Assembly (NCBI GenBank): GCA_022844135.1
Contig: JALHMG010000001.1
Coordinates: 157,021-221,020, forward strand
Length of the DNA stretch: 64,000 nucleotides
From: Lysobacterales bacterium
Lineage (GTDB): Bacteria; Pseudomonadota; Gammaproteobacteria; Xanthomonadales; SZUA-5
Direction: 5' to 3'
Part shown: piece by piece, positions 1 through 64,000 of the stretch
Layout: every line of letters begins with the position of its first letter
Position numbering within the stretch: the first letter of the stretch is position 1
The notes under the pieces: model-generated
What the model was told of the DNA's origin: nothing
Seen by the model: only the letters and a program-made list of their open reading frames with translations
The model's database searches: none
Program-made: the position numbers and the translations under genes

Positions 1-2
1 TA

Positions 3-788
3 ATGGGTGCGTGGGGAGAGGGCATTGAGGAGAGTGACACCGTTCTCGATGTCATCGAGATTTTCGTCGAGCAACTACGCTCCTCGCAGTGTGCAGCGGC
101 GGCTACTGCAAAAGTGCGGGAGGAGTTTATTCATCTGTTCGCCGAAGCCGAAGCCGATGCAGACGCCGTCGCACATGTACGCATTGGGTTGGCGCTGGTG
201 CAGTGGCGCTACGGGGCGCTGGAGACAACGCTACTGGATATGGTGCGCTCGGACTTGGCCGCGCGAAATGGGATCGACAACTACTCTGACCCGGCAAGGC
301 GCGAGCAGGTGCTGCGAGCGTTTGTAGCAAAGCTGGCCAAACCCAACCCAAAGCCGCAGGCGTATCCGAAACCACGGAAGGCATCGCTACGTCCACCCAA
401 ACCAAGACTCGCCGCGTTCGAGTCTGGCGACTGTCTAGCGCTGCAATTGCCGAGCGGAGCCTACCGCGCCGCACTCGTATTGGCACGCGATCGATGTTCC
501 GACATCGAGGAGTTCAACGTCATTGCTCGCCTCGACTGGCAGGGTTCGCAGCCGCCGCCACCTGACGTCTTTGCTTCGCCGCGCCCGTTGCGTATTGCTA
601 TGCATCCTTGGGGCCCGTACAGAGGGCCGGCACGCGTCGCCGTGGTCGGACGAATTGCTGTAGACCCGGCACTGTTTGGGATCGAGAAGATGCCGGACTA
701 CTGGTCCTGGCAATTTGTACGTGTTGGTGAAGGGCGCCGGCCAATGTCGTGGATCGGGTGGGAGGAGCTGGCGGGTCTGCTGCCCTAA
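3..788 (+). CDS. Hypothetical protein, 261 aa
   Basis: I do not recognise this protein. It has an acidic alpha-helical N-terminal third, a proline- and lysine-rich linker around residues 112-135, and a C-terminal domain beginning near GDCLALQLPSG, a context often seen in small beta-rich proteins of unknown function. The ATG lies at the very edge of the window, so the true start could be upstream. It opens the accessory patch of short plus-strand genes and is followed by 270 bp without a convincing gene. No signal peptide or membrane segment is visible. Confidence 0.6.
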   Translation: MGAWGEGIEESDTVLDVIEIFVEQLRSSQCAAAATAKVREEFIHLFAEAEADADAVAHVRIGLALVQWRYGALETTLLDMVRSDLAARNGIDNYSDPARREQVLRAFVAKLAKPNPKPQAYPKPRKASLRPPKPRLAAFESGDCLALQLPSGAYRAALVLARDRCSDIEEFNVIARLDWQGSQPPPPDVFASPRPLRIAMHPWGPYRGPARVAVVGRIAVDPALFGIEKMPDYWSWQFVRVGEGRRPMSWIGWEELAGLLP

Positions 789-1057
789 GGATTGGATCGA
801 AAGCGAGAAATCAAAAGCATCTCTAGGTTCGATCGTGGTAACCATAGCCGTAGACTGCGTGGCGGACCCCTGTCCTGGTCGCAGTGATGGTAGACACCGA
901 GAACTTGATCCACCAGATAGACTCATCAGGCCCGTTCGAAGGGGCGCCCATAGGGCTTAACGAGTAAATCGGTACGTTATAGATCGTACCGACCACGGTA
1001 TACACGGCTTGCGATGTATACTACGCACCAGGTTGTGCACGCACGGAGGTTTTCGAG

Positions 1058-1246
1058 ATGGTATGGATTGGTTCTCGGCGTAATCAGTTACTCCTCGGTG
1101 GCAGTGTCGGCGCTCTCGTCGGCGGTTTATTTGCGCACTTCGCAAGCTTCGAGGAGGCACTTGTGCCGATCTTCGCAGGCTTTGCACTTGGTCAGATTGT
1201 TGCAGTCGTCGCTGCTTCACTGCTGCAACCCAACGAACAGAGATAG
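1058..1246 (+). CDS. Small two-helix membrane protein, 62 aa
   Basis: A short protein with two hydrophobic helices (about residues 11-28 and 36-56) joined by a short acidic loop. It is supported by a strong GGAGG ribosome-binding site at 1045-1049, eight bases before the ATG. No family is recognised. Its TAG stop is immediately followed by the 15-bp sequence repeated elsewhere in this patch, at the end of an IS91-type remnant. The ribosome-binding site is the main reason to believe it is real. Confidence 0.55.
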   Translation: MVWIGSRRNQLLLGGSVGALVGGLFAHFASFEEALVPIFAGFALGQIVAVVAASLLQPNEQR

Positions 1247-1285
1247 ATCGCGCGAAGCCGCGAACTTGTCCTGGGTGAACAAGCC
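1246..1285. repeat. IS91-like terminal repeat, copy 1
   Basis: Begins with the 15-mer GATCGCGCGAAGCCG at 1246-1260 and continues for about 40 bp with close similarity to 3111-3150. Shorter copies of the 15-mer occur at 4358-4372 (exact) and 2819-2833 (12 of 15). It sits at the outer end of the transposase remnant, so it is probably a transposon end. Confidence 0.6.
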
Positions 1286-1557
1286 CGGTCTCGCCCCGAT
1301 GCCCGGTCCGCAATCAGTGGTCGGCGCAGGATTGGGCCGATGAGGCGCATGGGCGTTTTGCACTTCGGACGGCACATCGGCTTTGCCATGCAGGAACCCG
1401 TAATCGCGCACGCGGCGCAAGCCGCTGGGCGAGTAGTGTTGCAGCACGGGCCAGAGAAACTCAGCGATGGGTAGTGGGCGCCAGGCCGGGCACCTGTGCT
1501 TGCAGGGTCTATGCCGACGCTACGCACTACTGTCCGGCTATTGCGACCCTGTTCCAA
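1246..1557 (-). pseudogene. IS91-type (Y2) transposase C-terminal remnant
   Basis: Read on the minus strand, one frame gives FLWPVLQHYSPSGLRRVRDY then GFLHGKA, which matches the C-terminal part of IS91-family Y2 transposases. The next frame continues with CRPKCKTPMRLIGPIL, the family's C-terminal zinc-ribbon segment. The two parts are separated by a frameshift near 1380-1400 and nothing of the catalytic domain remains. This is a dead 3' fragment. The terminal sequence beyond it, 1246-1285, recurs at 3111-3150. Confidence 0.7.
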
Positions 1558-1701
1558 TGTTTCTCTGGGTCGAATTGCGATAGTAGAGCGGGCGATTACT
1601 TACCGACCAACCGGACGCCGGATGGGCGCGGCGGCGTCAATCAAGCCTTGCCGGCCGGCGCCGGTTAGCTTCGTTGTTGGTCCCTACAAGGAGATATAGA
1701 G

Positions 1702-2088
1702 ATGAAGCACTGGATTGGCCGCTGGTTGATTGGCGTATCTATCATTCACACATTGTTTGCGATTTTTGTTTTTCGCGATGTTTTGACTTCGCTCATTCAA
1801 CGTGGCGTCTTCAACACTGTCGGTAGCGACCCAATGACCGGCGCTGTTGTGTGGTTTGTTCTGTTTGGAGTCGTGCTTTTCATTTGCGGCTTGGCCATAT
1901 CCGCGCTTGAGCAATCTTCTTCCAATCCCCTGCCAAAATCGCTGGGCTGGAGTCTTCTGACACTTGTCGCGCTTGGAGTCGTGCTCATGCCTGCATCCGG
2001 GTTCTGGCTCGCAATCTCGCCGGCGTTGGCTATCTTGTTGCCCAGGGCTCGCAAGCAGTCTGCGAGTTCAGTTTCTCTGCTTCATTAG
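1702..2088 (+). CDS. DUF6463-like membrane protein, 128 aa
   Basis: A small integral membrane protein with about four hydrophobic segments and the opening MKHWIGRWLIGVSIIHTLFA typical of DUF6463 proteins, whose role is unknown. An AAGGAGAT ribosome-binding site lies seven to fourteen bases upstream of the ATG. Only seven bases separate its stop from the start of the next gene, so the two are probably co-transcribed. The preceding 450 bp hold only transposase debris, so the gene pair looks like an acquired unit. Confidence 0.75.
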   Translation: MKHWIGRWLIGVSIIHTLFAIFVFRDVLTSLIQRGVFNTVGSDPMTGAVVWFVLFGVVLFICGLAISALEQSSSNPLPKSLGWSLLTLVALGVVLMPASGFWLAISPALAILLPRARKQSASSVSLLH

Positions 2089-2095
2089 GCCAAAA

Positions 2096-2515
2096 ATGTC
2101 GGTCCCTGAAATTGAACCTGGTGCGGCCCTCGCCAATTTGATTAGATCTTGCGAGGTATATTGTGTGAGTGAGTGTTGTGGAATAGCGGCATTTAGTTTT
2201 TCTCCCTTGAATGTTGCGGCACATTTGTCGCGACTATCGGGAGAAATAAGTGATCCCGATGCTATAAAGATATTCGGCGAGTTGGATGATTTGTTCTCCA
2301 GGGCACTGAGCTTGCCAGCTGATGCGCAAGGGTATGTTTGCACGGTGAAGGGCACCAACCAACTCTTTTCCATTCAAGATCTGCGTGCGCTGATCGACCG
2401 CATGAAATGGGCCGTTCGCGAGGCGGCTTCTGTCGTATCTTTAAGTAATAAAATGGAAGTAGCTTATGAAGCAGGGCTCAAATGTGGGGCTTCTCAAGCA
2501 ACTAACGCCGAGTAG
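2096..2515 (+). CDS. DUF6331-like protein, 139 aa
   Basis: A soluble protein whose N-terminal half carries SCEVYCVSECCGIAAFSFSP, the cysteine-containing segment I associate with DUF6331 proteins; function is unknown. I chose the ATG at 2096 rather than an upstream in-frame start that would overlap the DUF6463-like gene by more than 120 bp. GC content is lower than in most of the window, in line with acquisition. The stop lies inside a short sequence (GCCRAGTRGYTGATTT) that recurs near 2810 and 3700. Confidence 0.7.
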   Translation: MSVPEIEPGAALANLIRSCEVYCVSECCGIAAFSFSPLNVAAHLSRLSGEISDPDAIKIFGELDDLFSRALSLPADAQGYVCTVKGTNQLFSIQDLRALIDRMKWAVREAASVVSLSNKMEVAYEAGLKCGASQATNAE

Positions 2516-2529
2516 CTGATTTTCTCGGC

Positions 2530-2820
2530 ATGGGAAGTTACGTGAACAGCGATGAATGGGCAGAAGCTTACATCCGAGTGAACGAAGAAAACGGTTGTAT
2601 GGATGAATCCCGCCCGGATTTCTTAGCCGCTTACGAATTTAGGGATGAGCTCGTCGGAGATAAGGCGGAAAGGTACTGGAGTGGGATCCTGGCCGTGGTG
2701 CAAATTATTATGCTGCATTCGTTATTGGTCCAGACGGGCATAATATTGAAGCGGGTTGCCATCTTCCCGAATAGCAGAGAAAAAGTGACACCTGTCGAGA
2801 AACAACCGCCAAGTAGTTGA
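2530..2820 (+). pseudogene. Chimeric open frame: unknown N-terminus joined to a foreign 3' end
   Basis: The first 56 codons encode an acidic, ordinary-looking protein start (MGSYVNSDEWAEAYIRVNEE onward) that I cannot name. From about 2698 the same frame becomes meaningless, while the neighbouring frame encodes the last 24 residues of a glyoxalase-type protein. The two pieces therefore come from different genes joined by a deletion or recombination. The frame is open by chance to 2820. Treat it as a broken gene. Confidence 0.55.
2700..2774 (+). pseudogene. C-terminal fragment of a VOC/glyoxalase-family gene
   Basis: In the frame beginning at 2700 the DNA reads A-NYYAAFVIGPDGHNIEAG then CHLPE and a TAG stop at 2772-2774. 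This is the conserved end of VOC-superfamily (glyoxalase/bleomycin-resistance) proteins: a Tyr-Tyr-x-x-Phe strand, the DPDGHNIE-type metal-site turn and a short tail. No upstream part of the family is present; the sequence switches to an unrelated protein at about 2698. Confidence 0.7.
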
Positions 2821-3206
2821 TTTCGTGAAGCCGTGGTGCGTTTCGCTTCGGCTGCCCCTCACTCCTACCTTGGAAGCTTGGGCAAAGACCATGCGTCCGA
2901 CCACCCCCTTTCTGACTGGCGCCTTGCAGTTGACCTTGCTCATAGCAAGTCGATCAGGCGCTCAACCGGGCATCCGGCGGGCGGATGCGAGTGCGAGCAA
3001 TGCTTCCGCAGCAACACCTACTCCCTGGTTCTGCCGGTTCCCCTTGGCTACTTTACGGGTGCAACGCAAGTAATGACCGCAGCGCACGGTGGGCCTGACG
3101 ACTAGCAAAAGATCGCTCGAAGCCGTAACTTTGTCCTGGGTTGAACAATCTATCGTGCCGCAGCGAGTTGCTGCGGCGTCAGGCAACACCATCGAATCTA
3201 AGCAAC
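2821..3206. other. Gene-poor stretch with a second IS91-like end
   Basis: No convincing gene. A frame from ATG 2891 starts like a signal peptide but ends after about 60 codons with no recognisable domain, so I leave it uncalled. A 15-mer variant is at 2819-2833. Positions 3111-3150 repeat the IS91-like terminal sequence of 1246-1285 with a few changes. This looks like insertion debris. Confidence 0.5.
3111..3150. repeat. IS91-like terminal repeat, copy 2
   Basis: Starts GATCGCTCGAAGCCG and runs on with TTTGTCCTGGGTTGAACAA. It aligns with 1246-1285 over about 38 bp with roughly five differences. The transposase remnant seen beside copy 1 is absent here, so only the element end is left. Confidence 0.6.
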
Positions 3207-3677
3207 ATGCCCTATCTTGTTGAGCCCATCGGCTTCATCAACGCTACCCGGAAGTCTCCTGAGGATGACTACTGGGGCGAAGAAGTCGCTGAAATCAGTC
3301 TTGCCGAGAGCATCGACGCCTCTGCCCTTGCTGGCCTTGAAGCCTTCTCGCACATAGAAGTCCTGTTCGTCTTCGATCAGGTACCGGAAACCAGGATCGT
3401 GACCGGCGCCAGGCATCCGCGCAACAACGAAGCCTGGCCGAAGGTGGGCATCTTTGCCCAGCGGGCGAAGAACAGACCAAATCGCATCGGCAGTACCATC
3501 TGCCGACTTCTAAGCGTCCAAGGTTCGAAGGTCATCGTGCGGGAGTTGGACGCTATCGACGGCACACCAGTTCTGGACATCAAGCCGGTCATCCGAGAAT
3601 TCCTACCCAGGGAGGCGACGACGCAGCCCGATTGGGCAACAGAGCTGATGTCCGACTATTGGTCAAAGCGCTCGTAG
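3207..3677 (+). CDS. TrmO/TsaA-type SAM-dependent methyltransferase-like protein, 156 aa
   Basis: Belongs to the TsaA/TrmO (YaeB/VirR) beta-barrel family, whose characterised members N6-methylate t6A37 of tRNA-Thr with S-adenosylmethionine. Visible features are the opening IGFINATRKSPEDDYWG, the FSHIEVLFVF strand, and ARHPRNNEAWPKVGIFAQRA with RPNRIGST, the segments lining the SAM pocket. At 156 residues it is the compact form, lacking the extra C-terminal domain of E. coli TrmO, so the substrate may differ. I use the ATG at 3207; an in-frame ATG at 3141 lies inside transposon debris. Confidence 0.85.
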   Translation: MPYLVEPIGFINATRKSPEDDYWGEEVAEISLAESIDASALAGLEAFSHIEVLFVFDQVPETRIVTGARHPRNNEAWPKVGIFAQRAKNRPNRIGSTICRLLSVQGSKVIVRELDAIDGTPVLDIKPVIREFLPREATTQPDWATELMSDYWSKRS

Positions 3678-3973
3678 TGTTCCGCTCAAGAGACCAGCGC
3701 CAAGTGGCTGATTTTTCTCCCCACTTATGGGCGCGGGGTGCGGCCTTGGCCTTGTCCAAGCGAGCGCACAGACGTCGGTGATGGGCGCAGAGTGCGGACT
3801 TGGCCGCGTCGCAAGGTGGCTGCTGGAGGCGTCCATCCCATCATTCAACCCTGGCCGCGGCAGACCGCCTTGCTCGCACCGCGCACAGGCATCATCATGC
3901 GCCGCGCGGGCAAGTTGGCCTGCCTCCGCGGTCTGGCTTAAGTCGAACGTCTGGCATCACAGAACTAACCCGC
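3678..3973. other. Intergenic stretch with a short direct repeat
   Basis: Holds no gene I can support. Two copies of a 24-bp sequence starting ATGGGCGC (3727 and 3781) lie 54 bp apart. The GCCAAGTGGCTGATTT sequence at 3701-3716 resembles those at the ends of the two genes upstream. Confidence 0.4.
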
Positions 3974-4312
3974 ATGCTCCACCGGCTCTTCGTCTACGGG
4001 ACTCTTGCTCCCGGAAGATCGAACGCACACATGCTCAGCCACATTGCTGGTTCGTGGCAGAAGGCGTCGATCCGTGGCCGCCTCGTTCAAGAAGGTTGGG
4101 GGGCTCAGTCAGGCTATCCCGGAGTGATCGTGGACGCCTCCGCGCCGACCGTAGAGGGATTTGTCCTTACGTCGGACGCGCTGGAGAACGAATGGAAGCG
4201 TCTGGACGAATTCGAAGGGACACAGTACCAACGCGTCGCCACGACGGCGCAACTTGAAGACGGGCGAGTCGTACCGGTCTATGTTTACCAAGTCGGGTCG
4301 CGGGAAGGCTGA
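3974..4312 (+). CDS. Gamma-glutamylcyclotransferase-like (GGCT/AIG2) protein, 112 aa
   Basis: A compact GGCT-fold protein. The opening LFVYGTLAPGRSN is the conserved glycine-rich loop that binds the gamma-glutamyl group. VEGFVL and the acidic LDEFEGTQYQR segment supply the expected catalytic glutamate. Family members act on gamma-glutamyl amines or peptides, but the small AIG2-like group is poorly characterised and the substrate is not predictable. The start at 3974 places the family motif at residue 5. The exact 15-bp repeat follows about 46 bp after its stop. Confidence 0.85.
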   Translation: MLHRLFVYGTLAPGRSNAHMLSHIAGSWQKASIRGRLVQEGWGAQSGYPGVIVDASAPTVEGFVLTSDALENEWKRLDEFEGTQYQRVATTAQLEDGRVVPVYVYQVGSREG

Positions 4313-4357
4313 GTGCATACTGAGCCCGGCGGGAGCGACGCCCGACGATTAGGTATC

Positions 4358-4372
4358 GATCGCGCGAAGCCG
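4358..4372. repeat. 15-bp IS91-like end motif, copy 3
   Basis: Exact copy of GATCGCGCGAAGCCG found at 1246-1260. The longer similarity of copies 1 and 2 is not preserved. It lies between the GGCT-like gene and the convergent pectinacetylesterase gene, at the right edge of the accessory patch. Confidence 0.5.
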
Positions 4373-4392
4373 TGTTCCATGGATCGTAGATT

Positions 4393-5802
4393 TCAGCGTT
4401 GCGTCGAGCAACTCGGCGGCTGAGTTGCGTTGAAGCTCTGCACCACCGCGCCTGGCGAATGACCCGCAAGCCAATCGGCGAGAACATTGAGCATGGCGAG
4501 CCTCCGTCCGTCGGGTAGCACCACAAGATCATTGAACATCGGCTCGTTGTGCTGCAACGCTTCGTGGGCACCACACTGAGGGCCGAAGGTGGCCGGTTGC
4601 GCCAGTGGGCCAGGCGAGCGCGGCTCTTCGCCTTGCAAGAGAGGCAGCTGACGCAATTGGAGTTCGTGCAAGCTTCCGTAAAGCGCTCGATCGATGGGCA
4701 CGCCCAGGAACGAGAATCCTGCTTCAATGGTATTGCCCATCACTAAGCGATCCTGCAAATCGGCTCGGACAAACACTGGCGTGGTGAGGTGATTCTCGAT
4801 GACATAGCCATCGTCCGCGCAGCGCCATGCGTCGCCACGGAGTTCGTGGATATGCACACAGGACTCATCGGCCAGACCGCGGCGGAATCCGATCTGCGTT
4901 TCTTCCCAACGAATGCGCATGCTGCGTTCATAAGTGCAGCTTGCGGGATCTTGCGCACCGCACGCTGCGGTGTTGGTGTGATCGAACTCCTCCGTTGACA
5001 ATCCGTAGGACGCATCCAGAACCGCGGCAAACGTGAGCGGGCACGTTGGCCCCGGACACCCGGGACGAGCGGCAAACAACTGCTCGCCTATGCGGTCTGC
5101 GTTGGCCCGTACGCCGTTGCCGCCAGCCGACGAACCCGCAAATAGTATGGTGTCGGCGTTGTCCAGGTCGGTCAGTGTTCGTCGGGTGCCGTTGGGTTCG
5201 CTATAGCTCACCGTTCCGCTGCGCAGAAAGTCGAATACCGCATCGACGATATGGGCGCCCGTGAGTTGCAGGCGATACGTGGTGAGCTGGCCCTGATGAT
5301 TCGCCTGGACGACTTGATCGCGGGCGCGGCCGCTCCAGCCATCCGAGCTGCAGTAGTAAACAAACACCTGATTCCAGGTCGCAAAGGGATTGCGCGGATC
5401 GCGTCCGCCGATGCCGCCCGTTGCGATTCCTCCGGCCGGCGCGAAACGCGCCGAGAGTTTGTCGGCGCCAAAGTTGCCATCGCGGCCGCGCCACCGCGCG
5501 TAACAGTCCTCGCCCGAGTTGCACGACCCGCCTCCCTGCAGAAACACGACCCATTTATTCCGATTCGCCAACGCCGAGGCAGAGCGTACAAACAGGGGTG
5601 GCACGCTGCCATCGGCGCACAATGCATCCGGGTAGCGTTCCGTCGGCAGATTTACGCGCAGCAAGTCCGATCCGCGGACTACGCCGCCGGCGACGCCAGC
5701 GGTGCCGCGTCCGAAGGCGTCGGAGAGTGTTGGTGCCGCAGCGCACAGTCCTTGAGCCGACACGAGCAACAACGCAAGCAGAAGCGAGCGGACCATGGCC
5801 AA
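4393..5802 (-). CDS. Secreted pectinacetylesterase-family hydrolase, 469 aa
   Basis: A signal peptide (about residues 1-23) precedes a PAE/Notum-type alpha/beta hydrolase. The family removes acetyl or acyl groups from polysaccharides or proteins in the periplasm or outside the cell. Seen here are the oxyanion segment VVFLQGGGSCNSGEDCYARW, the nucleophile elbow FAGSSAGGNG near residue 222, DASYG near residue 265, and many cysteines likely to form disulfides, as usual in the family. Two starts (ATG at 5802 or 5796) are possible and both give a valid signal peptide. It stands alone and no sugar-utilisation genes are adjacent. Confidence 0.85.
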   Translation of the reverse strand: MAMVRSLLLALLLVSAQGLCAAAPTLSDAFGRGTAGVAGGVVRGSDLLRVNLPTERYPDALCADGSVPPLFVRSASALANRNKWVVFLQGGGSCNSGEDCYARWRGRDGNFGADKLSARFAPAGGIATGGIGGRDPRNPFATWNQVFVYYCSSDGWSGRARDQVVQANHQGQLTTYRLQLTGAHIVDAVFDFLRSGTVSYSEPNGTRRTLTDLDNADTILFAGSSAGGNGVRANADRIGEQLFAARPGCPGPTCPLTFAAVLDASYGLSTEEFDHTNTAACGAQDPASCTYERSMRIRWEETQIGFRRGLADESCVHIHELRGDAWRCADDGYVIENHLTTPVFVRADLQDRLVMGNTIEAGFSFLGVPIDRALYGSLHELQLRQLPLLQGEEPRSPGPLAQPATFGPQCGAHEALQHNEPMFNDLVVLPDGRRLAMLNVLADWLAGHSPGAVVQSFNATQPPSCSTQR

Positions 5803-6033
5803 CTCCAGTTTTTTGAGTAAGGCAAAGAACGCAGTGCTGCATCATTGGTTGACGGCAGGACGCGCGTTCCTATGGTGTGCAGCGCGAGGCATCGAACGGC
5901 TTGCCAGGCGCCGATGAGGCATCCCGAGTGGCTTGCGAAGTGGTGTCGAGTCCGGTCGCGCTGGGTGCTGCAAAAAAGGCAGTGGACAGATTCAGGCAAA
6001 GTGCCATCGCACTGCAGCGAATGGCGACTTCGC

Positions 6034-6597
6034 TTATTGGGTCATGCGATCGCGGCGTCTTGTCTGTGCGCCGACCACCTGTGCGCGACGCGCATTGTCG
6101 GGCGCTTTTTCCCATGCTTCCTGGAGCAGCGTCTCAACCCAAGGGTCGTCCAGCACATACAAATTGTTCAGAAACTCGCCGTCTAAGGTTGCGGCGCGTG
6201 GCAGGGCATAGTCGCGGATTGCTGCAATGTCGTCCGGATTCCCGATCGTCAGCAGCGCGCGCTGTGCTCGGGCCACGACCACAGAGTTGCGGTCGTTGCG
6301 CATCAGCTCCACCAGCGCACCGCGCGCGGATTCGGCTTTTCGCTGCCCCAGTTCCTGAGCAGCGTTCGCACGATCGCTTGGATCCGCAGACGTGAGAGAG
6401 GCCATCAATCGTGGCTCATCCCAGTTCGATAGCATCGCATCGGCTTGCTCGCGCTCGAACTCGGCCAGTGCTTCGCGGTTCGCAGCCTCGCGCTCTGCCT
6501 GTTGGGTCTGCCGCGCCATTTGCTCGTCGCAACCCAAGACGCAGAGCGCAAGCAGCAGGCTTGCTGCACGCCAGGGCAGGGAAGGCATACGATTCAT
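6034..6597 (-). CDS. HEAT-repeat lipoprotein, 187 aa
   Basis: The N-terminus is a lipoprotein signal ending in the lipobox LCVLGC, so the mature protein starts at Cys23 and is membrane-anchored. A charged coiled-coil-like stretch (about residues 27-55) is followed by alpha-helical repeats of HEAT type (MASLTSADPSDRANAAQELG and the following RGALVELMRND unit). HEAT repeats mediate protein contacts; the partner is unknown. It is transcribed away from the NRDE gene. Confidence 0.75.
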   Translation of the reverse strand: MNRMPSLPWRAASLLLALCVLGCDEQMARQTQQAEREAANREALAEFEREQADAMLSNWDEPRLMASLTSADPSDRANAAQELGQRKAESARGALVELMRNDRNSVVVARAQRALLTIGNPDDIAAIRDYALPRAATLDGEFLNNLYVLDDPWVETLLQEAWEKAPDNARRAQVVGAQTRRRDRMTQ

Positions 6598-6840
6598 AAT
6601 TGGCAGTATCGCACGCGAAAATGACAGTGACGCAAAACAGTCCTACCTCCAGGCACACCGCCTTGTTGCGCAGATCGTGCCGCGATGTACAGGATGCTCA
6701 GGAGCTGCTGGGATTACTCTATCGCTTCGAGGTAGAGCGGGCGAATACTCTGGTGAGCTTCGTCAAACGAGTGTTCTAAACATGCGTTACGGCCGGTTTG
6801 CCATGAACTCAGTTCGATATGCCACTCCGAGGTTCTGGCG

Positions 6841-7626
6841 ATGTGCCTGATCGCGTTTGCACTGCAGGCACATCCGCGCTGGCGATTCGTCCTGGCAGGC
6901 AATCGCGATGAGTTTCATGCGCGCCCCACTGCAGCGGCAGGGCCTCTCGATGGAGCAGGGCGGCGATTCGGCGGTCGCGATTTGCAGGCGGGCGGCGGTT
7001 GGCTGCAGGTGTCTGCAGAGGGCCGTGTCGCCGCCGTGACGAACGTGCGGTTGGGTGGTCCGCAACCCGCAGTGCGCTCGCGTGGCGAGTTGGTCCAAGG
7101 CTTCATTGCCGGCGAGGAGTCGGGCGCCGATTACGCCGAACGCTTGCACGCCGAGGCGCTACTGTTCGGGCGATTCAATCTACTTGTTTGGGATGGCGTT
7201 GCCACGATCGTCGGGAACCACCCGCAGCCGCACGCAAAGCCGCTGTCCTCCGGCGTATACACATTGAGCAATGCTGCACTCGATACGCCGTGGCCAAAAA
7301 GCCTGCAGTTACGCGAGGCATTGGACGCCTGGCTGCGTGAGTCATCGAAATACGATCACCCCGCTGACGATCCGCGTTTTCTCGAGCCATTGTTTGTGGC
7401 GCTGGCCAATCGCGCCGAAGCCGACGATGCGGCACTTCCCGACACCGGAGTGCCGTACGATTGGGAGAAACGCCTTTCAGCGTCCTTCATCGTCGGCGCC
7501 GAGTACGGCACACGCGCGAGCTCGGTGATTCTCGTCGACGACACGGGCGTGTGGTTTGAGGAGCGCAGTTTTGGCCCGCTGGGCATTGCGACGAGGCGCG
7601 TGGCAACGTGGTTGTTGAACCGTTGA
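6841..7626 (+). CDS. NRDE (TANGO2-like) family protein, 261 aa
   Basis: Begins MCLIAFALQAHPRWRFVLAG and then NRDEFHARPT, the diagnostic NRDE signature of the TANGO2 family. Cys2 could serve as an N-terminal nucleophile after loss of the initiator Met, as in related Ntn-hydrolase folds, but activity is not established for bacterial members. The full length matches the family. The gene is followed after about 145 bp by the YchJ-like gene on the same strand. Confidence 0.88.
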   Translation: MCLIAFALQAHPRWRFVLAGNRDEFHARPTAAAGPLDGAGRRFGGRDLQAGGGWLQVSAEGRVAAVTNVRLGGPQPAVRSRGELVQGFIAGEESGADYAERLHAEALLFGRFNLLVWDGVATIVGNHPQPHAKPLSSGVYTLSNAALDTPWPKSLQLREALDAWLRESSKYDHPADDPRFLEPLFVALANRAEADDAALPDTGVPYDWEKRLSASFIVGAEYGTRASSVILVDDTGVWFEERSFGPLGIATRRVATWLLNR

Positions 7627-7770
7627 CACCATGAGCCAACCGACGCGCAGCGGCCGGCAGATCAAGAAAGACCAGCGCGGCAGGATCGACAGGACGGCTT
7701 TCGGGCGGTGCCGAAAAAGGCTCAGACTTTCTCAACATCGCGCCAGGGTGCCGAGATGCGAACACTAACG

Positions 7771-8145
7771 ATGTCCCAACCATGCCCCTGCGGCGCGCCC
7801 AGTTATGCACGGTGTTGCGAACCTGTGCATCGTGGCGCGCCAGCTCGCAGTGCGGAGAGCTTGATGCGCTCGCGTTACAGCGCCTTTGTGCTCGGCTTGC
7901 GCGAGTATTTGCTCACAAGCTGGCACGCGAGCACGCGTCCGCCCCACCTCGTGCTCGATCCAGCCCGACGCTGGCTGGGTCTAGATGTACGCGCGGTGCG
8001 GGAAATCGACCCCGACCATGCCGAGGTTGAGTTCGTTGCGCGTAGTCGTGTTGGCGGTGGACGCGCGGAGCGCTTGCACGAGCTGAGCCGATTCGTGCGC
8101 GAGGGCGAGCATTGGTACTATGTCGATGGCGACATTCGGCCTTAG
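7771..8145 (+). CDS. YchJ-family (UPF0225) SEC-C motif protein, 124 aa
   Basis: MSQPCPCGAPSYARCCEPVH is the SEC-C-like zinc ligand cluster of the YchJ family, followed by the conserved segment SLMRSRYSAFVLGLREYLLT. I start at ATG 7771 because family members begin at this motif; in-frame ATGs at 7756 and 7708 would only add an unconserved leader. Function is unknown beyond zinc binding. The TAG stop forms part of the TTAG target site of the first MITE, which begins immediately after it; the coding sequence itself is complete. Confidence 0.85.
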   Translation: MSQPCPCGAPSYARCCEPVHRGAPARSAESLMRSRYSAFVLGLREYLLTSWHASTRPPHLVLDPARRWLGLDVRAVREIDPDHAEVEFVARSRVGGGRAERLHELSRFVREGEHWYYVDGDIRP

Positions 8146-8391
8146 CCCGCATATTTCATGAGGGAACGCGGAAGATCGCGAAGGGCTTTGCGCCGGAATC
8201 GAGGCGGGAGGAGAAGGAATGGTTGTTCCATTGCGACGACGAGCAACGAAGAGTCCGGCGCAAAGAACGAGCGAGGGCCGTGTTAGCGAGGAAATGGCAG
8301 CGAACACTTTGTCAGTACGACAAACTCGATGATTTCCGGGCTGTAGCAACGAAACTAAGCCATTTCATCGCGACCTCATGAAATATGCGGG
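8146..8391. mobile_element. MITE A, copy 1 (246 bp)
   Basis: Bounded by perfect 18-bp inverted ends CCCGCATATTTCATGAGG at 8146-8163 and 8374-8391. Direct repeats TTAG (8142-8145 and 8392-8395) flank it as a 4-bp target duplication. It encodes no transposase, so it needs one in trans. A second copy of identical length lies inverted at 10651-10896 with about 14 differences by my reading. The TTAA/TTAG target preference is the clue to its parent family, which I do not assign. Confidence 0.85.
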
Positions 8392-8395
8392 TTAG

Positions 8396-8562
8396 TGGGC
8401 AAGGTCGTTGATTGCGTTTGAGTAGCGGCTGATTGCTGAAGCAGCAGGCCACGATACAACGGCCATTGGGAGGACGCGGCGAACTCAGCGACTGCGGAAT
8501 GCCGGGCGGCAGCGTTTCCTGTGCTGCCGACACTTATCCGGCGGCAGCCGCCGATGTCATTC
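8396..8562. other. Non-coding gap after MITE A
   Basis: About 170 bp between the MITE and the end of the broken DUF998-like gene. No gene, strong hairpin or repeat is visible. Confidence 0.4.
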
Positions 8563-9190
8563 TCACGCCCGCAGGGCTGAGCTTGCGGCAAGTGTGCTTG
8601 CCGTCTCAGCGGTCGTGCGAAGTAGCCAGTAGCCGGCAATCGGATACCAACCGAAGATGATCAGTGCGCCGATTCGCTGGGTTAAGCCGCGAATGCTCTG
8701 CGGTTCAAGTCCAGAAAACATGAACCACATGTAGGCCAGCGACAACCAGCTGGCTGCCAGGGACATGTGGCGAATTGCGCTATCGCGCCACGAGACTGGC
8801 ATCTCGGCGACAAAGAAGGCCGGTACCACAACATAGAACATCGTTGCGCCGTAAAGGCCGTGCATCGGCCCCGAATGGAAGACGCCGGCCGTGATGTAGG
8901 CGCCGCCAAAGATCATCGCGCTGATCGCCGACCACCGAAAACACCGTAGTGGGTGCAATGCCAGGCCTATCCCGAAAAAAACACCGAGGCGCCACCGACG
9001 ATGGCACCGATGTGGAGTACCCGTGCAGCGGGGTGATCGAGTAGACCCAGCTCGCTCATATACTGAGAGAGGGACGAATAGCCCGGCATCAGCAAGCCGG
9101 TCAGGATGATCGCGAGCAACGCAGCGGCTGGTAGCCATTGAACCTGTTTGATCAGCCAGGCGCCGCAGAAGCCTGCCGGCGCCGGTGGCG
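8563..9190 (-). pseudogene. DUF998-like membrane protein, frameshifted
   Basis: Read from 9190 downwards, one frame encodes the N-terminal membrane part (WLPAAALLAIILTGLLMPGY, then SSLSQYMSELGLLDHPAARV) and stops at a TAG. The next frame supplies the rest, with four or five more membrane segments ending near 8563. The switch falls at an A7 run at 8975-8981, so one base was gained or lost there. The N-terminal frame also lacks a usual start codon after the upstream gene's stop. DUF998 proteins are membrane proteins of unknown function. A sequencing error in the run is the alternative. Confidence 0.7.
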
Positions 9191-9193
9191 CCT

Positions 9194-10006
9194 CTACTGG
9201 ATTGCTTTGGCGGCGGCGAACAACGCGTTCATCTCACCGAACGACAGGGGCCCGCTGGTCAGGTCACCAATGGCGCCATCCAGCAGCGCAGTGGTGCACC
9301 GCAATAGCGTCCCATGCGTCGCAAGAAACAGCCATGGCCCTGGCGTCAAGCGACGGACACCGAGTGGCGCGAGCAGCTCAGTTGAAGGCAGGCCCGGAAC
9401 AACCATCAGATTCAATGGCAACTCGGTTGAGGCAACCACCAGAGCGCATTCGTCGGATTGAGTAAGTCCGGGAACGAAGAGTCCGTCGGCGCCAGCTTGC
9501 CAATATTGCTTGGCTCTGAGGCTGACCATTTCGGCTGCCTCAACCCCGCGCGCAATGTCCCGCAGATAGACATCCGTTCTGGCGTTGACGAACATCTTTG
9601 CGAGCGTGCCCCGCGAGCGGATCGCCTGGATTTTCTTGGCCAGCAGTCCGCTGGATCCTTCGCCATCTTCGAGGTTGATGCCCACGACACCGGAGTCGTG
9701 CATCTCTTGAACGAAGTCAGCGACCTCTTCCGGATTGCCACTGTAGCCGTCTTCGATGTCCACACTGAGAGGGACATTCAGGACACGGGTTATGCGCCGT
9801 ACTGCTGCGATGAGCTCGGACTTCGGGATAGCTCCTCCGTCCTCATAACCCAAGGACCAGCAGAGTGCGGCACTAGAGGTTGCCACTGCTGGCGCGCCTG
9901 CCTTGACCGCGAGGCGGGCGCTGGCGGCATCCCACACGTTGGGCAAGTAGAAGACTCCGGGACGCTGGTGAAGAGAACGAAACTCTGTGGCAAGCGCTGA
10001 GGGCAT
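9194..10006 (-). CDS. Isocitrate lyase/PEP mutase-family enzyme, 270 aa
   Basis: A TIM-barrel protein of the PEP mutase/isocitrate lyase superfamily, whose members make or break C-C or P-C bonds next to a carboxylate using Mg2+. Seen are [12 protein letters not shown], the metal-binding pair VDIEDGYSG and NLEDGEG, and [10 protein letters not shown]. It lacks the KKCGH-type catalytic cysteine loop of true isocitrate lyases, so the substrate is open; oxaloacetate or 2-methylisocitrate-like acids are typical. The broken DUF998 gene follows directly downstream. Confidence 0.85.
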
Positions 10007-10220
10007 ATCGATAGCTCCTGGGAAAGGGTCCGAGGCTCAGATTACCGAGGGGTCTCAACGGCTACTCGCCACTTTCGGACCTGTCAGTCCTTTTATGTGG
10101 CTCGGATGCAAGCCAGCAGGGTTGCCTATGGCATTCGACATTTTGGTCTTGGCCGAAGCGTTTGCCACCTCGCCAGCTGCATACTTCCGGGTCGTCTCCA
10201 ATCTGCATCGAGCCAAGACC

Positions 10221-10559
10221 ATGACCGTGACTTGCTTCATTCGTTACCAGATCGATCCTTTCCAGCGCGAAGCCTTCAAGCGCTACGCCGAGGCGTGGGG
10301 TCGAATTATTCCGCGGTGCGGCGGCAATCTGATCGGCTACTTCCTGCCGCATGAAGGCAGCAACGATGTGGCTTGGGGGCTGATCGGCTTTGACAGCATG
10401 GCAGCCTATGAGCGCTACCGTCTGACGCTCAAGGCAGACGCCGAGGGGCGTGCCAACTTCGAGTTCGCGCAGTCCCAACGCTTAATCCTTCGCGAGGAGC
10501 GAACCTGGTTGGAAGATGTCAGTGCCACGCGCGATCTGGCGCGGCTGGTGACGCCGTGA
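10221..10559 (+). CDS. NIPSNAP-family protein, 112 aa
   Basis: A small dimeric alpha/beta-barrel type protein. [20 protein letters not shown] followed by [15 protein letters not shown] and the [17 protein letters not shown] segment matches bacterial NIPSNAP proteins, whose biochemical role is unsettled. The start at 10221 gives the standard length; upstream in-frame codons overlap the divergent gene's promoter region. Its TGA overlaps the GTG start of the next frame (GTGA), showing a former two-gene operon with a monooxygenase-type gene. Confidence 0.85.
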
Positions 10560-10666
10560 TTTCGGTCATCTTTGAACTGGAGCCGCACCGTGGCGCGGCG
10601 GATCGCTACTTCGAAATCGCGGCCGCCTTGAAATGGCTTACCTCGCTTAACCCGCATGTTTCATGA
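10556..10666 (+). pseudogene. Antibiotic-biosynthesis-monooxygenase-type gene, truncated by MITE A
   Basis: Starting at GTG 10556 the frame reads [20 protein letters not shown] then IAAALK, the first strand and helix of an ABM-domain protein. It is interrupted at 10647-10650 by MITE A copy 2 and stops inside the MITE. I see no continuation of the domain on the far side, so more than a simple insertion has occurred. ABM and NIPSNAP proteins share the dimeric alpha/beta fold, and paired genes of this type are common. Confidence 0.7.
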
Positions 10667-10896
10667 GGTCGCGATGAAATGGCTTGATTTCGTTGTTACA
10701 GCGTGGAAATCATCGAATCGGTCGTACTGACAGAGTGTTCGCTGCCATTTCCTCGCTAACACGGCCCTCGCTCGTTCTTTGCGCCGGACTCCTCGTTGCT
10801 CGTCGTCCCAATGGAACAACCATTCCTCCTCCTCGCGCCTCGATTCCGGCGCAAAGCCCTTCGCGATCTTCCGCGTTCCCTCATGAAATATGCGGG
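10651..10896. mobile_element. MITE A, copy 2 (246 bp, inverted relative to copy 1)
   Basis: Same length and ends as copy 1 but in the opposite orientation, with one mismatch between its own ends (CCCGCATGTT versus CCCGCATATT). It is flanked by TTAA at 10647-10650 and 10897-10900. It interrupts the ABM-type gene. Together the two copies bracket a 2.26-kb segment containing the DUF998, PEP-mutase and NIPSNAP genes. Confidence 0.85.
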
Positions 10897-11038
10897 TTAA
10901 ACCGAAAACTGACACATCTCGTCAACCGATGCCGGATGGTCGATCACTTTCGTGCCAGGCGAACGACTGACGATACCCGGTGCGGTGGAACCCGGTCGGC
11001 GCCATATTCGGCCGCGAGAGCTGTCTAACGGAAACGCG

Positions 11039-11709
11039 ATGAACCATCAGTCCAAGTCTGCAACGACGCCGCTATTGCCGACGCAGGTGCCATGGCGACG
11101 GCCGGAGTTCGTCTGGGCAACGTTGCGTGCGTCGGCAATTGTGGTGTCGGTGTTGTGGTTTTCGTTGAGCCCGGCAGCGGCGATTGTGCTTTTCGTTTTC
11201 GAAGCATGGATCTACATGACCCTACGCGCCGGGGTTGATGGATCGTTCGCAGACAACAGCGAAGGTGTGTTTCGACAGATGCTCTTGCTGCCGCTGATCG
11301 CCGGTGGTGCCGGGCTGATCTACGGCGCGGTGCTTTCGCCTTTTTTAGGATTATTTGCGTCGGTTTGTATGGCGCCAACACACTCCTTGGCTTCCTCGCC
11401 GAATTGAATGCCGAGCCTGGTCTCGCGCTGAGCGCCGCCACGGTGCTTCTTGTCGAGCTGATCGATGCCGGCCGTTACGCGCTGAGCGTTCGCAGCGGGT
11501 TCCGGGCGCCGCCTCATAGCCTGCAACCGAGTTTTATGCGCGTGGCGGTCTTGATGCTTCCCGCCACGCTGGTGAGTCAAGCCGGTGTCTCGCCAACCGT
11601 TGCCGGCGGGATTCTGCTGATTTCGATGGTGCTTTCCATCCTCTATTTCGAAGGATTGCCGGCCAGCTCGTGGCAGTTGCTCAGTCGCCCGTGGCGCCGC
11701 GGCCAATAA
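11039..11709 (+). pseudogene. Multi-pass membrane protein, frameshifted (possibly DUF6498)
   Basis: The first frame (from ATG 11039) encodes at least three membrane segments to about residue 100. It then runs into a T6 tract at 11341-11346, after which the reading continues in another frame (ICVGLYGANTLLGFLAELNA to the stop at 11709) with further membrane segments. A one-base slip in the T tract explains the break. The composition resembles DUF6498 proteins but I am not sure of the family. The 140 bp between MITE A and the ATG hold nothing recognisable. Confidence 0.55.
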
Positions 11710-11902
11710 GATCGCCCGGCCCCAGCACGGGCCAAGGCTAACGTCATCACCACTTTGCAAGCCCTGGCGGCGTTGGGGCAGTGCGTTCTAGCACTGAAAC
11801 ACGCGGCAGAGGCCGATGCCGTCGTGCAGAAGATGGGGCCGAATCGTAAGTGGCTGTACTCAATCGCGTTCTCAACCGCGTTCAAACACTTGCAACTTAA
11901 AT

Positions 11903-11921
11903 GCGAATAGTTATCATTAGC
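11903..11921. promoter_or_regulatory. Fur box upstream of hemP
   Basis: GCGAATAGTTATCATTAGC; its reverse complement matches the 19-bp Fur consensus (GATAATGATAATCATTATC) at 14 of 19 positions. It lies 28 bp upstream of the likely hemP start, a normal place for a Fur-repressed promoter. It predicts induction of hemP and the following gene under iron limitation. Confidence 0.7.
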
Positions 11922-11948
11922 GTCAACCGGGTCACTTGTGCGTTGCTG

Positions 11949-12119
11949 ATGACTTCCCCCAATTCGACGAATGCAACTGGCGCTCAGCCGCCGCCGCAGG
12001 CGGTGAAGGTCGATAGTCGCGATCTGATGCGCAATGCAAAGACTTTGTGGATCGCGCACGGTACGACTTGGTATCGCTTGCAGGAAACGCGCAGCGGTAA
12101 GTTGATACTCACCAAGTAA
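11949..12119 (+). CDS. hemP: Hemin uptake protein HemP, 56 aa
   Basis: The C-terminal half, VDSRDLMRNAKTLWIAHGTT then WYRLQETRSGKLILTK, is the HemP fold signature (SR.L..G...L.I.H....YRL..TR.GKLILTK). HemP is a very small protein tied to iron and haem uptake; in some proteobacteria it activates haem-receptor transcription. I use ATG 11949; the in-frame ATG at 11901 lies on the Fur box and would extend translation through the operator. No haem receptor is adjacent in the window. Confidence 0.85.
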   Translation: MTSPNSTNATGAQPPPQAVKVDSRDLMRNAKTLWIAHGTTWYRLQETRSGKLILTK

Positions 12120-12171
12120 CATCCCCGCAAGCCAGCAAATTGCCAGCCAGCGACTGAAGAAGGAGTCGTCC

Positions 12172-12666
12172 ATGGCTGCCCAATCGCCGTCGCTACAAGG
12201 CGTTCGCTTCGACCCGCTGCTCCGTTGTATCGCCGAAAGACGCGAGATTCTCGACGGCGAGCTGCTGCGCCAAAGTGTGTCTCTAGACCTGCCGCTCGAC
12301 CCGAGGCGCGCGTTCGAATGCCTGCGTAATCTCAACTGTCTGGTCCATTGGTGGCCGCGAGCGGTCAGCGTACGGCCGCTTCCTCCGGGGATATTCGGCG
12401 TCGGCGATATGGGAATTCTTGAGCTCGCTCGCGGCAGCGCGTGGTTTCGGGTGATGCGCTATGTGCCGAATCGACGACTGTTGTTGGCGTTGGTGAATCG
12501 CCGCGATGTCCTGGCAATCGAGTTGCGCTGGGTCGCACAGAATCGGCTCGATCTGGTGCTCGAAGCGCCGCGCCGTCGTTACGGGTTGTTCTGGCAGTCG
12601 CTGTGGCTTCGTGCGATGTGTATTCGCGCCGCCCGCGCGCTGAAAAGGCATTTGCTCGAGTACTGA
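12172..12666 (+). CDS. SRPBCC-like protein of unknown function, 164 aa
   Basis: Lies 52 bp after hemP on the same strand and is probably in the same Fur-controlled unit. The pattern of strands (SVSLDLPLDPRRAFECLRNL, then a VHWWPRAVSVRPL segment and an amphipathic C-terminal helix) resembles START/SRPBCC hydrophobic-ligand domains, but no diagnostic motif is present. Arg and Trp content is high. A role linked to iron or haem is inferred only from position. Confidence 0.6.
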   Translation: MAAQSPSLQGVRFDPLLRCIAERREILDGELLRQSVSLDLPLDPRRAFECLRNLNCLVHWWPRAVSVRPLPPGIFGVGDMGILELARGSAWFRVMRYVPNRRLLLALVNRRDVLAIELRWVAQNRLDLVLEAPRRRYGLFWQSLWLRAMCIRAARALKRHLLEY

Positions 12667-12739
12667 TGCGAGGCGGCTTCCGCCGCGCCCCCGAGAAGTG
12701 CGAAGGGTTTTCGTGTCAGCCCGGCAACATCGCCAAAGA

Positions 12740-13690
12740 TCAGGCAGCCAATGCTCCGCCGCAGCTCGATCCCTGTCCTGCGGTGCAGCCGTAACAGTGG
12801 CCTGCAACTGCGATGCGACGCGGAACGGGCGCGCGCAACAGATCGCGCAGATGTGTGGGTCGATTGCCCAGCGGCAGGCGCAGCATCTGATTGAAATCGC
12901 AATCGAAGACCTCGCCCTGGTAATCCACACTGAGCAGCGAGCGGCACATCACGCCCGACAGGTTTTCGTCTTTGTGCGCATCGATCAGTTTCAGCAGGTA
13001 CTCATCGAACTTGCCCTTCGACACCAGCCACGAACCGAAGCGCTGAATGGGCATGTTCGCCAGCGCATACAACGCATTGAAGCGGATGCCGAAGTTCTCG
13101 CCCAGAAGGCGCTTGTAATCGACTTCGAGCTTCTGCTGATTTGGCGGCAGGAACGCGCCGTTCGGGTTGTACACCAGATTCAGCGGCAAGCGCGGATCGC
13201 TGCCGTAGCCAAGTTCGTTCAAGCGCTGCAAGGAGCGGATCGAGGAATCGAACACGCCGTTGCCGCGTTGCTCATCGACATTGTTTTGGCTGTAGCACGG
13301 CAGCGAGGCGACCACTTCGATTTGGTGTTGAGCGAGGAACTCGCCCACCCATTCGTAGCCTCGCTCTTCCATGATTGTGGGGTTGAGCCTATCCATCACG
13401 TGCAAGCCGTGTTCGCGCGCGGTTGCCACCAGCCAGCGGAAGTGCGGGTTCATCTCGGGCGAGCCGCCGGTCAGGTCCAAGCGGCGCACGGAAAAATGCG
13501 CGGCGACGTCGAGCGCGAGTTGCATGGTCTCGCGGTCCATCAATTCCTTGCGCTTGGGCCCGGCGTTGACGTGGCAATGGATGCAACTCAAGTTGCACAG
13601 ATAACCGAGGTTGAGCTGCAAGGTATCGATGCGTTCGCGTTCGATGGCAGGAAACACGTGCGCCTGCAGGCGCGGCAGGACGTCGTGCAT
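12740..13690 (-). CDS. arsS: ArsS-type radical SAM protein, 316 aa
   Basis: The CNLSCIHCHV motif (CX3CX2C) binds the radical-SAM [4Fe-4S] cluster. LTGGSPEMNPHFR and the DUF3641-type C-terminus ending CYGCTAGQGSSCGG, a Cys-rich cluster, place it in the arsenosugar-biosynthesis ArsS group. In that pathway ArsS adds adenosyl groups to dimethylarsenic. The start at 13690 leaves the radical-SAM domain complete; an upstream in-frame extension overlaps the kinase. No arsM is adjacent. It follows the kinase gene by ten bases on the same strand. Confidence 0.85.
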   Translation of the reverse strand: MHDVLPRLQAHVFPAIERERIDTLQLNLGYLCNLSCIHCHVNAGPKRKELMDRETMQLALDVAAHFSVRRLDLTGGSPEMNPHFRWLVATAREHGLHVMDRLNPTIMEERGYEWVGEFLAQHQIEVVASLPCYSQNNVDEQRGNGVFDSSIRSLQRLNELGYGSDPRLPLNLVYNPNGAFLPPNQQKLEVDYKRLLGENFGIRFNALYALANMPIQRFGSWLVSKGKFDEYLLKLIDAHKDENLSGVMCRSLLSVDYQGEVFDCDFNQMLRLPLGNRPTHLRDLLRAPVPRRIAVAGHCYGCTAGQGSSCGGALAA

Positions 13691-13700
13691 GGCTGCGCGG

Positions 13701-15092
13701 TTACTGTTTTTCGCAGGCAGCGATCGCGGCGCGATAGCGCGCGTCGTTGCCCGGGTCAGCAGTGCGCAATCCGCGCCGAGCTTCTTCGTTGGTACAGTCG
13801 TAGTCCTTGAGCACCGTTTCGAAGTTGTTCGCCGCATCCTCCATGTTGCCGAAGCGCATTTGCGACGTGGCTGCGGATAACTTCTCCGACATTTCGATCA
13901 GCTTCTCCTGCGACAGGATGACCGCCGGAATGTCGCGGTCTGCATCGGTTTGCGCAGACTCTTCGCGTGGCCAGAAAACACCTGCGGCCGCGATGATCGC
14001 CACGATCGCGATTCCGCCGATGACCAGCGGCAGCTTGGACGGCGCAGGCTCGGCGCGGGGTGTCGGGGCAGCGGGCGCAGGCGCGGCGGGTGCCGGTGCG
14101 GAAGCGGGCGCCGGTTTTGCTGGCGCGGCCCCCAGCGGTTGCGATACGGCCGTCGCCGCATCCAGCGACACCGGCGCGTGCGCCGCGGTTGCATCGTCGG
14201 ACGCGAGCTTGCGAAGCTTGTCCGACAACGGCGACATCGCGGCAGTGTCGACACGCCGCGTTGCCGGCTCGGCGGCACCTGGCGCGCCCGCGCGGTACTT
14301 GCGAAACGCGGCGACCATATCCGCCGCACTCTGGAAGCGATCCTTCGGATCCTTGGCCAGCAGCTTGTTGATCGCGCCTTGAAAGCGCGCATGCTCGGGC
14401 GGCAGCGGAGGCACCGGCTCATACACATGCGCATAGGACACAGCGAAAGTGTCGCGGCCCTCGAAGACTTTGTGCCCGGTGAGCATTTCGTAGAACATCA
14501 CGCCCATCGCATACAAATCCGAGCGCGCATCGGTGGGCTTGCCCATGCAGCGTTCCGGACTCATGTAGTGCGGCGTACCCACCACAGCGCCCACCTGCGT
14601 GAAGCTCGATTCGGTTTCGCCTTCTTTGGCGATACCGAAATCCACCAGCACGGCTTTGCCGCTCTCGTGGAACATCACGTTCTCAGGCTTGATGTCGCGA
14701 TGCAGCACCTTGCGCTTGTGCGCGTGATCGAGCGCATTGCCGATCTGGATCATGACCTCCACTGCATCTTCAGGGCGTAACCCTTTTTTGATGCGCTCGG
14801 TCAAATCTCCGCCCGGCAAAACCTCCATCGCCATGTAGTAATGGTTGTCGATGACGCCGCAGGCGAATACCGTAACCACGTTGTCGTGGTTCAGACTGGC
14901 AACCGTATCGCCTTCGAGCTTCAACGAGGCCAGGAACGAAGGGTCTGGTGCGCTGCCCGGCGAGACGATCTTGATCGCCACCTCGCGCTTGGGCTGCAAC
15001 TGGCGCGCCAGATACACCCGAGACATGCCGCCACGCCCAAGCTCCCGCACAAACTCGAAATTGGGAACTTGAATCGGAGCGTCCATGGGCAC
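13701..15092 (-). CDS. Membrane-anchored serine/threonine protein kinase, 463 aa
   Basis: A Hanks-type kinase domain (about residues 10-270) with glycine loop ELGRGGMSRVY, ATP lysine in VAIKIVS, catalytic HRDIKPEN, DFGIAKEG and the SPERCMG activation-segment end. A long Ala/Pro linker, one transmembrane helix near residue 365 and a short C-terminal domain outside the membrane with a helical, TPR-like stretch follow. The arrangement is that of bacterial PknB-type receptors, though without PASTA repeats. It is upstream of and close to arsS, so the two are likely co-transcribed. Confidence 0.9.
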   Translation of the reverse strand: MPMDAPIQVPNFEFVRELGRGGMSRVYLARQLQPKREVAIKIVSPGSAPDPSFLASLKLEGDTVASLNHDNVVTVFACGVIDNHYYMAMEVLPGGDLTERIKKGLRPEDAVEVMIQIGNALDHAHKRKVLHRDIKPENVMFHESGKAVLVDFGIAKEGETESSFTQVGAVVGTPHYMSPERCMGKPTDARSDLYAMGVMFYEMLTGHKVFEGRDTFAVSYAHVYEPVPPLPPEHARFQGAINKLLAKDPKDRFQSAADMVAAFRKYRAGAPGAAEPATRRVDTAAMSPLSDKLRKLASDDATAAHAPVSLDAATAVSQPLGAAPAKPAPASAPAPAAPAPAAPTPRAEPAPSKLPLVIGGIAIVAIIAAAGVFWPREESAQTDADRDIPAVILSQEKLIEMSEKLSAATSQMRFGNMEDAANNFETVLKDYDCTNEEARRGLRTADPGNDARYRAAIAACEKQ

Positions 15093-15242
15093 CGGAACGA
15101 TTGAATAGTCGCGAGATCATAGCTAGGTTGGCGAGCGTTTATTGCTCCATCGCCGAATCGAGATTGGACCTTTTTGACGCCCATTTACGCGTACGTTGAG
15201 GGTGCGCAAATTGCGGCGCAATCATCCTGGAGACAAAGACTG

Positions 15243-17549
15243 ATGCGAAGCTACTTCCTTTTGGCAGTTGCTCTGTACGCTTCAACTGGCTTGGCAAGCG
15301 AGATCGCTTTGATCTCCGAAGGCGCCACGCTGGGCCAGCCGAGTACCGATCGCGGCGCCAATATTGCCCTGGGTAATGCCGACGACCGGTATTTCCTACT
15401 CGATTCGACGTCGACGAACATTGTGCCCGATTGGACGACGGGCACCCGGCAGGTTGTACGCTTCGATCGCCAAACCGACACGCGCGTCATCGTTTCGCAA
15501 CGCGACGGCGAGCTGGGCAACGGAATCAGTCATGCAGTCGGCATCAGTCGCGACGGTCGCTACGCTGTGTTTTCTTCGACTTCGACCAACCTCGTCTTCG
15601 GCTCGCCGGCTGAGGATGCGCTCTATCGAAAGGACCTGTCGACCGGAACGTTGGTTCGCATCGGGCAGACCGGATTCAACGGCGGCGGTATCTATTTCCT
15701 GCCGCGTGTGGCAGCAAATGGTCGGACGATGCAAGCGCTGGCTACGGCCTCTGACTGGATCGCAGGTGCGCCAGATGAGTTCCGCGCGCTGACCTTCGAT
15801 TTCCAAACGGGCTTGGTGTCGACCGTGACGACGCTGCGCCCTCTGCTGGCCGACACCTTTATCAGCTTCTCCGACAACGTGAATTGCTTCGCCTATACGT
15901 CGCAGGATCGGCAACTTTGGCTGCGGCGGCCGGACGGCACAGAGCTGCAAGCGGATGTACCAGCCGCGGGCGGCATACCCAACGGTGTCGCCGGCTCCGC
16001 CGCGATCAGCGCCGATTGTCGATTTGTCGCGTTCCACTCATCGGCGAGCAACTTGATTGCATCGGTCAACTCATCGCCCCATGTCTATCGTTACGATGCG
16101 TTGGGGCAGCAGTTGGAGTGGGTGTCGGCGGGCTCCGAACCTTTGCCGACGGATCAGCCGGCGACGCTCACCATGAGCCCGAATGGCCGCCACATCTACT
16201 TCAGCCGGTATGGCGAGAATGCAGTAGCTATGAGATTTTTTGGGTATCGATACGGCTACCGCGACATGCTGGCATCCTTCGCCATCCCGATGCCGCGTAA
16301 CGACATCGATCCCGTCAGCATTGGCGATTCGGGCGCTTACCAGGCTAAGACTTATCTGCCTTTCGACACCGATCGCAATCAGGAACTCGATTTGCTTTGG
16401 AGTGCGGGGCCCGCGGCCACACCTGAACTGCTGATGGGGCCTGTTGCTACCACGCCAGGCATGACGGCGAACGGTAGCAGCAAGGTCAGTATGGAAGCTC
16501 AGCGAACGGAGTCGCGTGACGGGCGTTACTACTTCTTCGCGTCGAACGCCAGCAACCTGGTGTTGGGGGCTTCCCAAGCCGCCACCAGCACCGATCTCTT
16601 CGTACGCGATATGCAAACCCACAGCACGCAGCGCGTGCTCAACGTGCCGTTGCCGATTGAGGGCGATATCGAAGTGCTCGACGTGTCGGGCGACGCCCGC
16701 TTCGTGTTGTTTTCGTCGACGGCGGCGAACCTCGTCGCTGGAGACAACAACCGACTGCGCGATATCTTCCTGGTAGACCGACAGTCGGGCATGATCGAGC
16801 GCGTTAATGTAACAAGCAACGGACAAGAGTCGGATCTGGAGTACTTCGATACCGGGTTCGCGGCCGTGTCCGACGATGGCCGGCGCGTTGTTTTCTCTTC
16901 GCCCAGCAGCGTTTTGTCCGGCGGCGCGAACGGCGCGCTGACCTGGTTTCTTCGCGAACGCAACTCTGGCGTAACGCGACGACTGTATCCGCCCAACTTC
17001 CTGCAATTTCCGGTCACGCAGTTCAGTACCGACGGGTCGATGATCGCCTATCGGTTTACCACCGTCTGTCCAACGTTTCTGTTGGGATTGGATGGACAAG
17101 CGGGTGGCTGCGTTTCGTTTCCTCCCGGCGGCGGGGTAGCGGTCTCGAGCGTAGCCACGCTCTCGCGCGATCTGCGCTTCGCGTTGTTCTTCGACCCAAT
17201 CGCTTCGTCGGTTCTCATTCGCGACATTCGCACAAACGACTACCGGACGATACCGGTGCCACAGGCCGGGATGCGCCTTAGCGCGGATGGGCGATACGTT
17301 GAGTACAACGATCCGCTCGCAGACCCGGGTCGATTGCGTCTGTTCGACACTCTCCTTGGCACCTGGATTGAGGGTCAGTTTCCGGTTTCTGTGATGCGCG
17401 ATCCGGCAATGGCGCAAGGCACTTGGCTCAATGCCATGTCCAACACAGACATCAGTTCTGCAGACTTGAACCGTCTGCCCGATTTGTATCGAATGACGCT
17501 GCGCGGCGACGGCATCCATGGCGGTGGCTGGCAGGGCGGGTTTGAGTAG
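15243..17549 (+). CDS. Secreted WD40-like (PD40/TolB-type) beta-propeller protein, 768 aa
   Basis: Signal peptide at residues 1-18 (MRSYFLLAVALYASTGLASE). The rest consists of repeating units with the pattern SxDGRYxxFxSxxxNL, for example VGISRDGRYAVFSSTSTNLV and ESRDGRYYFFASNASNLVLG, as in PD40/TolB propellers. Such proteins usually bind other proteins or polymers in the periplasm or outside. I start at ATG 15243 because it has a GGAG ribosome site and gives a clean signal peptide; the ATG-less frame upstream does not. No enzymatic domain is evident. Confidence 0.8.
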   Translation: MRSYFLLAVALYASTGLASEIALISEGATLGQPSTDRGANIALGNADDRYFLLDSTSTNIVPDWTTGTRQVVRFDRQTDTRVIVSQRDGELGNGISHAVGISRDGRYAVFSSTSTNLVFGSPAEDALYRKDLSTGTLVRIGQTGFNGGGIYFLPRVAANGRTMQALATASDWIAGAPDEFRALTFDFQTGLVSTVTTLRPLLADTFISFSDNVNCFAYTSQDRQLWLRRPDGTELQADVPAAGGIPNGVAGSAAISADCRFVAFHSSASNLIASVNSSPHVYRYDALGQQLEWVSAGSEPLPTDQPATLTMSPNGRHIYFSRYGENAVAMRFFGYRYGYRDMLASFAIPMPRNDIDPVSIGDSGAYQAKTYLPFDTDRNQELDLLWSAGPAATPELLMGPVATTPGMTANGSSKVSMEAQRTESRDGRYYFFASNASNLVLGASQAATSTDLFVRDMQTHSTQRVLNVPLPIEGDIEVLDVSGDARFVLFSSTAANLVAGDNNRLRDIFLVDRQSGMIERVNVTSNGQESDLEYFDTGFAAVSDDGRRVVFSSPSSVLSGGANGALTWFLRERNSGVTRRLYPPNFLQFPVTQFSTDGSMIAYRFTTVCPTFLLGLDGQAGGCVSFPPGGGVAVSSVATLSRDLRFALFFDPIASSVLIRDIRTNDYRTIPVPQAGMRLSADGRYVEYNDPLADPGRLRLFDTLLGTWIEGQFPVSVMRDPAMAQGTWLNAMSNTDISSADLNRLPDLYRMTLRGDGIHGGGWQGGFE

Positions 17550-17572
17550 TGCGCAGCAAACCGTTGCGCGCC

Positions 17573-18205
17573 TCAAAGCGCGACGACCGCATCCGGCAGG
17601 GCCGCAAACGTTCGTTCGCCCGGCGCCGGGCGAATCGTTTCGCCGCCGGTGAAACGGCCGAACGCGGGCAGCACCAGGGTGCGTTCGCGCAGGTAAAACA
17701 CCGGGACGCGCTCGCTGATGCCGGGTGCTCGGAGTTTGCGATACGGATGAACGTGGCCGGCGATTTCCGGTCCGCTCGATGTGCCTGGCTGGTGTACGCC
17801 GATCAGTCGGCCAAGGGCGATGGTGGCTGCGCATTCGTCCAGATCCGCGGACACCGAATCGACCTGGCGATCGTGATTGCCGGCGGCAACGCGGATTCTG
17901 AGCGCGCCACGCGCTCGCCGCCAATCGCGCCAGCGGGCGAGCCAGGGTGCGTCGTCGGCCACCGGGCCATGCAAGAGATCGCCCAGTACGGCCAGTTCGC
18001 GGGCATGCGTGAGCGCCAGCAAGCGGTCGATACGGACCAGGTCGCCCGCGGTGCTGCCCCGCGGTATCGATATGCCGTGCTGGCGGAATATGTGGCTTTT
18101 CCCCAGGTGCCAATCGGCAATCACCAGCGTGGCGGTCTCCGGGAGCAGCAGCGCACGATCGGGCAACAGGCGCATCGCCTGGCCTTGCCATTCGATCTCG
18201 ATCAT
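17573..18205 (-). CDS. pdeM: Ligase-associated DNA-damage-response endonuclease PdeM, 210 aa
   Basis: A calcineurin-type metallophosphoesterase with the metal ligands DWHLGK, GDLLHG, AGNHDR and GHVHPY in order. The family (TIGR04123) is encoded with the Lhr-type helicase and often with an ATP-dependent ligase and an exonuclease in a DNA repair operon. Its start overlaps the helicase stop by four bases (ATGA), indicating translational coupling. The ligase and exonuclease partners are not in this neighbourhood. Confidence 0.88.
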   Translation of the reverse strand: MIEIEWQGQAMRLLPDRALLLPETATLVIADWHLGKSHIFRQHGISIPRGSTAGDLVRIDRLLALTHARELAVLGDLLHGPVADDAPWLARWRDWRRARGALRIRVAAGNHDRQVDSVSADLDECAATIALGRLIGVHQPGTSSGPEIAGHVHPYRKLRAPGISERVPVFYLRERTLVLPAFGRFTGGETIRPAPGERTFAALPDAVVAL

Positions 18206-20601
18206 GCGCGCTGTTCCATCTCAATGGCGGCCGCGCGCACGCGCGTTTGCCAATCTTCGTGGCTCAAGCTGCCGCGCAGGCGCTCGGCCCAAAGGGCGAA
18301 GGAGAACGGCGTCAACTGCGTCGGTGTGGTCAGGATGATCGGCTGGCGCTGAATGCGTTCGAGCGCGACGCGCAGGCGATCGATATCGAGCCAGTCATCG
18401 AGCACTTCCTGCGTGGCTTGCGCCAGCAATACGTGATCCGGATCGTGTTCGGCGAGCACATCGAACAGCAGGCCGCTGGAGGCCTGCAATTGCCTCAGCG
18501 TGCGCGATTTTCCCGGCGTTCCGGCATGCGTGAGGCCAGCGATCTGCGCCACATCGCGGAACTGGCGTTTGGCCATCTCGGCCAGATTGATGCTGCGCTC
18601 GATGTCCTCGATCAGCCGATCTGGAGAGAGCAATGTCCGCAGCTTTTCGGCGTCGAGTTCGAAGCGATGGCGCGAAGACAACAGCACGCCGTAGTCGTTG
18701 ACCGTAAAGCTGTAGCTGCTTTTGGCAATCGACTTGAGGCGATATGCCAGCAGCGGCGCCAGTCCTTCATGCGCATGGCGTCCGGCGAACGGAAACACGC
18801 CTAAGTGATGGCCATCGCGTGTGCGCAGTTTCTCCGCCAGCAAGTGATGCTGCGAGGGCAGGGCGGAGCGCTCGGCTTGCACATGCAGCAGCGGCGCAAC
18901 CAGATCGACCTCCGGGTCGTTCGGCCGCTGGTCGATCAAAGCCAATACACCGCTCGCCAGCTGACTCGACAGCGGCATTTTGCCGCCCATCCATTGCGGC
19001 ACGGCGCCCGCTCGCGCGCCAGCCACTTTGACCTGCGCGACCATGTCGCGCACGCGAACCAACTCCAGCGTGCGCCCGGCAAACAGAAACCGCGCGCCCG
19101 GCGCCAGCCGCGAAATGAAGCCCTCTTCGACATGCCCGAGTACGCCGCCAGCGACAAACCGGACCTGCATTTGCCCGTCGGCGACAATGGTGCCGATCGA
19201 CCAGCGGTGGCGCCGCGCGATCGACGGCGCAGAGACCACGAAGCGATCGCCATCGCGCACGACACGCTGGAAGTCCGGGTACTGGCTGAGTTTGTCGCCG
19301 CCGTGCACGATCACGTCCAGCACCCGATCGAACAAGGCATCCGATACGTCCGTGTATGCGTGCGTGGTGCGGACTTCCGCAAGCGCCTGATCTCGCGTGA
19401 AACCACCGCCCAGCGCCAGCGTGACCAGATGTTGGGCGAGCACATCGATGCAGAGCCGTTTCGGAATGCGCGCTTCCACCTCGCCGCCGACCACCGCGCG
19501 CCGCGCCGCTGCGATTTCCAGGAATTCCAGCGCTTGCGTGGCGACGAACGCGATCGATGAGCGCTCGCCGGGCCGATGGCCGCTGCGACCGGCGCGTTGC
19601 GTGACCCGACCGATGCCCTTGGGACTGCCGATCTGGATCACCGCATCGACGGCCGGAAAATCGACGCCGAGGTCGAGCGTGGAGGTGGCGACCACGCAGC
19701 GCGCGCGGCCCTCGCGCAACGCGTTTTCCACGTCCGAACGGGCATCGCGATCCAGCGAGCCGTGGTGCAGCGCCAGCGATTCAGTGTCGAGCGGCCAGAC
19801 AGCGCTCAGCGCCTCGAACCACAGTTCCGCTTGCGAGCGTGTGTTCGCAAACACCAGCGCGTTGCGCGCGGCGAGTACGCGCTCCAACACGCGCGGCAGT
19901 TGCTTCAAGCCCAAATGGCCCGCCCACGGGAAGCGCTCGATGCTGGACGGACGCAGCGACTCGATGACGATGCGTTTGTGCTGCGCTGCAGTGACAACAG
20001 CAGCATCGTTGCCGACCAGCACCTGGGCGGCCTGATCGACATTGCCGAGCGTGGCCGAACTGCCCCAGATCTTCAAGTTCGGCGCCAGACACTTGAGCCG
20101 CGCCAGACACAATTCCAACTGCACGCCGCGTTTGCTGCCGAGCAGCTCATGCCATTCATCGACGATGACCGCATCCAGCGCGTGGAAACGCGCTTGCTCA
20201 TCCGCATACGAGAGCAGCAGCGACAAACTTTCGGGCGTCGTCACCAGCGCAAACGACCCCTCGCGCTTGAAGCGCGCGCGCTCGGCGGCGCCGGCATCTG
20301 CAGTGCGACGGGCCACGCGCAGATCGATGCCCAGCTCATCGAGCGCGCTTTGCAGGTGCTTTTGCGTATCGCCCGCCAGCGCGCGCAACGGCGTGATCCA
20401 GAGCACCTTAAGCGCGCCGCGTGCGGTCCTGGCTGCCAGCGCCAACGGACCGCCCCAAAGCGCCAAGGTTTTGCCGCTGCCCGTCGGCGCATGCAACAAA
20501 CCGCTGCGGCCCGAGAGGTAAGCAGACCAGCACTGGCGTTGAAAGTCCGCGGGCGCATAACCGCGCTTTGCGAACAGGTTTTCGATAGCAGAAGCGTCCA
20601 T
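18202..20601 (-). CDS. Ligase-associated DNA-damage-response DEXH-box helicase (Lhr family), 799 aa
   Basis: Superfamily 2 helicase: Q-motif region FQRQCWSAYLSG, Walker A LHAPTGSGKT, DEXH box VDEWHE, motif III SSATLG, and motif VI QRAGRSGHR. The C-terminal half matches the Lhr winged-helix and DEAD/H-associated region. Members unwind DNA in repair with PdeM. I start at 20601 (MDASAIENLFAKRGYAPADF); the longer open frame upstream is only translation of the repeat array at 20674-21246. It is the first gene of a two-gene operon. Confidence 0.9.
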   Translation of the reverse strand: MDASAIENLFAKRGYAPADFQRQCWSAYLSGRSGLLHAPTGSGKTLALWGGPLALAARTARGALKVLWITPLRALAGDTQKHLQSALDELGIDLRVARRTADAGAAERARFKREGSFALVTTPESLSLLLSYADEQARFHALDAVIVDEWHELLGSKRGVQLELCLARLKCLAPNLKIWGSSATLGNVDQAAQVLVGNDAAVVTAAQHKRIVIESLRPSSIERFPWAGHLGLKQLPRVLERVLAARNALVFANTRSQAELWFEALSAVWPLDTESLALHHGSLDRDARSDVENALREGRARCVVATSTLDLGVDFPAVDAVIQIGSPKGIGRVTQRAGRSGHRPGERSSIAFVATQALEFLEIAAARRAVVGGEVEARIPKRLCIDVLAQHLVTLALGGGFTRDQALAEVRTTHAYTDVSDALFDRVLDVIVHGGDKLSQYPDFQRVVRDGDRFVVSAPSIARRHRWSIGTIVADGQMQVRFVAGGVLGHVEEGFISRLAPGARFLFAGRTLELVRVRDMVAQVKVAGARAGAVPQWMGGKMPLSSQLASGVLALIDQRPNDPEVDLVAPLLHVQAERSALPSQHHLLAEKLRTRDGHHLGVFPFAGRHAHEGLAPLLAYRLKSIAKSSYSFTVNDYGVLLSSRHRFELDAEKLRTLLSPDRLIEDIERSINLAEMAKRQFRDVAQIAGLTHAGTPGKSRTLRQLQASSGLLFDVLAEHDPDHVLLAQATQEVLDDWLDIDRLRVALERIQRQPIILTTPTQLTPFSFALWAERLRGSLSHEDWQTRVRAAAIEMEQRA

Positions 20602-20673
20602 CTCGCGACAGTAGCGGTTTCGAAGCGAAATGCGCGTGGGCTCGCACCGGGTACGCATTTGCTGTTGATTCTT

Positions 20674-21246
20674 GGTACGCGGACCCACGGTCCGCAGTTT
20701 CGCTGTTGCTCCCTGCACGCGGCCCCACGGCCCGCAGCTTTGCTGTTGCTTTTTGGTACGCGGCCCCACGGTCCGCAGCTTAGCTGTTGCTTTTTGGTAC
20801 GCGGACCCACGGTCCGCAGCTTTGCTGTTGCTCCCCGCACGCGGCCCCACAGTCGCTTTTGGTACGCGGACCCATGGTCCGCAGCTTTGCTGTTGCTTTT
20901 GGTACGCGGACCCACGGTCCGCAGCTTAGCTGTTGCTTTTTGGTACGCGGACCCACGGTCCGCAGCTTCGCTGTTGCTCCCGGCACGCGGCCCCACGGTC
21001 GCTTTTTGGCACGCGGCCCCACCGCCCGCAGCTTTGCTGTTGCTTTTGGTACGCGGACCCACGGTCCGCAGCTTAGCTGTTGCTTTTTGGTACGCGGACC
21101 GGCGGTCCGCAGCTTTGCTGTTGCTCCCAGCACGCGGACCCACGGTCCGCAGCTTCGCTGTTGCTCCCAGCACGCGGCCCCACAGCCCACAGCTTCGCTG
21201 TTGCTCCCCGCACGCGACCCCACAGCCCAAAGCTTCGTTGTTGCCC
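20674..21246. repeat. Fifteen-unit tandem array of the GTAC double-hairpin repeat
   Basis: Units of about 38 bp, consensus beginning GGTACGCGGACCCACGGTCC. Each holds a hairpin GCGGACC-CAC-GGTCCGC followed by a smaller one CAGC-TTT-GCTG and a TTGCTTTTT or TTGCTCCCC tail. Two subtypes (GCGGACC and GCGGCCC) occur. Two units (about 20840-20863 and 20986-21009) carry the same internal deletion, showing that blocks of about four units were duplicated together. The array fills the region between two divergent genes. Long open frames across it are not genes. Confidence 0.9.
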
Positions 21247-21301
21247 AATCTGCAGCAGCATGGGAGAGTTTCGCCCATCTACAACAAGGGACAAACCACC
21301 G

Positions 21302-22282
21302 ATGTCGATCAAAGCCATCCAATGCGTCGCCTGGGGCGGCCCTGAGCTGCTGCAACTGCGCGATGTGGAACTGCCCGAGCCTGGCCCCAGGCAAGTGCGC
21401 GTGCGCGTCCACGCGGCGGGCGTGAACTTCCCGGATGTGCTCATCATTCAGAAGAAGTACCAGATGCAGCCGCCGCTGCCGTTTACGCCGGGCGCCGAAG
21501 TGGCGGGTGTCGTCGAGGCCGTCGGTTCGGACGTGACCACGCTCAAAGTGGGCACCACCGTCGCTGCGGTCTGTGGCATCGGCGGATTCGCGCAGGCCTG
21601 CATCGTCGAGGCAGCGCAGTGCATGCCGCTGCCGCCCGGCACGCCGATGGATCTCGCCGCGAGTTTCGGATTGGCGTATGGCACCAGTTGGCACGCCGTG
21701 CGCGACCGCGCCGCTTTGCAGCCTGGCGAAACGTTGCTGGTGCTCGGCGCCGCTGGCGGCGTCGGCCTTGCGGCGGTGGAGATCGGCAAAGCCATCGGCG
21801 CGCGCGTGATCGCTGCCGCCAGCGACGAAGCCAAACTCGCCATCTGCAAAGAACACGGCGCCGATGAGGTGATCAATTACGAAGACGATGATCTTCGCGC
21901 GGCGCTGAAAGCGCTGACCGATGGCAAAGGCCCAGACGTGATTTTCGATCCGGTCGGCGGCAAATTCGCCGAGGCCGCGTTTCGCAGCATCGCATGGCGC
22001 GGTCGCTATCTGGTGATCGGCTTCGCCGCTGGCGAGGTGCCCTCGCTGCCGCTCAATCTGCCGCTGCTCAAAGGTGCTTCAATCGTCGGCGTGTTCTGGG
22101 GCGAGTTCGCCAAACGCGAACCCGCAGCCAACGCCCGCGGCATGCTGGAGCTGGTGCGCTGGATGGGCGAGGGCAAAATAAAGCCGCGCATTTCCAAGCA
22201 CTATGCGCTGAGCGAGGCGCCGCAGGCGCTGATGGACATGGCCGCGCGGCGGGTGGTGGGCAAGGTGGTGGTGGCGCCGTAA
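21302..22282 (+). CDS. NADPH:quinone oxidoreductase-family protein, 326 aa
   Basis: A zinc-free medium-chain dehydrogenase/reductase (quinone reductase group). The N-terminal catalytic domain has VHAAGVNFPDVLIIQ and FTPGAEVAGVVEAVG, and the Rossmann domain has LVLGAAGGVGLAAVEIGKA. The family reduces quinones or alpha,beta-unsaturated carbonyls with NADPH. I start at ATG 21302; upstream in-frame sequence is translated repeat. Its promoter must lie within or next to the repeat array. Confidence 0.9.
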   Translation: MSIKAIQCVAWGGPELLQLRDVELPEPGPRQVRVRVHAAGVNFPDVLIIQKKYQMQPPLPFTPGAEVAGVVEAVGSDVTTLKVGTTVAAVCGIGGFAQACIVEAAQCMPLPPGTPMDLAASFGLAYGTSWHAVRDRAALQPGETLLVLGAAGGVGLAAVEIGKAIGARVIAAASDEAKLAICKEHGADEVINYEDDDLRAALKALTDGKGPDVIFDPVGGKFAEAAFRSIAWRGRYLVIGFAAGEVPSLPLNLPLLKGASIVGVFWGEFAKREPAANARGMLELVRWMGEGKIKPRISKHYALSEAPQALMDMAARRVVGKVVVAP

Positions 22283-22379
22283 GGGCAAGAATCGATCGAG
22301 CCTCTGCCGGGTGTCGCGTAAGGCCAGCGAGAGCGCCGTGACTTCGGATCCACAGCCGAACAGGCGCCAGAGCCGGCGA

Positions 22380-22700
22380 TCAATCGCTAAAGGTAATCTC
22401 CAGATTCGGATCGCAGAAGTCGTAGCGCGCCACGGTCGACCAGGTGTTGCTGGCGAAGCGTGCGCGCAGCGACCATTGGCAGCCGGTGCCGTAGGTCGAT
22501 TCGTCCCACACCAGGGTCATCGTGTCGCCGGAATTGATGCCGCGGCCGATGTCGAAGTCGAGCCAGTTGCGGCCATCCTCGCTGGCTTGAAGTCGGATCA
22601 GGCGGTACTCGGAATAGTTGACCACATCGAAGGTAAATTCGTCGGCGTGGCCCATCGGGCTGGCGATGAGCGCAGCGAGGGCAATCATGGAATAGCGCAT
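22380..22700 (-). CDS. Secreted hypothetical protein, 106 aa
   Basis: A signal peptide (MRYSMIALAALIASPMGHAD, cleavage after Ala) is followed by a small beta-rich domain with FDVVNYSEYRLIRLQASEDG and two cysteines that could pair. I know such short periplasmic proteins from related genomes but no function. It faces away from the MFS-PlsC gene across about 170 bp. Confidence 0.7.
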   Translation of the reverse strand: MRYSMIALAALIASPMGHADEFTFDVVNYSEYRLIRLQASEDGRNWLDFDIGRGINSGDTMTLVWDESTYGTGCQWSLRARFASNTWSTVARYDFCDPNLEITFSD

Positions 22701-22871
22701 GGCTTCGCTCCTGGCGGCTTAGGGGTGCAGCAAAAATACAGCCCGGTCGCCGCAAAGAGCTTGGGCATGACGCGGGCTGCAACAACGTCAACAACGCTCG
22801 CAACCGAATCGACATCGCGCCTGAGCGTTTACGAATGGTAGTGTGGCGCGTCTTTTAAAACCTGCGCGCCC

Positions 22872-24758
22872 ATGTCGTCGACCAGCCAGTTTGCGCTTTT
22901 AACCGAACGACGCTTCCTGCCGTTTTTTCTGGCCCAAGGGTTGACGGCGTTCAACGACAACGTTTTCAAGCAAGGCTTTGTTGCGCTTGTGGTGTTCGTA
23001 GGGGCCATCGACGTGGGCATCAGCGATGCGAATTTTTCGCTGCTGGCCGGGGCGCTGTTTATCCTGCCGTTCTTCTTGTTCTCAGCGCTCGGCGGGCAGC
23101 TCGCGGACAAGTACGACAAGGCGCGGGTGGCGCGCTGGGTGAAGTTCCTGGAAGTGCTGTTGATGACGCTGGCGTGCGCCGGATTCCTGCTGAAGAGCGC
23201 GCCGATGCTGCTGGGCGTGCTGTTCCTGCTGGGCCTGCAGGCGACACTGTTCGGGCCGCTCAAGTACGGCATCTTGCCGCAGGTGCTCGATGGCGAAGAA
23301 CTGACCGGCGGCAATGGCCTCGTCGAGAGCGCAACCATGGTGGCGATCCTCCTGGGCACGCTCCTTGGCACGTGGCTGGTGGGTTTGCCGGAGAACAGTT
23401 TGTTGCTGATCTCGGCCACGGTGCTGGGCTTTTCCCTGGCCGGCTGGCTGGCGAGCTTGTTCATGCCCGCGCTCGCGCCGGTCGATCCTGCACTCAAGCT
23501 CAACTTCAATCCCTTCACCGAGACCTGGCGCAGCTTGAAGTTTCTGGCGAGCAATCGCACCGTGTTCTTGAGCTGCCTGGGCATCAGCTGGTTCTGGTTC
23601 TTCGCATCGATGTACTTTCTGATCCTGCCGGTCTACGTGCGCGATGTCATCGGTGGATCGACCGCGGTTTACACGCTGCTGCTCGCGGTGTTCTCGATCG
23701 GCACTGGCGTTGGCGCATTGTTGTGCGAGCTGTTGTCGCGCCGCAAAGTCGAGATCGGTCTGGTGCCGTTCGGCGCGATCGGCATGACATTGTTCGGGCT
23801 CGATATCTACTTCGCTTTGCCAGCCGCCAGCGGCAACGCGGACTTGACGATGGCAGGCTATCTGGCCACCGATTACGGCTGGCGGCTGACCATCGATCTG
23901 GTGTTGATGGCGGTGTTCTCGGGCTTTTTCATCGTGCCGCTGTTTGCGCTGATTCAGCAGCGCAGCGATCCGTCCCGGCGTTCGCGCGTAATCGGCGCCA
24001 ACAACATCTTGAATGCCGTGTTTATGGTCGCCGCATCGCTGGTGGGCTTTGCGCTGTCGAGCGGTTTTGGGTTGACGCTGCCGCAGGTTCTGCTCGTCAC
24101 CGCGCTGCTCAACGCCATCGTGGCGATCTACATTTTCACCCTGGTGCCGGAGTTCTTGCTGCGCTTCATCGCGTGGATTCTGATCAATGTGCTGTATCGC
24201 GTGCGCATCCGCGGCATCGATGAAATCCCCGACGAAGGCGCGGCGCTGCTGGTGTGCAACCACATCTCCTACGTAGACGCGTTGGTGGTTTTGGGCTCTG
24301 TGCCGCGCCCGGTGCGCTTTGTCATGTACTACAAAATCTTCGATATGCCGATCGCAAAGCAGGTGTTTCGCTGGGCCAAGGCCATTCCCATCGCGGGGGT
24401 CAAGGAAGATCCGGCGATCATGACGCGCGCTTTCGATGAGGTGTCTCGTGAACTCAAGGATGGCAACGTCGTCTGCATCTTTCCCGAAGGCGGCCTCACG
24501 CGCGATGGCGAAATCGCACGATTCCGGCCGGGCGTCGAAAAAATCCTGGAGCGCGACCCGGTGCCGGTGATTCCGATGGCCCTGCAGGGACTTTGGGGCA
24601 GCTTGTTTTCGCGTCGCGATGCTGCCGAGAAGCGCATCAAGATTCCGCGCCGTTTCTACTCGCGCGTGGGTCTGGTGATTGGCAAAGCTCGCGGTCCGAA
24701 CGCGCAGGCGGAGGAGCTGGAGGCGGACGTACGCGTGCTGCGGGGCGATCTGGCGTGA
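22872..24758 (+). CDS. MFS transporter-PlsC acyltransferase fusion, 628 aa
   Basis: Residues 1-420 form a 12-helix MFS transporter of the LplT lysophospholipid type (AQGLTAFNDNVFKQGFVALV). Residues about 430-628 are a PlsC-type acyltransferase with the NHISYVD motif (HX4D) and FPEGGLTRDG. In E. coli LplT flips lysophospholipid inward and Aas re-acylates it; here both are one chain, but the AMP-ligase domain of Aas is missing, so the acyl donor must come from elsewhere. A GNAT gene overlaps its stop. Confidence 0.88.
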   Translation: MSSTSQFALLTERRFLPFFLAQGLTAFNDNVFKQGFVALVVFVGAIDVGISDANFSLLAGALFILPFFLFSALGGQLADKYDKARVARWVKFLEVLLMTLACAGFLLKSAPMLLGVLFLLGLQATLFGPLKYGILPQVLDGEELTGGNGLVESATMVAILLGTLLGTWLVGLPENSLLLISATVLGFSLAGWLASLFMPALAPVDPALKLNFNPFTETWRSLKFLASNRTVFLSCLGISWFWFFASMYFLILPVYVRDVIGGSTAVYTLLLAVFSIGTGVGALLCELLSRRKVEIGLVPFGAIGMTLFGLDIYFALPAASGNADLTMAGYLATDYGWRLTIDLVLMAVFSGFFIVPLFALIQQRSDPSRRSRVIGANNILNAVFMVAASLVGFALSSGFGLTLPQVLLVTALLNAIVAIYIFTLVPEFLLRFIAWILINVLYRVRIRGIDEIPDEGAALLVCNHISYVDALVVLGSVPRPVRFVMYYKIFDMPIAKQVFRWAKAIPIAGVKEDPAIMTRAFDEVSRELKDGNVVCIFPEGGLTRDGEIARFRPGVEKILERDPVPVIPMALQGLWGSLFSRRDAAEKRIKIPRRFYSRVGLVIGKARGPNAQAEELEADVRVLRGDLA

Positions 24759-25261
24759 TCCGAACCGAGCGACTGCTGCTGCGGCGCGCGCGCCCCGAGG
24801 ATCTGCCCGGCATGCATGCCGTGCTCAGCGACCCCATCGCGATGCGTTATTGGTCGACACCGCCGCACACCGACATCGAGCAGACGCGGCAATGGGTGCA
24901 GGCGATGGTCGATGCCGATCCAGCCGTATGCGACGACTTCATCGTCGAACTCGATGGAGAGGTCATCGGCAAAGCCGGCTGCTGGCGCCTGCCCGAGATC
25001 GGTTTCATATTGCGCAGCGACCACTGGCGGCGCGGCTTCGCGTTCGAGGCATTGCGCGCTGCGATTGCCCACATCTTCGCCCATCACGCCATCGAAGCGA
25101 TCACCGCCGACGCCGACCCACGCAACAACGGCTCGCTCGGCGTGTTGCGCAAACTCGGCTTCACCGAAACCCACCGCGCCCCGCGCACCTGGCTGGTAGG
25201 CGGAGAGTGGTGCGACAGCGTGTACCTGCGATTGGCGCGCTCCGCCGCCGATCGTTTCTGA
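24755..25261 (+). CDS. GNAT-family N-acetyltransferase, 168 aa
   Basis: A RimJ/RimL-type acetyltransferase (Acetyltransf_3): IRTERLLLRRARPEDLPGMH at the start, the substrate strand EIGFILRSDHWRRGFAFEAL and the acetyl-CoA region DPRNNGSLGVLRKLGFTET. The target amine is unknown. The GTG at 24755 overlaps the TGA of the MFS-PlsC gene (GTGA), so translation is coupled. A repeat array starts 15 bp after its stop. Confidence 0.88.
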   Translation: MIRTERLLLRRARPEDLPGMHAVLSDPIAMRYWSTPPHTDIEQTRQWVQAMVDADPAVCDDFIVELDGEVIGKAGCWRLPEIGFILRSDHWRRGFAFEALRAAIAHIFAHHAIEAITADADPRNNGSLGVLRKLGFTETHRAPRTWLVGGEWCDSVYLRLARSAADRF

Positions 25262-25276
25262 CTTGGTCGTTGCTTC

Positions 25277-25445
25277 GGCACGCGAACCCACGTCCCGCAG
25301 CTTCGCTGTTGCTTTTGGTACGCGGACCCACGGTCCGCAGCTTTGCTGTTGCTTCTGGTACGCGGACCCACGGTCCGCAGCTTTGCTGTTGCTTTTTGGT
25401 ACGCGGACCCATGGTCCGCAGCTTTTGCTGTTGCTCCCGCTACGC
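25277..25445. repeat. Four-unit array of the GTAC double-hairpin repeat
   Basis: Same unit as the 20.7-kb array, in the same orientation, with full GCGGACC-CAC-GGTCCGC hairpins in the middle units and a decayed first unit. It lies downstream of the GNAT gene. Confidence 0.88.
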
Positions 25446-25489
25446 ACTTGTGCCCGATCGATGTGAATCACGCGCAGCTCGTGAACTCA

Positions 25490-25662
25490 GCCCCGAAGGG
25501 GCGAAATGCAATAGCCCAGGGCGCAGCCCTGGGTTGCACATTGCGAAACAATAGAGCCCTGAAGGGGCGAAACAGCGCGGTTGCGCCCTTTCAGGGCTTG
25601 GTTATTGAATGCGCTTGACCCAGGGCTGACGCCCTGGGCTATTACATTGCGCCCCTTCGGGA
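25490..25662. repeat. Nested long inverted repeat, about 173 bp
   Basis: Outer arms of about 43 bp, 25492-25534 and 25618-25661, starting CCCGAAGGGGCG and containing GCCCAGGGC, are almost perfect inverse copies. An inner pair (AGCCCTGAAGGGGCG against CGCCCTTTCAGGGCT) nests within. As RNA or extruded DNA it would form one long branched hairpin. A related CCCAGGGCGTTGCCCTGGG block lies at about 25787-25805. It encodes no protein. Confidence 0.8.
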
Positions 25663-25971
25663 CTTCGAGCTCTGCGCGTCGAGATCGGGTGCGGCGACAT
25701 GTTCGATGCGGTCTTGCAGTGCTCGGGTCATGCGGCGTGATGCGGCGTTCCTTCAGAACGCGGTCATCGCTACTGGTCGCGACCCAGGGCGTTGCCCTGG
25801 GCTGGTATGCGTTGCCCCGTCGGGGCGGTCGGCCATGTTTTTTCAACGCATCCAATTCCAAAACCTAACGTCTGAAAAGCCACGCTGCGCGTGCAGCGGG
25901 GGAAGTCTCCCCCGCACCCCCTCAAGAGTTCTTAAGCTTCAGATGATCAGAGATCAGAGGGATCAGAGGGA
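25663..25971. other. Intergenic debris between the inverted repeat and the NACHT gene end
   Basis: Positions 25701-25734 repeat the 5' end of the NACHT gene coding strand (28786-28819) with four differences in 34 bases, apparently the start of a lost paralogue reading MTRALQDRIE. A GC-rich hairpin region follows at 25880-25915, and a GATCAGAGG-type microsatellite at 25945-25986 runs into the NACHT gene's 3' end. No intact gene is present. Confidence 0.5.
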
Positions 25972-28848
25972 TCAGAGGTCAGAGGGTCTAAACAGGGAAG
26001 GACGCAACACCACACGGAAACCCACATTGAAGAGGCGAAAGTGCGTGAGACCCCAGTCGCGAAACGCACAGCGCGCGTAGCCACGATGATCGACCCACGA
26101 GCCGCCGCGCAGAACCCTGAGTACATCGCTTCCCGCGTCAAGATTTTCGCGACGGGCATCGTTGACGTCGTAGGGATAACTGAAGTCTGGGAGTTCCCAT
26201 TTGTCGCCCCACAAGCTACGCGTCCATTCCCAAACGTTGCCGCTCATCTCTTCGCAGCCATAGACACTGGCACCACGGGGCCAGCAGCCGATGGCGCTGG
26301 TCGAGCCGATCATCGATTCGACGTTGGCGGATTGTGCGTCGAAATCCTCGCCCCAGGGATAGTCGCGAGCTGGATGTGGATTGTGCACTAATGACGAGTT
26401 CACCGGCAGTATCGATGGCAGTTGGTCCAACGTTCCCCACAGCGGCGTGCCACGCACGGCAAGTCCGCCGCGCGCAGCTTTCTCCCATTCTGCCTCCGAC
26501 GGCAGGGCCGCCACATAACCCTTCGGCAGCTTGCTCTCCCAGTGCTGGGTCAGCTTGTCGCAAAAGCGCCGAGCGTCGTGCCAGCTCACATGGGTGACGG
26601 GGTCATTCGAGCGCTGATCGACGCCAGGGCTCTCCATCGTCCCACCATGGCGTTCCAGATATTCGCGCCACTGTGCAACGGTTAGCGGGAAGCGCGCAAT
26701 GAAGTACGGGTAGTTCAAGTGGACCGTGTGCTGCGGTTTTTCGTCGCCATAGCGATCGCTACCCATCACAAACGGCCCAGCCGGTACGAAGCAGAACTGC
26801 ATGTCATCGAGATGCATCACCTCGGGTCTGGGATCGCCCAGTGTCGCGAGCGTGCGCCCGGCGAGTGCGCGCTCGGTGCCGGGCAAACACGTGCCGGTCA
26901 GGATGGTGCATTGCCAGTTGCGCACGCGCTCCAGCTTGGGCGTGTCGCGTGGTGCGATGTGAGCGAGATCGGCGCATTCGGCGAGGACGCGGCCGGCGAG
27001 CAATGCGCCCCAATGACTGGCGGCATCGGCCTGCGCATCCGGCGCGGCCGGGCAGAGGGTTTCGGCCAACGTCCAGATATTGAGCGACGATCCGCGGCCG
27101 GATTTAGCGGCGGCGAGCAGCGCCACTTCTCGCCAGCGATTCGGATCGCGCTGCGCCAGTTTCGCGAGCTTGTCGGGAAAGTCGTCGTCCGTCAGGTGAC
27201 AGGCCGCGAGGTATTCCTGGAAGGTGCGATGCGGGAACTGGTACATCTCGCTGCCGTGCTCCAACAGCAAGCCGGCGCGTTGGCTCAGGTAGCGCTGCAG
27301 AAGCTTGAGATTTGGCTGGAGATCGCCACTGGCGCGCAGCAGCGCTGAGATGACCTTCTCCTGAGGTATATCGGCGGTGTCGGTTTGCGGTTCCTGGCTT
27401 TCGTGCGCTTCGAAAGCCAGACGGTTAAGTTGCCGCCGGATCGCATCGCGGTCGGCATTCAAGTATTCGCCGAGGCTGGGCTCAACAACCTCGGCGCCGT
27501 TGTCGTCGAAGCTGATTTTAGTGTGCTCCCAACGATCGAGCAGCATCTCCACCGCTTTGTCGTAAAGCTCCTCAGGTTTTTCCGGCAACGAACCTTGGCG
27601 CTCGGTTTGCAGTTGCGCAATCAAGGTGAGCAGCAGCGGACGCTCGGCGAGGCCGCGCAGGCGGGTATTGCGCTCGGCCGCCTGCTTCAGCACGCCGGCG
27701 CGATGAGCGGCATTTGCGGCGGTCAATCGCTCCAGGCCCACCATGTGCGCATACCACGCGTCCACGAAGCCGGCGATCTGTTCTGGCGTGAACGCTTGCA
27801 ACTGTACTTGCGCAAAACCGTCGAGCTTCCATTCCTGCTTCTGGTACGCATAGGTGCGCGAGGTGACCAGAAAGCGACAGCGCGCAAACGTTGCGACGAA
27901 GTCCTGCACGGCTTGCTTGATTTGCTTGCGGCGCGTGTGTGCTTCCGGCACTTCATCGAGGCCGTCCAGCAGGATCAGGCCGCCGCGCTCGATCAGTGTT
28001 TGATGCAGATGGGGCGCGAACTCGCCGAGCGCTGCTTTGTCGAGTTGCCCATGAATGAAGTTCCAAATGGTCTGCGCGTTCGTTGCTTTGCCGCCCTCGG
28101 GCAATTGGGTGGCAAGATCGCGCAGCGTGATCAGCACCGGCAGCAGCGCGCCGTGCGTCCAGCGTTGCGGCGCTGGAGGTTCTTTGTCTTGTTCCTGGCC
28201 TGGCAATGGCCTCGTGAGGGTGGCCAGATTGGGGCCGGTCGGGCGTTCAAGCAGCTCGCCAGCCATGGCGAGTGCAACGAAGTTGACGAAGGTGCTCTTG
28301 CCGCTGCCGGGCCCACCGAGCAGCACCAGTAGGCGTTCGGCATCGAGCACGTCGAGCGCCGACAAGCGTTTGGCATCGCGCTCGTGTGCTGCGCGGTTAC
28401 GCGATTGAGCAAGCTCGCGGAGATTGTCGTCCTCGCTGCGCGTGGTCAGCAGCGCTGTGTAGACGGCCGAGAGCTGCAACTGCGCGTTGGCGCCCTCGCC
28501 AACGAATACCGGCAATTGGTTCGATTGATTGAGGATGCGCGCCAGATACGCGCGGCGCAGGTCCGATTCGCTGGCACCGGGTTTTATGCCCTTTTGAATC
28601 AGCACGCCAAGGTTGATGGTGCCGTGATTATCGCCGCCGATGCCGACGCCGCCAGCGCCCACGGCGAAGGAATCTTGCCCTTGCGCGATGGCGCCGCTGC
28701 CTGCGAATTGCGCGGACATCGCGGCGACAGCGGCATCGAAGGTTCCCTGATCGATCAGGTTTGCATCGAGCGCGCGGCGAAGTTGTTCGATGCGGCTTTG
28801 CAGTGCTTGGGTCACGCGATCAACCGCTCCGTCGACCGGTGTAGCCAT
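25972..28848 (-). CDS. NACHT-family STAND NTPase with C-terminal FGE/C-lectin-like domain, 958 aa
   Basis: Order of parts: an N-terminal helical segment (residues 1-45); a glycine-rich motif at 49-81 ending GDNHGTINLG; a NACHT NTPase with Walker A LLGGPGSGKST near 178-186 and Walker B LILLDGLDE near 291-299; a helical winged-helix/arm region; and, in the last 240 residues, a formylglycine-generating-enzyme fold (FVPAGPFVMGS, LPSEAEWEKAARGG, MSGNVWEWT, VLRGGSWVDHRGYAR, NVGFRVV). STAND NTPases of this type sense invaders and assemble when triggered; the FGE-like domain is probably the sensor, not an enzyme. I use ATG 28848; an in-frame codon at 28896 adds an unconserved leader. It is divergent from the TIR-like gene, 131 bp away. 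Confidence 0.88.
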   Translation of the reverse strand: MATPVDGAVDRVTQALQSRIEQLRRALDANLIDQGTFDAAVAAMSAQFAGSGAIAQGQDSFAVGAGGVGIGGDNHGTINLGVLIQKGIKPGASESDLRRAYLARILNQSNQLPVFVGEGANAQLQLSAVYTALLTTRSEDDNLRELAQSRNRAAHERDAKRLSALDVLDAERLLVLLGGPGSGKSTFVNFVALAMAGELLERPTGPNLATLTRPLPGQEQDKEPPAPQRWTHGALLPVLITLRDLATQLPEGGKATNAQTIWNFIHGQLDKAALGEFAPHLHQTLIERGGLILLDGLDEVPEAHTRRKQIKQAVQDFVATFARCRFLVTSRTYAYQKQEWKLDGFAQVQLQAFTPEQIAGFVDAWYAHMVGLERLTAANAAHRAGVLKQAAERNTRLRGLAERPLLLTLIAQLQTERQGSLPEKPEELYDKAVEMLLDRWEHTKISFDDNGAEVVEPSLGEYLNADRDAIRRQLNRLAFEAHESQEPQTDTADIPQEKVISALLRASGDLQPNLKLLQRYLSQRAGLLLEHGSEMYQFPHRTFQEYLAACHLTDDDFPDKLAKLAQRDPNRWREVALLAAAKSGRGSSLNIWTLAETLCPAAPDAQADAASHWGALLAGRVLAECADLAHIAPRDTPKLERVRNWQCTILTGTCLPGTERALAGRTLATLGDPRPEVMHLDDMQFCFVPAGPFVMGSDRYGDEKPQHTVHLNYPYFIARFPLTVAQWREYLERHGGTMESPGVDQRSNDPVTHVSWHDARRFCDKLTQHWESKLPKGYVAALPSEAEWEKAARGGLAVRGTPLWGTLDQLPSILPVNSSLVHNPHPARDYPWGEDFDAQSANVESMIGSTSAIGCWPRGASVYGCEEMSGNVWEWTRSLWGDKWELPDFSYPYDVNDARRENLDAGSDVLRVLRGGSWVDHRGYARCAFRDWGLTHFRLFNVGFRVVLRPSLFRPSDL

Positions 28849-28979
28849 CGAGAATACGGCGCATCGACGACGGTTGCTCGACGTCGAATCTCGCAAATTC
28901 TGACACCGGGTTTGCGCCGGCCAAAGCGACGCTTGCGCGTGCCAAAATCGGGGCCAAGTTCCTAAGGGGCCTTCGACCG
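28849..28979. promoter_or_regulatory. Shared divergent promoter region of the NACHT/TIR-like pair
   Basis: The 131 bp between the two divergent starts must hold both promoters. I see no convincing -35/-10 pairs or operator by eye. The compact head-to-head arrangement suggests coordinated expression. Confidence 0.4.
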
Positions 28980-29675
28980 ATGGTCATCAAGAAGATCTTT
29001 CTCGCTTCATCGGCAGAGCTGAAAGCAGATCGCGATGCCTTCGAGGTTGCCGTTTGCCGGAAGAACAAAGAATGGATCAAACGGGGTGTCTTCCTCGAAG
29101 TGGTCATGTGGGAAGACTTCCTCGATGTGATGTCCAGGACGCGCCTGCAGGATGAGTACAACCGCGCCGTTCGCGAGTGCGATTTGTTTGTGATGTTGTT
29201 CTGGACCAAAGTCGGCAAATACACCACCGAAGAATTCGAGGCCGCGTTCAAGCAGTTCCAGGCGACACAAAAGCCGTTCTTGCTCATCTATTTGAAAGAT
29301 GCGCCGATCCAGACCGGCAGCATCGACGAGGACGATTTGATGAGCCTGCTGGCGTTCAAGAAAAAGCTCAACTCGCTGGGTCATTTCCCAACCCACTACG
29401 AGAACAAGGATCGGTTGGAAAACCACTTCAACCGGCAGCTTGAAAAACTGGCGGCCAACGGGTTCGTCGAGTTCAAGCGCGATCCCTCGCCCGTGCCCAC
29501 CCGGGCGCGGGCAAGTCTTAAGGCCAACAACGCCGGAAGCGGCGCAGCTGCGGCCGGCAATGACTCAACTGCAGTGGGCAAACGCGGCGTGATAATTCGC
29601 GGCGACAACCACGGGGACATCAACACCGGGACGCAAGTCAACCTCGGTAGCAAACCCCGGCGCGAAACTGACTGA
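28980..29675 (+). CDS. TIR-like effector with C-terminal homotypic motif, 231 aa
   Basis: Residues 1-165 have the TIR-like pattern of bacterial conflict proteins: strand KKIFLASSAELKADRDAFE, WEDFLDVMSRTRLQDEYNRA, strand CDLFVMLFWTKVGKYTTEEF with an acidic EEFE that could hold the catalytic glutamate, then KPFLLIYLKD. A basic linker leads to residues 185-217, which align without gaps with residues 49-81 of the NACHT protein (23 of 33 identical, including SGA, AVG, GDNHG and IN). This suggests direct recruitment of the effector by the NTPase. NADase activity is a family-based guess; a DUF4062-like role is the alternative. Confidence 0.75.
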   Translation: MVIKKIFLASSAELKADRDAFEVAVCRKNKEWIKRGVFLEVVMWEDFLDVMSRTRLQDEYNRAVRECDLFVMLFWTKVGKYTTEEFEAAFKQFQATQKPFLLIYLKDAPIQTGSIDEDDLMSLLAFKKKLNSLGHFPTHYENKDRLENHFNRQLEKLAANGFVEFKRDPSPVPTRARASLKANNAGSGAAAAGNDSTAVGKRGVIIRGDNHGDINTGTQVNLGSKPRRETD

Positions 29676-29724
29676 GCGTAGCCATGTATAACGCGGAGAT
29701 TGCAGCACTCAAAAAACGAATCGC

Positions 29725-29834
29725 CAGCTTTGCTGTTGCTTCTGGTACGCGGACCCACGGTCCGCAGCTTTTGCTGTTGCTTCTGGTACGCGGACCCACG
29801 GTCCGCAGCTTTTGCTGTTGCTTCTGGTACGCGG
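29725..29834. repeat. Short array of the GTAC double-hairpin repeat
   Basis: Two complete and one partial unit (TTGCTTCTGGTACGCGGACC type), nearly identical to each other and so recently duplicated. It lies between the convergent ends of the TIR-like gene and the amidohydrolase gene. Confidence 0.85.
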
Positions 29835-29878
29835 AAACAGGTGACGCGGCGCGACGTTGGGTCGCGCGGGTGGGACGG

Positions 29879-31186
29879 TTACTTCATTCCCACCTCGCTG
29901 CCGTTTTTATAGATCGCGGCGATATTGCGTGTGGCGGTGATATCCGTCGTCGGATCGCCATTGACGAGCAGGATGTCCGCGCGCAAACCCGGTGCGATCT
30001 GGCCTCGGTCGGTGAGCGAAAATGCCGCGGCGGGTGCGCTGGTCGCGGCAGCCAGGGCGGCTTCGTTGCTCAGCCCCGCTTTGACCAGTTGCGCCATCTC
30101 CTCGTGGATGCTGGCGCCGTGCGCGGTGCCGGGATTGGGGGCATCGCTGCCGGCCAGAATGGGCACGCCTGCGGCATGCAGCAGGCGCACGTTTTCTCGC
30201 GACCGTTCGATGAGTTCGGGATACTTTGCGCCGCTCCTGTTGAAGCGGGCGTTGAGCGTTTGCAGTTGCTCAGGCGTCAAGCGCGGGGCGAGTGCCGGGT
30301 CGGTCGCTACGCTGGGCGATTCGCCGGCCATGCCTGCGATCACGGTGAGGGTGGGCGTGATGAAGAACGGGCGACTGCTTGCCGCCGCCGTAAACGCCGG
30401 CGTGGTCACTTCGTCCTGAAAGATGTGCACCAGGCCGTTGGCGCCAGCGTCGAACACCATTTGCGCGCTGGATAGCTTGGACACATGCACCACCGCCATC
30501 AGCTCGTTCGCGTGGGCGGCCTCGACGAGTGCGCGAACGCTGGCCTCTGCGAGCGTCGGCCAGCGCTCGCTGGTGCGGTAGGCGCTCAAGTCTTCGACGA
30601 CGATCTTGATGAAATCGGAGTTTTCGCGCTTGCGATCTGCAACCCACGACGCGGCGACTTCGGCGCTATCGACGGTTGGGATTTGCATGCCGAACTGCGT
30701 GCCGTGGCCGCCGCTCACCGTGGCGAGTGTGCCGGCGGAGAAGAAGTCGGCGCGTTGTGTGGGCGTCAGTGCCAGCCGCTGTTCGCGCGCCTCGCTGAGC
30801 TGTTCGCTGGCCGAAAACATATCGAGCATTGACGTGACGCCAAAGCGCAATGCGTCTTCGCGCGCACTTCCCCAGGTATGCACATGGCTGTCGATCAGGC
30901 CGGGCAGGGCGGTTTTGCCGCTGCCATCGATCCGCTTGACGGCGGAGGGAGCCGACACCTCGCCGACCGCCACGATCAAGCCATCGCGCACATGGATCGA
31001 GGCTTTGGTCAGCGTAGTGCGACCGTCGAACACGCGTGCGTTTTCGATCACAAATTCGCGCGGTGCGGATTCGGCGACTGCCGTGCGCGGCGGGCGCGGC
31101 ATGGCGGCGCGCTCGAAGGTGGCGAGTACGTAGACCAGGATCAAGGCCAGGACGACGGCCAGGATGCGCAGTGCGATATTGCTCAT
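29879..31186 (-). CDS. Membrane-anchored amidohydrolase-family protein, 435 aa
   Basis: An N-terminal transmembrane or uncleaved signal helix (residues 3-24) is followed by an amidohydrolase (imidazolonepropionase/prolidase-like) with the metal ligands DSHVHTW, a conserved VVHV region and GSDAPNPG. The substrate is not predictable from sequence. I start at 31186 (MSNIALRILAVVLALILVYV); the longer open frame upstream is translation of the 91-bp repeats. Confidence 0.82.
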   Translation of the reverse strand: MSNIALRILAVVLALILVYVLATFERAAMPRPPRTAVAESAPREFVIENARVFDGRTTLTKASIHVRDGLIVAVGEVSAPSAVKRIDGSGKTALPGLIDSHVHTWGSAREDALRFGVTSMLDMFSASEQLSEAREQRLALTPTQRADFFSAGTLATVSGGHGTQFGMQIPTVDSAEVAASWVADRKRENSDFIKIVVEDLSAYRTSERWPTLAEASVRALVEAAHANELMAVVHVSKLSSAQMVFDAGANGLVHIFQDEVTTPAFTAAASSRPFFITPTLTVIAGMAGESPSVATDPALAPRLTPEQLQTLNARFNRSGAKYPELIERSRENVRLLHAAGVPILAGSDAPNPGTAHGASIHEEMAQLVKAGLSNEAALAAATSAPAAAFSLTDRGQIAPGLRADILLVNGDPTTDITATRNIAAIYKNGSEVGMK

Positions 31187-31279
31187 GAAGTGTTTTCCTT
31201 TTTTCGTTTCTGCGGTCTTTTGCAAGGCTTGGGCAAGTCTCTTTTCCGGACATGGTGTCGGCTGCAGCGTCCACCCTCT

Positions 31280-31370
31280 CCCTAACCCTCCCCCGCCAGC
31301 GGGGGAGGGGACGCGCCTGACAATGTTGCGACTTGGGTCAGTCGACCAGCCGATGGCATGGCAGCGAAGG
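31280..31370. repeat. 91-bp direct repeat, copy 1
   Basis: Begins CCCTAACCCTCCCCCGCCAG, forms a strong GC hairpin, and ends GGCATGGCAGCGAAGG. The pairing copy is at 31424-31514. Confidence 0.8.
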
Positions 31371-31423
31371 ACTGAGCCACTTTTTCGTTTCTGCAGCTGG
31401 GCGCCGGCTGCAGCGTTCGCCCT

Positions 31424-31514
31424 CCCTAACCCTCCCCCGCCAGCGGGGGAGGGGACGCGCCTGACAATGTTGCGACTTGGGTCAGTCGACCAGCCGATGG
31501 CATGGCAGCGAAGG
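31424..31514. repeat. 91-bp direct repeat, copy 2
   Basis: Same sequence as 31280-31370 by my reading. The 53-bp spacer is not duplicated. The lack of drift points to recent duplication or gene conversion. Confidence 0.8.
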
Positions 31515-31582
31515 TCTGGGCCACACAACCGGACTACAACCGACAGCCAAGAACCAAGAACCAAGAACCAAGAACCCCAAAG

Positions 31583-32323
31583 CTAAGACCCTCGCCGCAG
31601 GTTCAGCGTGGCCAGAACCAGGAACAGCGCGGACATCAGCAGCAACACCAGCGTATGCATCATCATCGGCACGTTCTGGACTTGCCCGACTACACCCAGG
31701 GACATCTGCGCCAGGTGCCATGCCGGCCATACCACCGCGAGCTTTTGCATGAACTCAGGGAATACGAACAGCGGCATCCACAGGCCCGAGAGCACCGCCA
31801 TCGGCAGGTACACAAGATTGACGATGGCCACGGCGGCCTGTCCGCCGACCATCGATCCGATCCATAGACCCAAAGCGCAGAATGGCAGCACGCCGATCAA
31901 CAAAACGGCGCACAGGTGCAGCCACTCGGCGAGCCTGATGTCGACATCGCCGAACACGATTCCGACGAACGACAGCAGGCTGTATATGATCAGCGCGAAC
32001 ACCAGGCTCATGACGATCTTGGCGAAGAAGTACGCCGAGATCGGCATCGGCGAGACACGCTTGAGGCGCAGCAGTCCTTGCTGTTGCTCCATCGCCAGAC
32101 CTACGCCGAAACCGAACAGCGCCGGGCCGATGACGCCGAACACACCATACGTGGCCAGCAAATAGGTGGCTTTCTGATAGCCGCCCCAGTTTCCCGGCAA
32201 CAGGATTGCGAACAGGGCGTAGAAGACCACTGGAAAAGCCAGACTTGGGATGACGAATGCGGGCTGCCGCAGCGTTTTCAGCAGCTCGTAGTACGACTCC
32301 CAGAAATGAATGCGCAAGCTCAT
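31583..32323 (-). CDS. ABC-2 type transporter permease, 246 aa
   Basis: Six hydrophobic segments and the ABC-2 pattern (RLKRVSPMPISAYFFAKIVM, a late conserved region before the last helix). It partners the ATPase encoded just upstream, whose stop overlaps its start by four bases. Such pairs export drugs, lipids or polysaccharides; the cargo is unknown here. Confidence 0.87.
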   Translation of the reverse strand: MSLRIHFWESYYELLKTLRQPAFVIPSLAFPVVFYALFAILLPGNWGGYQKATYLLATYGVFGVIGPALFGFGVGLAMEQQQGLLRLKRVSPMPISAYFFAKIVMSLVFALIIYSLLSFVGIVFGDVDIRLAEWLHLCAVLLIGVLPFCALGLWIGSMVGGQAAVAIVNLVYLPMAVLSGLWMPLFVFPEFMQKLAVVWPAWHLAQMSLGVVGQVQNVPMMMHTLVLLLMSALFLVLATLNLRRGS

Positions 32324-33213
32324 GGTGCGGCTCCTTGGGTCAGCGAGAGAAAGGCATCTTCAAGACTCAGCGCTTCCACGGTGAGATCGCTCAGGTGCGG
32401 ATCGGCTGCGAGCCATTGCCGAAGCACGTCCTCGACGCGCGGACTTCGCAGCGTGACCCGACCTTCGGACAGCGTTACCTCTCCGGCGTGCGCAAAGGCA
32501 CGCACCGATTCGATGGGAAGGGTAGTTCGCGCACCGACTCGTCGGCCCTGCACGCGCGCCTTGATCGCCGCCGGCGTGCCATCCGCGAGTACACGCCCCT
32601 TGCCGATGACCACGATTCGATCGGCCAACGCATCGGCTTCTTCAAGATAGTGCGTGGTCAGCACAATGCTCACGCCGCGCGCTTTGAGTTCGCGGATCAC
32701 TTGCCAGAATTGCCGACGCGCGCCGACGTCCAGACCGGTGGTCGGTTCGTCGATCAGCAGCAGTTTCGGGTTGCCCACCAGCGCGATCGCGAACTGCACC
32801 CGGCGCTTCTGGCCACCGGAGAGCTGATCGAAGCGTCGCGTCGCCAGTTCGGTCAATCCGGATATCGCCAGCGTTTCATCGACGGCTAGCGGCGCGTCGA
32901 AGTACTGGGCCTGCTGATGGACCAATTCGCGGACCTTGAGTTTCTCCGGCAACTCCGCCTCCTGCAGCATCACGCCCAGGCGCTTGCGTTGCGAGGGCAG
33001 CGTCGGGTCGCCGCCGAACAGTTCGACGCTCCCTTCGTCGGCCTTCAATTGGCCAGTCAAAAGCGACAGCGCCGTCGTCTTGCCCGCACCATTGACACCG
33101 AGCAGCGACAACAACTCGCCGCCGCGAATCTCAAGATCGATCCGCGTCACCGCCGTGATCGCGCCGTAACGTTTGGTCACTCCGCGCAGCGCCGCCAATG
33201 CCTGCGATGCCAT
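32320..33213 (-). CDS. ABC transporter ATP-binding protein, 297 aa
   Basis: A DRA/CcmA-type ABC ATPase: Walker A LGVNGAGKTT, Q-loop region, signature LSGGQKRR, Walker B LLLIDEPTTGLD, H-loop LTTHYLEE, then the C-terminal regulatory extension typical of ABC-2 partners. I start at 33213 (MASQALAALRGVTKRYGAIT); the upstream frame is non-coding. It is the first gene of a two-gene operon with the permease. Confidence 0.9.
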   Translation of the reverse strand: MASQALAALRGVTKRYGAITAVTRIDLEIRGGELLSLLGVNGAGKTTALSLLTGQLKADEGSVELFGGDPTLPSQRKRLGVMLQEAELPEKLKVRELVHQQAQYFDAPLAVDETLAISGLTELATRRFDQLSGGQKRRVQFAIALVGNPKLLLIDEPTTGLDVGARRQFWQVIRELKARGVSIVLTTHYLEEADALADRIVVIGKGRVLADGTPAAIKARVQGRRVGARTTLPIESVRAFAHAGEVTLSEGRVTLRSPRVEDVLRQWLAADPHLSDLTVEALSLEDAFLSLTQGAAP

Positions 33214-33442
33214 GTCTGCCTCCGATGACTGTCGATGGGTACAGTCTGGCGATGGCCACGGAGTTGTCGCAGTGTGGCCCGTCAGCTGTTGCACCTGACA
33301 ACTGTCACGAAACCTGGCCAGTTGGAATGGAAAGCGTCGATAAACGTATGGCACCCGCAAGCCCAGAAGCCCGTTCTTGGAGCGCATGCAATCGAGCCCA
33401 TCACTCAGAGCGCGTATCCTCAACCCGTCCCCGGTGCGCCAG

Positions 33443-34006
33443 ATGAGTTCTATGGTCGATGTTGCTCAGCACACGACGCAGTTCCTGTTGCTCCGCTCGC
33501 GCGCGGGCGACTCGGGAGCGCGTGCGGCTCTGGTGGCGCGCATCGAGCCGCTGCTGCGACGCTTCGCGCATGGCCGCCTGCCGCAAATGTTGCGCCATGA
33601 GCAAGACACCTCCGACCTTGTACAGCTGACCTGGCTGAAAGTGCTCAACAAACTCGACAGCATCGATCTGCAGGAGCCGGGCGATTTCTTCAGCTATTTG
33701 CGCACGGTGCTGCTGAACGCGCTGCGCGAGGCGCTGCGCAAGCACGGGCGATCGCAGGTCGATCATGTGGGTACTGATGCGGCAGTTGTATTGCCTGCCG
33801 AAAATGTCGCGCCAGACGACTGGTTGGCTTACGAGCAGGCTTTGCAGGCGATGCCCCAGGAACATCGAACGCTGGTGGTCATGCGCTTCGAGTTCGGCAT
33901 GAGCTTTGCGGAAATCGCCGATGAGTTCGGCGAATCGGCGGACACCATGCGCATGCGCGTCAATCGCGCGATCGCGCGGATTGCGGCGGTTGCCGACGGC
34001 AGCTGA
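33443..34006 (+). CDS. ECF-type sigma-70 family factor, 187 aa
   Basis: Sigma region 2 is seen in HEQDTSDLVQLTWLKVLNKL and region 4, the -35-recognising helix-turn-helix, in MSFAEIADEFGESADTMRMR. The DTSDLVQ pattern is that of the ECF group often coupled to Ser/Thr kinases. No anti-sigma factor is adjacent; the Ser/Thr kinase in this window is 18 kb away. Two starts (33443 or 33452) are possible. Confidence 0.87.
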   Translation: MSSMVDVAQHTTQFLLLRSRAGDSGARAALVARIEPLLRRFAHGRLPQMLRHEQDTSDLVQLTWLKVLNKLDSIDLQEPGDFFSYLRTVLLNALREALRKHGRSQVDHVGTDAAVVLPAENVAPDDWLAYEQALQAMPQEHRTLVVMRFEFGMSFAEIADEFGESADTMRMRVNRAIARIAAVADGS

Positions 34007-34181
34007 TGCCGATCGCGTAATACTTGCCGGACCAGTGTACCTTTAAGGGCTTCGCAGCCTGAAGTTCGTACTGGCTGGTTTCATCCACCTTTACGTGCGT
34101 CGACGCGCAAGCCAGCACGGCAACGTGCGGTTTGGGTTGTGACGCACACGAGTGACCGCTTACGCCAAGCACGGATCGCCA

Positions 34182-35321
34182 ATGAAACTCCAAGGCCTTA
34201 AAGTCCTCGACCTTTCGCTGTTCCTGCCCGGTCCGCATCTGACGATGATGCTGGCCGATCATGGTGCGCAGGTCATCAAGATCGAACCGCCGTCGGGCGA
34301 GCCGGTGCGCGGCGTGGGCTTGCGTCAGGGCGAGCATTCGGTGTGGTTCCGGAACACGCATCGCGGCAAGCAGAGCGTTGTGTTGAATCTGAAGAACGCC
34401 GCCGATCTCGAGGTGCTGCTGGCGCTCAGCGATCAGGCCGATGTGTTTGTCGAAGCGTTTCGTCCTGGCGTGATGGATCGGCTTGGGCTCAGTGCGGACT
34501 TGCTGCGCTTTCGTAATCCGCGCCTGGTCGTGTGCTCGATCGCAGCCTTCGGGCAATCAGGACCGCTGCGCGACAAACCCGCGCACGATCTGGCCATCCA
34601 GGCGATGAGCGGCGCGGTGAGCGTGAATCTGGGTAGCGATGGCCAGCCGTGCAATCCGAACATGCCGGCCGCCGATATGGCGGCGTCGTTGATGGCGCTG
34701 TCCGGCATCTTGATGGCCCTGTACCGCCGCCAGAGCACCGGACATGGCGATTACATCGATATCTCGATGCAGGATGCGCTGATGGCGTGGATGCCAAACG
34801 TGACCGGGCCGATCTTTGCCGAGGACCGCGCGCCAGTCGCAAAGCACGAGCGTTCCTGGGGTGGCAACGCGTTGTATCGGATCTACGCCTGCAGCGACGG
34901 GCGCCATGTCGCGCTCGGCGGCAGCGAGCACAAGTTCGTTGAAGCGCTCGCGCGCGCGCTCGGCGTGTTCGAACTGGCAGTGCTTGCGGAGCAAGGGCCG
35001 GGTCCGCATCAGCAACCGCTGGTGGATGCGATTGCAACCGCGTTTGCGTCGCGCACATTGGCAGAGGTCAGTGCGCTGCTGGAGCCTCTGGATGTCTGCT
35101 GGGCGCCGGTGTTGAATCTTCACGAGGCCTGGAATTCCGAACAGGTTCGTGCGCGGCAAATGCGGATCGGAAACGAGGGATGCGACCACATTGGCGTGCC
35201 GATTCGCTTTAGCGACGAACCGGCCAGGCCGAATTGGCGTGTGCCCGGCTTGGATGAGGATGGCATCCATGTGCGTGCTGCCATATCGGCTGGGCGAAGC
35301 GGATGGGGAGACACGGAGTGA
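34182..35321 (+). CDS. CaiB/BaiF-type (family III) CoA transferase, 379 aa
   Basis: MKLQGLKVLDLSLFLPGPHL, IKIEPPSGEPVRG, and the catalytic aspartate in YIDISMQDALMAW identify the formyl-CoA transferase family, which moves CoA between carboxylic acids. Alpha-methylacyl-CoA racemase is a same-fold alternative. Start 34182 places the family motif at the N-terminus; an earlier ATG adds ten unconserved residues. Confidence 0.88.
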   Translation: MKLQGLKVLDLSLFLPGPHLTMMLADHGAQVIKIEPPSGEPVRGVGLRQGEHSVWFRNTHRGKQSVVLNLKNAADLEVLLALSDQADVFVEAFRPGVMDRLGLSADLLRFRNPRLVVCSIAAFGQSGPLRDKPAHDLAIQAMSGAVSVNLGSDGQPCNPNMPAADMAASLMALSGILMALYRRQSTGHGDYIDISMQDALMAWMPNVTGPIFAEDRAPVAKHERSWGGNALYRIYACSDGRHVALGGSEHKFVEALARALGVFELAVLAEQGPGPHQQPLVDAIATAFASRTLAEVSALLEPLDVCWAPVLNLHEAWNSEQVRARQMRIGNEGCDHIGVPIRFSDEPARPNWRVPGLDEDGIHVRAAISAGRSGWGDTE

Positions 35322-35503
35322 TTCGTTCTGTCATTCGATGGCTGCGACCGACAACCCAAGAGCCTGTCGGCCTTGAAGACCAGGGCAAGAGGACAAGAGG
35401 TCACGAGGGCACGCGCAACCTGCGGGTGTCTTCCCAATGCATCGGTGTCGGCCGATGCGAATCAAGAGAACGGTCGCACGTGCCCTCGTGCCCTCGCGCC
35501 CTC

Positions 35504-36517
35504 GTGCCCTCGCTTTTCTACTCAGTGCTCACCGCGACCGTCCTGTTTCTTGCCGCGTGCTCGACGACGTCACCGCCCACCACTACCCTGCAACCGCCCA
35601 CCGATACCGCAACGGTCGAACTGGACGCGGGCCTGGCGCGCATCAGCGAGTGGTTCGCGGGCGACTTCGACAACTATGCGCAGGTGGTCACCGGGCGCGA
35701 AGCGAAATCGGCCTTCGTGCATGAGCGCATCCACTTGAGCTTCGTTCCTGTGGAGGTGCCGGCCATCGGCGGGTCGGTGTTTTTCGCCAGACAGTCGCTG
35801 GACGACGATCCACGGCCGATCCGGCTGCGGTTGTATCGTTTTGCGATGGAGGGCGAGCGCATTCGACTCGATCAGTATCGTTTCAACGACGAGGCGCCGT
35901 GGCGTGGCGCCCTGGATGCGCAGCGACTGCGTGAACTGAGCCGATCGGCGCTCAGCGTAGCGCCCGATTGCGCCGTGTACTTTTCATACGACCCTGCCCG
36001 CGAGCGCTTCATCGGTGCGACGGAAGCCGGCAAATGCCGCGTCGCCTCGGAGCGTTTCGAGGCTGGCGTGGTGGTCGAAGACCGCATTGAGATTGCGCGC
36101 GACGAGGTGCTCGTCGCCAGCAGCGCTCGCGATGCGAACGGGAACCTGATTTACGGTCATCCGCAGGGCGTGGCGCATCGCCATCGCAAGGCGCAGTGGT
36201 TTGGCGGCCTTGTGGTGGTCAACGAGGCAGGACGCAATGCCCGTCCCGATCAGCGCGACTGGCGCACGCTCAGGGACGTTCGCATCCACAACGAAGGTGG
36301 ATGGTTGCCGCTCGTTGGTGGCGATGGCCGACGGCTTGGTATCTCCTTGCGACTGGCGCGCGTGCGCTTCGGCGACGATCCGGACCCGGCTCTGGTGCTT
36401 TATGTCCTCGACGACGCCACCGGTCAGTCCATCTCCTATGCGCTGGCCGATGCAACGAGCAAGCGCATCGGCATCAACCTGAAATGGGTGCAAGTGCAAT
36501 TGCAGCTTAGCCGTTGA
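35504..36517 (+). CDS. CpcT/CpeT-type lipoprotein, 337 aa
   Basis: Starting at GTG 35504 the protein has a lipoprotein signal (VPSLFYSVLTATVLFLAACS) and then a CpeT fold: ISEWFAGDFDNYAQVV, the FVPVEVPAIGGSVFFARQSL region and CAVYFSYDPARERFIGATEA. CpeT proteins attach bilins to phycoerythrin in cyanobacteria; in a non-phototroph the role is unknown. A longer in-frame start at 35303 overlaps the CoA transferase and crosses a GTGCCCTCG-type low-complexity tract, so I reject it. Confidence 0.8.
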   Translation: MPSLFYSVLTATVLFLAACSTTSPPTTTLQPPTDTATVELDAGLARISEWFAGDFDNYAQVVTGREAKSAFVHERIHLSFVPVEVPAIGGSVFFARQSLDDDPRPIRLRLYRFAMEGERIRLDQYRFNDEAPWRGALDAQRLRELSRSALSVAPDCAVYFSYDPARERFIGATEAGKCRVASERFEAGVVVEDRIEIARDEVLVASSARDANGNLIYGHPQGVAHRHRKAQWFGGLVVVNEAGRNARPDQRDWRTLRDVRIHNEGGWLPLVGGDGRRLGISLRLARVRFGDDPDPALVLYVLDDATGQSISYALADATSKRIGINLKWVQVQLQLSR

Positions 36518-36599
36518 TTTCCCGGCGCCCTGCGTGCGACGCATGCGCAGAGCGGTTTCAAAACCGGAACCGGGCCTGCTGCGGGAAATGTCGGCACGC

Positions 36600-37922
36600 T
36601 CAGGTTGCCGCCTCCACACCGCGCGCCGCCACGGACACCAACCAGGCCAGTTCGTCGGGCGTCGCTACGTAGGGCGGCATGAAGTAAACGGTATTGCCCA
36701 ACGGCCGCAGTAGTGCGCCTTCGGTGAGCGCGTGCTGATAGACGCGCAGCCCGCGGCGTTCTTGCCATGGGTAAGGTTGACCCTTGCCATCGACCAGATC
36801 GAAAGCCGCGATCATGCCCATGCGCCGAATGCCGCGGACGTGCGGGTGGCCGGCGAGTTCGCGGAGCGCTTTGTCCATGGCAGTGCCCAGCTTGGCGTTT
36901 CGCGCCAGCACCGGTTCGGTGGCGAAGATGTCCAGGCTTGCCAACGCTGCCGCGCAAGCCAGAGGATTGCCGGTGAAGCTGTGCGAATGCAGGAAGGCCT
37001 TGAGCGTCCGGTACTCGTCGTAAAAGGCAGCGTACACATGCTCGTTGGTCAGCACGCAGGAAAGCGGCAGGTAGCCACCGGTAAGGCCTTTCCCAAGGCA
37101 CAGGAAATCCGGCCGAATGCCGGCTTTTTGATGGGCGAACATAGCGCCGGTGCGGCCAAAGCCGACCGCGACTTCGTCGGCGATCAGGTGCACCGAATAT
37201 CGATCGCACAACGAGCGCAGCCGCGAGAGGAAACCCGGGTCGTGCATACGCATGCCTGCCGCACATTGCACCAAGGGTTCGATGACCACGGCCGCCACCG
37301 TTTCGGCGTAGGTCTCAAGCAGGGTGCGGAGCGCATCGAGGGAGGCAGCGGATGCGGCCGGATCGACCGAGCCGAACGCGCCACTGGGCGAGGGCGCGAC
37401 CAGAGGATCGAGCAGCAGCGCGCCGTAGGTTTCGCGGTACAGCGGGACTTGCGTCATCGACAACGCGCCCAGCGTTTCGCCGTGGTACGCGCCATCGAAA
37501 ACGACAAATCGCTGTTTGCCCGGCTGGCCGACATTGCGCCAGAAATGAAAACTCATTTTCAGCGCAACTTCGATTGCAGCGGAACCCGAGTCGGCATAAA
37601 ACACCCGCGAAAATGGCGGCCCGACGAGCGCCAGCAGGCGTTCTGCGAGTTCGATGGCAGGCCGATGCGTGAAGCCGGCGAGGATGACATGTTCGAGCGT
37701 ATGCGCTTGCTTTGCTACGGCTGCGCTGATGGTGGGATTGGCGTGACCGAACAAATTCACCCACCAGCTGGAAATGCCGTCGAAATAGCGTTTGCCGCTT
37801 TCGGCAATCAACCACGGGCCTTCGCCGCGCGCGATGGGAACCAGCGGCAACCACTCGTGGTCTTGCATTTGCGTGCACGGGTGCCACAGCACGCGTAGAT
37901 CGCGAGCGCAAAGGTCACTCAC
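36600..37922 (-). CDS. bioA: Adenosylmethionine-8-amino-7-oxononanoate aminotransferase, 440 aa
   Basis: BioA makes 7,8-diaminopelargonate from KAPA using SAM as amino donor, the third biotin-ring step, with PLP. WHPCTQM, SSWWVNLFGHANP, YADSGSAAIEVALKMSFHFW, the LIADEVAVGFGRTG segment and the PLP lysine in CLGKGLTGGYLPLS are all present and the length is standard. No other bio genes are adjacent. It is divergent from gspG across about 90 bp. Confidence 0.95.
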   Translation of the reverse strand: MSDLCARDLRVLWHPCTQMQDHEWLPLVPIARGEGPWLIAESGKRYFDGISSWWVNLFGHANPTISAAVAKQAHTLEHVILAGFTHRPAIELAERLLALVGPPFSRVFYADSGSAAIEVALKMSFHFWRNVGQPGKQRFVVFDGAYHGETLGALSMTQVPLYRETYGALLLDPLVAPSPSGAFGSVDPAASAASLDALRTLLETYAETVAAVVIEPLVQCAAGMRMHDPGFLSRLRSLCDRYSVHLIADEVAVGFGRTGAMFAHQKAGIRPDFLCLGKGLTGGYLPLSCVLTNEHVYAAFYDEYRTLKAFLHSHSFTGNPLACAAALASLDIFATEPVLARNAKLGTAMDKALRELAGHPHVRGIRRMGMIAAFDLVDGKGQPYPWQERRGLRVYQHALTEGALLRPLGNTVYFMPPYVATPDELAWLVSVAARGVEAAT

Positions 37923-38015
37923 ATTGGACCGCCTTGGTACAGGAGCTTGTCATTACCCGCTCATCTTAGTTGATCTCAGAGAATACGCCGGAGCTATGAT
38001 GCTGCGAACGAACAT

Positions 38016-38438
38016 ATGGACAATTCCATGTCGCGCCAAGCTGGCTTCACTTTGCTCGAAATCCTGGTAGTGGTGTCGATCATTGCCATCTTGTCGACGG
38101 TCGTGATCGTCAATCTCGCCGATGAGCCCGGCGAGGCGCGCGTTGCGCGCGCTAAACAGGACATCGCCTCGCTGGTCAGTGCGCTCGAAATGTACAAGCT
38201 CGACAACATCCAGTATCCGTCCACGCAACAAGGGCTGGAGGCGCTGACCGCGCGGCCCAGCGGCGAACCTGCGGCGCCCAACTGGAAGCCTTATGTGCAA
38301 AAGCTGCCGCCGGATCCGTGGGGCCGGCCTTATCAGTATTTGAGCCCAGGACAGCGTGGCAGCTTCGATGTGTTCTCGCTCGGCGCCGACGGCAAAATCG
38401 GCGGCGATGGCGAGAACGCTGATGTAGGCAACTGGTAG
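38016..38438 (+). CDS. gspG: Type II secretion major pseudopilin GspG, 140 aa
   Basis: Prepilin leader with cleavage at Gly-Phe in SRQAGFTLLEILVVVSIIAI, with the conserved Glu5. The C-terminal DPWGRPYQYLSPGQRGSFDV then FSLGADGKIGGDG holds the calcium-site loop of GspG. It polymerises into the pseudopilus that pushes exoproteins through the outer membrane. First of five genes gspGHIJK in tight order. Confidence 0.95.
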   Translation: MDNSMSRQAGFTLLEILVVVSIIAILSTVVIVNLADEPGEARVARAKQDIASLVSALEMYKLDNIQYPSTQQGLEALTARPSGEPAAPNWKPYVQKLPPDPWGRPYQYLSPGQRGSFDVFSLGADGKIGGDGENADVGNW

Positions 38439-38444
38439 CGAGAT

Positions 38445-38921
38445 ATGCATAGCGTGCGCGGCTTCACCCTGCTGGAAACGCTGGTGGTCGTAGCGCTCAT
38501 TGCCATCATCGCCGGCAGCGTGGTCTTGAGCGCTGGCGCTGGTACCGCACGCGAGCTGGAGACGCATGCTCAGCGTCTGCGCGTGGTCGCCGAATTGGTG
38601 TGCGATAAAGCTACGATCGAGGCGGGGTTCTTTGGGCTCGGCTTTGCGCAGCGCGCCTATAGCGGCTTTCGTTTTGGCAACAACGGTTGGGAGCCGGTAC
38701 GCGAGAGCGGACCGCTGGTCGCGCATGCATTGCCCGAGGGGTATTCCTTGCGTCGAGGAGAAGCGCCCTTAGAGCGCGACTTGCCGGGCGAGCCGCAATG
38801 GATTTGCTCGCCCGCTGGCGATAGTGCGCCCCTGGATGTCATCGTCGCCAGCGCCGACGGCGAGTGGCGCATTGGCATAGACGAGCAGGGTCGATGGCAA
38901 ACAGCCGCGGTTTCACGCTGA
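38445..38921 (+). CDS. gspH: Type II secretion pseudopilin GspH, 158 aa
   Basis: Leader VRGFTLLETLVVVALIAIIA with Gly-Phe cleavage and Glu5, then a globular beta domain rich in Arg and Glu. GspH is a minor pseudopilin at the pseudopilus tip. Six bases after gspG, it overlaps gspI by 28 bp. Confidence 0.9.
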   Translation: MHSVRGFTLLETLVVVALIAIIAGSVVLSAGAGTARELETHAQRLRVVAELVCDKATIEAGFFGLGFAQRAYSGFRFGNNGWEPVRESGPLVAHALPEGYSLRRGEAPLERDLPGEPQWICSPAGDSAPLDVIVASADGEWRIGIDEQGRWQTAAVSR

Positions 38922-39280
38922 TCGAGGTGCTCGTGGCGCTCGCCGTTCTGGCGATTGCGCTGTCGGCTGCGGTAATGGCGTCTGGCCAATATGCGCGTGG
39001 ACAGGCGCAGCGCCAGGAGCTGGTGTTCGCGCGCATGGTCGCGGCGAATGTGATTGCCGAGGCGCGCCTCGCCGAGCGTTGGCCGCAAGCTGGCGAGCGC
39101 GACGGCGATGCGCAAATGGCTGGGCGCGATTGGCGCTGGCGATTGCGCGTCAGCGATACGCCCGATGGCGATATCCGGCGGCTCGATGCCAGCGTCTTCG
39201 CTGCCGATGCCGATCCGGCTGTCGACACGCCGATCGCCACGGTCACCGGTTTTGCCGGCGCGCGATCGAGAACGCCATGA
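38894..39280 (+). CDS. gspI: Type II secretion pseudopilin GspI, 128 aa
   Basis: Start at ATG 38894 gives MANSRGFTLIEVLVALAVLA, a short perfect prepilin leader; the earlier in-frame ATG at 38864 lies deeper in gspH. GspI forms the tip trimer with GspJ and GspK. The stop overlaps the gspJ start (ATGA). Confidence 0.9.
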   Translation: MANSRGFTLIEVLVALAVLAIALSAAVMASGQYARGQAQRQELVFARMVAANVIAEARLAERWPQAGERDGDAQMAGRDWRWRLRVSDTPDGDIRRLDASVFAADADPAVDTPIATVTGFAGARSRTP

Positions 39281-39873
39281 AAGCTCGCGGTTTCACGCTG
39301 ATCGAGATTCTGGTCGCGCTGGCGGTGTTCTCGGTGATCGCCGTGATGTCGTATCAGGGTCTCGCCGGCATGGCGCGCAACCAGGAAGGCATTGAGCGCG
39401 CAGCCGAGCGCCAGCGCGCTATCGAGTTGGCGATGCTGCGACTGGAGCGCGATTTGACCCAGGCGCTTGCGCGTCCTGCGCGTGGACCCTACGGGGAAAA
39501 CTTGCCGGCGATGGTGGGCGGCGAGCAAGGCGCCGAGTGGACCACGCTCGATCTTGTTGCAGCGCAGGGCGGCGTCGGGCCGCAAACGCTGCGCGTCTCG
39601 TACGCGCTCGTGGGCAGCGATTGGCGACGGCGCGCTGATCAGGTTGTCGATCGCTCGCCGCGCGACACCGCGCGCGCGCGCGTGGCGCTGGCAGACGTCG
39701 AGCGTGTCAGTTGGCGTTACATCGATAGTGGCGTGACGCGCGTCGACCAGTGGCCGCCGCGCCTTGGAAGCCTGCCGCCCGAACGTTTGCCGCGGGCGGT
39801 AGAAGTGCGACTGGTGCTCGCCGATGTCGGCGAAATCGTGCGTCTGATCGAATTGCCGGAGACCGCGCTGTGA
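39277..39873 (+). CDS. gspJ: Type II secretion pseudopilin GspJ, 198 aa
   Basis: MKARGFTLIEILVALAVFSV has the Gly-Phe cleavage site and Glu5. The rest fits GspJ (RAIELAMLRLERDLTQALAR, RVSWRYIDSG). The start overlaps the gspI stop, and its own TGA overlaps the GTG at 39870 that now begins gspK. Confidence 0.92.
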   Translation: MKARGFTLIEILVALAVFSVIAVMSYQGLAGMARNQEGIERAAERQRAIELAMLRLERDLTQALARPARGPYGENLPAMVGGEQGAEWTTLDLVAAQGGVGPQTLRVSYALVGSDWRRRADQVVDRSPRDTARARVALADVERVSWRYIDSGVTRVDQWPPRLGSLPPERLPRAVEVRLVLADVGEIVRLIELPETAL

Positions 39874-40928
39874 CCCGGTCTTCGCGCGTCGCAATCGCTT
39901 TTCGGTGCGCGGACCCACAGTTCGCATCCGCGCTCAACGCCGAGAACAACCTGCGGACCACAGTTCCGCGAAAAACCATTCAACCGCGCACTCAGAACCT
40001 CCCGCACAAGCAGCGCGGCGTGGCGCTGTTGATGGCACTGCTGGTGGTCGCCATCGCGACGCTCATCGCCGTTCGGATCTTCAGCATCTCCACCACCAGC
40101 ATTGCGCGCACCGAATCGCAGGCGCGTCTGGATGACGCCATGCACCTGTCCAAAGGCATGGAGGATTGGGCCATCGTGCTGCTGTGGCGCGATGCCGAAT
40201 CCGGCGATGGCATCGATACGCGCAACGACACTTGGGCCGCCACCTTGCCTCCCTTACCAGTCCCCGGCGGTTTGGTGGCCGGCAAGCTGGAGGATTTGGA
40301 TGGTCGCTTCAATCTCAACTCGCTGGTGCGCAACGGCGCGCGAGATCCGGTGGCGATGGCGCGTTTCGCGCGATTGCTGACCGCGCTCAAGATCGACCCG
40401 GCGCTGGCGGATGTGGCCGCCGATTGGATCGATGGCGATGCGCAAGTCCAGGGCCAGGGCGCGGAGGACCTGGAGTATTTGCGCGCCGATCCGCCGTATC
40501 GGGCTGCCAATCGTGCCTTCGTGCACATCTCTGAAATGCGCAAACTCAAAGGCGTCGACGACAAAATTTACGCGCGTCTGGCGCCAGAGATTGCGGCGTT
40601 GCCGATCGCGACTGGCTTTAACGTCAACACCGCGAGCGTTGCTGGTTTCATGAGCCTCGCCGATGGCATCAGCGAGGAGTTAGCCAAGCGCCTGTGGGCG
40701 CAAGGCCGCGCGCAATACCGCAACATTACCGATGTTGTCGATGCCATCACCCAGGCCGGTGTGGCGCTCGATCCGGCCTCCATGCAGGACCTGAAAGTGT
40801 CCTCGAACTTTTTCATTGCCCGCGCCGACGTCAAGCTCGGCGATCGAGAGTTTCGCTTCTACAGCCTCATCGAACGCACGCCAGCCGGCGGGCGTGTGCG
40901 GCAGCGCTCGCAGGGGGCGTTTTTCTGA
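39870..40928 (+). CDS. gspK: Type II secretion pseudopilin GspK, 352 aa, with an enlarged leader
   Basis: The hydrophobic helix follows KQRG (VALLMALLVVAIATLIAVRI) and, as in other GspK proteins, lacks Glu5. The large alpha-domain with LDGRFNLNSLV and the later FNVNTASV segment is complete. With the only available start, GTG 39870, the leader is about 50 residues instead of the usual 6-10. Part of the extension is a copy of the GTAC repeat (39897-39925). Either the long leader is used or a non-standard start nearer 40010 is. Confidence 0.85.
   Translation: MTRSSRVAIAFRCADPQFASALNAENNLRTTVPRKTIQPRTQNLPHKQRGVALLMALLVVAIATLIAVRIFSISTTSIARTESQARLDDAMHLSKGMEDWAIVLLWRDAESGDGIDTRNDTWAATLPPLPVPGGLVAGKLEDLDGRFNLNSLVRNGARDPVAMARFARLLTALKIDPALADVAADWIDGDAQVQGQGAEDLEYLRADPPYRAANRAFVHISEMRKLKGVDDKIYARLAPEIAALPIATGFNVNTASVAGFMSLADGISEELAKRLWAQGRAQYRNITDVVDAITQAGVALDPASMQDLKVSSNFFIARADVKLGDREFRFYSLIERTPAGGRVRQRSQGAFF
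39897..39925. repeat. Single diverged copy of the GTAC repeat inside the gspK 5' end
   Basis: GCTTTTCGGTGCGCGGACCC then ACAGTTCGC corresponds to the tail, foot and hairpin of the repeat unit, with the hairpin weakened. It is translated as part of the long GspK leader. Confidence 0.65.
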
Positions 40929-40975
40929 AGTCTTGTGTGTTGTTGTGTATGAGTCGATGCGATAGCTTCGCGGAC

Positions 40976-41221
40976 ATGAGAGTTGAGATCGACATCGACG
41001 ACGACATTCTGCGCGATGCTCGCGAGCGAGCTGCCCGCCATTCGATCAGCATTGACGCAGTTATCAATCAACTCGCGCGATCAGGCATTCAAGCGCTGAG
41101 CGGCATTCTCGTTGGTGCGGTTGGGTCGACGGCGCGATTCGGGTTTGCGCCTAAGCATGCCGCAGGTCGCGTTGTCAGTAACAAAATGATCGATCGACTG
41201 CGCGCTGAAGTCGGGGATTAG
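40976..41221 (+). CDS. VapB-like antitoxin without a partner, 81 aa
   Basis: MRVEIDIDDDILRDARERAA then RHSISIDAVINQLARSGI is the ribbon-helix-helix pattern of VapB/CopG-type antitoxins. A PIN-domain toxin would be expected just downstream, but the next 45 bp lead only to a convergent small membrane gene. It may be an orphan transcription regulator or the relic of a lost module. Confidence 0.65.
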   Translation: MRVEIDIDDDILRDARERAARHSISIDAVINQLARSGIQALSGILVGAVGSTARFGFAPKHAAGRVVSNKMIDRLRAEVGD

Positions 41222-41267
41222 CGAGCCTCGACATCGGGCGGTCGCCTTGTCTCTGATTTTCAGTGGG

Positions 41268-41462
41268 TCAACGTAAGAATAGCCAACCCAGGTAGACGAC
41301 GAGGAATAGCCATGAAAGCGTCATGGTGACTACTCCCGCGAGCACCATCAGCTTTGCATTGAAGCTCAAGCCGACCAGCATCAGCAGCGCTGTTCCGAGC
41401 CAAAGGAGAAGGTAGCCGCCAGCAAAAAACCGTTCGGTTCTATTTGGTCTCATAGACACCAA
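41268..41462 (-). CDS. Small two-helix membrane protein, 64 aa
   Basis: Two hydrophobic helices (FFAGGYLLLWLGTALLMLVG and a second near residues 38-62) after a basic N-terminus, which predicts the N-terminus inside. No family is recognised. It lies between the antitoxin-like gene and the HerA-like ATPase on the opposite strand. Composition supports a real gene, but no family comparison was possible. Confidence 0.5.
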   Translation of the reverse strand: MVSMRPNRTERFFAGGYLLLWLGTALLMLVGLSFNAKLMVLAGVVTMTLSWLFLVVYLGWLFLR

Positions 41463-41564
41463 TTTGGCGAAGACTGCTGCTTTCGTCTCGTGCCACAGGT
41501 CACGCCAGCAAGCGAACGCACAGGCCAGCTATTCTCTGGGCTACCACGCCAGCAGAATTCCGTT

Positions 41565-43145
41565 ATGACCCATCTTCTTACTGCCCGCGGTCCGCGCGAT
41601 TTGTCGGTATTGCTCAAACTCGCCAATCGCCACGGGCTGATCGCAGGTGCCACCGGCACGGGCAAAAGCGTCTCGTTAATGGTGCTGGCCGAAGGTTTCT
41701 CCAAAGCCGGCGTCCCCGTGTTTCTGGCTGACGTGAAAGGCGATCTGGCGGGCCTGTCGCAAGCGGCGCAGATGAGCGACAAGTTAGGCAAGCGCCTGGA
41801 TATGCTCGGGATCAGGGACCGTTGGCAGCCGCACGCCAGTCCGGTGGTGTTCTGGGACATCTACGGTCAGAACGGACATCCGCTGCGAACCACGATCAGC
41901 GAGATGGGCCCGATTTTGCTGGCGCGCCTGCTGGAATTGAACGAGATCCAGCAGGGTGTGCTCAACATCGCGTTTCGCGTGGCCGATGAGGAAGGCTTGC
42001 TGCTGATCGATTTGAACGATCTGCGCGCGATGCTGACCTACGTCGCCGAAAACGCCAAGGCGATTTCGGCCGAGTACGGACTGGTATCCGCCGCTTCGAT
42101 TGCCGCCGTGCAGCGCGCGGTCCTGGGACTGGAAGACGCTGGCGCACAGGCGTTCTTTGGCGAGCCTGCGTTCGAGTTGAAGGAGTTTTTCCGTATCTCG
42201 CCGCAGGGCCATGGCGTCATCAATTTGATGGCGGCCGAGCAGCTGATCCTGCGGCCGAAGCTGTATTCCAGTTTTCTTTTGTGGCTGCTGTCGGAACTCT
42301 TCGAGCAGTTGCCGGAGGTGGGCGATCTCGACAAGCCGAAAATGGTGTTCTTCTTCGACGAAGCGCACCTTTTGTTCGACGATGCACCACCGGCGCTGGT
42401 GCAACGCGTCGAGCAAGTTGTCCGTCTCATTCGCAGCAAGGGCGTTGGCGTGTATTTCTGCAGCCAGAACCCCGACGATGTGCCGAACACGATTCTTGGG
42501 CAGCTTGGGCATCGCATCCAGCATGCGCTGCGGGCGTTCACGCCGCGCGATCAGAAAGCGGTCAAGAGCGCAGCGGAGACCTTCGTGGCGAACCCGCAAT
42601 TGAACGTTGTCGATGCGATCACGCAGTTGAATGTTGGTGAGGCTTTGGTGTCCTTTCTGGAGGACGGCGGGCGTCCGGGTATGGTCGAGCGCGCCTGGAT
42701 CATGACGCCGGGATGTCGCATCGGTGCCATTACGCCCGAGGAACGCGCGGCATTGCGCAGCGCATCGCCGGTCGGCACGCGTTTCGATACGCCGGTTGAT
42801 CGCGAATCCGCTTACGAGATTCTGAAGGCCCGGGCCGAAGGTCCGCCGCCGGAGCCGGTGGCGCCGCCGCCCGTGCAGCAAGGATCGGGCGAATGGTCTT
42901 TGAACTGGCCTTGGGGCAACAAGTCTGCCGGGTTGCCGCCACCGCCCGCGCCGGAAGCGAAACCGCGCGTGCGTACGCCGCCACGAAGTTCCGCGCCCGC
43001 GCCCGCGCCGGCACCGCGCGCGCCGCGAGCCAGCAATCGCCAGAGCGTCGGCGAGGCCTTCGCGAAATCGGTGGCGCGCACAGTCGGCAGCCAGCTGGGA
43101 CGGTCCGTGATTCGCGGCGTGTTGGGCGCGATCCTGCGGAAGTAG
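41565..43145 (+). CDS. HerA-like ATPase of the DUF853/YjgR family, 526 aa
   Basis: Walker A AGATGTGKSVS, Walker B MVFFFDEAHLLF and ANRHGLIAGAT place it in the FtsK/HerA superfamily, DUF853 (YjgR) group. The C-terminal 80 residues are a Pro/Ala linker and a basic tail GQxxSVxRGVxGxxLRK. The role of YjgR is not established. The start at 41565 fits; an earlier in-frame start adds unconserved residues. Confidence 0.88.
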   Translation: MTHLLTARGPRDLSVLLKLANRHGLIAGATGTGKSVSLMVLAEGFSKAGVPVFLADVKGDLAGLSQAAQMSDKLGKRLDMLGIRDRWQPHASPVVFWDIYGQNGHPLRTTISEMGPILLARLLELNEIQQGVLNIAFRVADEEGLLLIDLNDLRAMLTYVAENAKAISAEYGLVSAASIAAVQRAVLGLEDAGAQAFFGEPAFELKEFFRISPQGHGVINLMAAEQLILRPKLYSSFLLWLLSELFEQLPEVGDLDKPKMVFFFDEAHLLFDDAPPALVQRVEQVVRLIRSKGVGVYFCSQNPDDVPNTILGQLGHRIQHALRAFTPRDQKAVKSAAETFVANPQLNVVDAITQLNVGEALVSFLEDGGRPGMVERAWIMTPGCRIGAITPEERAALRSASPVGTRFDTPVDRESAYEILKARAEGPPPEPVAPPPVQQGSGEWSLNWPWGNKSAGLPPPPAPEAKPRVRTPPRSSAPAPAPAPRAPRASNRQSVGEAFAKSVARTVGSQLGRSVIRGVLGAILRK

Positions 43146-43547
43146 TCACTGGCGCTGGAGCGAAATGCGCGAACGACGCCAAGGGAATCGGGCCTGGCGC
43201 AGCTGCAGCCGCCAGCGATCCACGTCATGGAAGCACAAGTCCAGTGCGCAGTCGTCGACGACGCTGACGCGATCCAGGAGAAAACTGCCGTAGGGCACCG
43301 CCAGGCCGGTCTCTGCCACGATCCGGAGTTTCGCGTCGAGCAGCGTGAAGTGCGTAGATTCTTCGAACGGACAGCTAAAGTCCGTGATCAGCAACACGCC
43401 GTGCCGGGTTTGGTATTGATGAAGTAACTGGTAGCCCTCGACGTTCGCGCCTGTCGCTTCGCCATGGCGAAGTAACGGCGTTCGCAGCGGCCACGTTGTG
43501 TAGTCGCCAGGATGCTGGACGAGGGAAAAGCAAGAGAGCGGGGTCAT
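43146..43547 (-). CDS. Hypothetical protein, 133 aa
   Basis: A soluble beta-rich protein with a plausible fold (FTLLDAKLRIVAETGLAVPY, VSVVDDCALDLCFHDVDRWR) that I cannot assign. Its end abuts the HerA-like ATPase convergently with no gap. The coding bias is convincing. Confidence 0.6.
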   Translation of the reverse strand: MTPLSCFSLVQHPGDYTTWPLRTPLLRHGEATGANVEGYQLLHQYQTRHGVLLITDFSCPFEESTHFTLLDAKLRIVAETGLAVPYGSFLLDRVSVVDDCALDLCFHDVDRWRLQLRQARFPWRRSRISLQRQ

Positions 43548-43623
43548 CTACTATGCATGCGTTGAGTAAGGTGCCGGTTGCCAAGTTGTCCATGTACTGA
43601 TGAAATGCGCGCGTAGGTAATAG

Positions 43624-43854
43624 ATGGACAAGGTGACCAGAATCACTCAAGACCCAAGCGTCATGGGCGGCAGACCTTGTATTCGTGGGATGCGCGTAAC
43701 GGTTGGGATGATCGTCGGCCAAGTTGCGGCAGGCCGGAGCTTCGACCAAATACTGGCAGACTATCCGTACCTCCAACGCGATGACCTGGTAGACGCACTG
43801 CTTTATGCTGCCTGGCGCTCGGAGGAGCGAGAGATTGTCCTGTCAGCTGCGTGA
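43624..43854 (+). CDS. DUF433-family antitoxin, 76 aa
   Basis: ITQDPSVMGGRPCIRGMRVT is the DUF433 (VapB-like HTH) signature, followed by a helix-turn-helix with FDQILADYPYLQRDDLVDAL. Such proteins neutralise a DUF5615 PIN-like toxin encoded next to them. The frame overlaps the toxin start by four bases (GTGA). The antitoxin is intact while the toxin is broken. Confidence 0.88.
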   Translation: MDKVTRITQDPSVMGGRPCIRGMRVTVGMIVGQVAAGRSFDQILADYPYLQRDDLVDALLYAAWRSEEREIVLSAA

Positions 43855-44215
43855 AACTGCTCATAGATATGAACCTATCGCCGCGCTGGGTTCAGTATCT
43901 GACCGAGGCTGGATTTAGCGCATGCCACTGGACTTCGATCGGGCCGCAGGAGGCGCCTGACGAGAGCATTCTGGCGTACGCGGCCGCAGAGAAGCTCGTT
44001 GTTCTGACGCATGACCTGGACTTCAGCGCGATCCTTGCAGCCACGAAAGGGAACAGTCCGAGCGTAGTGCAGGTTCATTAGGAAGTGCTCGCGCCGGAAG
44101 CAATTGGCCTGCAAGTCGTAGCTGATTGAAGCAGATGCAAACAGTACTTGCGGCAGGCGCGTTGATCTCAGTCGATCCCAAACGGGCTCGCGTTCGGATG
44201 TTGCCACTTCCATGA
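43851..44215 (+). pseudogene. DUF5615 PIN-like toxin, degraded
   Basis: Starts at GTG 43851 with MKLLIDMNLSPRWVQYLTEA and HDLDFSAILAATKGNSPSVV, the PIN-like toxin core. An in-frame TAG at 44079-44081 cuts it at 76 residues. The remaining family sequence is still readable (EVLAPEAIGLQVVAD, then after a frameshift near 44128 LKQMQTVLAAGALISVDPKR and ARVRMLPLP). So the toxin lost its C-terminal third by two lesions. The acidic catalytic residues of the first part remain. Confidence 0.8.
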
Positions 44216-44261
44216 GTGCTGTCCCCATTCACTTGCCACCATTGATCGCGAGTTAAACCAA

Positions 44262-44681
44262 ATGGCTTATTTCTGGACCAAAACGCTGCACATCCTGTTC
44301 GTCATCGCCTGGATGGCGGCGGTCTTTTATCTGCCGCGAATTCTGGTGAATCTGGCGGAGGCCGGAGATCACCCGGCGGTACGCGAGCGGCTGGTATTGA
44401 TGGGCCGGCGCCTCTATGGCTTCGGCCATGCGATGTTCGGGATCGCATTGATCCTGGGCATGGTGCTGTGGATGCATTTCAGGATCGGCGGCGGATGGAT
44501 GCACGCCAAGCTGACCCTGGTGCTTGTACTGATGGGCTATTACATTGTCACGGGCCGCTATGTGAAGCGCGCTGCTGCGGGCGGCGCTTTGCCGAGTGCG
44601 ACGTTCTTTCGCTGGTTCAACGAAGCGCCGTTGTTGCTCGCGATCCCGATCATCTATCTGGTGGTCGCCAAGCCGTTCTGA
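44262..44681 (+). CDS. HemJ-like protoporphyrinogen oxidase family (CopD-related) membrane protein, 139 aa
   Basis: Four transmembrane helices with TLHILFVIAWMAAVFYLPRI (conserved His) and MHAKLTLVLVLMGYYIVT (conserved Lys), as in HemJ (UPF0093), which oxidises protoporphyrinogen IX to protoporphyrin IX in haem synthesis. HemJ is normal in bacteria without HemG or HemY. Its TGA overlaps the next start (TGATG), so it leads an operon with the CPXCG protein. Confidence 0.82.
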   Translation: MAYFWTKTLHILFVIAWMAAVFYLPRILVNLAEAGDHPAVRERLVLMGRRLYGFGHAMFGIALILGMVLWMHFRIGGGWMHAKLTLVLVLMGYYIVTGRYVKRAAAGGALPSATFFRWFNEAPLLLAIPIIYLVVAKPF

Positions 44682-44998
44682 TGCGCAGCCAGCCGCCATC
44701 GCCGGGTTCTCTTCTTGCGGCTGCGCTGAGCGTCGATGCTGCCAGTGTCGATGCCTTGTATGGTCTGGAACCGGTGTTCGAGCCCGGCAGCGATCCGCGC
44801 CAGCGGCCCTTGACCGATTGGGCGAAGATCGAATGTCCGCACTGCTGGCAGTCGTATGAGATCGCTATCGATCTGACGTTGGGCGATCAGCAGTTGCTGG
44901 AAGACTGCCAGCACTGCTGCCGCGGTCTGGCGATTTTCGTGGCAGTCGTCGACGATGGCCGGGCGATGCAAGTCCACACCGAGAAGGCCTTCGATTGA
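44681..44998 (+). CDS. CPXCG-motif cysteine-rich protein, 105 aa
   Basis: A zinc-ribbon-like C-terminal half with CPHCWQSYEIAIDL and DCQHCCRGLAIFVAVVDDGR, matching the CPXCG family, whose role is unknown. The first motif reads CPHCW instead of CPxCG, a change at the glycine. It overlaps the downstream flavoprotein start by four bases (TTGA). Confidence 0.82.
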   Translation: MRSQPPSPGSLLAAALSVDAASVDALYGLEPVFEPGSDPRQRPLTDWAKIECPHCWQSYEIAIDLTLGDQQLLEDCQHCCRGLAIFVAVVDDGRAMQVHTEKAFD

Positions 44999-46182
44999 CG
45001 CGGCGCGTGATCGTGGTTGGCGCCGGGCCGGCCGGACTGATGGCCGCGCAAACCGCGCTGGCGGCTGGCGCCAGGGTCGATGTATTCGACCAGATGGCGT
45101 CCCCCGCGCGAAAGTTCTTGATCGCCGGAAAAGGCGGACTGAACTTGACGCACAGCGAGCCCTTCGAGCGTTTCGTTGCCCGCTATGGCGTGCGTGCGGC
45201 CATCGTGCGCGGTTGGTTACAGGCATTCGATGCCGATGCAATGCGGGCCTGGAGTGCGAGCCTGGGTTATCCCACCGTCGTCGGCTCGTCGGGGCGCGTG
45301 TTTCCCCACGACTTCAAAGCCGGGCCGCTGCTGCGCGCATGGCTGCGGCACCTGCGCGCTTGCGGCATGCGCTTGCACGCGGGCGCGCGCTGGACCGGCA
45401 TCGATGGCGATGCGCTCTGTTTCGAGCGCGACGGCGAAACGCTCCGGTGCGATTACGACGCTGCGATCTTCGCGCTCGGCGGCGGCAGCTGGGCCAAACT
45501 CGGCAGCGATGCGCGCTGGGTCGACAGGTTCGCCGCACTCGGTATCGACATCGCGCCGCTGAAGCCCGCCAATGTCGGCTTCGAACGCACCTGGAGTCCG
45601 GTGTTCATCGACCGCTTCGCGGGAACGCCGTTGAAGAATATCGAATGCTCGATCGGCGCCGTGCGCCGTCGCGGCGAGGCGTTGATCACCAGCTACGGCA
45701 TCGAAGGTTCGGTGGTTTATGCGCTGGGCGCGGCGATTCGCGATGCGGCCGAGCGCATCGTCGCGATCGATCTGGTGCCGGACCGATCGCTTGCAGCGTT
45801 GCAGATGGCGCTCGACCGACCCCGTGGCAAGCGAAGCATGAGCGAGCATCTGCGGCGCGCCGGCATCGACGCACTGCGCTTTGCCTTGCTCCGCGAGTGC
45901 GCGCCGGACGCCATCCAGAACATCGCGTCGATGGCGGCAGCCCTGAAAGCGCTGCCCGTGCGTCTTGGCCCGCCGCGACCGATCGACGAAGCCATCAGCA
46001 CCGCCGGCGGCGTACGTCTTGAGGAGCTCGATCACAACTTGCAGGTGCGCTCGCGACCCGGCTGGTATTGCGTCGGCGAAATGCTCGACTGGGAGGCGCC
46101 CACGGGCGGTTATCTGCTGACGGCGTGTATGGCGTCCGGCGTTGTGGCTGGCCGCCACGCTGCTTCAGGCAATCCAGGCTGA
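44995..46182 (+). CDS. TIGR03862 (HI0933-like) flavoprotein, 395 aa
   Basis: FAD-binding GxGxxG near the N-terminus (VIVVGAGPAGLMAAQTALAA), RKFLIAGKGGLNLTHSEPFE and a C-terminal GGYLLTACMASGVVAGRHAA that closes over the flavin match the BaiN/HI0933-like group. Some relatives are flavin-dependent reductases of steroids. The start is TTG 44995, the only one that fits the overlap with the upstream gene and the Rossmann motif. Confidence 0.85.
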   Translation: MTRRVIVVGAGPAGLMAAQTALAAGARVDVFDQMASPARKFLIAGKGGLNLTHSEPFERFVARYGVRAAIVRGWLQAFDADAMRAWSASLGYPTVVGSSGRVFPHDFKAGPLLRAWLRHLRACGMRLHAGARWTGIDGDALCFERDGETLRCDYDAAIFALGGGSWAKLGSDARWVDRFAALGIDIAPLKPANVGFERTWSPVFIDRFAGTPLKNIECSIGAVRRRGEALITSYGIEGSVVYALGAAIRDAAERIVAIDLVPDRSLAALQMALDRPRGKRSMSEHLRRAGIDALRFALLRECAPDAIQNIASMAAALKALPVRLGPPRPIDEAISTAGGVRLEELDHNLQVRSRPGWYCVGEMLDWEAPTGGYLLTACMASGVVAGRHAASGNPG

Positions 46183-46197
46183 CCGTCCGGGCGACTT

Positions 46198-46785
46198 TCA
46201 GGCGCGCGCTCGCGCCAGCGTTTGTCGACAATGCGCCAACACCCGATCGACCGCGTGGGTGGTAGCGCGTTCGATGCTGCAAATGCGTTCGAGCACGTGC
46301 TGGGCGCGTTCGTGACTCCACCCGACATAGCTGGTCAAGATATCGGTGTCGTTGCGAGGCGGGTTCGAATAGAGTTTGTCGATCAACGCATCGAGCATCG
46401 CCGCAATCGCCGGACGATCGCGAATGGCCATGCGTTGCAGTAAAGCACGCAACAGCGACCATTCGACCTGCGCAAAAGCCGCGTCGATGACCCGCGCCGG
46501 CGCAGCAGGTTCGTCTGCTGCGCGCAGTAGTTCGCGTACGATCGTCTGCTCGCATCCCAGCGGCCGCAGCGTCGTTTCATCGTTATTGCCGCTGCCCGAC
46601 AGCGATGCGCGATCCTCCCAGAGGTACATTGCGCCGCAGGATTTGCACCGCGCCAGATCGAAATCGAGCGCCAGGTCCTCGAACCGCAACATGCGCGTCG
46701 CGTCCGGCAACCTGTCTGCGCGTCCGCTGTTGGCGCGCAACGGTTGCGCCAGCGGAGCGCAATCTGGACATCGATCCTGGATCAT
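46198..46785 (-). CDS. Zinc-ribbon-containing hypothetical protein, 195 aa
   Basis: Two cysteine pairs (RCPDCAP near the N-terminus and RCKSCGAMYLWEDRA at residues 46-60) form a likely zinc ribbon. The rest is alpha-helical with WSLLRALLQRMAIRDRPAIA. No family is recognised. It converges with the TIGR03862 gene and is divergent from the SDR gene. Confidence 0.6.
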   Translation of the reverse strand: MIQDRCPDCAPLAQPLRANSGRADRLPDATRMLRFEDLALDFDLARCKSCGAMYLWEDRASLSGSGNNDETTLRPLGCEQTIVRELLRAADEPAAPARVIDAAFAQVEWSLLRALLQRMAIRDRPAIAAMLDALIDKLYSNPPRNDTDILTSYVGWSHERAQHVLERICSIERATTHAVDRVLAHCRQTLARARA

Positions 46786-46867
46786 CGGGGAATGATACGG
46801 CGCGTTGACCGCGTCGCCACGATGGCGCGACTATGGTCGCGGCCCCTGTCGATATCGGAGTGCTTGC

Positions 46868-47608
46868 ATGCCTACAGCCTTGATCACTGGCGCCAGCGGT
46901 GGCGTGGGCCGCGCGCTCGCCGCGCGCTTGCGTACCGCCGGATGGCGCCTGGTTCTCGTCAGCCGCGATGTGTCGCAGTTGGATTCGGCCGACGGCGATA
47001 TCGTGGTGCAATCGGACGTATCGACGCCCGGTGGCGCGGACGCTGCGCTGGCGTTGGCCGCGGAGCGCGGGGCTGGCGTGCCCGATGCGCTCATCAATTG
47101 CGCCGGCAGCACGTTGATCGCGCCCCTTGGCCGGGTCACAGCCGACTCGCTTCGACAATGTATGGAGGCAAACCTCAACACCGCATTCTTCTCCACGCAA
47201 TCGTACGCGCGCGCCGCCGCGGCGGCGCAAACGGCCGGCGCGGTGGTCGTGTTCAGCTCTGTTGTTGCCGGCATGGGCGTCAGCAACCACGCCGCGATCG
47301 CGGCGGCGAAAGGCGCTGTCGAGGCCTTCGTGCGCTCGGTGGCGGCGGATCTGTCCCACCAGCGCATCCGCATAAACGCGATCGCGCCCGGTTTGATGCG
47401 CACGCCGCTCACCGAGCGCATGCTGACCAACGAACGCAGCCAGCAGAACATCGCCGCGCAGTATCCGCTCGGCCATTTCGGCGAGGCGGCGGATGGCGCG
47501 GCTGTCGCGCAGTGGCTGATCTCGGAAGACGCGCGCTGGATCACCGGGCAGGTGATCCACCTCGACGGCGGCTTCAGCGCGGTGCGACCGATGGTCAAGC
47601 CGGCGTGA
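46868..47608 (+). CDS. SDR-family protein with an altered active site, 246 aa
   Basis: Short-chain dehydrogenase fold: TALITGASGGVGRALAARLR (cofactor loop), NCAGS and VFSSVVAG (catalytic serine). The usual YxxxK reads IAAAK (in HAAIAAAKGAV), so the catalytic tyrosine is absent while the lysine remains. C-terminal GQVIHLDGGFSAVRP is normal. It may be a non-classical SDR or a binding protein. The stop overlaps the photolyase GTG start, so it sits with a light-repair gene. Confidence 0.85.
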   Translation: MPTALITGASGGVGRALAARLRTAGWRLVLVSRDVSQLDSADGDIVVQSDVSTPGGADAALALAAERGAGVPDALINCAGSTLIAPLGRVTADSLRQCMEANLNTAFFSTQSYARAAAAAQTAGAVVVFSSVVAGMGVSNHAAIAAAKGAVEAFVRSVAADLSHQRIRINAIAPGLMRTPLTERMLTNERSQQNIAAQYPLGHFGEAADGAAVAQWLISEDARWITGQVIHLDGGFSAVRPMVKPA

Positions 47609-49044
47609 GGCGCGCCCTGGTATGGCTGCGTCGCGATCTGCGGCTGGCCGACAATCCCGCTCTGCACGCTGCGATTGGCGCCGGCTATGCGCCGATCCTG
47701 GCCTACATCCACGCGCCCGAAGAAGATGCGCCCTGGCAACCGGGCGCGGCGACGAAGTGGTGGCTGCACCACAGTCTTGCAGCGCTGACGGGCGGTATCG
47801 AGAAACTCGGCGGGCGGCTGTTGTTGCGCGCTGGCCACAGCGCAGCTGCGCTCGATGCGTTGATCGCCGACACTGGCGCCACGGCGGTGTACTGGAATCG
47901 ATTGTATGAGCCTGCAACGCGCGAGCGCGATACCGTCATCAAAGCGAACCTGAAATCCCGCGGCATCGATGCCCAGAGCTTTGCCGGCCATTTGCTCAGC
48001 GAGCCGTTTTCGATCAAAACCGGAGCGGGTGAGCCATACCGTGTGTTCACCCCGTATTGGCGCAATTTGTCGCAGCGCATCGACAGCAGCGCGCCTTTGC
48101 CGGCGCCGCGCGAACTGCCCGGAATCGCTGCGCACAGCCTGGCTCTCGATGCCCTCGCTTTGTTGCCTTCGATTCGTTGGGACAGCGGTTTCTCCGAACG
48201 CTTCACCCCCGGCGAGACCGGTGCGAACGAGGCGTTGGAGTTTTTCTGCGAAAGCGCACTGGAAAGCTACGCGAACGGTCGCGATCTGCCGGATCGCCAT
48301 GGCACGTCGCGCTTGTCGCCACACCTGCATTTTGGCGAGATTTCGCCACGCGCCATTGTGCATCGGCTGCTCGCGCACGCCGCGCCAGCGGCGAAACTGG
48401 TCGCCGAACCGTACTTGCGCGAACTTGGCTGGCGCGACTTCGGGCATCACCTGCTATTTCATTTTCCCCACTTGCACGACCAGCCGATGCAGCCGGCTTT
48501 CCAGGCTTTTCCGTGGGCGGAGGTGGACGCTGGGAAGCTGCGCGCATGGCAGCGCGGCCAAACTGGCATCCCGATCATCGACGCCGGCATGCGCGAGCTA
48601 TGGCAGACCGGGTGGATGCACAACCGCGTGCGCATGATCGTGGCCAGTTTTCTGACCAAGAACCTTCGCTATCACTGGCTGCACGGCGCGCGTTGGTTCT
48701 GGGATACCCTGCTTGACGCGGATCTGGCGAACAACACGCAGGGCTGGCAATGGACCGCCGGCTGCGGTGCCGACGCCGCGCCCTATTTCCGCGTGTTCAA
48801 CCCCGTCGCGCAGGGCGAGCGATTCGATCCGCTTGGCGTTTACGTCAAGCGCTTCGTGCCCGAGCTTAAGCAGCTTTCGCCGAAGGTCATCCATCAGCCG
48901 TGGAGCGTGGGCGGCGTGAGCGGTTATCCGAAGGCGCTGGTCGATTTGAAGCTGACGCGCGAGTCGGCATTGGCGGCGTTTGCGCAGATGCGAGCGAGCC
49001 TGTTGGAGCCAAACGCTACCGCGCAAACTCGCCCCAGCGATTGA
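47605..49044 (+). CDS. Deoxyribodipyrimidine photolyase, 479 aa
   Basis: Repairs cyclobutane pyrimidine dimers with FADH- and light. The N-terminal antenna domain begins [20 protein letters not shown]. The FAD domain has [37 protein letters not shown] and [20 protein letters not shown]. Tryptophans of the electron-transfer chain are in the expected places. The start is GTG 47605 by overlap with the SDR stop. The 3' end overlaps convergent rnt by 29 bp. Confidence 0.92.
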
Positions 49045-49624
49045 CGATGGTGCAGAACAAGTCGGCGGTCTGCTCGGCATCGTAGACGGCCGAGTGCGCC
49101 TGGCTGGTATCCCAATCGATGCCGGCGGCTTTGAGCGCTTTGGCCAGTACCGTCTGGCCGTATGCCAGCGCCGCGAGGCTCACCGTGTCGAAGGTGCTGA
49201 ACGGATGGAACGGCGAGCGTTTGTGGCCGGTTCTGGCGATGGCGGCGTTCAAAAAGCCGAGGTCGAACGCGGCGTTGTGGCCGACCAGTATCGTGCGTTG
49301 GCAGTCGTATCGCTTCTGCGCTTTGCGCACCGGTTCGAAAATCGCATCGAGCGCCTCGCGTTCCGGCAACGCGCCTCGCAGCGGATGGTAAGGATCGGGA
49401 ATGCCGATCACTTCGAGCGCTTTAGGATCGAGTTTGGCTCCCGGAAACGGCAATACATGTGCCGAGACCGTGTTGCCGCGGACGAGCCTCCCGTCTTGCC
49501 AGTCGAGCATCACGGCGGCGATTTCCAGCAGCGCATGCTGGGTGTGATCGAAACCGCCGCATTCGACATCGACGACGACGGGATAGAAGCCGCGAAACCG
49601 TTCTGCCAGCGTGGTTGTGTTCAA
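49016..49624 (-). CDS. rnt: Ribonuclease T, 202 aa
   Basis: A DEDDh 3'-exonuclease that trims the 3' end of tRNA and other stable RNAs. Visible are [20 protein letters not shown] (Asp and Glu ligands), [18 protein letters not shown] (Asp) and [15 protein letters not shown] (His and Asp). The start is TTG 49624, which overlaps the parC stop (TTGA). A much longer open frame upstream is antisense to coding structure and not real. Confidence 0.9.
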
Positions 49625-51861
49625 CCGACAATCTCCAGGCGATCGACTCGCTGCAAGCCGCGTGGCAGCAAGCCGCCGCGTTGCGCGCGTGTGCCGCGGT
49701 AGGCATCCAGATCGCCGCCTTTCAGGCGCGTGATGCGCCCGCCGGCGACGACCACCAGTTCTTGGTTCGGCTGGAACACGGCAATGGTCAGCATTCCAGC
49801 GCCCGCTTCGCGCTTGCTCGCTGGCAGATTGATGATCTTGTTGCCTTTGCCCTTGTCCAGCTCCGGCAGCTCGCTCAGCGGGAACACGAGCAAATGCCCG
49901 TCGCTCGTTGCCGCTGCAATCAACGCGCTGCTCACGGCCCCTGGCACGATCACCGGTTCGATCACCGTGCTGCCCTCGGGAACGGTCAACACCTGTTTGC
50001 CGGCGCGATGGCGCGAAACCAGCGACTCCAGTTTGGTCACGAAGCCATAACCGGCGCTCGTCGCAAGCACCAGCGCGCTCGATTCCTCGCCGGCAATCGC
50101 CGCCAGGAAGCGCGCGCCGCTGGGTGGATCGAAGCGCCCCGTGAGCGGCTCGCCCTGGCCGCGCGCGCTCGGCAAGGTGTGCGCGGCGCACGCATAGGCG
50201 CGACCGGTGCTATCGAGGAACACCGCTTGTTGGTTGCTGCGGCCGCGCGCGCCAGCGAGGAAGCGATCGCCCTCGCGATAGCTGAGTTGAGCCGCATCAA
50301 TGTCGTGGCCCTTCGCGGCTCGCGCCCAGCCTTTTTCGCTCAGGATGATCGTGACCGGCTCGGATGGCGTCAGATCGGCCTCGCTGAGCGCCTTGGCCAC
50401 CTCGCGCTCGACCAGCGGCGATTGGCGATCGTCGCCGTAAGTCTTGGCATCGGCCTCCAGCTCTTTTTTGATCAGATTCTTGAGTTTGGTTTTCGAGGCC
50501 AGGAGCGCGTTGAGATCGGCCTGCTCTTTGGCCAACTCCTGCTGCTCGCCGCGAATCTTCATCTCTTCCAGGCGCGCCAGTTGCCGCAGCTTGGTTTCGA
50601 GGATGTATTCGGCCTGCGCATCCGACAACGCAAAACGCGCAATCAGGACCGGCTTGGGTTCGTCCTCAGTGCGGACGATGCGAATCACTTCATCCAGATT
50701 CAGGAAGGCGATCAGCAAGCCTTCCAAAAGGTGCAGGCGCTTCTCGATTTTTTCCAGGCGATGGCTGATGCGACGCTTGACCGTATCGGTGCGGAAGGTC
50801 AGCCACTCGGTCAGCATCAGCTTCAGCGGCTTGACCTGCGGGCGGCCGTCCAGGCCGATCATGTTCAAGTTGACGCGATAGCTTTTTTCGAGCTCGGTTG
50901 TCGCGAACAGATGTTGCATCAACTCATCGACATCGACGCGATTGCTGCGCGGCATGATCAGGATGCGGATCGGTTGGCGATGGTCGCCCTCGTCGCGCAG
51001 GTCTTCCACCATCGGCAATTTCTTCGCCTTAATCTGCTCGGCGATCTGCTCCATGATCTTCGTCGGCGACACCTGATAGGGCAGGGCGGTGATGACGATG
51101 TTGCCGTTCTCGCGGGTGTATATCGCACGGGCGCGGACGGAGCCGTTGCCGGTCTCGTAGAGCTTCAGGAGTTCCGTGCGCGGCGTGATGATTTCCGCAG
51201 CGGTTGGAAAATCCGGACCACGCACGTGTTCGCACAAGTCCTGCGTGGTGGCGTCCGGATCGTCCAGCAGGCGAATGCAGGCGCTCACCACTTCGCGCAC
51301 GTTGTGCGGTGGGATATCGGTCGCCATGCCCACGGCGATGCCGGTGGTGCCGTTGATCAGCACATTCGGCAAGCGCGATGGCAGCCACGAGGGCTCTTCG
51401 CGCGAGCCGTCGTAATTGGCTTCCCACTCGACCGTGCCCTGGCCCAACTCGTCGAGCAGCACCTTGGCGTACTGCGTCATCTTCGCTTCGGTGTAGCGCA
51501 TCGCCGCAAAGCTCTTCGGGTTGTCCTGCGAGCCGAAGTTGCCCTGGCCATCGATCAGCGGATAGCGATAGCTGAAAGGCTGCGCCATCAACACCAGCGC
51601 GTCGTAACAGGCGGTGTCGCCGTGCGGATGGTAGTTACCGATCACATCGCCAACGGTTTTGGCGCACTTGCGATGCTTGGCCTGAAAGCTCAAGCCGAGA
51701 TCGCTCATCGCATACAAGATGCGCCGCTGCACCGGCTTCAAGCCGTCGCCAATGAACGGCAGCGCGCGGTCCAGCACCACATACATCGAGTAGTCGAGAT
51801 ACGCTCTTTCGGCGTATTCCTTGAGCGGGATCTGCTCAAAGGGCGTCATTTCCGTAGCCAT
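49621..51861 (-). CDS. parC: DNA topoisomerase IV subunit A, 746 aa
   Basis: ParC cuts and rejoins DNA to decatenate chromosomes with Par[21 protein letters not shown], the quinolone-region [20 protein letters not shown], the catalytic tyrosine in [10 protein letters not shown] and [18 protein letters not shown] are present, and the C-terminal beta-pinwheel is complete. I start at 51861 ([10 protein letters not shown]). Residues matching E. coli Ser80 and Glu84 are Thr and Asp here. parE is not adjacent. Confidence 0.95.
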
Positions 51862-51987
51862 TCGCTGCGACACATCCAACTGAACGAAGCCCGCCAATCT
51901 AGCGCATCTGAGCGCGCCATATGGTTGACGCGCTTTGAGCTGCGCGGCTATCGTTCACGGCTCTCGTCGATCCGTCTGGATCCGCAC

Positions 51988-52062
51988 GGGCGGTTAGCTC
52001 AGCGGTAGAGCACTGCTTTCACACGGCAGGGGTCACTGGTTCGATCCCAGTACCGCCCACCA
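51988..52062 (+). tRNA. tRNA-Val (CAC anticodon)
   Basis: All cloverleaf parts pair: acceptor GGGCGGT/ACCGCCC, D stem GCTC/GAGC, anticodon stem CTGCT/GGCAG with loop TTCACAC (anticodon CAC), T stem ACTGG/CCAGT with loop TTCGATC. The 3' CCA is encoded (ACCA at 52059-52062). It lies upstream of parC on the opposite strand, and no integrase or direct-repeat attachment site is seen next to it. Confidence 0.95.
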
Positions 52063-52161
52063 ATCCGACTAGTGAAGTGATTTGCAGCGCCGACCTGGCG
52101 CTAGTCGCGTATTGGCCAAATGCGGGTCATTGCATGCGCCGCGGCGCCCACGTTGGCGGCA

Positions 52162-52605
52162 TCAGACGTTTGCAACTGTCGTAACTTCCAGCCTCTGGCC
52201 CAACGCAGCTAACGCAACTTCCACTTGGTCGAGACGCGAGGCGTGGTTCATGTCGAGCAGGCGATCGACTTGCGGCATGTGCCAGCCCAAGCGCCGCGCC
52301 AGTTCGCTCTTGCGCACACCTTGATCGCGCATCGTCTGGTAGATCGATAGCGAGATGCATGCCTGCGCTGTGGGGCGTACGGTGTGCTGGTCACGTTTGG
52401 GTTTGCTGGCTTTTGGCAGGTCGGTTCCGTCGTCGGTATAGAACGACAACGCGGATTCCAGCGCATCGACGGCGCGCATTAACGCTTCGGCTTCATCGTC
52501 GCCGAAGGTATGCGCTTCGGGCACGTCCGGAAAACTCACCAGAAATGAGCCGTTGGTGTCCGGCGTCAACGTGACCGGGTAATCCAGGTTGATCGACTTT
52601 TTCAT
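52162..52605 (-). CDS. hicB: HicB-family antitoxin, 147 aa
   Basis: An N-terminal HicB fold (MKKSINLDYPVTLTPDTNGS, FLVSFPDVPEAHTFGDDEAE) and a C-terminal helix-turn-helix (VRKSELARRLGWHMPQVDRL) for autoregulation. HicB binds and blocks HicA and represses the operon. It overlaps the 3' end of hicA by four bases (ATGA), so hicA is first. Confidence 0.9.
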   Translation of the reverse strand: MKKSINLDYPVTLTPDTNGSFLVSFPDVPEAHTFGDDEAEALMRAVDALESALSFYTDDGTDLPKASKPKRDQHTVRPTAQACISLSIYQTMRDQGVRKSELARRLGWHMPQVDRLLDMNHASRLDQVEVALAALGQRLEVTTVANV

Positions 52606-52781
52606 TTCAATCCCAAGTCCTTCTTTATCGATTGCTCCAATCCTTTGCCGATCTCGCGCGAACCATGCATCGGCAGAACTGAGCGCCTGCCGTTCAGCTC
52701 TACCTTCAAGTGACCGCCTTTGCCCGGTGTGAACGTGGCACCGAGCGTTGCCAGCCAGCGCTTGAATTGGTTGCTGTTCAT
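52602..52781 (-). CDS. hicA: HicA-family mRNA interferase toxin, 59 aa
   Basis: Encoded just upstream of hicB, with MNSNQFKRWLATLGATFTPG at the start and GGHLKVELNGRRSVLPMHGS, the double-stranded-RNA-binding-like fold with the catalytic His in GGHLK. HicA cleaves mRNA when freed from HicB. At 59 residues it is full length for the family but short enough to be missed by length filters. The pair looks intact. Confidence 0.88.
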   Translation of the reverse strand: MNSNQFKRWLATLGATFTPGKGGHLKVELNGRRSVLPMHGSREIGKGLEQSIKKDLGLK

Positions 52782-52850
52782 CGTCGAAATTTCAACACAT
52801 TGGTTGCATCAAGCGCAACAATTCTGTTGCGCAGGTTCGGCCGACGATTC

Positions 52851-53114
52851 TCATCCAGCCACGTAGCCCTCTGGCGGCGCCGATCCGGGGCCGAAGAAAT
52901 ACTTCTCGACTTCAACCGCAAGAAACTGGCGGGCTTTGGGATCGAGCGGGGACAATCGGTTTTCGTTGATCAGCATGGTTTGATGCGCCAGCCACTCGCT
53001 CCAGGCTTTGCGCGAGACCGAGGTCAGGATGCGTTGGCCCAGCTCGCCTGGGAGCGGGGCGCGGGCGAGGGGTTCTTGGCCGGCGCCATAGCGGATGCAG
53101 ATGAAGTCGCTCAT
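52851..53114 (-). CDS. yggX: Fe(II)-trafficking/oxidative-damage protection protein YggX, 87 aa
   Basis: [20 protein letters not shown] then [17 protein letters not shown], and a final EGYVAG, match YggX, a small protein implicated in moving Fe(II) and protecting [Fe-S] enzymes from oxidation. The N-terminus is less conserved ([20 protein letters not shown]). No mutY is adjacent, although mutY-yggX is the usual order in gammaproteobacteria. Confidence 0.85.
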
Positions 53115-53189
53115 GGTGTGTCTCGAGTGGAAGGTTTGCAGGAACCGAATTGTGCTGATGCCACGTTGGTCGTTTATCGCTTCCTGACA

Positions 53190-53250
53190 CGCGGACCCAT
53201 GGTCCGCACGCTCGCGCAGCGAGTCGCTGCGTGCGGACCATGGGTCCGCG
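53190..53250. repeat. Large palindrome built from two inverted GTAC-repeat hairpins
   Basis: A perfect 22-bp arm CGCGGACCCATGGTCCGCAC plus GC at 53190-53211 has its inverse copy at 53229-53250. Each arm is itself nearly palindromic. The loop is 17 bp. The right edge runs into ACCAAAAAGCAACGC, which is the tail of the repeat unit reversed. Confidence 0.85.
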
Positions 53251-53346
53251 TACCAAAAAGCAACGCTTGAGTCCCAGCCACGATCCCGCTGCTGCGGGGA
53301 CTATCGGCGTTTTCGAAACTCAGTCATCCGAAGGAGGTTTCAACTA

Positions 53347-53577
53347 GTGTGGTGTCCCAAAAATAACTGGAATTATGTCCGCGTCTTTCGACCCGAATGC
53401 TACGTTGCTCGTCGTCGCCATAGCGCTGCTATGACGCCCGGCCCGGCGGCACAGCCGCCGGGCGTTCAAGTCGGCTCGCGGCATGCCGCGAAAGCAGCCG
53501 ACTTTCACCCTTCTCGCGCCTTGCCTCGGGCCGAAATCCATCGGACATTTCTTCCAGTTATTTTTGGGACACCACAC
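53347..53577. mobile_element. Tc1/IS630-like MITE, 231 bp
   Basis: Perfect 26-bp inverted ends starting GTGTGGTGTCCCAAAAATAA at 53347-53372 and 53552-53577, flanked by CTAG on both sides, consistent with TA target duplication at CTAG. The interior has GC-rich palindromes and no transposase. The TAG stop of rapA is formed at the right-hand target site. The two 77-codon frames over it arise from symmetry and are not genes. Confidence 0.85.
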
Positions 53578-56483
53578 TAGCCCGCGCTCAACCGCAGGAA
53601 ATCGGCGCTGACTGACAGTCGTATCGCATCCAGGCGCACGCGCGCATCGGGGATGGCGCTGCGCAATGCCGACAGTTGTTGCGCCAGGGCATCGATCTCG
53701 CTGTCGCGGATGCCGGGATTGACGCGTTTGAGCGCGCGCAGGCGTTCGAACTCGGCGCCGAGTTCGTGTTCCACGCGCTCGCTCGCGGCGGCGATCAAAC
53801 GTTTGGCGCGCGCCGTGGCAAATTCCTCCGCGGCCTTTTTCATCGGCGGGACAAGCGCCGTCAGGATCGGGCGAAAACGTGCCAGATCGACGGGCTTGTC
53901 ATCGCTGCGCGAAATCACCTGCGGCAATGCCGAGTAGTCGCGCTCGCTGAGCTTGGAATCGACCGTCACGGTGATCGGCGTGGGCGGCAGATAGCGCTCG
54001 ACATCGAGCTTTCGATCGGCCACGCATTCGAGCAGGAACACCGCTGTGATCCATGCCGAGCGCGCCGGCAACGTGGGATCGACCAGGAAGGCGGCATTGC
54101 CGGTTTCGCCGCTGATCAACAGTTCCAGGGCACCGGCGACCATGGGTTGGTCGAGACGCAGCAACGGCAAGTCTTCGCGCGAGAGCGCGATGTCGCGATC
54201 GAAGGTGCCGGTGATCGGCCCGTCGGCCGGCCATGGGAAATCTTCGCTCGACAGATATTCGGGATCGAGGCGGTGCGTGCGCTGGCCGACATCGTCGGTT
54301 TCGATTCCGAACTGCTCCAGCAGCTTGAGCACAAAGTCGTCGCTGGTTCGATCGGCGTCGGTACTCGCAAGCGCCGCGCGCAGCGCTGCGCCGCGATCGC
54401 CAAATCGCGTTGCCAGTTCCAGCAGGCGATCGCGCCCTGACGAAATGGCCTGACTCAGCTTCTCGTGGGCTGCGCGGGTTGCTTCGATCAGCGCCTCCAA
54501 TTGCCCCTGGGTCGAATCGCCATCCGCATGCGCGCCAGCCAGTTCGATCAACTGCGGGCCGAAGCGCTTGTACAGCTCGCGCCCGTCGGCAGGGCTGGTG
54601 CGCAGCGCATCGAGTGCTTCCAGATACCAGCGTGCGAGCACTTGTTGTGCGCTGCCAGGCAACACGGCGTGATGAATCGAGACCTCGGAGGTTTGTCCGA
54701 TACGATCCAGGCGCCCGATGCGCTGCTCCAGCAAGTCCGGATCGGCCGGCAGATCCCACAGCACCAGATGATGCGCGAACTGGAAGTTGCGACCTTCCGA
54801 GCCGATTTCCGAGGCGAGCAGGACGCGCGCACCGTCCTCTTGGCTGAAATACGCGGCGTTGCGATCGCGCTGCGCGAGCGTCAAGCCTTCATGGAAACGC
54901 GCCACGCGTGCGCTGCTTTTCAGTCGCAGCGCGGCTTCGAGCAGCTCGACTTTGGCGCGCGTGCGGCAAATCAGCAGGATCTTCGCCGGCGCCAGTTTAT
55001 CGATCAGCGTAACCAGCCACATCAAGCGCGGATCGCGCGTCAGCGCCAGCACCGCAGGATGCACAGTGTCCGCGGCCTCCTCGGTCGCGGCCGACAAGCT
55101 CGACAGCGGAGCGGGGGCAGGCCGCAAGCCGACATCGCTCTCGAACTCCTGGCGCAGCTCGGCGAGGTATTTGTCCTGATCCTCGTGCGGCAGGTGCAGC
55201 GTCTCGATCAGCGGCACGCGTTTGGGAAAGCCGCCCACGCTGACGCGGCGATTGCGATACATCACGCGGCCAGTTCCATGGCGATCGATGAGCGCGGCCA
55301 GCAATCGCTGGCGTGCCGCCGCATCCGGCTCAGGCACAATCAGCGGCGCCAGATCGGGCTCATCGCCCAGCGTCTTGCGCAAGGCCGTGGCGGTTTTGGC
55401 GGGAATCGTCGGCGCATCGAGCAAGGCTTCGGCCAGATCGGAAATCCGCGAATAACTTTGGGCTTCGTGCTCGAAGCTGGAAAGATCGTTATAGCGCGCC
55501 GGATCGAGCAGGCGCAGCCGCGCGAAGTGGCCGCTGCGACCCAATTGTTCGGGCGTGGCAGTCAGCAGCACCACGCTCGGCGCCTTGAACGCCAGTTGCT
55601 CGACCAGCGCGTACTCGGCGCTGATCTCGTCCGGCGACCACGCCAAATGGTGCGCTTCATCGACAATCAGCAAATCCCAACCCACATCGATCAATTGCTG
55701 CGCGCGTTTTGGGCTCTTGGTGAGAAAACCCAGATCGGTGAGCACCAGCTGATCGTCGTCGAAGGGATTGCGTTCGCTCCCTTGACCGATGGAATCGGCG
55801 CGCTCGGCGTCGTAGATCGCGAACTTCAGGTTGAAACGACGCAACAGTTCAACAAACCATTGGTAGACCAGGGCTTCGGGCACCAGTACCAGCGCGCGCT
55901 GCGCGCGACCCGTGGCGACCATGCGCGCCAGGATCAGGCCGGCCTCGATGGTTTTTCCCAAGCCGACTTCATCGGCGAGCAGCACACGCGGCTGCGGTTG
56001 CGCCAGCGCCGCTTCAACAACCGCCAGCTGATGCTGCAATAAAGAAATGCGCGCACCGGCGATACCAAAGGCGGCGCTGGCCCGTGCCGCCGCGCGGCGC
56101 GCCAGCGCTTCGCTGCGCAGCGCAAAACGCGCGTTGGTATCGACTCGGCCCGCGGTCAGGCGCTCATCGGCGGCGCTCGCCGCCTGCACGTCGTCGAGCT
56201 GCGGTTCGGCGAACCATTGCGCGCCAGCTTGATAGAACATCAGTCCGGCGCGGTCTTCGATCGCATCGACGACGTACAGCGTGCCCTCGACGCTGATCTG
56301 ATCGCCGACGCGAAACTCGGCGCGGGACAGCGGCGCGCTCGTGAGCGCATAACGGCGCAGCATGCCAGCCTTGGTGAACAGCAGCTCCAGCGCGCGGCCA
56401 TCGACTTTCTTGATGGTGCCTAGGCCCAGCTCAGGTTCGGCGGTGGAGTACCAGCGTTGGCCGGCGACGAGTTTGAAGGCCAT
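53577..56483 (-). CDS. rapA: RNA polymerase-associated helicase RapA, 968 aa
   Basis: RapA is a Swi2/Snf2 ATPase that recycles stalled RNA polymerase. The N-terminal RNAP-binding domain starts GQRWYSTAEPELGLGTIKKV. The ATPase core has LLADEVGLGKTIEAGLILAR, VDEAHHL, LLASEIGSEGRNFQFAHHLV and RIGRLDRIGQTSEV. The C-terminal RapA-specific domain ends at SAG. The start is ATG 56483 (MAFKLVAGQRW). The stop codon lies in the target site of the adjoining MITE. Confidence 0.93.
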   Translation of the reverse strand: MAFKLVAGQRWYSTAEPELGLGTIKKVDGRALELLFTKAGMLRRYALTSAPLSRAEFRVGDQISVEGTLYVVDAIEDRAGLMFYQAGAQWFAEPQLDDVQAASAADERLTAGRVDTNARFALRSEALARRAAARASAAFGIAGARISLLQHQLAVVEAALAQPQPRVLLADEVGLGKTIEAGLILARMVATGRAQRALVLVPEALVYQWFVELLRRFNLKFAIYDAERADSIGQGSERNPFDDDQLVLTDLGFLTKSPKRAQQLIDVGWDLLIVDEAHHLAWSPDEISAEYALVEQLAFKAPSVVLLTATPEQLGRSGHFARLRLLDPARYNDLSSFEHEAQSYSRISDLAEALLDAPTIPAKTATALRKTLGDEPDLAPLIVPEPDAAARQRLLAALIDRHGTGRVMYRNRRVSVGGFPKRVPLIETLHLPHEDQDKYLAELRQEFESDVGLRPAPAPLSSLSAATEEAADTVHPAVLALTRDPRLMWLVTLIDKLAPAKILLICRTRAKVELLEAALRLKSSARVARFHEGLTLAQRDRNAAYFSQEDGARVLLASEIGSEGRNFQFAHHLVLWDLPADPDLLEQRIGRLDRIGQTSEVSIHHAVLPGSAQQVLARWYLEALDALRTSPADGRELYKRFGPQLIELAGAHADGDSTQGQLEALIEATRAAHEKLSQAISSGRDRLLELATRFGDRGAALRAALASTDADRTSDDFVLKLLEQFGIETDDVGQRTHRLDPEYLSSEDFPWPADGPITGTFDRDIALSREDLPLLRLDQPMVAGALELLISGETGNAAFLVDPTLPARSAWITAVFLLECVADRKLDVERYLPPTPITVTVDSKLSERDYSALPQVISRSDDKPVDLARFRPILTALVPPMKKAAEEFATARAKRLIAAASERVEHELGAEFERLRALKRVNPGIRDSEIDALAQQLSALRSAIPDARVRLDAIRLSVSADFLRLSAG

Positions 56484-56543
56484 AAGCGGCAATCCATTGA
56501 CAACAGTTGAGTTCGATTATGCGGCGCGCCGTCCGGTCGTGCG

Positions 56544-57188
56544 CTATTTCAGAAACGGCAGCCATTGCTGCACCCACACGGTGGCCTCGGTGCCGAGGAA
56601 GAACAGCGCATAGAAAAACGCGCCGAAGTAGGCGACGCTGGCGACCAGCCAAAAAACCGACATCGGCACCATCAGCCCGTCGCGTTCCAGGATCGCGATC
56701 GCGCCGAACAGGCAACCCAAGGCCGGCACCGTGTTGTTGAACGGCAGAACCGGCACTGGCACCGCGAGCAGCAGCCCCCCGGCGAAGATCAAAGCACCAC
56801 AGATGCGTTCGCCGGTGCGGCCATCCACCCAGCCGACGAAGCGCTCGCGGGTGAGCCTTGCGAGCATGCGGATAACGAATTGGCAAACGCCCAGCAGGCG
56901 CTCCCAGACTTTGCGCGACGGCTTGATCGCATAAATCTTCTGCGGCAGCCAAAGCTTTTGCTGGCCGCGATACAACTGCCAACCGAGCGATGCGAGTACC
57001 AGGCCGCCAGCCGTCGAGACCGGACCCAAGGTCACGGGCGTCAGGAACGGTAGCGACAGCAGAACCGCCGATAGCGCCAGCGCCGACGTGCTCAAGCTCG
57101 CCAAAACGTCACCAAGGCTCAGTTCATCGATTTCGGCGCGCTCGACACAGTCTTCCAGCACGCGGATCAGCGTTTGTCGGTGTTCCAT
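56544..57188 (-). CDS. ExoD-family membrane protein, 214 aa
   Basis: A helical membrane protein with DELSLGDVLASLSTSALALS and LLSLPFLTPVTLGPVSTAGG, the ExoD/exopolysaccharide-synthesis family pattern, and about four hydrophobic stretches. In rhizobia ExoD affects exopolysaccharide; elsewhere its role is unknown. I start at 57188; the upstream frame overlaps the hflK promoter region. Confidence 0.82.
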   Translation of the reverse strand: MEHRQTLIRVLEDCVERAEIDELSLGDVLASLSTSALALSAVLLSLPFLTPVTLGPVSTAGGLVLASLGWQLYRGQQKLWLPQKIYAIKPSRKVWERLLGVCQFVIRMLARLTRERFVGWVDGRTGERICGALIFAGGLLLAVPVPVLPFNNTVPALGCLFGAIAILERDGLMVPMSVFWLVASVAYFGAFFYALFFLGTEATVWVQQWLPFLK

Positions 57189-57356
57189 CGGTCTGCCGGC
57201 TGATGTCGAAGGGCGCGAAGCATAACGAGACTGATGGCAAAAGCGTTCGCGCGGGCAACGGATGGCCTGCGGTCCAGTCAGGTCCAAGTTTTCTCATCAA
57301 TTTCGCGACGGCATGCCATCATCCTCACGCCCATTCCCGTTTTGAGGGTTCTCGCG

Positions 57357-58340
57357 ATGCCTGGATCCGCACCGAATCTCAGTGTCAAAAACCTGACCCC
57401 CGTGCTCGCCATCGTGGCTGTTGGCGTGATTGCCTGGGGGTTCATGTCCAGCTATTACACGGTCCAGCCGGAGGAGCGTGCAGTCGTCAAGCGCTTCGGC
57501 AAGGTGGTTGCGATCAACGATCCTGGATTGCACTTCAAGTTGCCGTTCGGTGTCGACACGGTGCAAAAAGTCGCCACCGAGCGCGTCATGAAGCAGGAGT
57601 TCGGGTTCCGCTCAGCCGACACCGACGGCGAGCGCACCGAGTACTCGACCGAAGACTTTCCCGATGAATCGCTGATGCTGTCGGGCGATCTCAACATCAT
57701 CGACGTCGAGTGGGTGGTGCAATACCGCATTTCCGATCCGATGAAGTTTCTCTATCAGCAGCGAGACGCCGAGCGCACGCTGCGCGATATTTCTGAGTCG
57801 GTGATGCGCCGGGTCGTCGGCAATCGCCTCGGCAGCGAAGTGTTGACCACCGCACGCGTGGCGATTTCGGCGCTGGCGCGCGACGAAATTCAGGAGGCCA
57901 TGCAGAGCTACGACAATGGCATCCACGTCGTGACCGTGGAATTGCAGGACGTGGTTCCGCCCGCAGCGGTACAACCAGCGTTCAACGAGGTCAACGAGGC
58001 GCGCCAGGAGCGCGAGCGGATGATCAACGAGGCCACCAAACAAGCGAACCAGGAAATCCCCAAGGCCAGGGGCGAGGCCAACCGCGTGTTATCTGAAGCA
58101 CAAGGCTATGCCGCAGAGCGCATCAACTACGCCAAAGGCGAAACCGCGCGCTTCAACGCCATTCTCGCCGAGTACCGAGTTGCGCCAGAGGTCACACGCA
58201 CGCGCATGTATCTGGAAACCCTGTTCCAGGTGCTGCCGAATGTTGGCGCCGTGTATGTGGTGAAGGATGGCACCAGTACACCGCTGCCAGTGATGGATTT
58301 GCGTCGCCCACGCCCGGCTGCACAGGAGGCCGCACAATGA
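57357..58340 (+). CDS. hflK: FtsH protease modulator HflK, 327 aa
   Basis: A single N-terminal transmembrane helix then the SPFH domain (YYTVQPEERAVVKRFGKVVA, DEWVVQYRIS-type strand) and the coiled-coil C-terminus with ERERMINEATKQANQEIPKA. It forms with HflC a membrane cage around FtsH. The usual Gly-rich cytoplasmic N-terminal extension is lacking, so the protein is shorter than E. coli HflK. I start at 57357 (MPGSAPN). The stop overlaps hflC by four bases. Confidence 0.92.
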   Translation: MPGSAPNLSVKNLTPVLAIVAVGVIAWGFMSSYYTVQPEERAVVKRFGKVVAINDPGLHFKLPFGVDTVQKVATERVMKQEFGFRSADTDGERTEYSTEDFPDESLMLSGDLNIIDVEWVVQYRISDPMKFLYQQRDAERTLRDISESVMRRVVGNRLGSEVLTTARVAISALARDEIQEAMQSYDNGIHVVTVELQDVVPPAAVQPAFNEVNEARQERERMINEATKQANQEIPKARGEANRVLSEAQGYAAERINYAKGETARFNAILAEYRVAPEVTRTRMYLETLFQVLPNVGAVYVVKDGTSTPLPVMDLRRPRPAAQEAAQ

Positions 58341-59278
58341 ATCGCCTGATCGCCATTATCGTCATCGCTTTCATCGCGTTCGTGTTGCTCAAGCCGGCAA
58401 CCTTCGTCATCGATCAATCCGAACAGGGCATCAAGGTGCAGTTCGGCGAGCCGGTCGGCGAGGTCATCAGCGAGCCTGGACTGCATTTCAAGCTGCCCTT
58501 CGTTCAGGACGTGCGTCGTTTCGATAAGCGCATCCTGCCGTGGGATGGCGATGTCAGTCAGGTGCCAACCTTGGGCCGCGAGTTCATCCTGGTCGACGCC
58601 ACCGCGCGCTGGCGCATCTCCGATCCGTTGAAGTTCATGCAGTCGGTGCGCGATGAGCAGGGCGCACGCACGCGTCTGGATGACATCATCGATTCGGTGG
58701 TGCGCGACATCATCTCCGGCACGGATTTGGAAGAGATCGTGCGCTCGGCCGATTGGGAAGTCGATGCCAAGGCGGTCGCAGAAGAAGGCGTGCCTGTGGG
58801 CGATGTCGATCTGGACAAGCCCAAGAAGGGCCGCGAGAAACTCGAGCAGGAGATCCGCCTCGCGGCCGCTAAGCAAACGCCAGAACTCGGCATCGAGTTG
58901 GTGGATGTGCGCCTCAAGCGCATCAACTACATCGACAGCGTCCGCGCGCAGGTGGAGAACCGCATGATCAGCGAACGCCAGTCGATCGCTGAGCGCTTCC
59001 GATCGGAAGGCCAGGGACGTAGCCAGGAAATCCTGGGTGAGATGCAGCGCGAGCTGCGCGAGATCCGCTCGAACGCAGAGCGCCAGGCTGCCGAAATCCG
59101 CGGCAAAGCCGATGCCGAAGCCACGCAGATTTACGGCGAGGCTTTCGGTGCCGATCCGGAGTTCTACGCGTTCATGCGCACGCTCGAAAGCTACGGCGCG
59201 ATGGGCGAAAACACGACATTGATGCTGGATGCCGATTCGGAGTTTTACCGGTATTTGGAGTCGACTCGTCCACGGTAA
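58337..59278 (+). CDS. hflC: FtsH protease modulator HflC, 313 aa
   Basis: SPFH protein with one N-terminal helix, VIDQSEQGIKVQFGEPVGEV, WRISDPLKFMQ, VDVRLKRINYIDSVRAQVEN and RSEGQGRSQEILGEMQRELR, and the EAFGADPEFYAFMRTLESY segment typical of HflC. It partners HflK. Coupled to hflK by the ATGA overlap. In E. coli the operon continues from hfq-hflX; those genes are not here. Confidence 0.93.
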   Translation: MNRLIAIIVIAFIAFVLLKPATFVIDQSEQGIKVQFGEPVGEVISEPGLHFKLPFVQDVRRFDKRILPWDGDVSQVPTLGREFILVDATARWRISDPLKFMQSVRDEQGARTRLDDIIDSVVRDIISGTDLEEIVRSADWEVDAKAVAEEGVPVGDVDLDKPKKGREKLEQEIRLAAAKQTPELGIELVDVRLKRINYIDSVRAQVENRMISERQSIAERFRSEGQGRSQEILGEMQRELREIRSNAERQAAEIRGKADAEATQIYGEAFGADPEFYAFMRTLESYGAMGENTTLMLDADSEFYRYLESTRPR

Positions 59279-59360
59279 AGCTGCCGGTCGTTCGCCTCCC
59301 AACTGGCACTGAAGCGCGAATCTCTGGTTCTCGCTTTGGGCCGCATCAAGGATTCGTTGG

Positions 59361-60563
59361 ATGATTCGCTATTCGGATGCTGAGCTGGAGAGGATGCTAG
59401 GGGATCTCGAATCGGATCGTGTCGAGCGCAAACAGTCGTTCAAGGGCGACGCGCCAACCACGGTTCGCGAGGCGGTGTGTGCGTTCGCCAATGACCTTGC
59501 GGGTCATGATTCGGCCGGCGTTGTGTTTATTGGGGCGAAGGACGATGGCGAGGTTGTCGACGACTTCGTTGTTTCCGACGAGTTGCTTGTCCAGTTGGCG
59601 GATATCAAGTCAGACGGAAACATTACTCCGCCACCGACCATGTTGGTAGAGAAGCGGCGTTTGTTTGATTGCGATCTTGCGGTGATCACGGTCATGCCCA
59701 GCGATTCGCCACCAGTGCGCCTCAAGGGACGGATTCATGTGCGCTGGGGGCCTAGGCGCGGGATCGCCAGCGCTCAAGACGAGCGCATTCTGAACGAGCG
59801 GCGTCGATTTGGTGATCGACCCTACGATGTTCGACCTCTCCGAGGGGCGACACTCGATGATCTGGACCGCTTGCGATTTGAACAAGAGTACTTGCCATCA
59901 GTGGTCGCCCGAGATGTGATAGCGGCAAACGACCGAAGCTACGAGCAGAAGCTGGCAGCAACTAAATTGATCGCAAGCGTTTCCGATCAAACTCCAACCG
60001 TACTAGGCATTCTCGTGATCGGACGAAGCCCAGTGGATTGGTTGCCCGGCGCATACACTCAGTTCCTTCGTGTGGGTGGGACCGACTTGACCGCATCGGT
60101 TCTAGATGAAGACTTGATCTACGGCACAGTCGCGGACCAAATTAGGAAACTCGAAGAAAAGCTGCACGCGCATAATCAGGTAGCTGTGCGATTCGCCGAT
60201 CGTGAACAGGAATTGCGCGAGGAAACTTATCCGATGGAAGCGTTGCGGCAATTGGTCCGCAATGCGCAAATGCACCGTAGCTTCGAGGCGACGCACGCAC
60301 CAGTTCGCGTGTATTGGTTCGACGATCGCATAGAGATACACAATCCCGGCGGCCCGTTCGGTAGCGTCACTTTGGGAAACTTTGGTCAGCTCGGCATCGC
60401 CGACTATCGCAATCCTAACTTGGCGGAATCGATGCGAGCGCTGGGCTATGTGCAGCGATTCGGCGCTGGCATCGCCATCGCGCGCCGGGCACTGGGAGGG
60501 CGACTAAGATTCGAAGTGCAGCCTGGATTTGTTGCGGCCATTGTCGCGAAAGGAAGCACATGA
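59361..60563 (+). CDS. AlbA_2 (Schlafen-like) ATP-binding protein, 400 aa
   Basis: The N-terminal domain (DRVERKQSFKGDAPTTVREA then VCAFANDLAGHDSAGVVFIG, and GRIHVRWGPRRGIASAQDER) is the AlbA_2/Schlafen nucleic-acid-binding module. The C-terminal part (EALRQLVRNAQMHRSFE, FDDRIEIHNPGGPFG, RFGAGIAIARRALGG) is the GHKL-type ATPase that follows it in many bacterial regulators. Such proteins appear as transcription or defence factors. It overlaps the next gene by four bases. Confidence 0.85.
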   Translation: MIRYSDAELERMLGDLESDRVERKQSFKGDAPTTVREAVCAFANDLAGHDSAGVVFIGAKDDGEVVDDFVVSDELLVQLADIKSDGNITPPPTMLVEKRRLFDCDLAVITVMPSDSPPVRLKGRIHVRWGPRRGIASAQDERILNERRRFGDRPYDVRPLRGATLDDLDRLRFEQEYLPSVVARDVIAANDRSYEQKLAATKLIASVSDQTPTVLGILVIGRSPVDWLPGAYTQFLRVGGTDLTASVLDEDLIYGTVADQIRKLEEKLHAHNQVAVRFADREQELREETYPMEALRQLVRNAQMHRSFEATHAPVRVYWFDDRIEIHNPGGPFGSVTLGNFGQLGIADYRNPNLAESMRALGYVQRFGAGIAIARRALGGRLRFEVQPGFVAAIVAKGST

Positions 60564-61531
60564 TCAGTATCGCGTTCTTCAATAACAAGGGTGGTGTGGG
60601 CAAGACCTCGCTTGTGTATCACACAGCTTGGATGTTCGCCGAATTGGGGCACCGTGTGCTGGCAGTAGACCTCGATCCTCAGTCCAATCTGAGCATCATG
60701 GCGCTCGACGAGGAGCGACTTGAAGAGCTTTGGCCAGACAACGACAATCCGGACACGCTCCACGGAGCGTTGGCACCGCTCGTCGGCGGAACGGGCGATG
60801 TTCGACCGGCTCACATTGAATCGCTCGCCGGCCCGCTCGGCATGCTGGTTGGCGATCTTGCGCTTTCCCGTATCGAAGACGACCTGTCCACCGAATGGCC
60901 GAGATGCCTTGAAGGTCGCGAACGAGCATTTCGGGTGACTACCGCATTCTGGCGCGTCATCCGCGAGGCTGCCGATCGGCATCAAGCAAGTCTGGTTCTG
61001 ATCGACGTAGGCCCCAATCTGGGCGCTATTAACCGCGCAGCTTTGGTTGCAGCTTCGCATGTGGTCGTCCCCGTCGCGCCTGACCTTTTTTCCCTGCAAG
61101 GGCTGAGGAATTTGGGGCCGACGCTCAGACAATGGCGACAGTCTTGGAGTCAGGCCTTCGTGAAGCGCCCTGCGACTCTGATGGAATTGCCAAAAGGCGA
61201 AATGAACCCAGTAGGGTATGTTCTTGTGCAGCATGCGGAACGGCTTGGACGCCCGACAAAAGCGTATGGAAAATGGGAGCGGCAACTGCCCGAGGTTTAC
61301 TCTGAAAGCGTTGTAGGTCAGTCCGATGCATTCAGCGCTACAAATCAGATCCATCGCATCAAGCACTACCGAAGCCTAATGCCTTTGGCGATGGCAGCGC
61401 GTAAGCCGATGTTTGCTTTGCGGTCGGCCGACGGTGCGATCGGTGCGCACCAGACGAGCGTACAAAAGTGCCACGAAGATTTCACCACATTGAGCCGCGA
61501 AATCGCTCGACGCGTCGGATTGCGCCAATGA
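60560..61531 (+). CDS. ParA/MinD-family ATPase, 323 aa
   Basis: Deviant Walker A FFNNKGGVGKTSLVYHTAWM and VLAVDLDPQSNLS define a ParA-like ATPase. A switch region follows (VLIDVGPNLGAINRAALVAA). No ParB or parS-like repeats are adjacent, so plasmid or chromosome partition is not implied. The ATGA overlap with the AlbA_2 protein suggests they act together. A conflict-defence or cargo-positioning role is possible. Confidence 0.85.
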   Translation: MISIAFFNNKGGVGKTSLVYHTAWMFAELGHRVLAVDLDPQSNLSIMALDEERLEELWPDNDNPDTLHGALAPLVGGTGDVRPAHIESLAGPLGMLVGDLALSRIEDDLSTEWPRCLEGRERAFRVTTAFWRVIREAADRHQASLVLIDVGPNLGAINRAALVAASHVVVPVAPDLFSLQGLRNLGPTLRQWRQSWSQAFVKRPATLMELPKGEMNPVGYVLVQHAERLGRPTKAYGKWERQLPEVYSESVVGQSDAFSATNQIHRIKHYRSLMPLAMAARKPMFALRSADGAIGAHQTSVQKCHEDFTTLSREIARRVGLRQ

Positions 61532-61641
61532 TCGCCGCTCGGGAGAGTTAAGCGGCGGCTCGCTCTGTGCCGAATTTCTGCTCGCAACTTGTCATCCCGT
61601 GGCAGACTTTGTCTTCCAAAGGCCGGTAGAGGACGAGCGCA

Positions 61642-63684
61642 ATGCGCAAATTGGTAATGGGAATCTTGTTGGCCTTGCCAGCGCTGGCCAGCGCGCAGAA
61701 GGCTTTCGATGTCGACGATCTGGTCCGTCTGAAGCGCGTCTCTGACGTCCAGCTCAAACCCGATGGCAGCGCGCTGGCCTTTGTGCTGCGCGAGACCGAT
61801 TACGCGGCGAATAAGGCGTCGCAGGGCATCTTCGAACTGGATCTCAAATCGGGCGCGATGCCGCGGCGCTTGACGCAGACTGGCTCGTCGGCGATGCATC
61901 CGCGCTATGACGGCGAGGCGCTGTATTTCCTGTCCTCGCGCTCGGGTTCCATGCAGGTGTGGAAGCTCGACGGACCCGGCGAGGCGCAGCCTGTGACCGC
62001 ATTGCCGTTGGACGTCGGCGGTTTCCTTTTGTCCCCCGACGGCAAGAAAATTTCGCTCGCATTGGAGGTGTTTCCGGAGTGCGGCGCGGACTTCGATTGC
62101 ACCAAGAAAAAGCTCACCGCGGACGCGGAGGAAAAACACACCGGCACGCTGCACGACAAACTCTTCGTGCGCCATTGGGACACCTGGAAGAATGGCACGC
62201 GCTCGCAGTTGTTCGTATTCGATATCACGCCCGAGGGCGCTGCGAATCCGCGCTGGGTGAGCAAAGGTCTGGATGGCGATGCGCCCACCAAACCCTTTGG
62301 CGACATGGGCGAAGTCGCCTTCACGCCCGATAGCGCCAGCATCACCTTTACGCTGCGCATCGCCGGCAAGAGCGAGCCGTGGTCGACCAACACCGATCTC
62401 TACAACGTGTCCCTGAACGGCGGTGACGCGAAGAATCTGACGGCTGATTTTCCCGGCTACGACAACACGCCGGTGTACTCGGCCGATGGCAAGCGTCTGT
62501 ACTGGCGCTCGATGGCACGCGCCGGTTATGAGGCCGATCGCAATCGCATCATGGAGCGCGTGCTGGCCAGCGGCGCCACGCGCGAAGTTGCGCCCGATTG
62601 GGATCGCTCGCCGGATGGGCTGACGCTCTCCAGTGACGGCCGTACGATCTACAGCTATACCGACGATATCGGCCAACGTCGGCTCTTCGCGATCGACGTC
62701 AAGAGCGGCAAAGCGACGCGCTTGACCGAGTCCGGTGCGGTCAGCGGCTTTGCGCTCGGCAAGGACCGCATTTACGCGGTGCTGGATGATTTGGATTCCC
62801 CGGCCGATATCCACTCGCTCGGCCTGAAGGGCGGTGGGACCACGCAGCTGACCAACGTCAATAAAGACGCCCTGGCGCAGCTCAAGTTCGGTGCGTTCGA
62901 GCAGTTTTCCTTCGAAGGCTGGAACGGGCAAACGGTGTATGCGTGGGTCGTCAAGCCGGTCGATTTCGATCCAGCGAAGAAGTATCCGATCGCGTTTATC
63001 GTCCACGGCGGACCGCAAGGCAGCATGGGCAATTCCTTCCACTATCGCTGGAACCCGCAAACCTATGCGGGCAAGGGCTTCGCCGCGGTGTTCGTCGATT
63101 TCCACGGCTCCACCGGTTACGGTCAAGCGTTCACCGATGCGATTCGCGGCGATTGGGGCGGCAAACCGCTGGAAGACTTGCAAAAGGGCATGGCCGCAGC
63201 GCTGTCGAAGTACAGTTTTCTCGATGGCTCGCGCGCCTGCGCGCTTGGCGCCAGCTACGGCGGCTACATGATGAACTGGATTGCCGGGGCGTGGAACGAT
63301 GGCTTCAAGTGCATCGTCAATCATGCCGGCATCTTCGACAATCGCTTCATGAGCTACAGCACCGAAGAGCTGTGGTTCGACGAATGGGAGTTCGAAGGCA
63401 CTGCTTTCGATCGCCCGGGCGATTTCGAGAAGCAGAACCCCGTCAATCGCGTCAAGGATTGGCGTACGCCGATGTTGGTGACGCACGGCATGCTCGATTT
63501 CCGCGTGCCCTTCGAGCAAGGTATTGCGGCATTCACGGCGCTGCAGCGTCGCGGCATCGACAGCCAGTTCCTGTGGTTCCCCGACGAGAACCACTGGATT
63601 CTGAAGCCACACAATTCGGTGCAATGGCACCGCGCCGTCGAGGCCTGGTTGACGCGCTGGACGGCGGAGACCAACGCGCCGTGA
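61642..63684 (+). CDS. Secreted S9-family (prolyl-oligopeptidase) peptidase, 680 aa
   Basis: Signal peptide MRKLVMGILLALPALASAQK. A seven-bladed propeller (PD40-like repeats) precedes an alpha/beta-hydrolase with nucleophile GASYGGYMMN (residue about 537), aspartate in THGMLDFRVP and histidine in PDENHWI. It matches dipeptidyl/acylaminoacyl peptidases that clip short peptides in the periplasm. It overlaps the next gene start (TGATG). Confidence 0.92.
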   Translation: MRKLVMGILLALPALASAQKAFDVDDLVRLKRVSDVQLKPDGSALAFVLRETDYAANKASQGIFELDLKSGAMPRRLTQTGSSAMHPRYDGEALYFLSSRSGSMQVWKLDGPGEAQPVTALPLDVGGFLLSPDGKKISLALEVFPECGADFDCTKKKLTADAEEKHTGTLHDKLFVRHWDTWKNGTRSQLFVFDITPEGAANPRWVSKGLDGDAPTKPFGDMGEVAFTPDSASITFTLRIAGKSEPWSTNTDLYNVSLNGGDAKNLTADFPGYDNTPVYSADGKRLYWRSMARAGYEADRNRIMERVLASGATREVAPDWDRSPDGLTLSSDGRTIYSYTDDIGQRRLFAIDVKSGKATRLTESGAVSGFALGKDRIYAVLDDLDSPADIHSLGLKGGGTTQLTNVNKDALAQLKFGAFEQFSFEGWNGQTVYAWVVKPVDFDPAKKYPIAFIVHGGPQGSMGNSFHYRWNPQTYAGKGFAAVFVDFHGSTGYGQAFTDAIRGDWGGKPLEDLQKGMAAALSKYSFLDGSRACALGASYGGYMMNWIAGAWNDGFKCIVNHAGIFDNRFMSYSTEELWFDEWEFEGTAFDRPGDFEKQNPVNRVKDWRTPMLVTHGMLDFRVPFEQGIAAFTALQRRGIDSQFLWFPDENHWILKPHNSVQWHRAVEAWLTRWTAETNAP

Positions 63685-64000
63685 TGCGTTGGTTGGCAAT
63701 GGGCGCGCTGCTGGCGACGGCGGCGCACGCCGATCCGTGGGCTGATCGCTGGGGTTCGTTTCTTGGCAGCGCTGAACTGCCAGCGGTCATGGCGCAGTAC
63801 CGAGTGCTCGATGCGCTCGATGGCATCGAGGACAAGGAAGAAGGATGCGCCCAACACGGTGCCAGCCTTCGGCGGGCACGCGATGCGCAGCCTTTCAGCC
63901 CGGCGCTGCAGCTGGCGATGGTGCGTTGCGCTGTGGGCGAAAAGGCCCGCACCGAGGCGTTGGCGTTGCTCGGCGCGCAACGGGCGTTTTTGCTTCGCGA
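63684..64000 (+). CDS. Secreted hypothetical protein, partial (cut by the window end)
   Basis: Starts at ATG 63684, overlapping the S9 peptidase TGA, with a short signal sequence (MRWLAMGALLATAAHADPWA). It stays open to the window edge for at least 105 codons. The part seen is helical (LPAVMAQYRVLDALDGIEDK, FSPALQLAMVRCAVGEKART). No family is recognised. Translational coupling suggests the same operon as the peptidase. Confidence 0.65.
   Translation, partial: MRWLAMGALLATAAHADPWADRWGSFLGSAELPAVMAQYRVLDALDGIEDKEEGCAQHGASLRRARDAQPFSPALQLAMVRCAVGEKARTEALALLGAQRAFLLR

Follow-up and report, generated by a model that had tools for sequence, protein, structure and literature searches.

The hairpin repeated across this window (the whole 64-kb stretch of DNA that we analysed) very probably represents a REP/REPIN family of non-autonomous mobile DNA with one cognate RAYT gene (C25), placed within a clade of RAYTs whose REPs carry the foot GGWNC. 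More than 250 such hairpins were probably spread by this single transposase-like enzyme.

Hairpin copies in the window and across the genome

A pattern search of the 64-kb window recovered 18 matches to GTACGCGGACCCACGGTCCGC at ≤3 mismatches, compared with 0.02 expected. As claimed in an earlier note on this DNA, copies are present at five places (arrays 1 to 3, 39904-39925 and 53186-53254). The features are:

18202..20601, minus strand: Lhr-type DEAD-box helicase gene, left of array 1 and transcribed away from it
20674..21246, plus strand: array 1, 15 head-to-tail REP units, GGTAC foot followed by GCGGACC-CAY-GGTCCGC
20674..20695, plus strand: first intact REP unit of array 1, foot GGTAC, stem GCGGACC/GGTCCGC, loop CAC
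20696..20713, plus strand: inter-unit spacer, the "second hairpin" of the earlier note, 18 nt here and AGCTTTGCTGTTGCTTTTT in neighbours
21302..22282, plus strand: zinc-binding dehydrogenase gene, right of array 1 and transcribed away from it
25277..25419, plus strand: array 2, four REP units at a spacing of 40-41 bp
29744..29806, plus strand: array 3, two REP units at a spacing of 41 bp
39904..39925, plus strand: isolated degenerate REP, differing at 3 positions, on the border of a predicted gene
53186..53254, no single strand: REPIN, two inverted REPs with feet outward

Array 1 sits between the divergent helicase and dehydrogenase genes (the helicase reading frame is open to 20850, with the start placed at 20601 by eye and at 20718 by script). 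Its units follow one another in steps of 40-41 bp, with two short exceptions of 25 and 26 bp, and several have decayed to GCACGCGGCCC. The REPIN at 53186..53254 folds as a single long hairpin (-38.1 kcal/mol, z -11.1). A short tandem repeat of another kind, GATCAGAGG, lies at window positions 25952-25986, at the 3' end of the gene after array 2.

The earlier note had proposed a genome-wide count, and the repeat is indeed abundant: 257 matches at ≤2 mismatches (137 forward, 120 reverse) occur in the 5.34-Mb genome (75 contigs), the reversed-pattern control giving 0, and GGTACGCGGACCNNNGGTCCGC has 193 exact matches. Among the matches listed, we read 253 copies at ≤4 mismatches; they come from the window and 36 fetched stretches (37 in all), after removal of two overlapping shadow hits from 255 and leaving out L124, which lies inside the window. 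The fetched stretches L036-L038 contain no copies. Of the 126 CAT-loop copies in the genome, 100 were listed. The copies read occupy 43 sites separated by ≥400 bp, so that the number of sites in the genome is at least 43.

The 22-bp core of the unit consists of the foot GGTAC and the stem GCGGACC/GGTCCGC, a perfect 7-bp stem with a CAY loop that folds at -7.8 kcal/mol as DNA (z -3.5). Among the 253 listed copies the loop is mostly CAT (146) or CAC (78), and the five foot bases are kept, in order, in 242, 248, 241, 241 and 249. The earlier note had described a GTAC foot unlike GTAG; the foot does differ from GTAG, but GTAC is only the end of the five-base GGTAC, a GGWNC foot. Strict GTRG REPs are defined by the 5' tetranucleotide GT[AG]G (PMC3686654), and the present unit, with its GGTAC foot ending in C in 249 of the 253 listed copies, lies outside that definition. 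The foot is preceded by a pyrimidine tract: all four 5' bases are pyrimidines in 39 of 69 outer flanks compared with 19 of 483 control 8-mers, and a CT is found ≤8 nt 5' of the foot in 62/69 outer flanks of the genome (control 8-mers, 134/483).

Adjacent inverted pairs among the listed copies have their feet outward in 28 cases, with a spacing of 40-110 bp, and inward in 4. There are also 31 same-strand runs, with periods of 28 to 47 bp, that together hold 184 of the 253 copies; the period is nearly constant within most arrays, and most arrays have a spacer of their own. A BIME-like run at C9:26374-26834 alternates between 41 and 67 bp. According to a simple codon-usage gene finder, 239 of the 253 listed copies lie outside predicted genes (the same script gives a coding fraction of 0.78 for the window), and 9 of the 14 intragenic copies form one array, where the gene finder may be wrong. 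The family is thus a REP family in the broad sense: a 22-bp palindrome in high copy, extragenic, occurring in inverted doublets and flanking a RAYT gene on both sides. Two arrays on different contigs, L048:822-1188 (C23) and L054:594-961 (C73), share flanks and unit pattern, as if they had been duplicated with their neighbourhood or as if the contigs overlapped in the repeat.

The RAYT gene and its relatives

The genome has four Y1-transposase matches. Three were family-scanned, which identified C25 as a RAYT and C55 and C18 as IS200-type; the fourth (C45) is cut by a contig end. A RAYT-family search gave 10 matches at E ≤0.001, of which C25 is the sole one over the cut-off, and narrowly so (NF047646, 82.1 bits against 80). 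The C25 gene (L035:3072-3725) encodes a product of 217 aa with the catalytic motifs NHVH and YIRMNP, so that it combines the HUH and single-tyrosine core of RAYT/TnpA-REP proteins with the RAYT signature. Its alignment profile has E. coli TnpA-REP (4er8) as first match (E 2.4e-10), and the AlphaFold model (mean pLDDT 85.2, from a 29-sequence alignment) has the same RAYT-REP complex as best fold match (E 1.8e-7, TM 0.51/0.64).

Eight plus-strand units precede the C25 gene and 11 minus-strand units follow it. The earlier note had called the repeat REP-like and had suggested searching for a RAYT with the unit in its flanks; both the copies across the genome and this gene, which carries the unit on either side, bear it out. 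No unit is present in the stretches fetched around the C55, C18 and C45 tnpA genes, and the IS200-type genes C55 and C18 were ruled out as the source of the REP, there being none in their fetched surroundings. Beside the C18 tnpA, L037:1923-3521 is a dense block of another repeat, with open frames in both directions and a masked stretch.

A separate observation concerns the C55 tnpA and Rfam family RF01687 (Acido-Lenti-1, filed as an sRNA and mentioned once, in a table, in its original paper). An inverted pair of RF01687 matches lies beside array 2, at window positions 25489-25533 (minus) and 25619-25664 (plus). Matches to this family number 31 in the genome, and many are arranged as inverted pairs, among them L036:3052-3097 (minus) and 3638-3683 (plus), and one pair lies 41-46 bp outside both ends of the IS200-like tnpA gene on C55. 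This tnpA or a homologue occurs at nine loci (L155-L163) in 6 of 200 genomes searched. Seven of the nine have RF01687 matches (E ≤0.01) no more than about 130 bp away from the gene, several of these matches being below the gathering score; no match was found near the gene at L159 and L161. The Y motif of the C55 tnpA, Y---Q--HH, is that of subclass 1.2, whose members are generally without typical terminal structures (PMC6006769). Because the matches form inverted pairs and lie close to tnpA genes, RF01687 may be the DNA end hairpin of a Y1-transposase element and not an RNA.

A scan of 84,980 species genomes for relatives of the C25 RAYT yielded 38 loci, and their flanks were searched for perfect hairpins with no foot specified. 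Beside the nearer relatives, the commonest repeated hairpins begin with GGAAC, GGAGC, GGACC or GGTGC, along with other repeated hairpins, and in two genomes of the same family the feet beside the RAYT are GGACC and GGATC. Within 600 bp of the gene at these nearer loci (L055-L085), GGWNC stands at 113 of 179 hairpins and at 28 of 31 loci (two or more times in 23 loci), and GTRG at 10 of 179 hairpins. At the C25 locus itself, all 13 hairpins within the same distance have a GGWNC foot. By comparison, GGWNC is found at 1 of the 84 other hairpins of the window. Beyond 1 kb from the gene in the same loci it stands at 12 of 127 hairpins, and these 12 may be additional REPs. Beside the distant relatives (L086-L092), none of the 17 hairpins and none of the 7 loci has GGWNC, and GTRG stands at 4/17 hairpins. 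The last base of the foot is C in 17 of 17 representatives, and all four bases occur in the fourth position. The C25 RAYT and its GGTAC REP therefore belong to a RAYT clade with the foot GGWNC. According to the sequence records, its members come from Acidobacteriota, Verrucomicrobiota, Planctomycetota, Bacteroidota and Pseudomonadota, and most are MAGs.

Other RAYTs of the same order were read at 29 of 30 fetched loci; nine have repeated hairpins, and eight of these are GTRG-footed. The ninth, L140, is a W-Q RAYT that falls outside the clade. Four repeated hairpins there fit GGTGC as part of a longer palindrome, which makes L140 either a contrary or a chance case. In a 63-row tree, 25 GGWNC rows and 9 GTRG rows need one change each (split support 89/92), and there is one foot change in all 200 bootstrap trees, with the bootstrap unsettled and three clade rows entered without a foot. 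The tree was made without L085, and L139 gave no frame. Directly after the conserved W, 25 of the 29 sequences of alignment A1 (which is without L061, L074, L080-L082, L086-L092 and L096) have M or A and 4 have Q, whereas the GTRG loci read have Q as this residue. This residue was rejected as a clean divider by foot, since L069, L079, L083 and L095 combine W-Q with GGWNC feet. A CT lies 5' of the foot at 83 of 131 footed hairpins in the clade, against 7915 of 24067 background 8-mers, and its presence is strongly locus-dependent, being absent or nearly so beside L064, L072, L073, L075, L076 and L077.

Relatives also have their own REPs elsewhere in their genomes. We searched 13 of the 38 relatives' genomes for cognate copies and counted 12; L076 was left out, the zero of its pattern being void because the pattern cannot match the L076 REP at the third stem base. 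Cognate REPs were present in all 12 genomes with a fitting pattern, at 4 to 1248 copies. Five GGAAC genomes have 7, 8, 5, 7 and 4 copies, and dispersal in them is slight, since a good part of the copies lie on one contig in each. With one broad pattern, seven more genomes gave 173, 56, 195, 7, 1248, 66 and 44 copies, and controls gave 0.

Exact copies of the GGTAC REP itself are absent from eight further genomes of the family. Two of these (G003 and G007) have a near-full-length relative of the RAYT, each beside a different GGWNC REP. A GGATC/GGACC pattern has 27 copies in G003, 27 in G007, 12 in G008 and 3 in G002, one poorly paired match in G001, and none in the genome studied here or in three other genomes of the family. 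No RAYT of the clade kind was found in G008 and G002, which belong to the genera of the RAYT-bearing genomes, despite their REP copies. From these counts, the REPs of the family accompany their own RAYT or its genus neighbour. G003 holds both systems, with GGATC REPs and a clade RAYT (L095) as well as GTAG REPs and a distant RAYT (L096).

These results bear on the reading of the repeat as an ordinary tandem (satellite-like) repeat, grown through slippage and recombination and linked to the RAYT by coincidence. The near-constant period and spacer within arrays, private to most of them, are what such growth would leave, and with 184 of the 253 listed copies in same-strand runs, much of the copy number may indeed stem from ordinary tandem duplication. 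As an account of the family, however, this is very unlikely: the same 22-bp core stands at 43 or more sites with differing spacers, inverted pairs are feet-out 28 times and feet-in 4 times, the sole RAYT over the cut-off has the unit on both flanks, and related RAYTs carry their own versions.

Stems, spacers and gene orientation

The earlier note took constant stems with varying loops as a sign of selection for structure, a claim that found no support, because this pattern is expected among recent tandem duplicates. Among 76 changed stem cells in the listed copies, 61 are single changes that break a pair and 9 single changes that keep it; double changes leave four paired and two unpaired. There is thus no excess of compensatory changes within the genome, an outcome that the earlier note had named as counting against its proposal. 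Only the comparison between genomes hints at structural constraint: stem sequences diverge there, with foot and pairing retained, in hairpins that the search had selected for paired stems. One pair of the stem in the L070 genome has gone from C-G to T-A in both arms (82 CG, 26 TA and 4 mismatched among 112 copies anchored without requiring that pair); this lends weak support, since one ancient change that was then multiplied could account for it.

Of the 43 listed sites, 20 are co-directional, 16 convergent, 4 divergent and 3 unclassified; the small number between divergent genes speaks for RNA-level elements maintained by host selection, such as transcription terminators or mRNA stabilisers. 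Array 1 is itself one of the divergent sites, however, and the uncompensated stem damage in the genome and the lack of an exact copy in the eight other genomes of the family also argue against such RNA-level elements, which we consider still less probable than a simple tandem repeat. The REPs could still have a secondary use of this kind.

The "second hairpin" that the earlier note had made part of the design is a spacer private to the arrays of the window. Among the listed copies, CAGC-N3-4-GCTG follows 16 of 17 in the window arrays and 2 of 236 elsewhere, where spacers vary from the 6-nt AGCTTT up to unrelated sequences of 25 nt. Its first C is the last base of the first hairpin (a one-base overlap), 26 of 200 shuffles fold as well as it does alone (z -0.99), and it is absent from the minimum-energy fold of both 41-nt units tried. 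These counts, spacers and folds rule it out as a conserved module. A two-hairpin element with a GTAC foot, forming a distinct kind of palindromic element, would account for those 16 of 17 copies but not for the 2 of 236, nor for the period-28 array whose 6-nt spacer has no room for a second hairpin, and is the least credible of the readings weighed here.

Comparison with known systems and proposed mechanism

The GTRG REP/REPINs of Stenotrophomonas and Pseudomonas, with their subclass 2.5 RAYTs, resemble the present system in the short GC-rich hairpin with a 5' foot, in inverted pairs, in a RAYT flanked on both sides and in a mostly extragenic location (PMC3686654, PMC6006769). They differ in the foot, here GGWNC, and in the enzyme, here on a separate branch of the tree. 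With E. coli TnpA-REP (4er8, GTAG REP), C25 has the HUH-tyrosine core in common. At the positions discussed for GTAG-foot recognition, W94, Q95, E100, H101 and R104 (PMC6006769), C25 has W, M, D, R and R; that is, W94 and R104 are kept, E100 is replaced by D, Q95 by M and H101 by R. C25 also has an extra N-terminal region (RGYLPHxD...TFRLADSLP), and the stem of its REP is perfect whereas that of E. coli REPs is bulged.

Flanking repeats without GT[AG]G, as here, are described for TnpA-Y1 classes 2.6 and 3 (PMC6006769). Class 3 is also found in Acidobacteria and Planctomycetes, but its foot is CnGA and its Y motif Y----Q, unlike GGTAC and YIRMNP, and class 2.6 is mainly from Bacteroidetes, unlike the present clade (PMC6006769). 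Subclass 2.7 is comparable in length and in its Y motif, YI[LR][NQ]NP, and is set apart by its description, which gives GT[AG]G feet and WQ against GGTAC and WM here (PMC6006769). CGTC-tagged palindromes and TIRtrons are alike in including tagged palindromes and RAYT-like genes with non-GTAG repeats, some in Acidobacteria; however, the CGTC repeats are reported without a transposase, and the TIR motif is GGGGWSAS and not GGWNC with a short hairpin (PMC3733652). Described tags are GT[AG]G, CGTC and CnGA, plus atypical repeats (PMC6006769, PMC8266576, PMC3733652, PMC3686654, PMC2817692). We did not find a GGWNC foot in abstracts and passages of open-licence REP/RAYT papers, whose supplements may hold such a listing.

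E. coli TnpA-REP binds REP in single-stranded form and cleaves it at a CT next to the hairpin; the foot plays a part in this cleavage (PMC8266576). By analogy, the C25 RAYT, an HUH single-strand endonuclease by homology, would bind the single-stranded hairpin with its 5' foot GGTAC and cut beside it, with the pyrimidine tract immediately 5' of the foot, which contains CT, as the candidate site. Rejoining of the strand elsewhere would then give the scattered, feet-out inverted pairs. Head-to-tail arrays such as array 1 would grow locally through tandem duplication, as suggested by the separate spacer and period of each array.

When GTAG was changed to GTAC, a Marinomonas enzyme cut at GA and GT instead, and a Stenotrophomonas enzyme no longer cut (PMC8266576). 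In the genome studied here it is CT that is conserved 5' of the foot. If the C25 RAYT cuts at CT, such a simple guide rule does not carry over. Two explanations offer themselves for the conserved CT: the GGWNC clade retains it but reads the foot differently, or the tract serves some other purpose. The last foot base is C and not G, and the glutamine after W is missing in 25 of 29 sequences, which could suggest that foot reading has been rewired. We consider it evenly balanced whether GGWNC hairpins and their RAYT clade form a second system of REP recognition that exists alongside GTRG, present in at least five phyla and with such a rewired reading. Searches keyed to GT[AG]G would miss GGWNC REP systems. 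The work consulted on foot reading and cut-site choice by RAYTs concerns GTRG feet; a natural clade with a different fixed foot, free to vary in its fourth base, and with matched enzymes provides a comparison set for the guide-sequence model.
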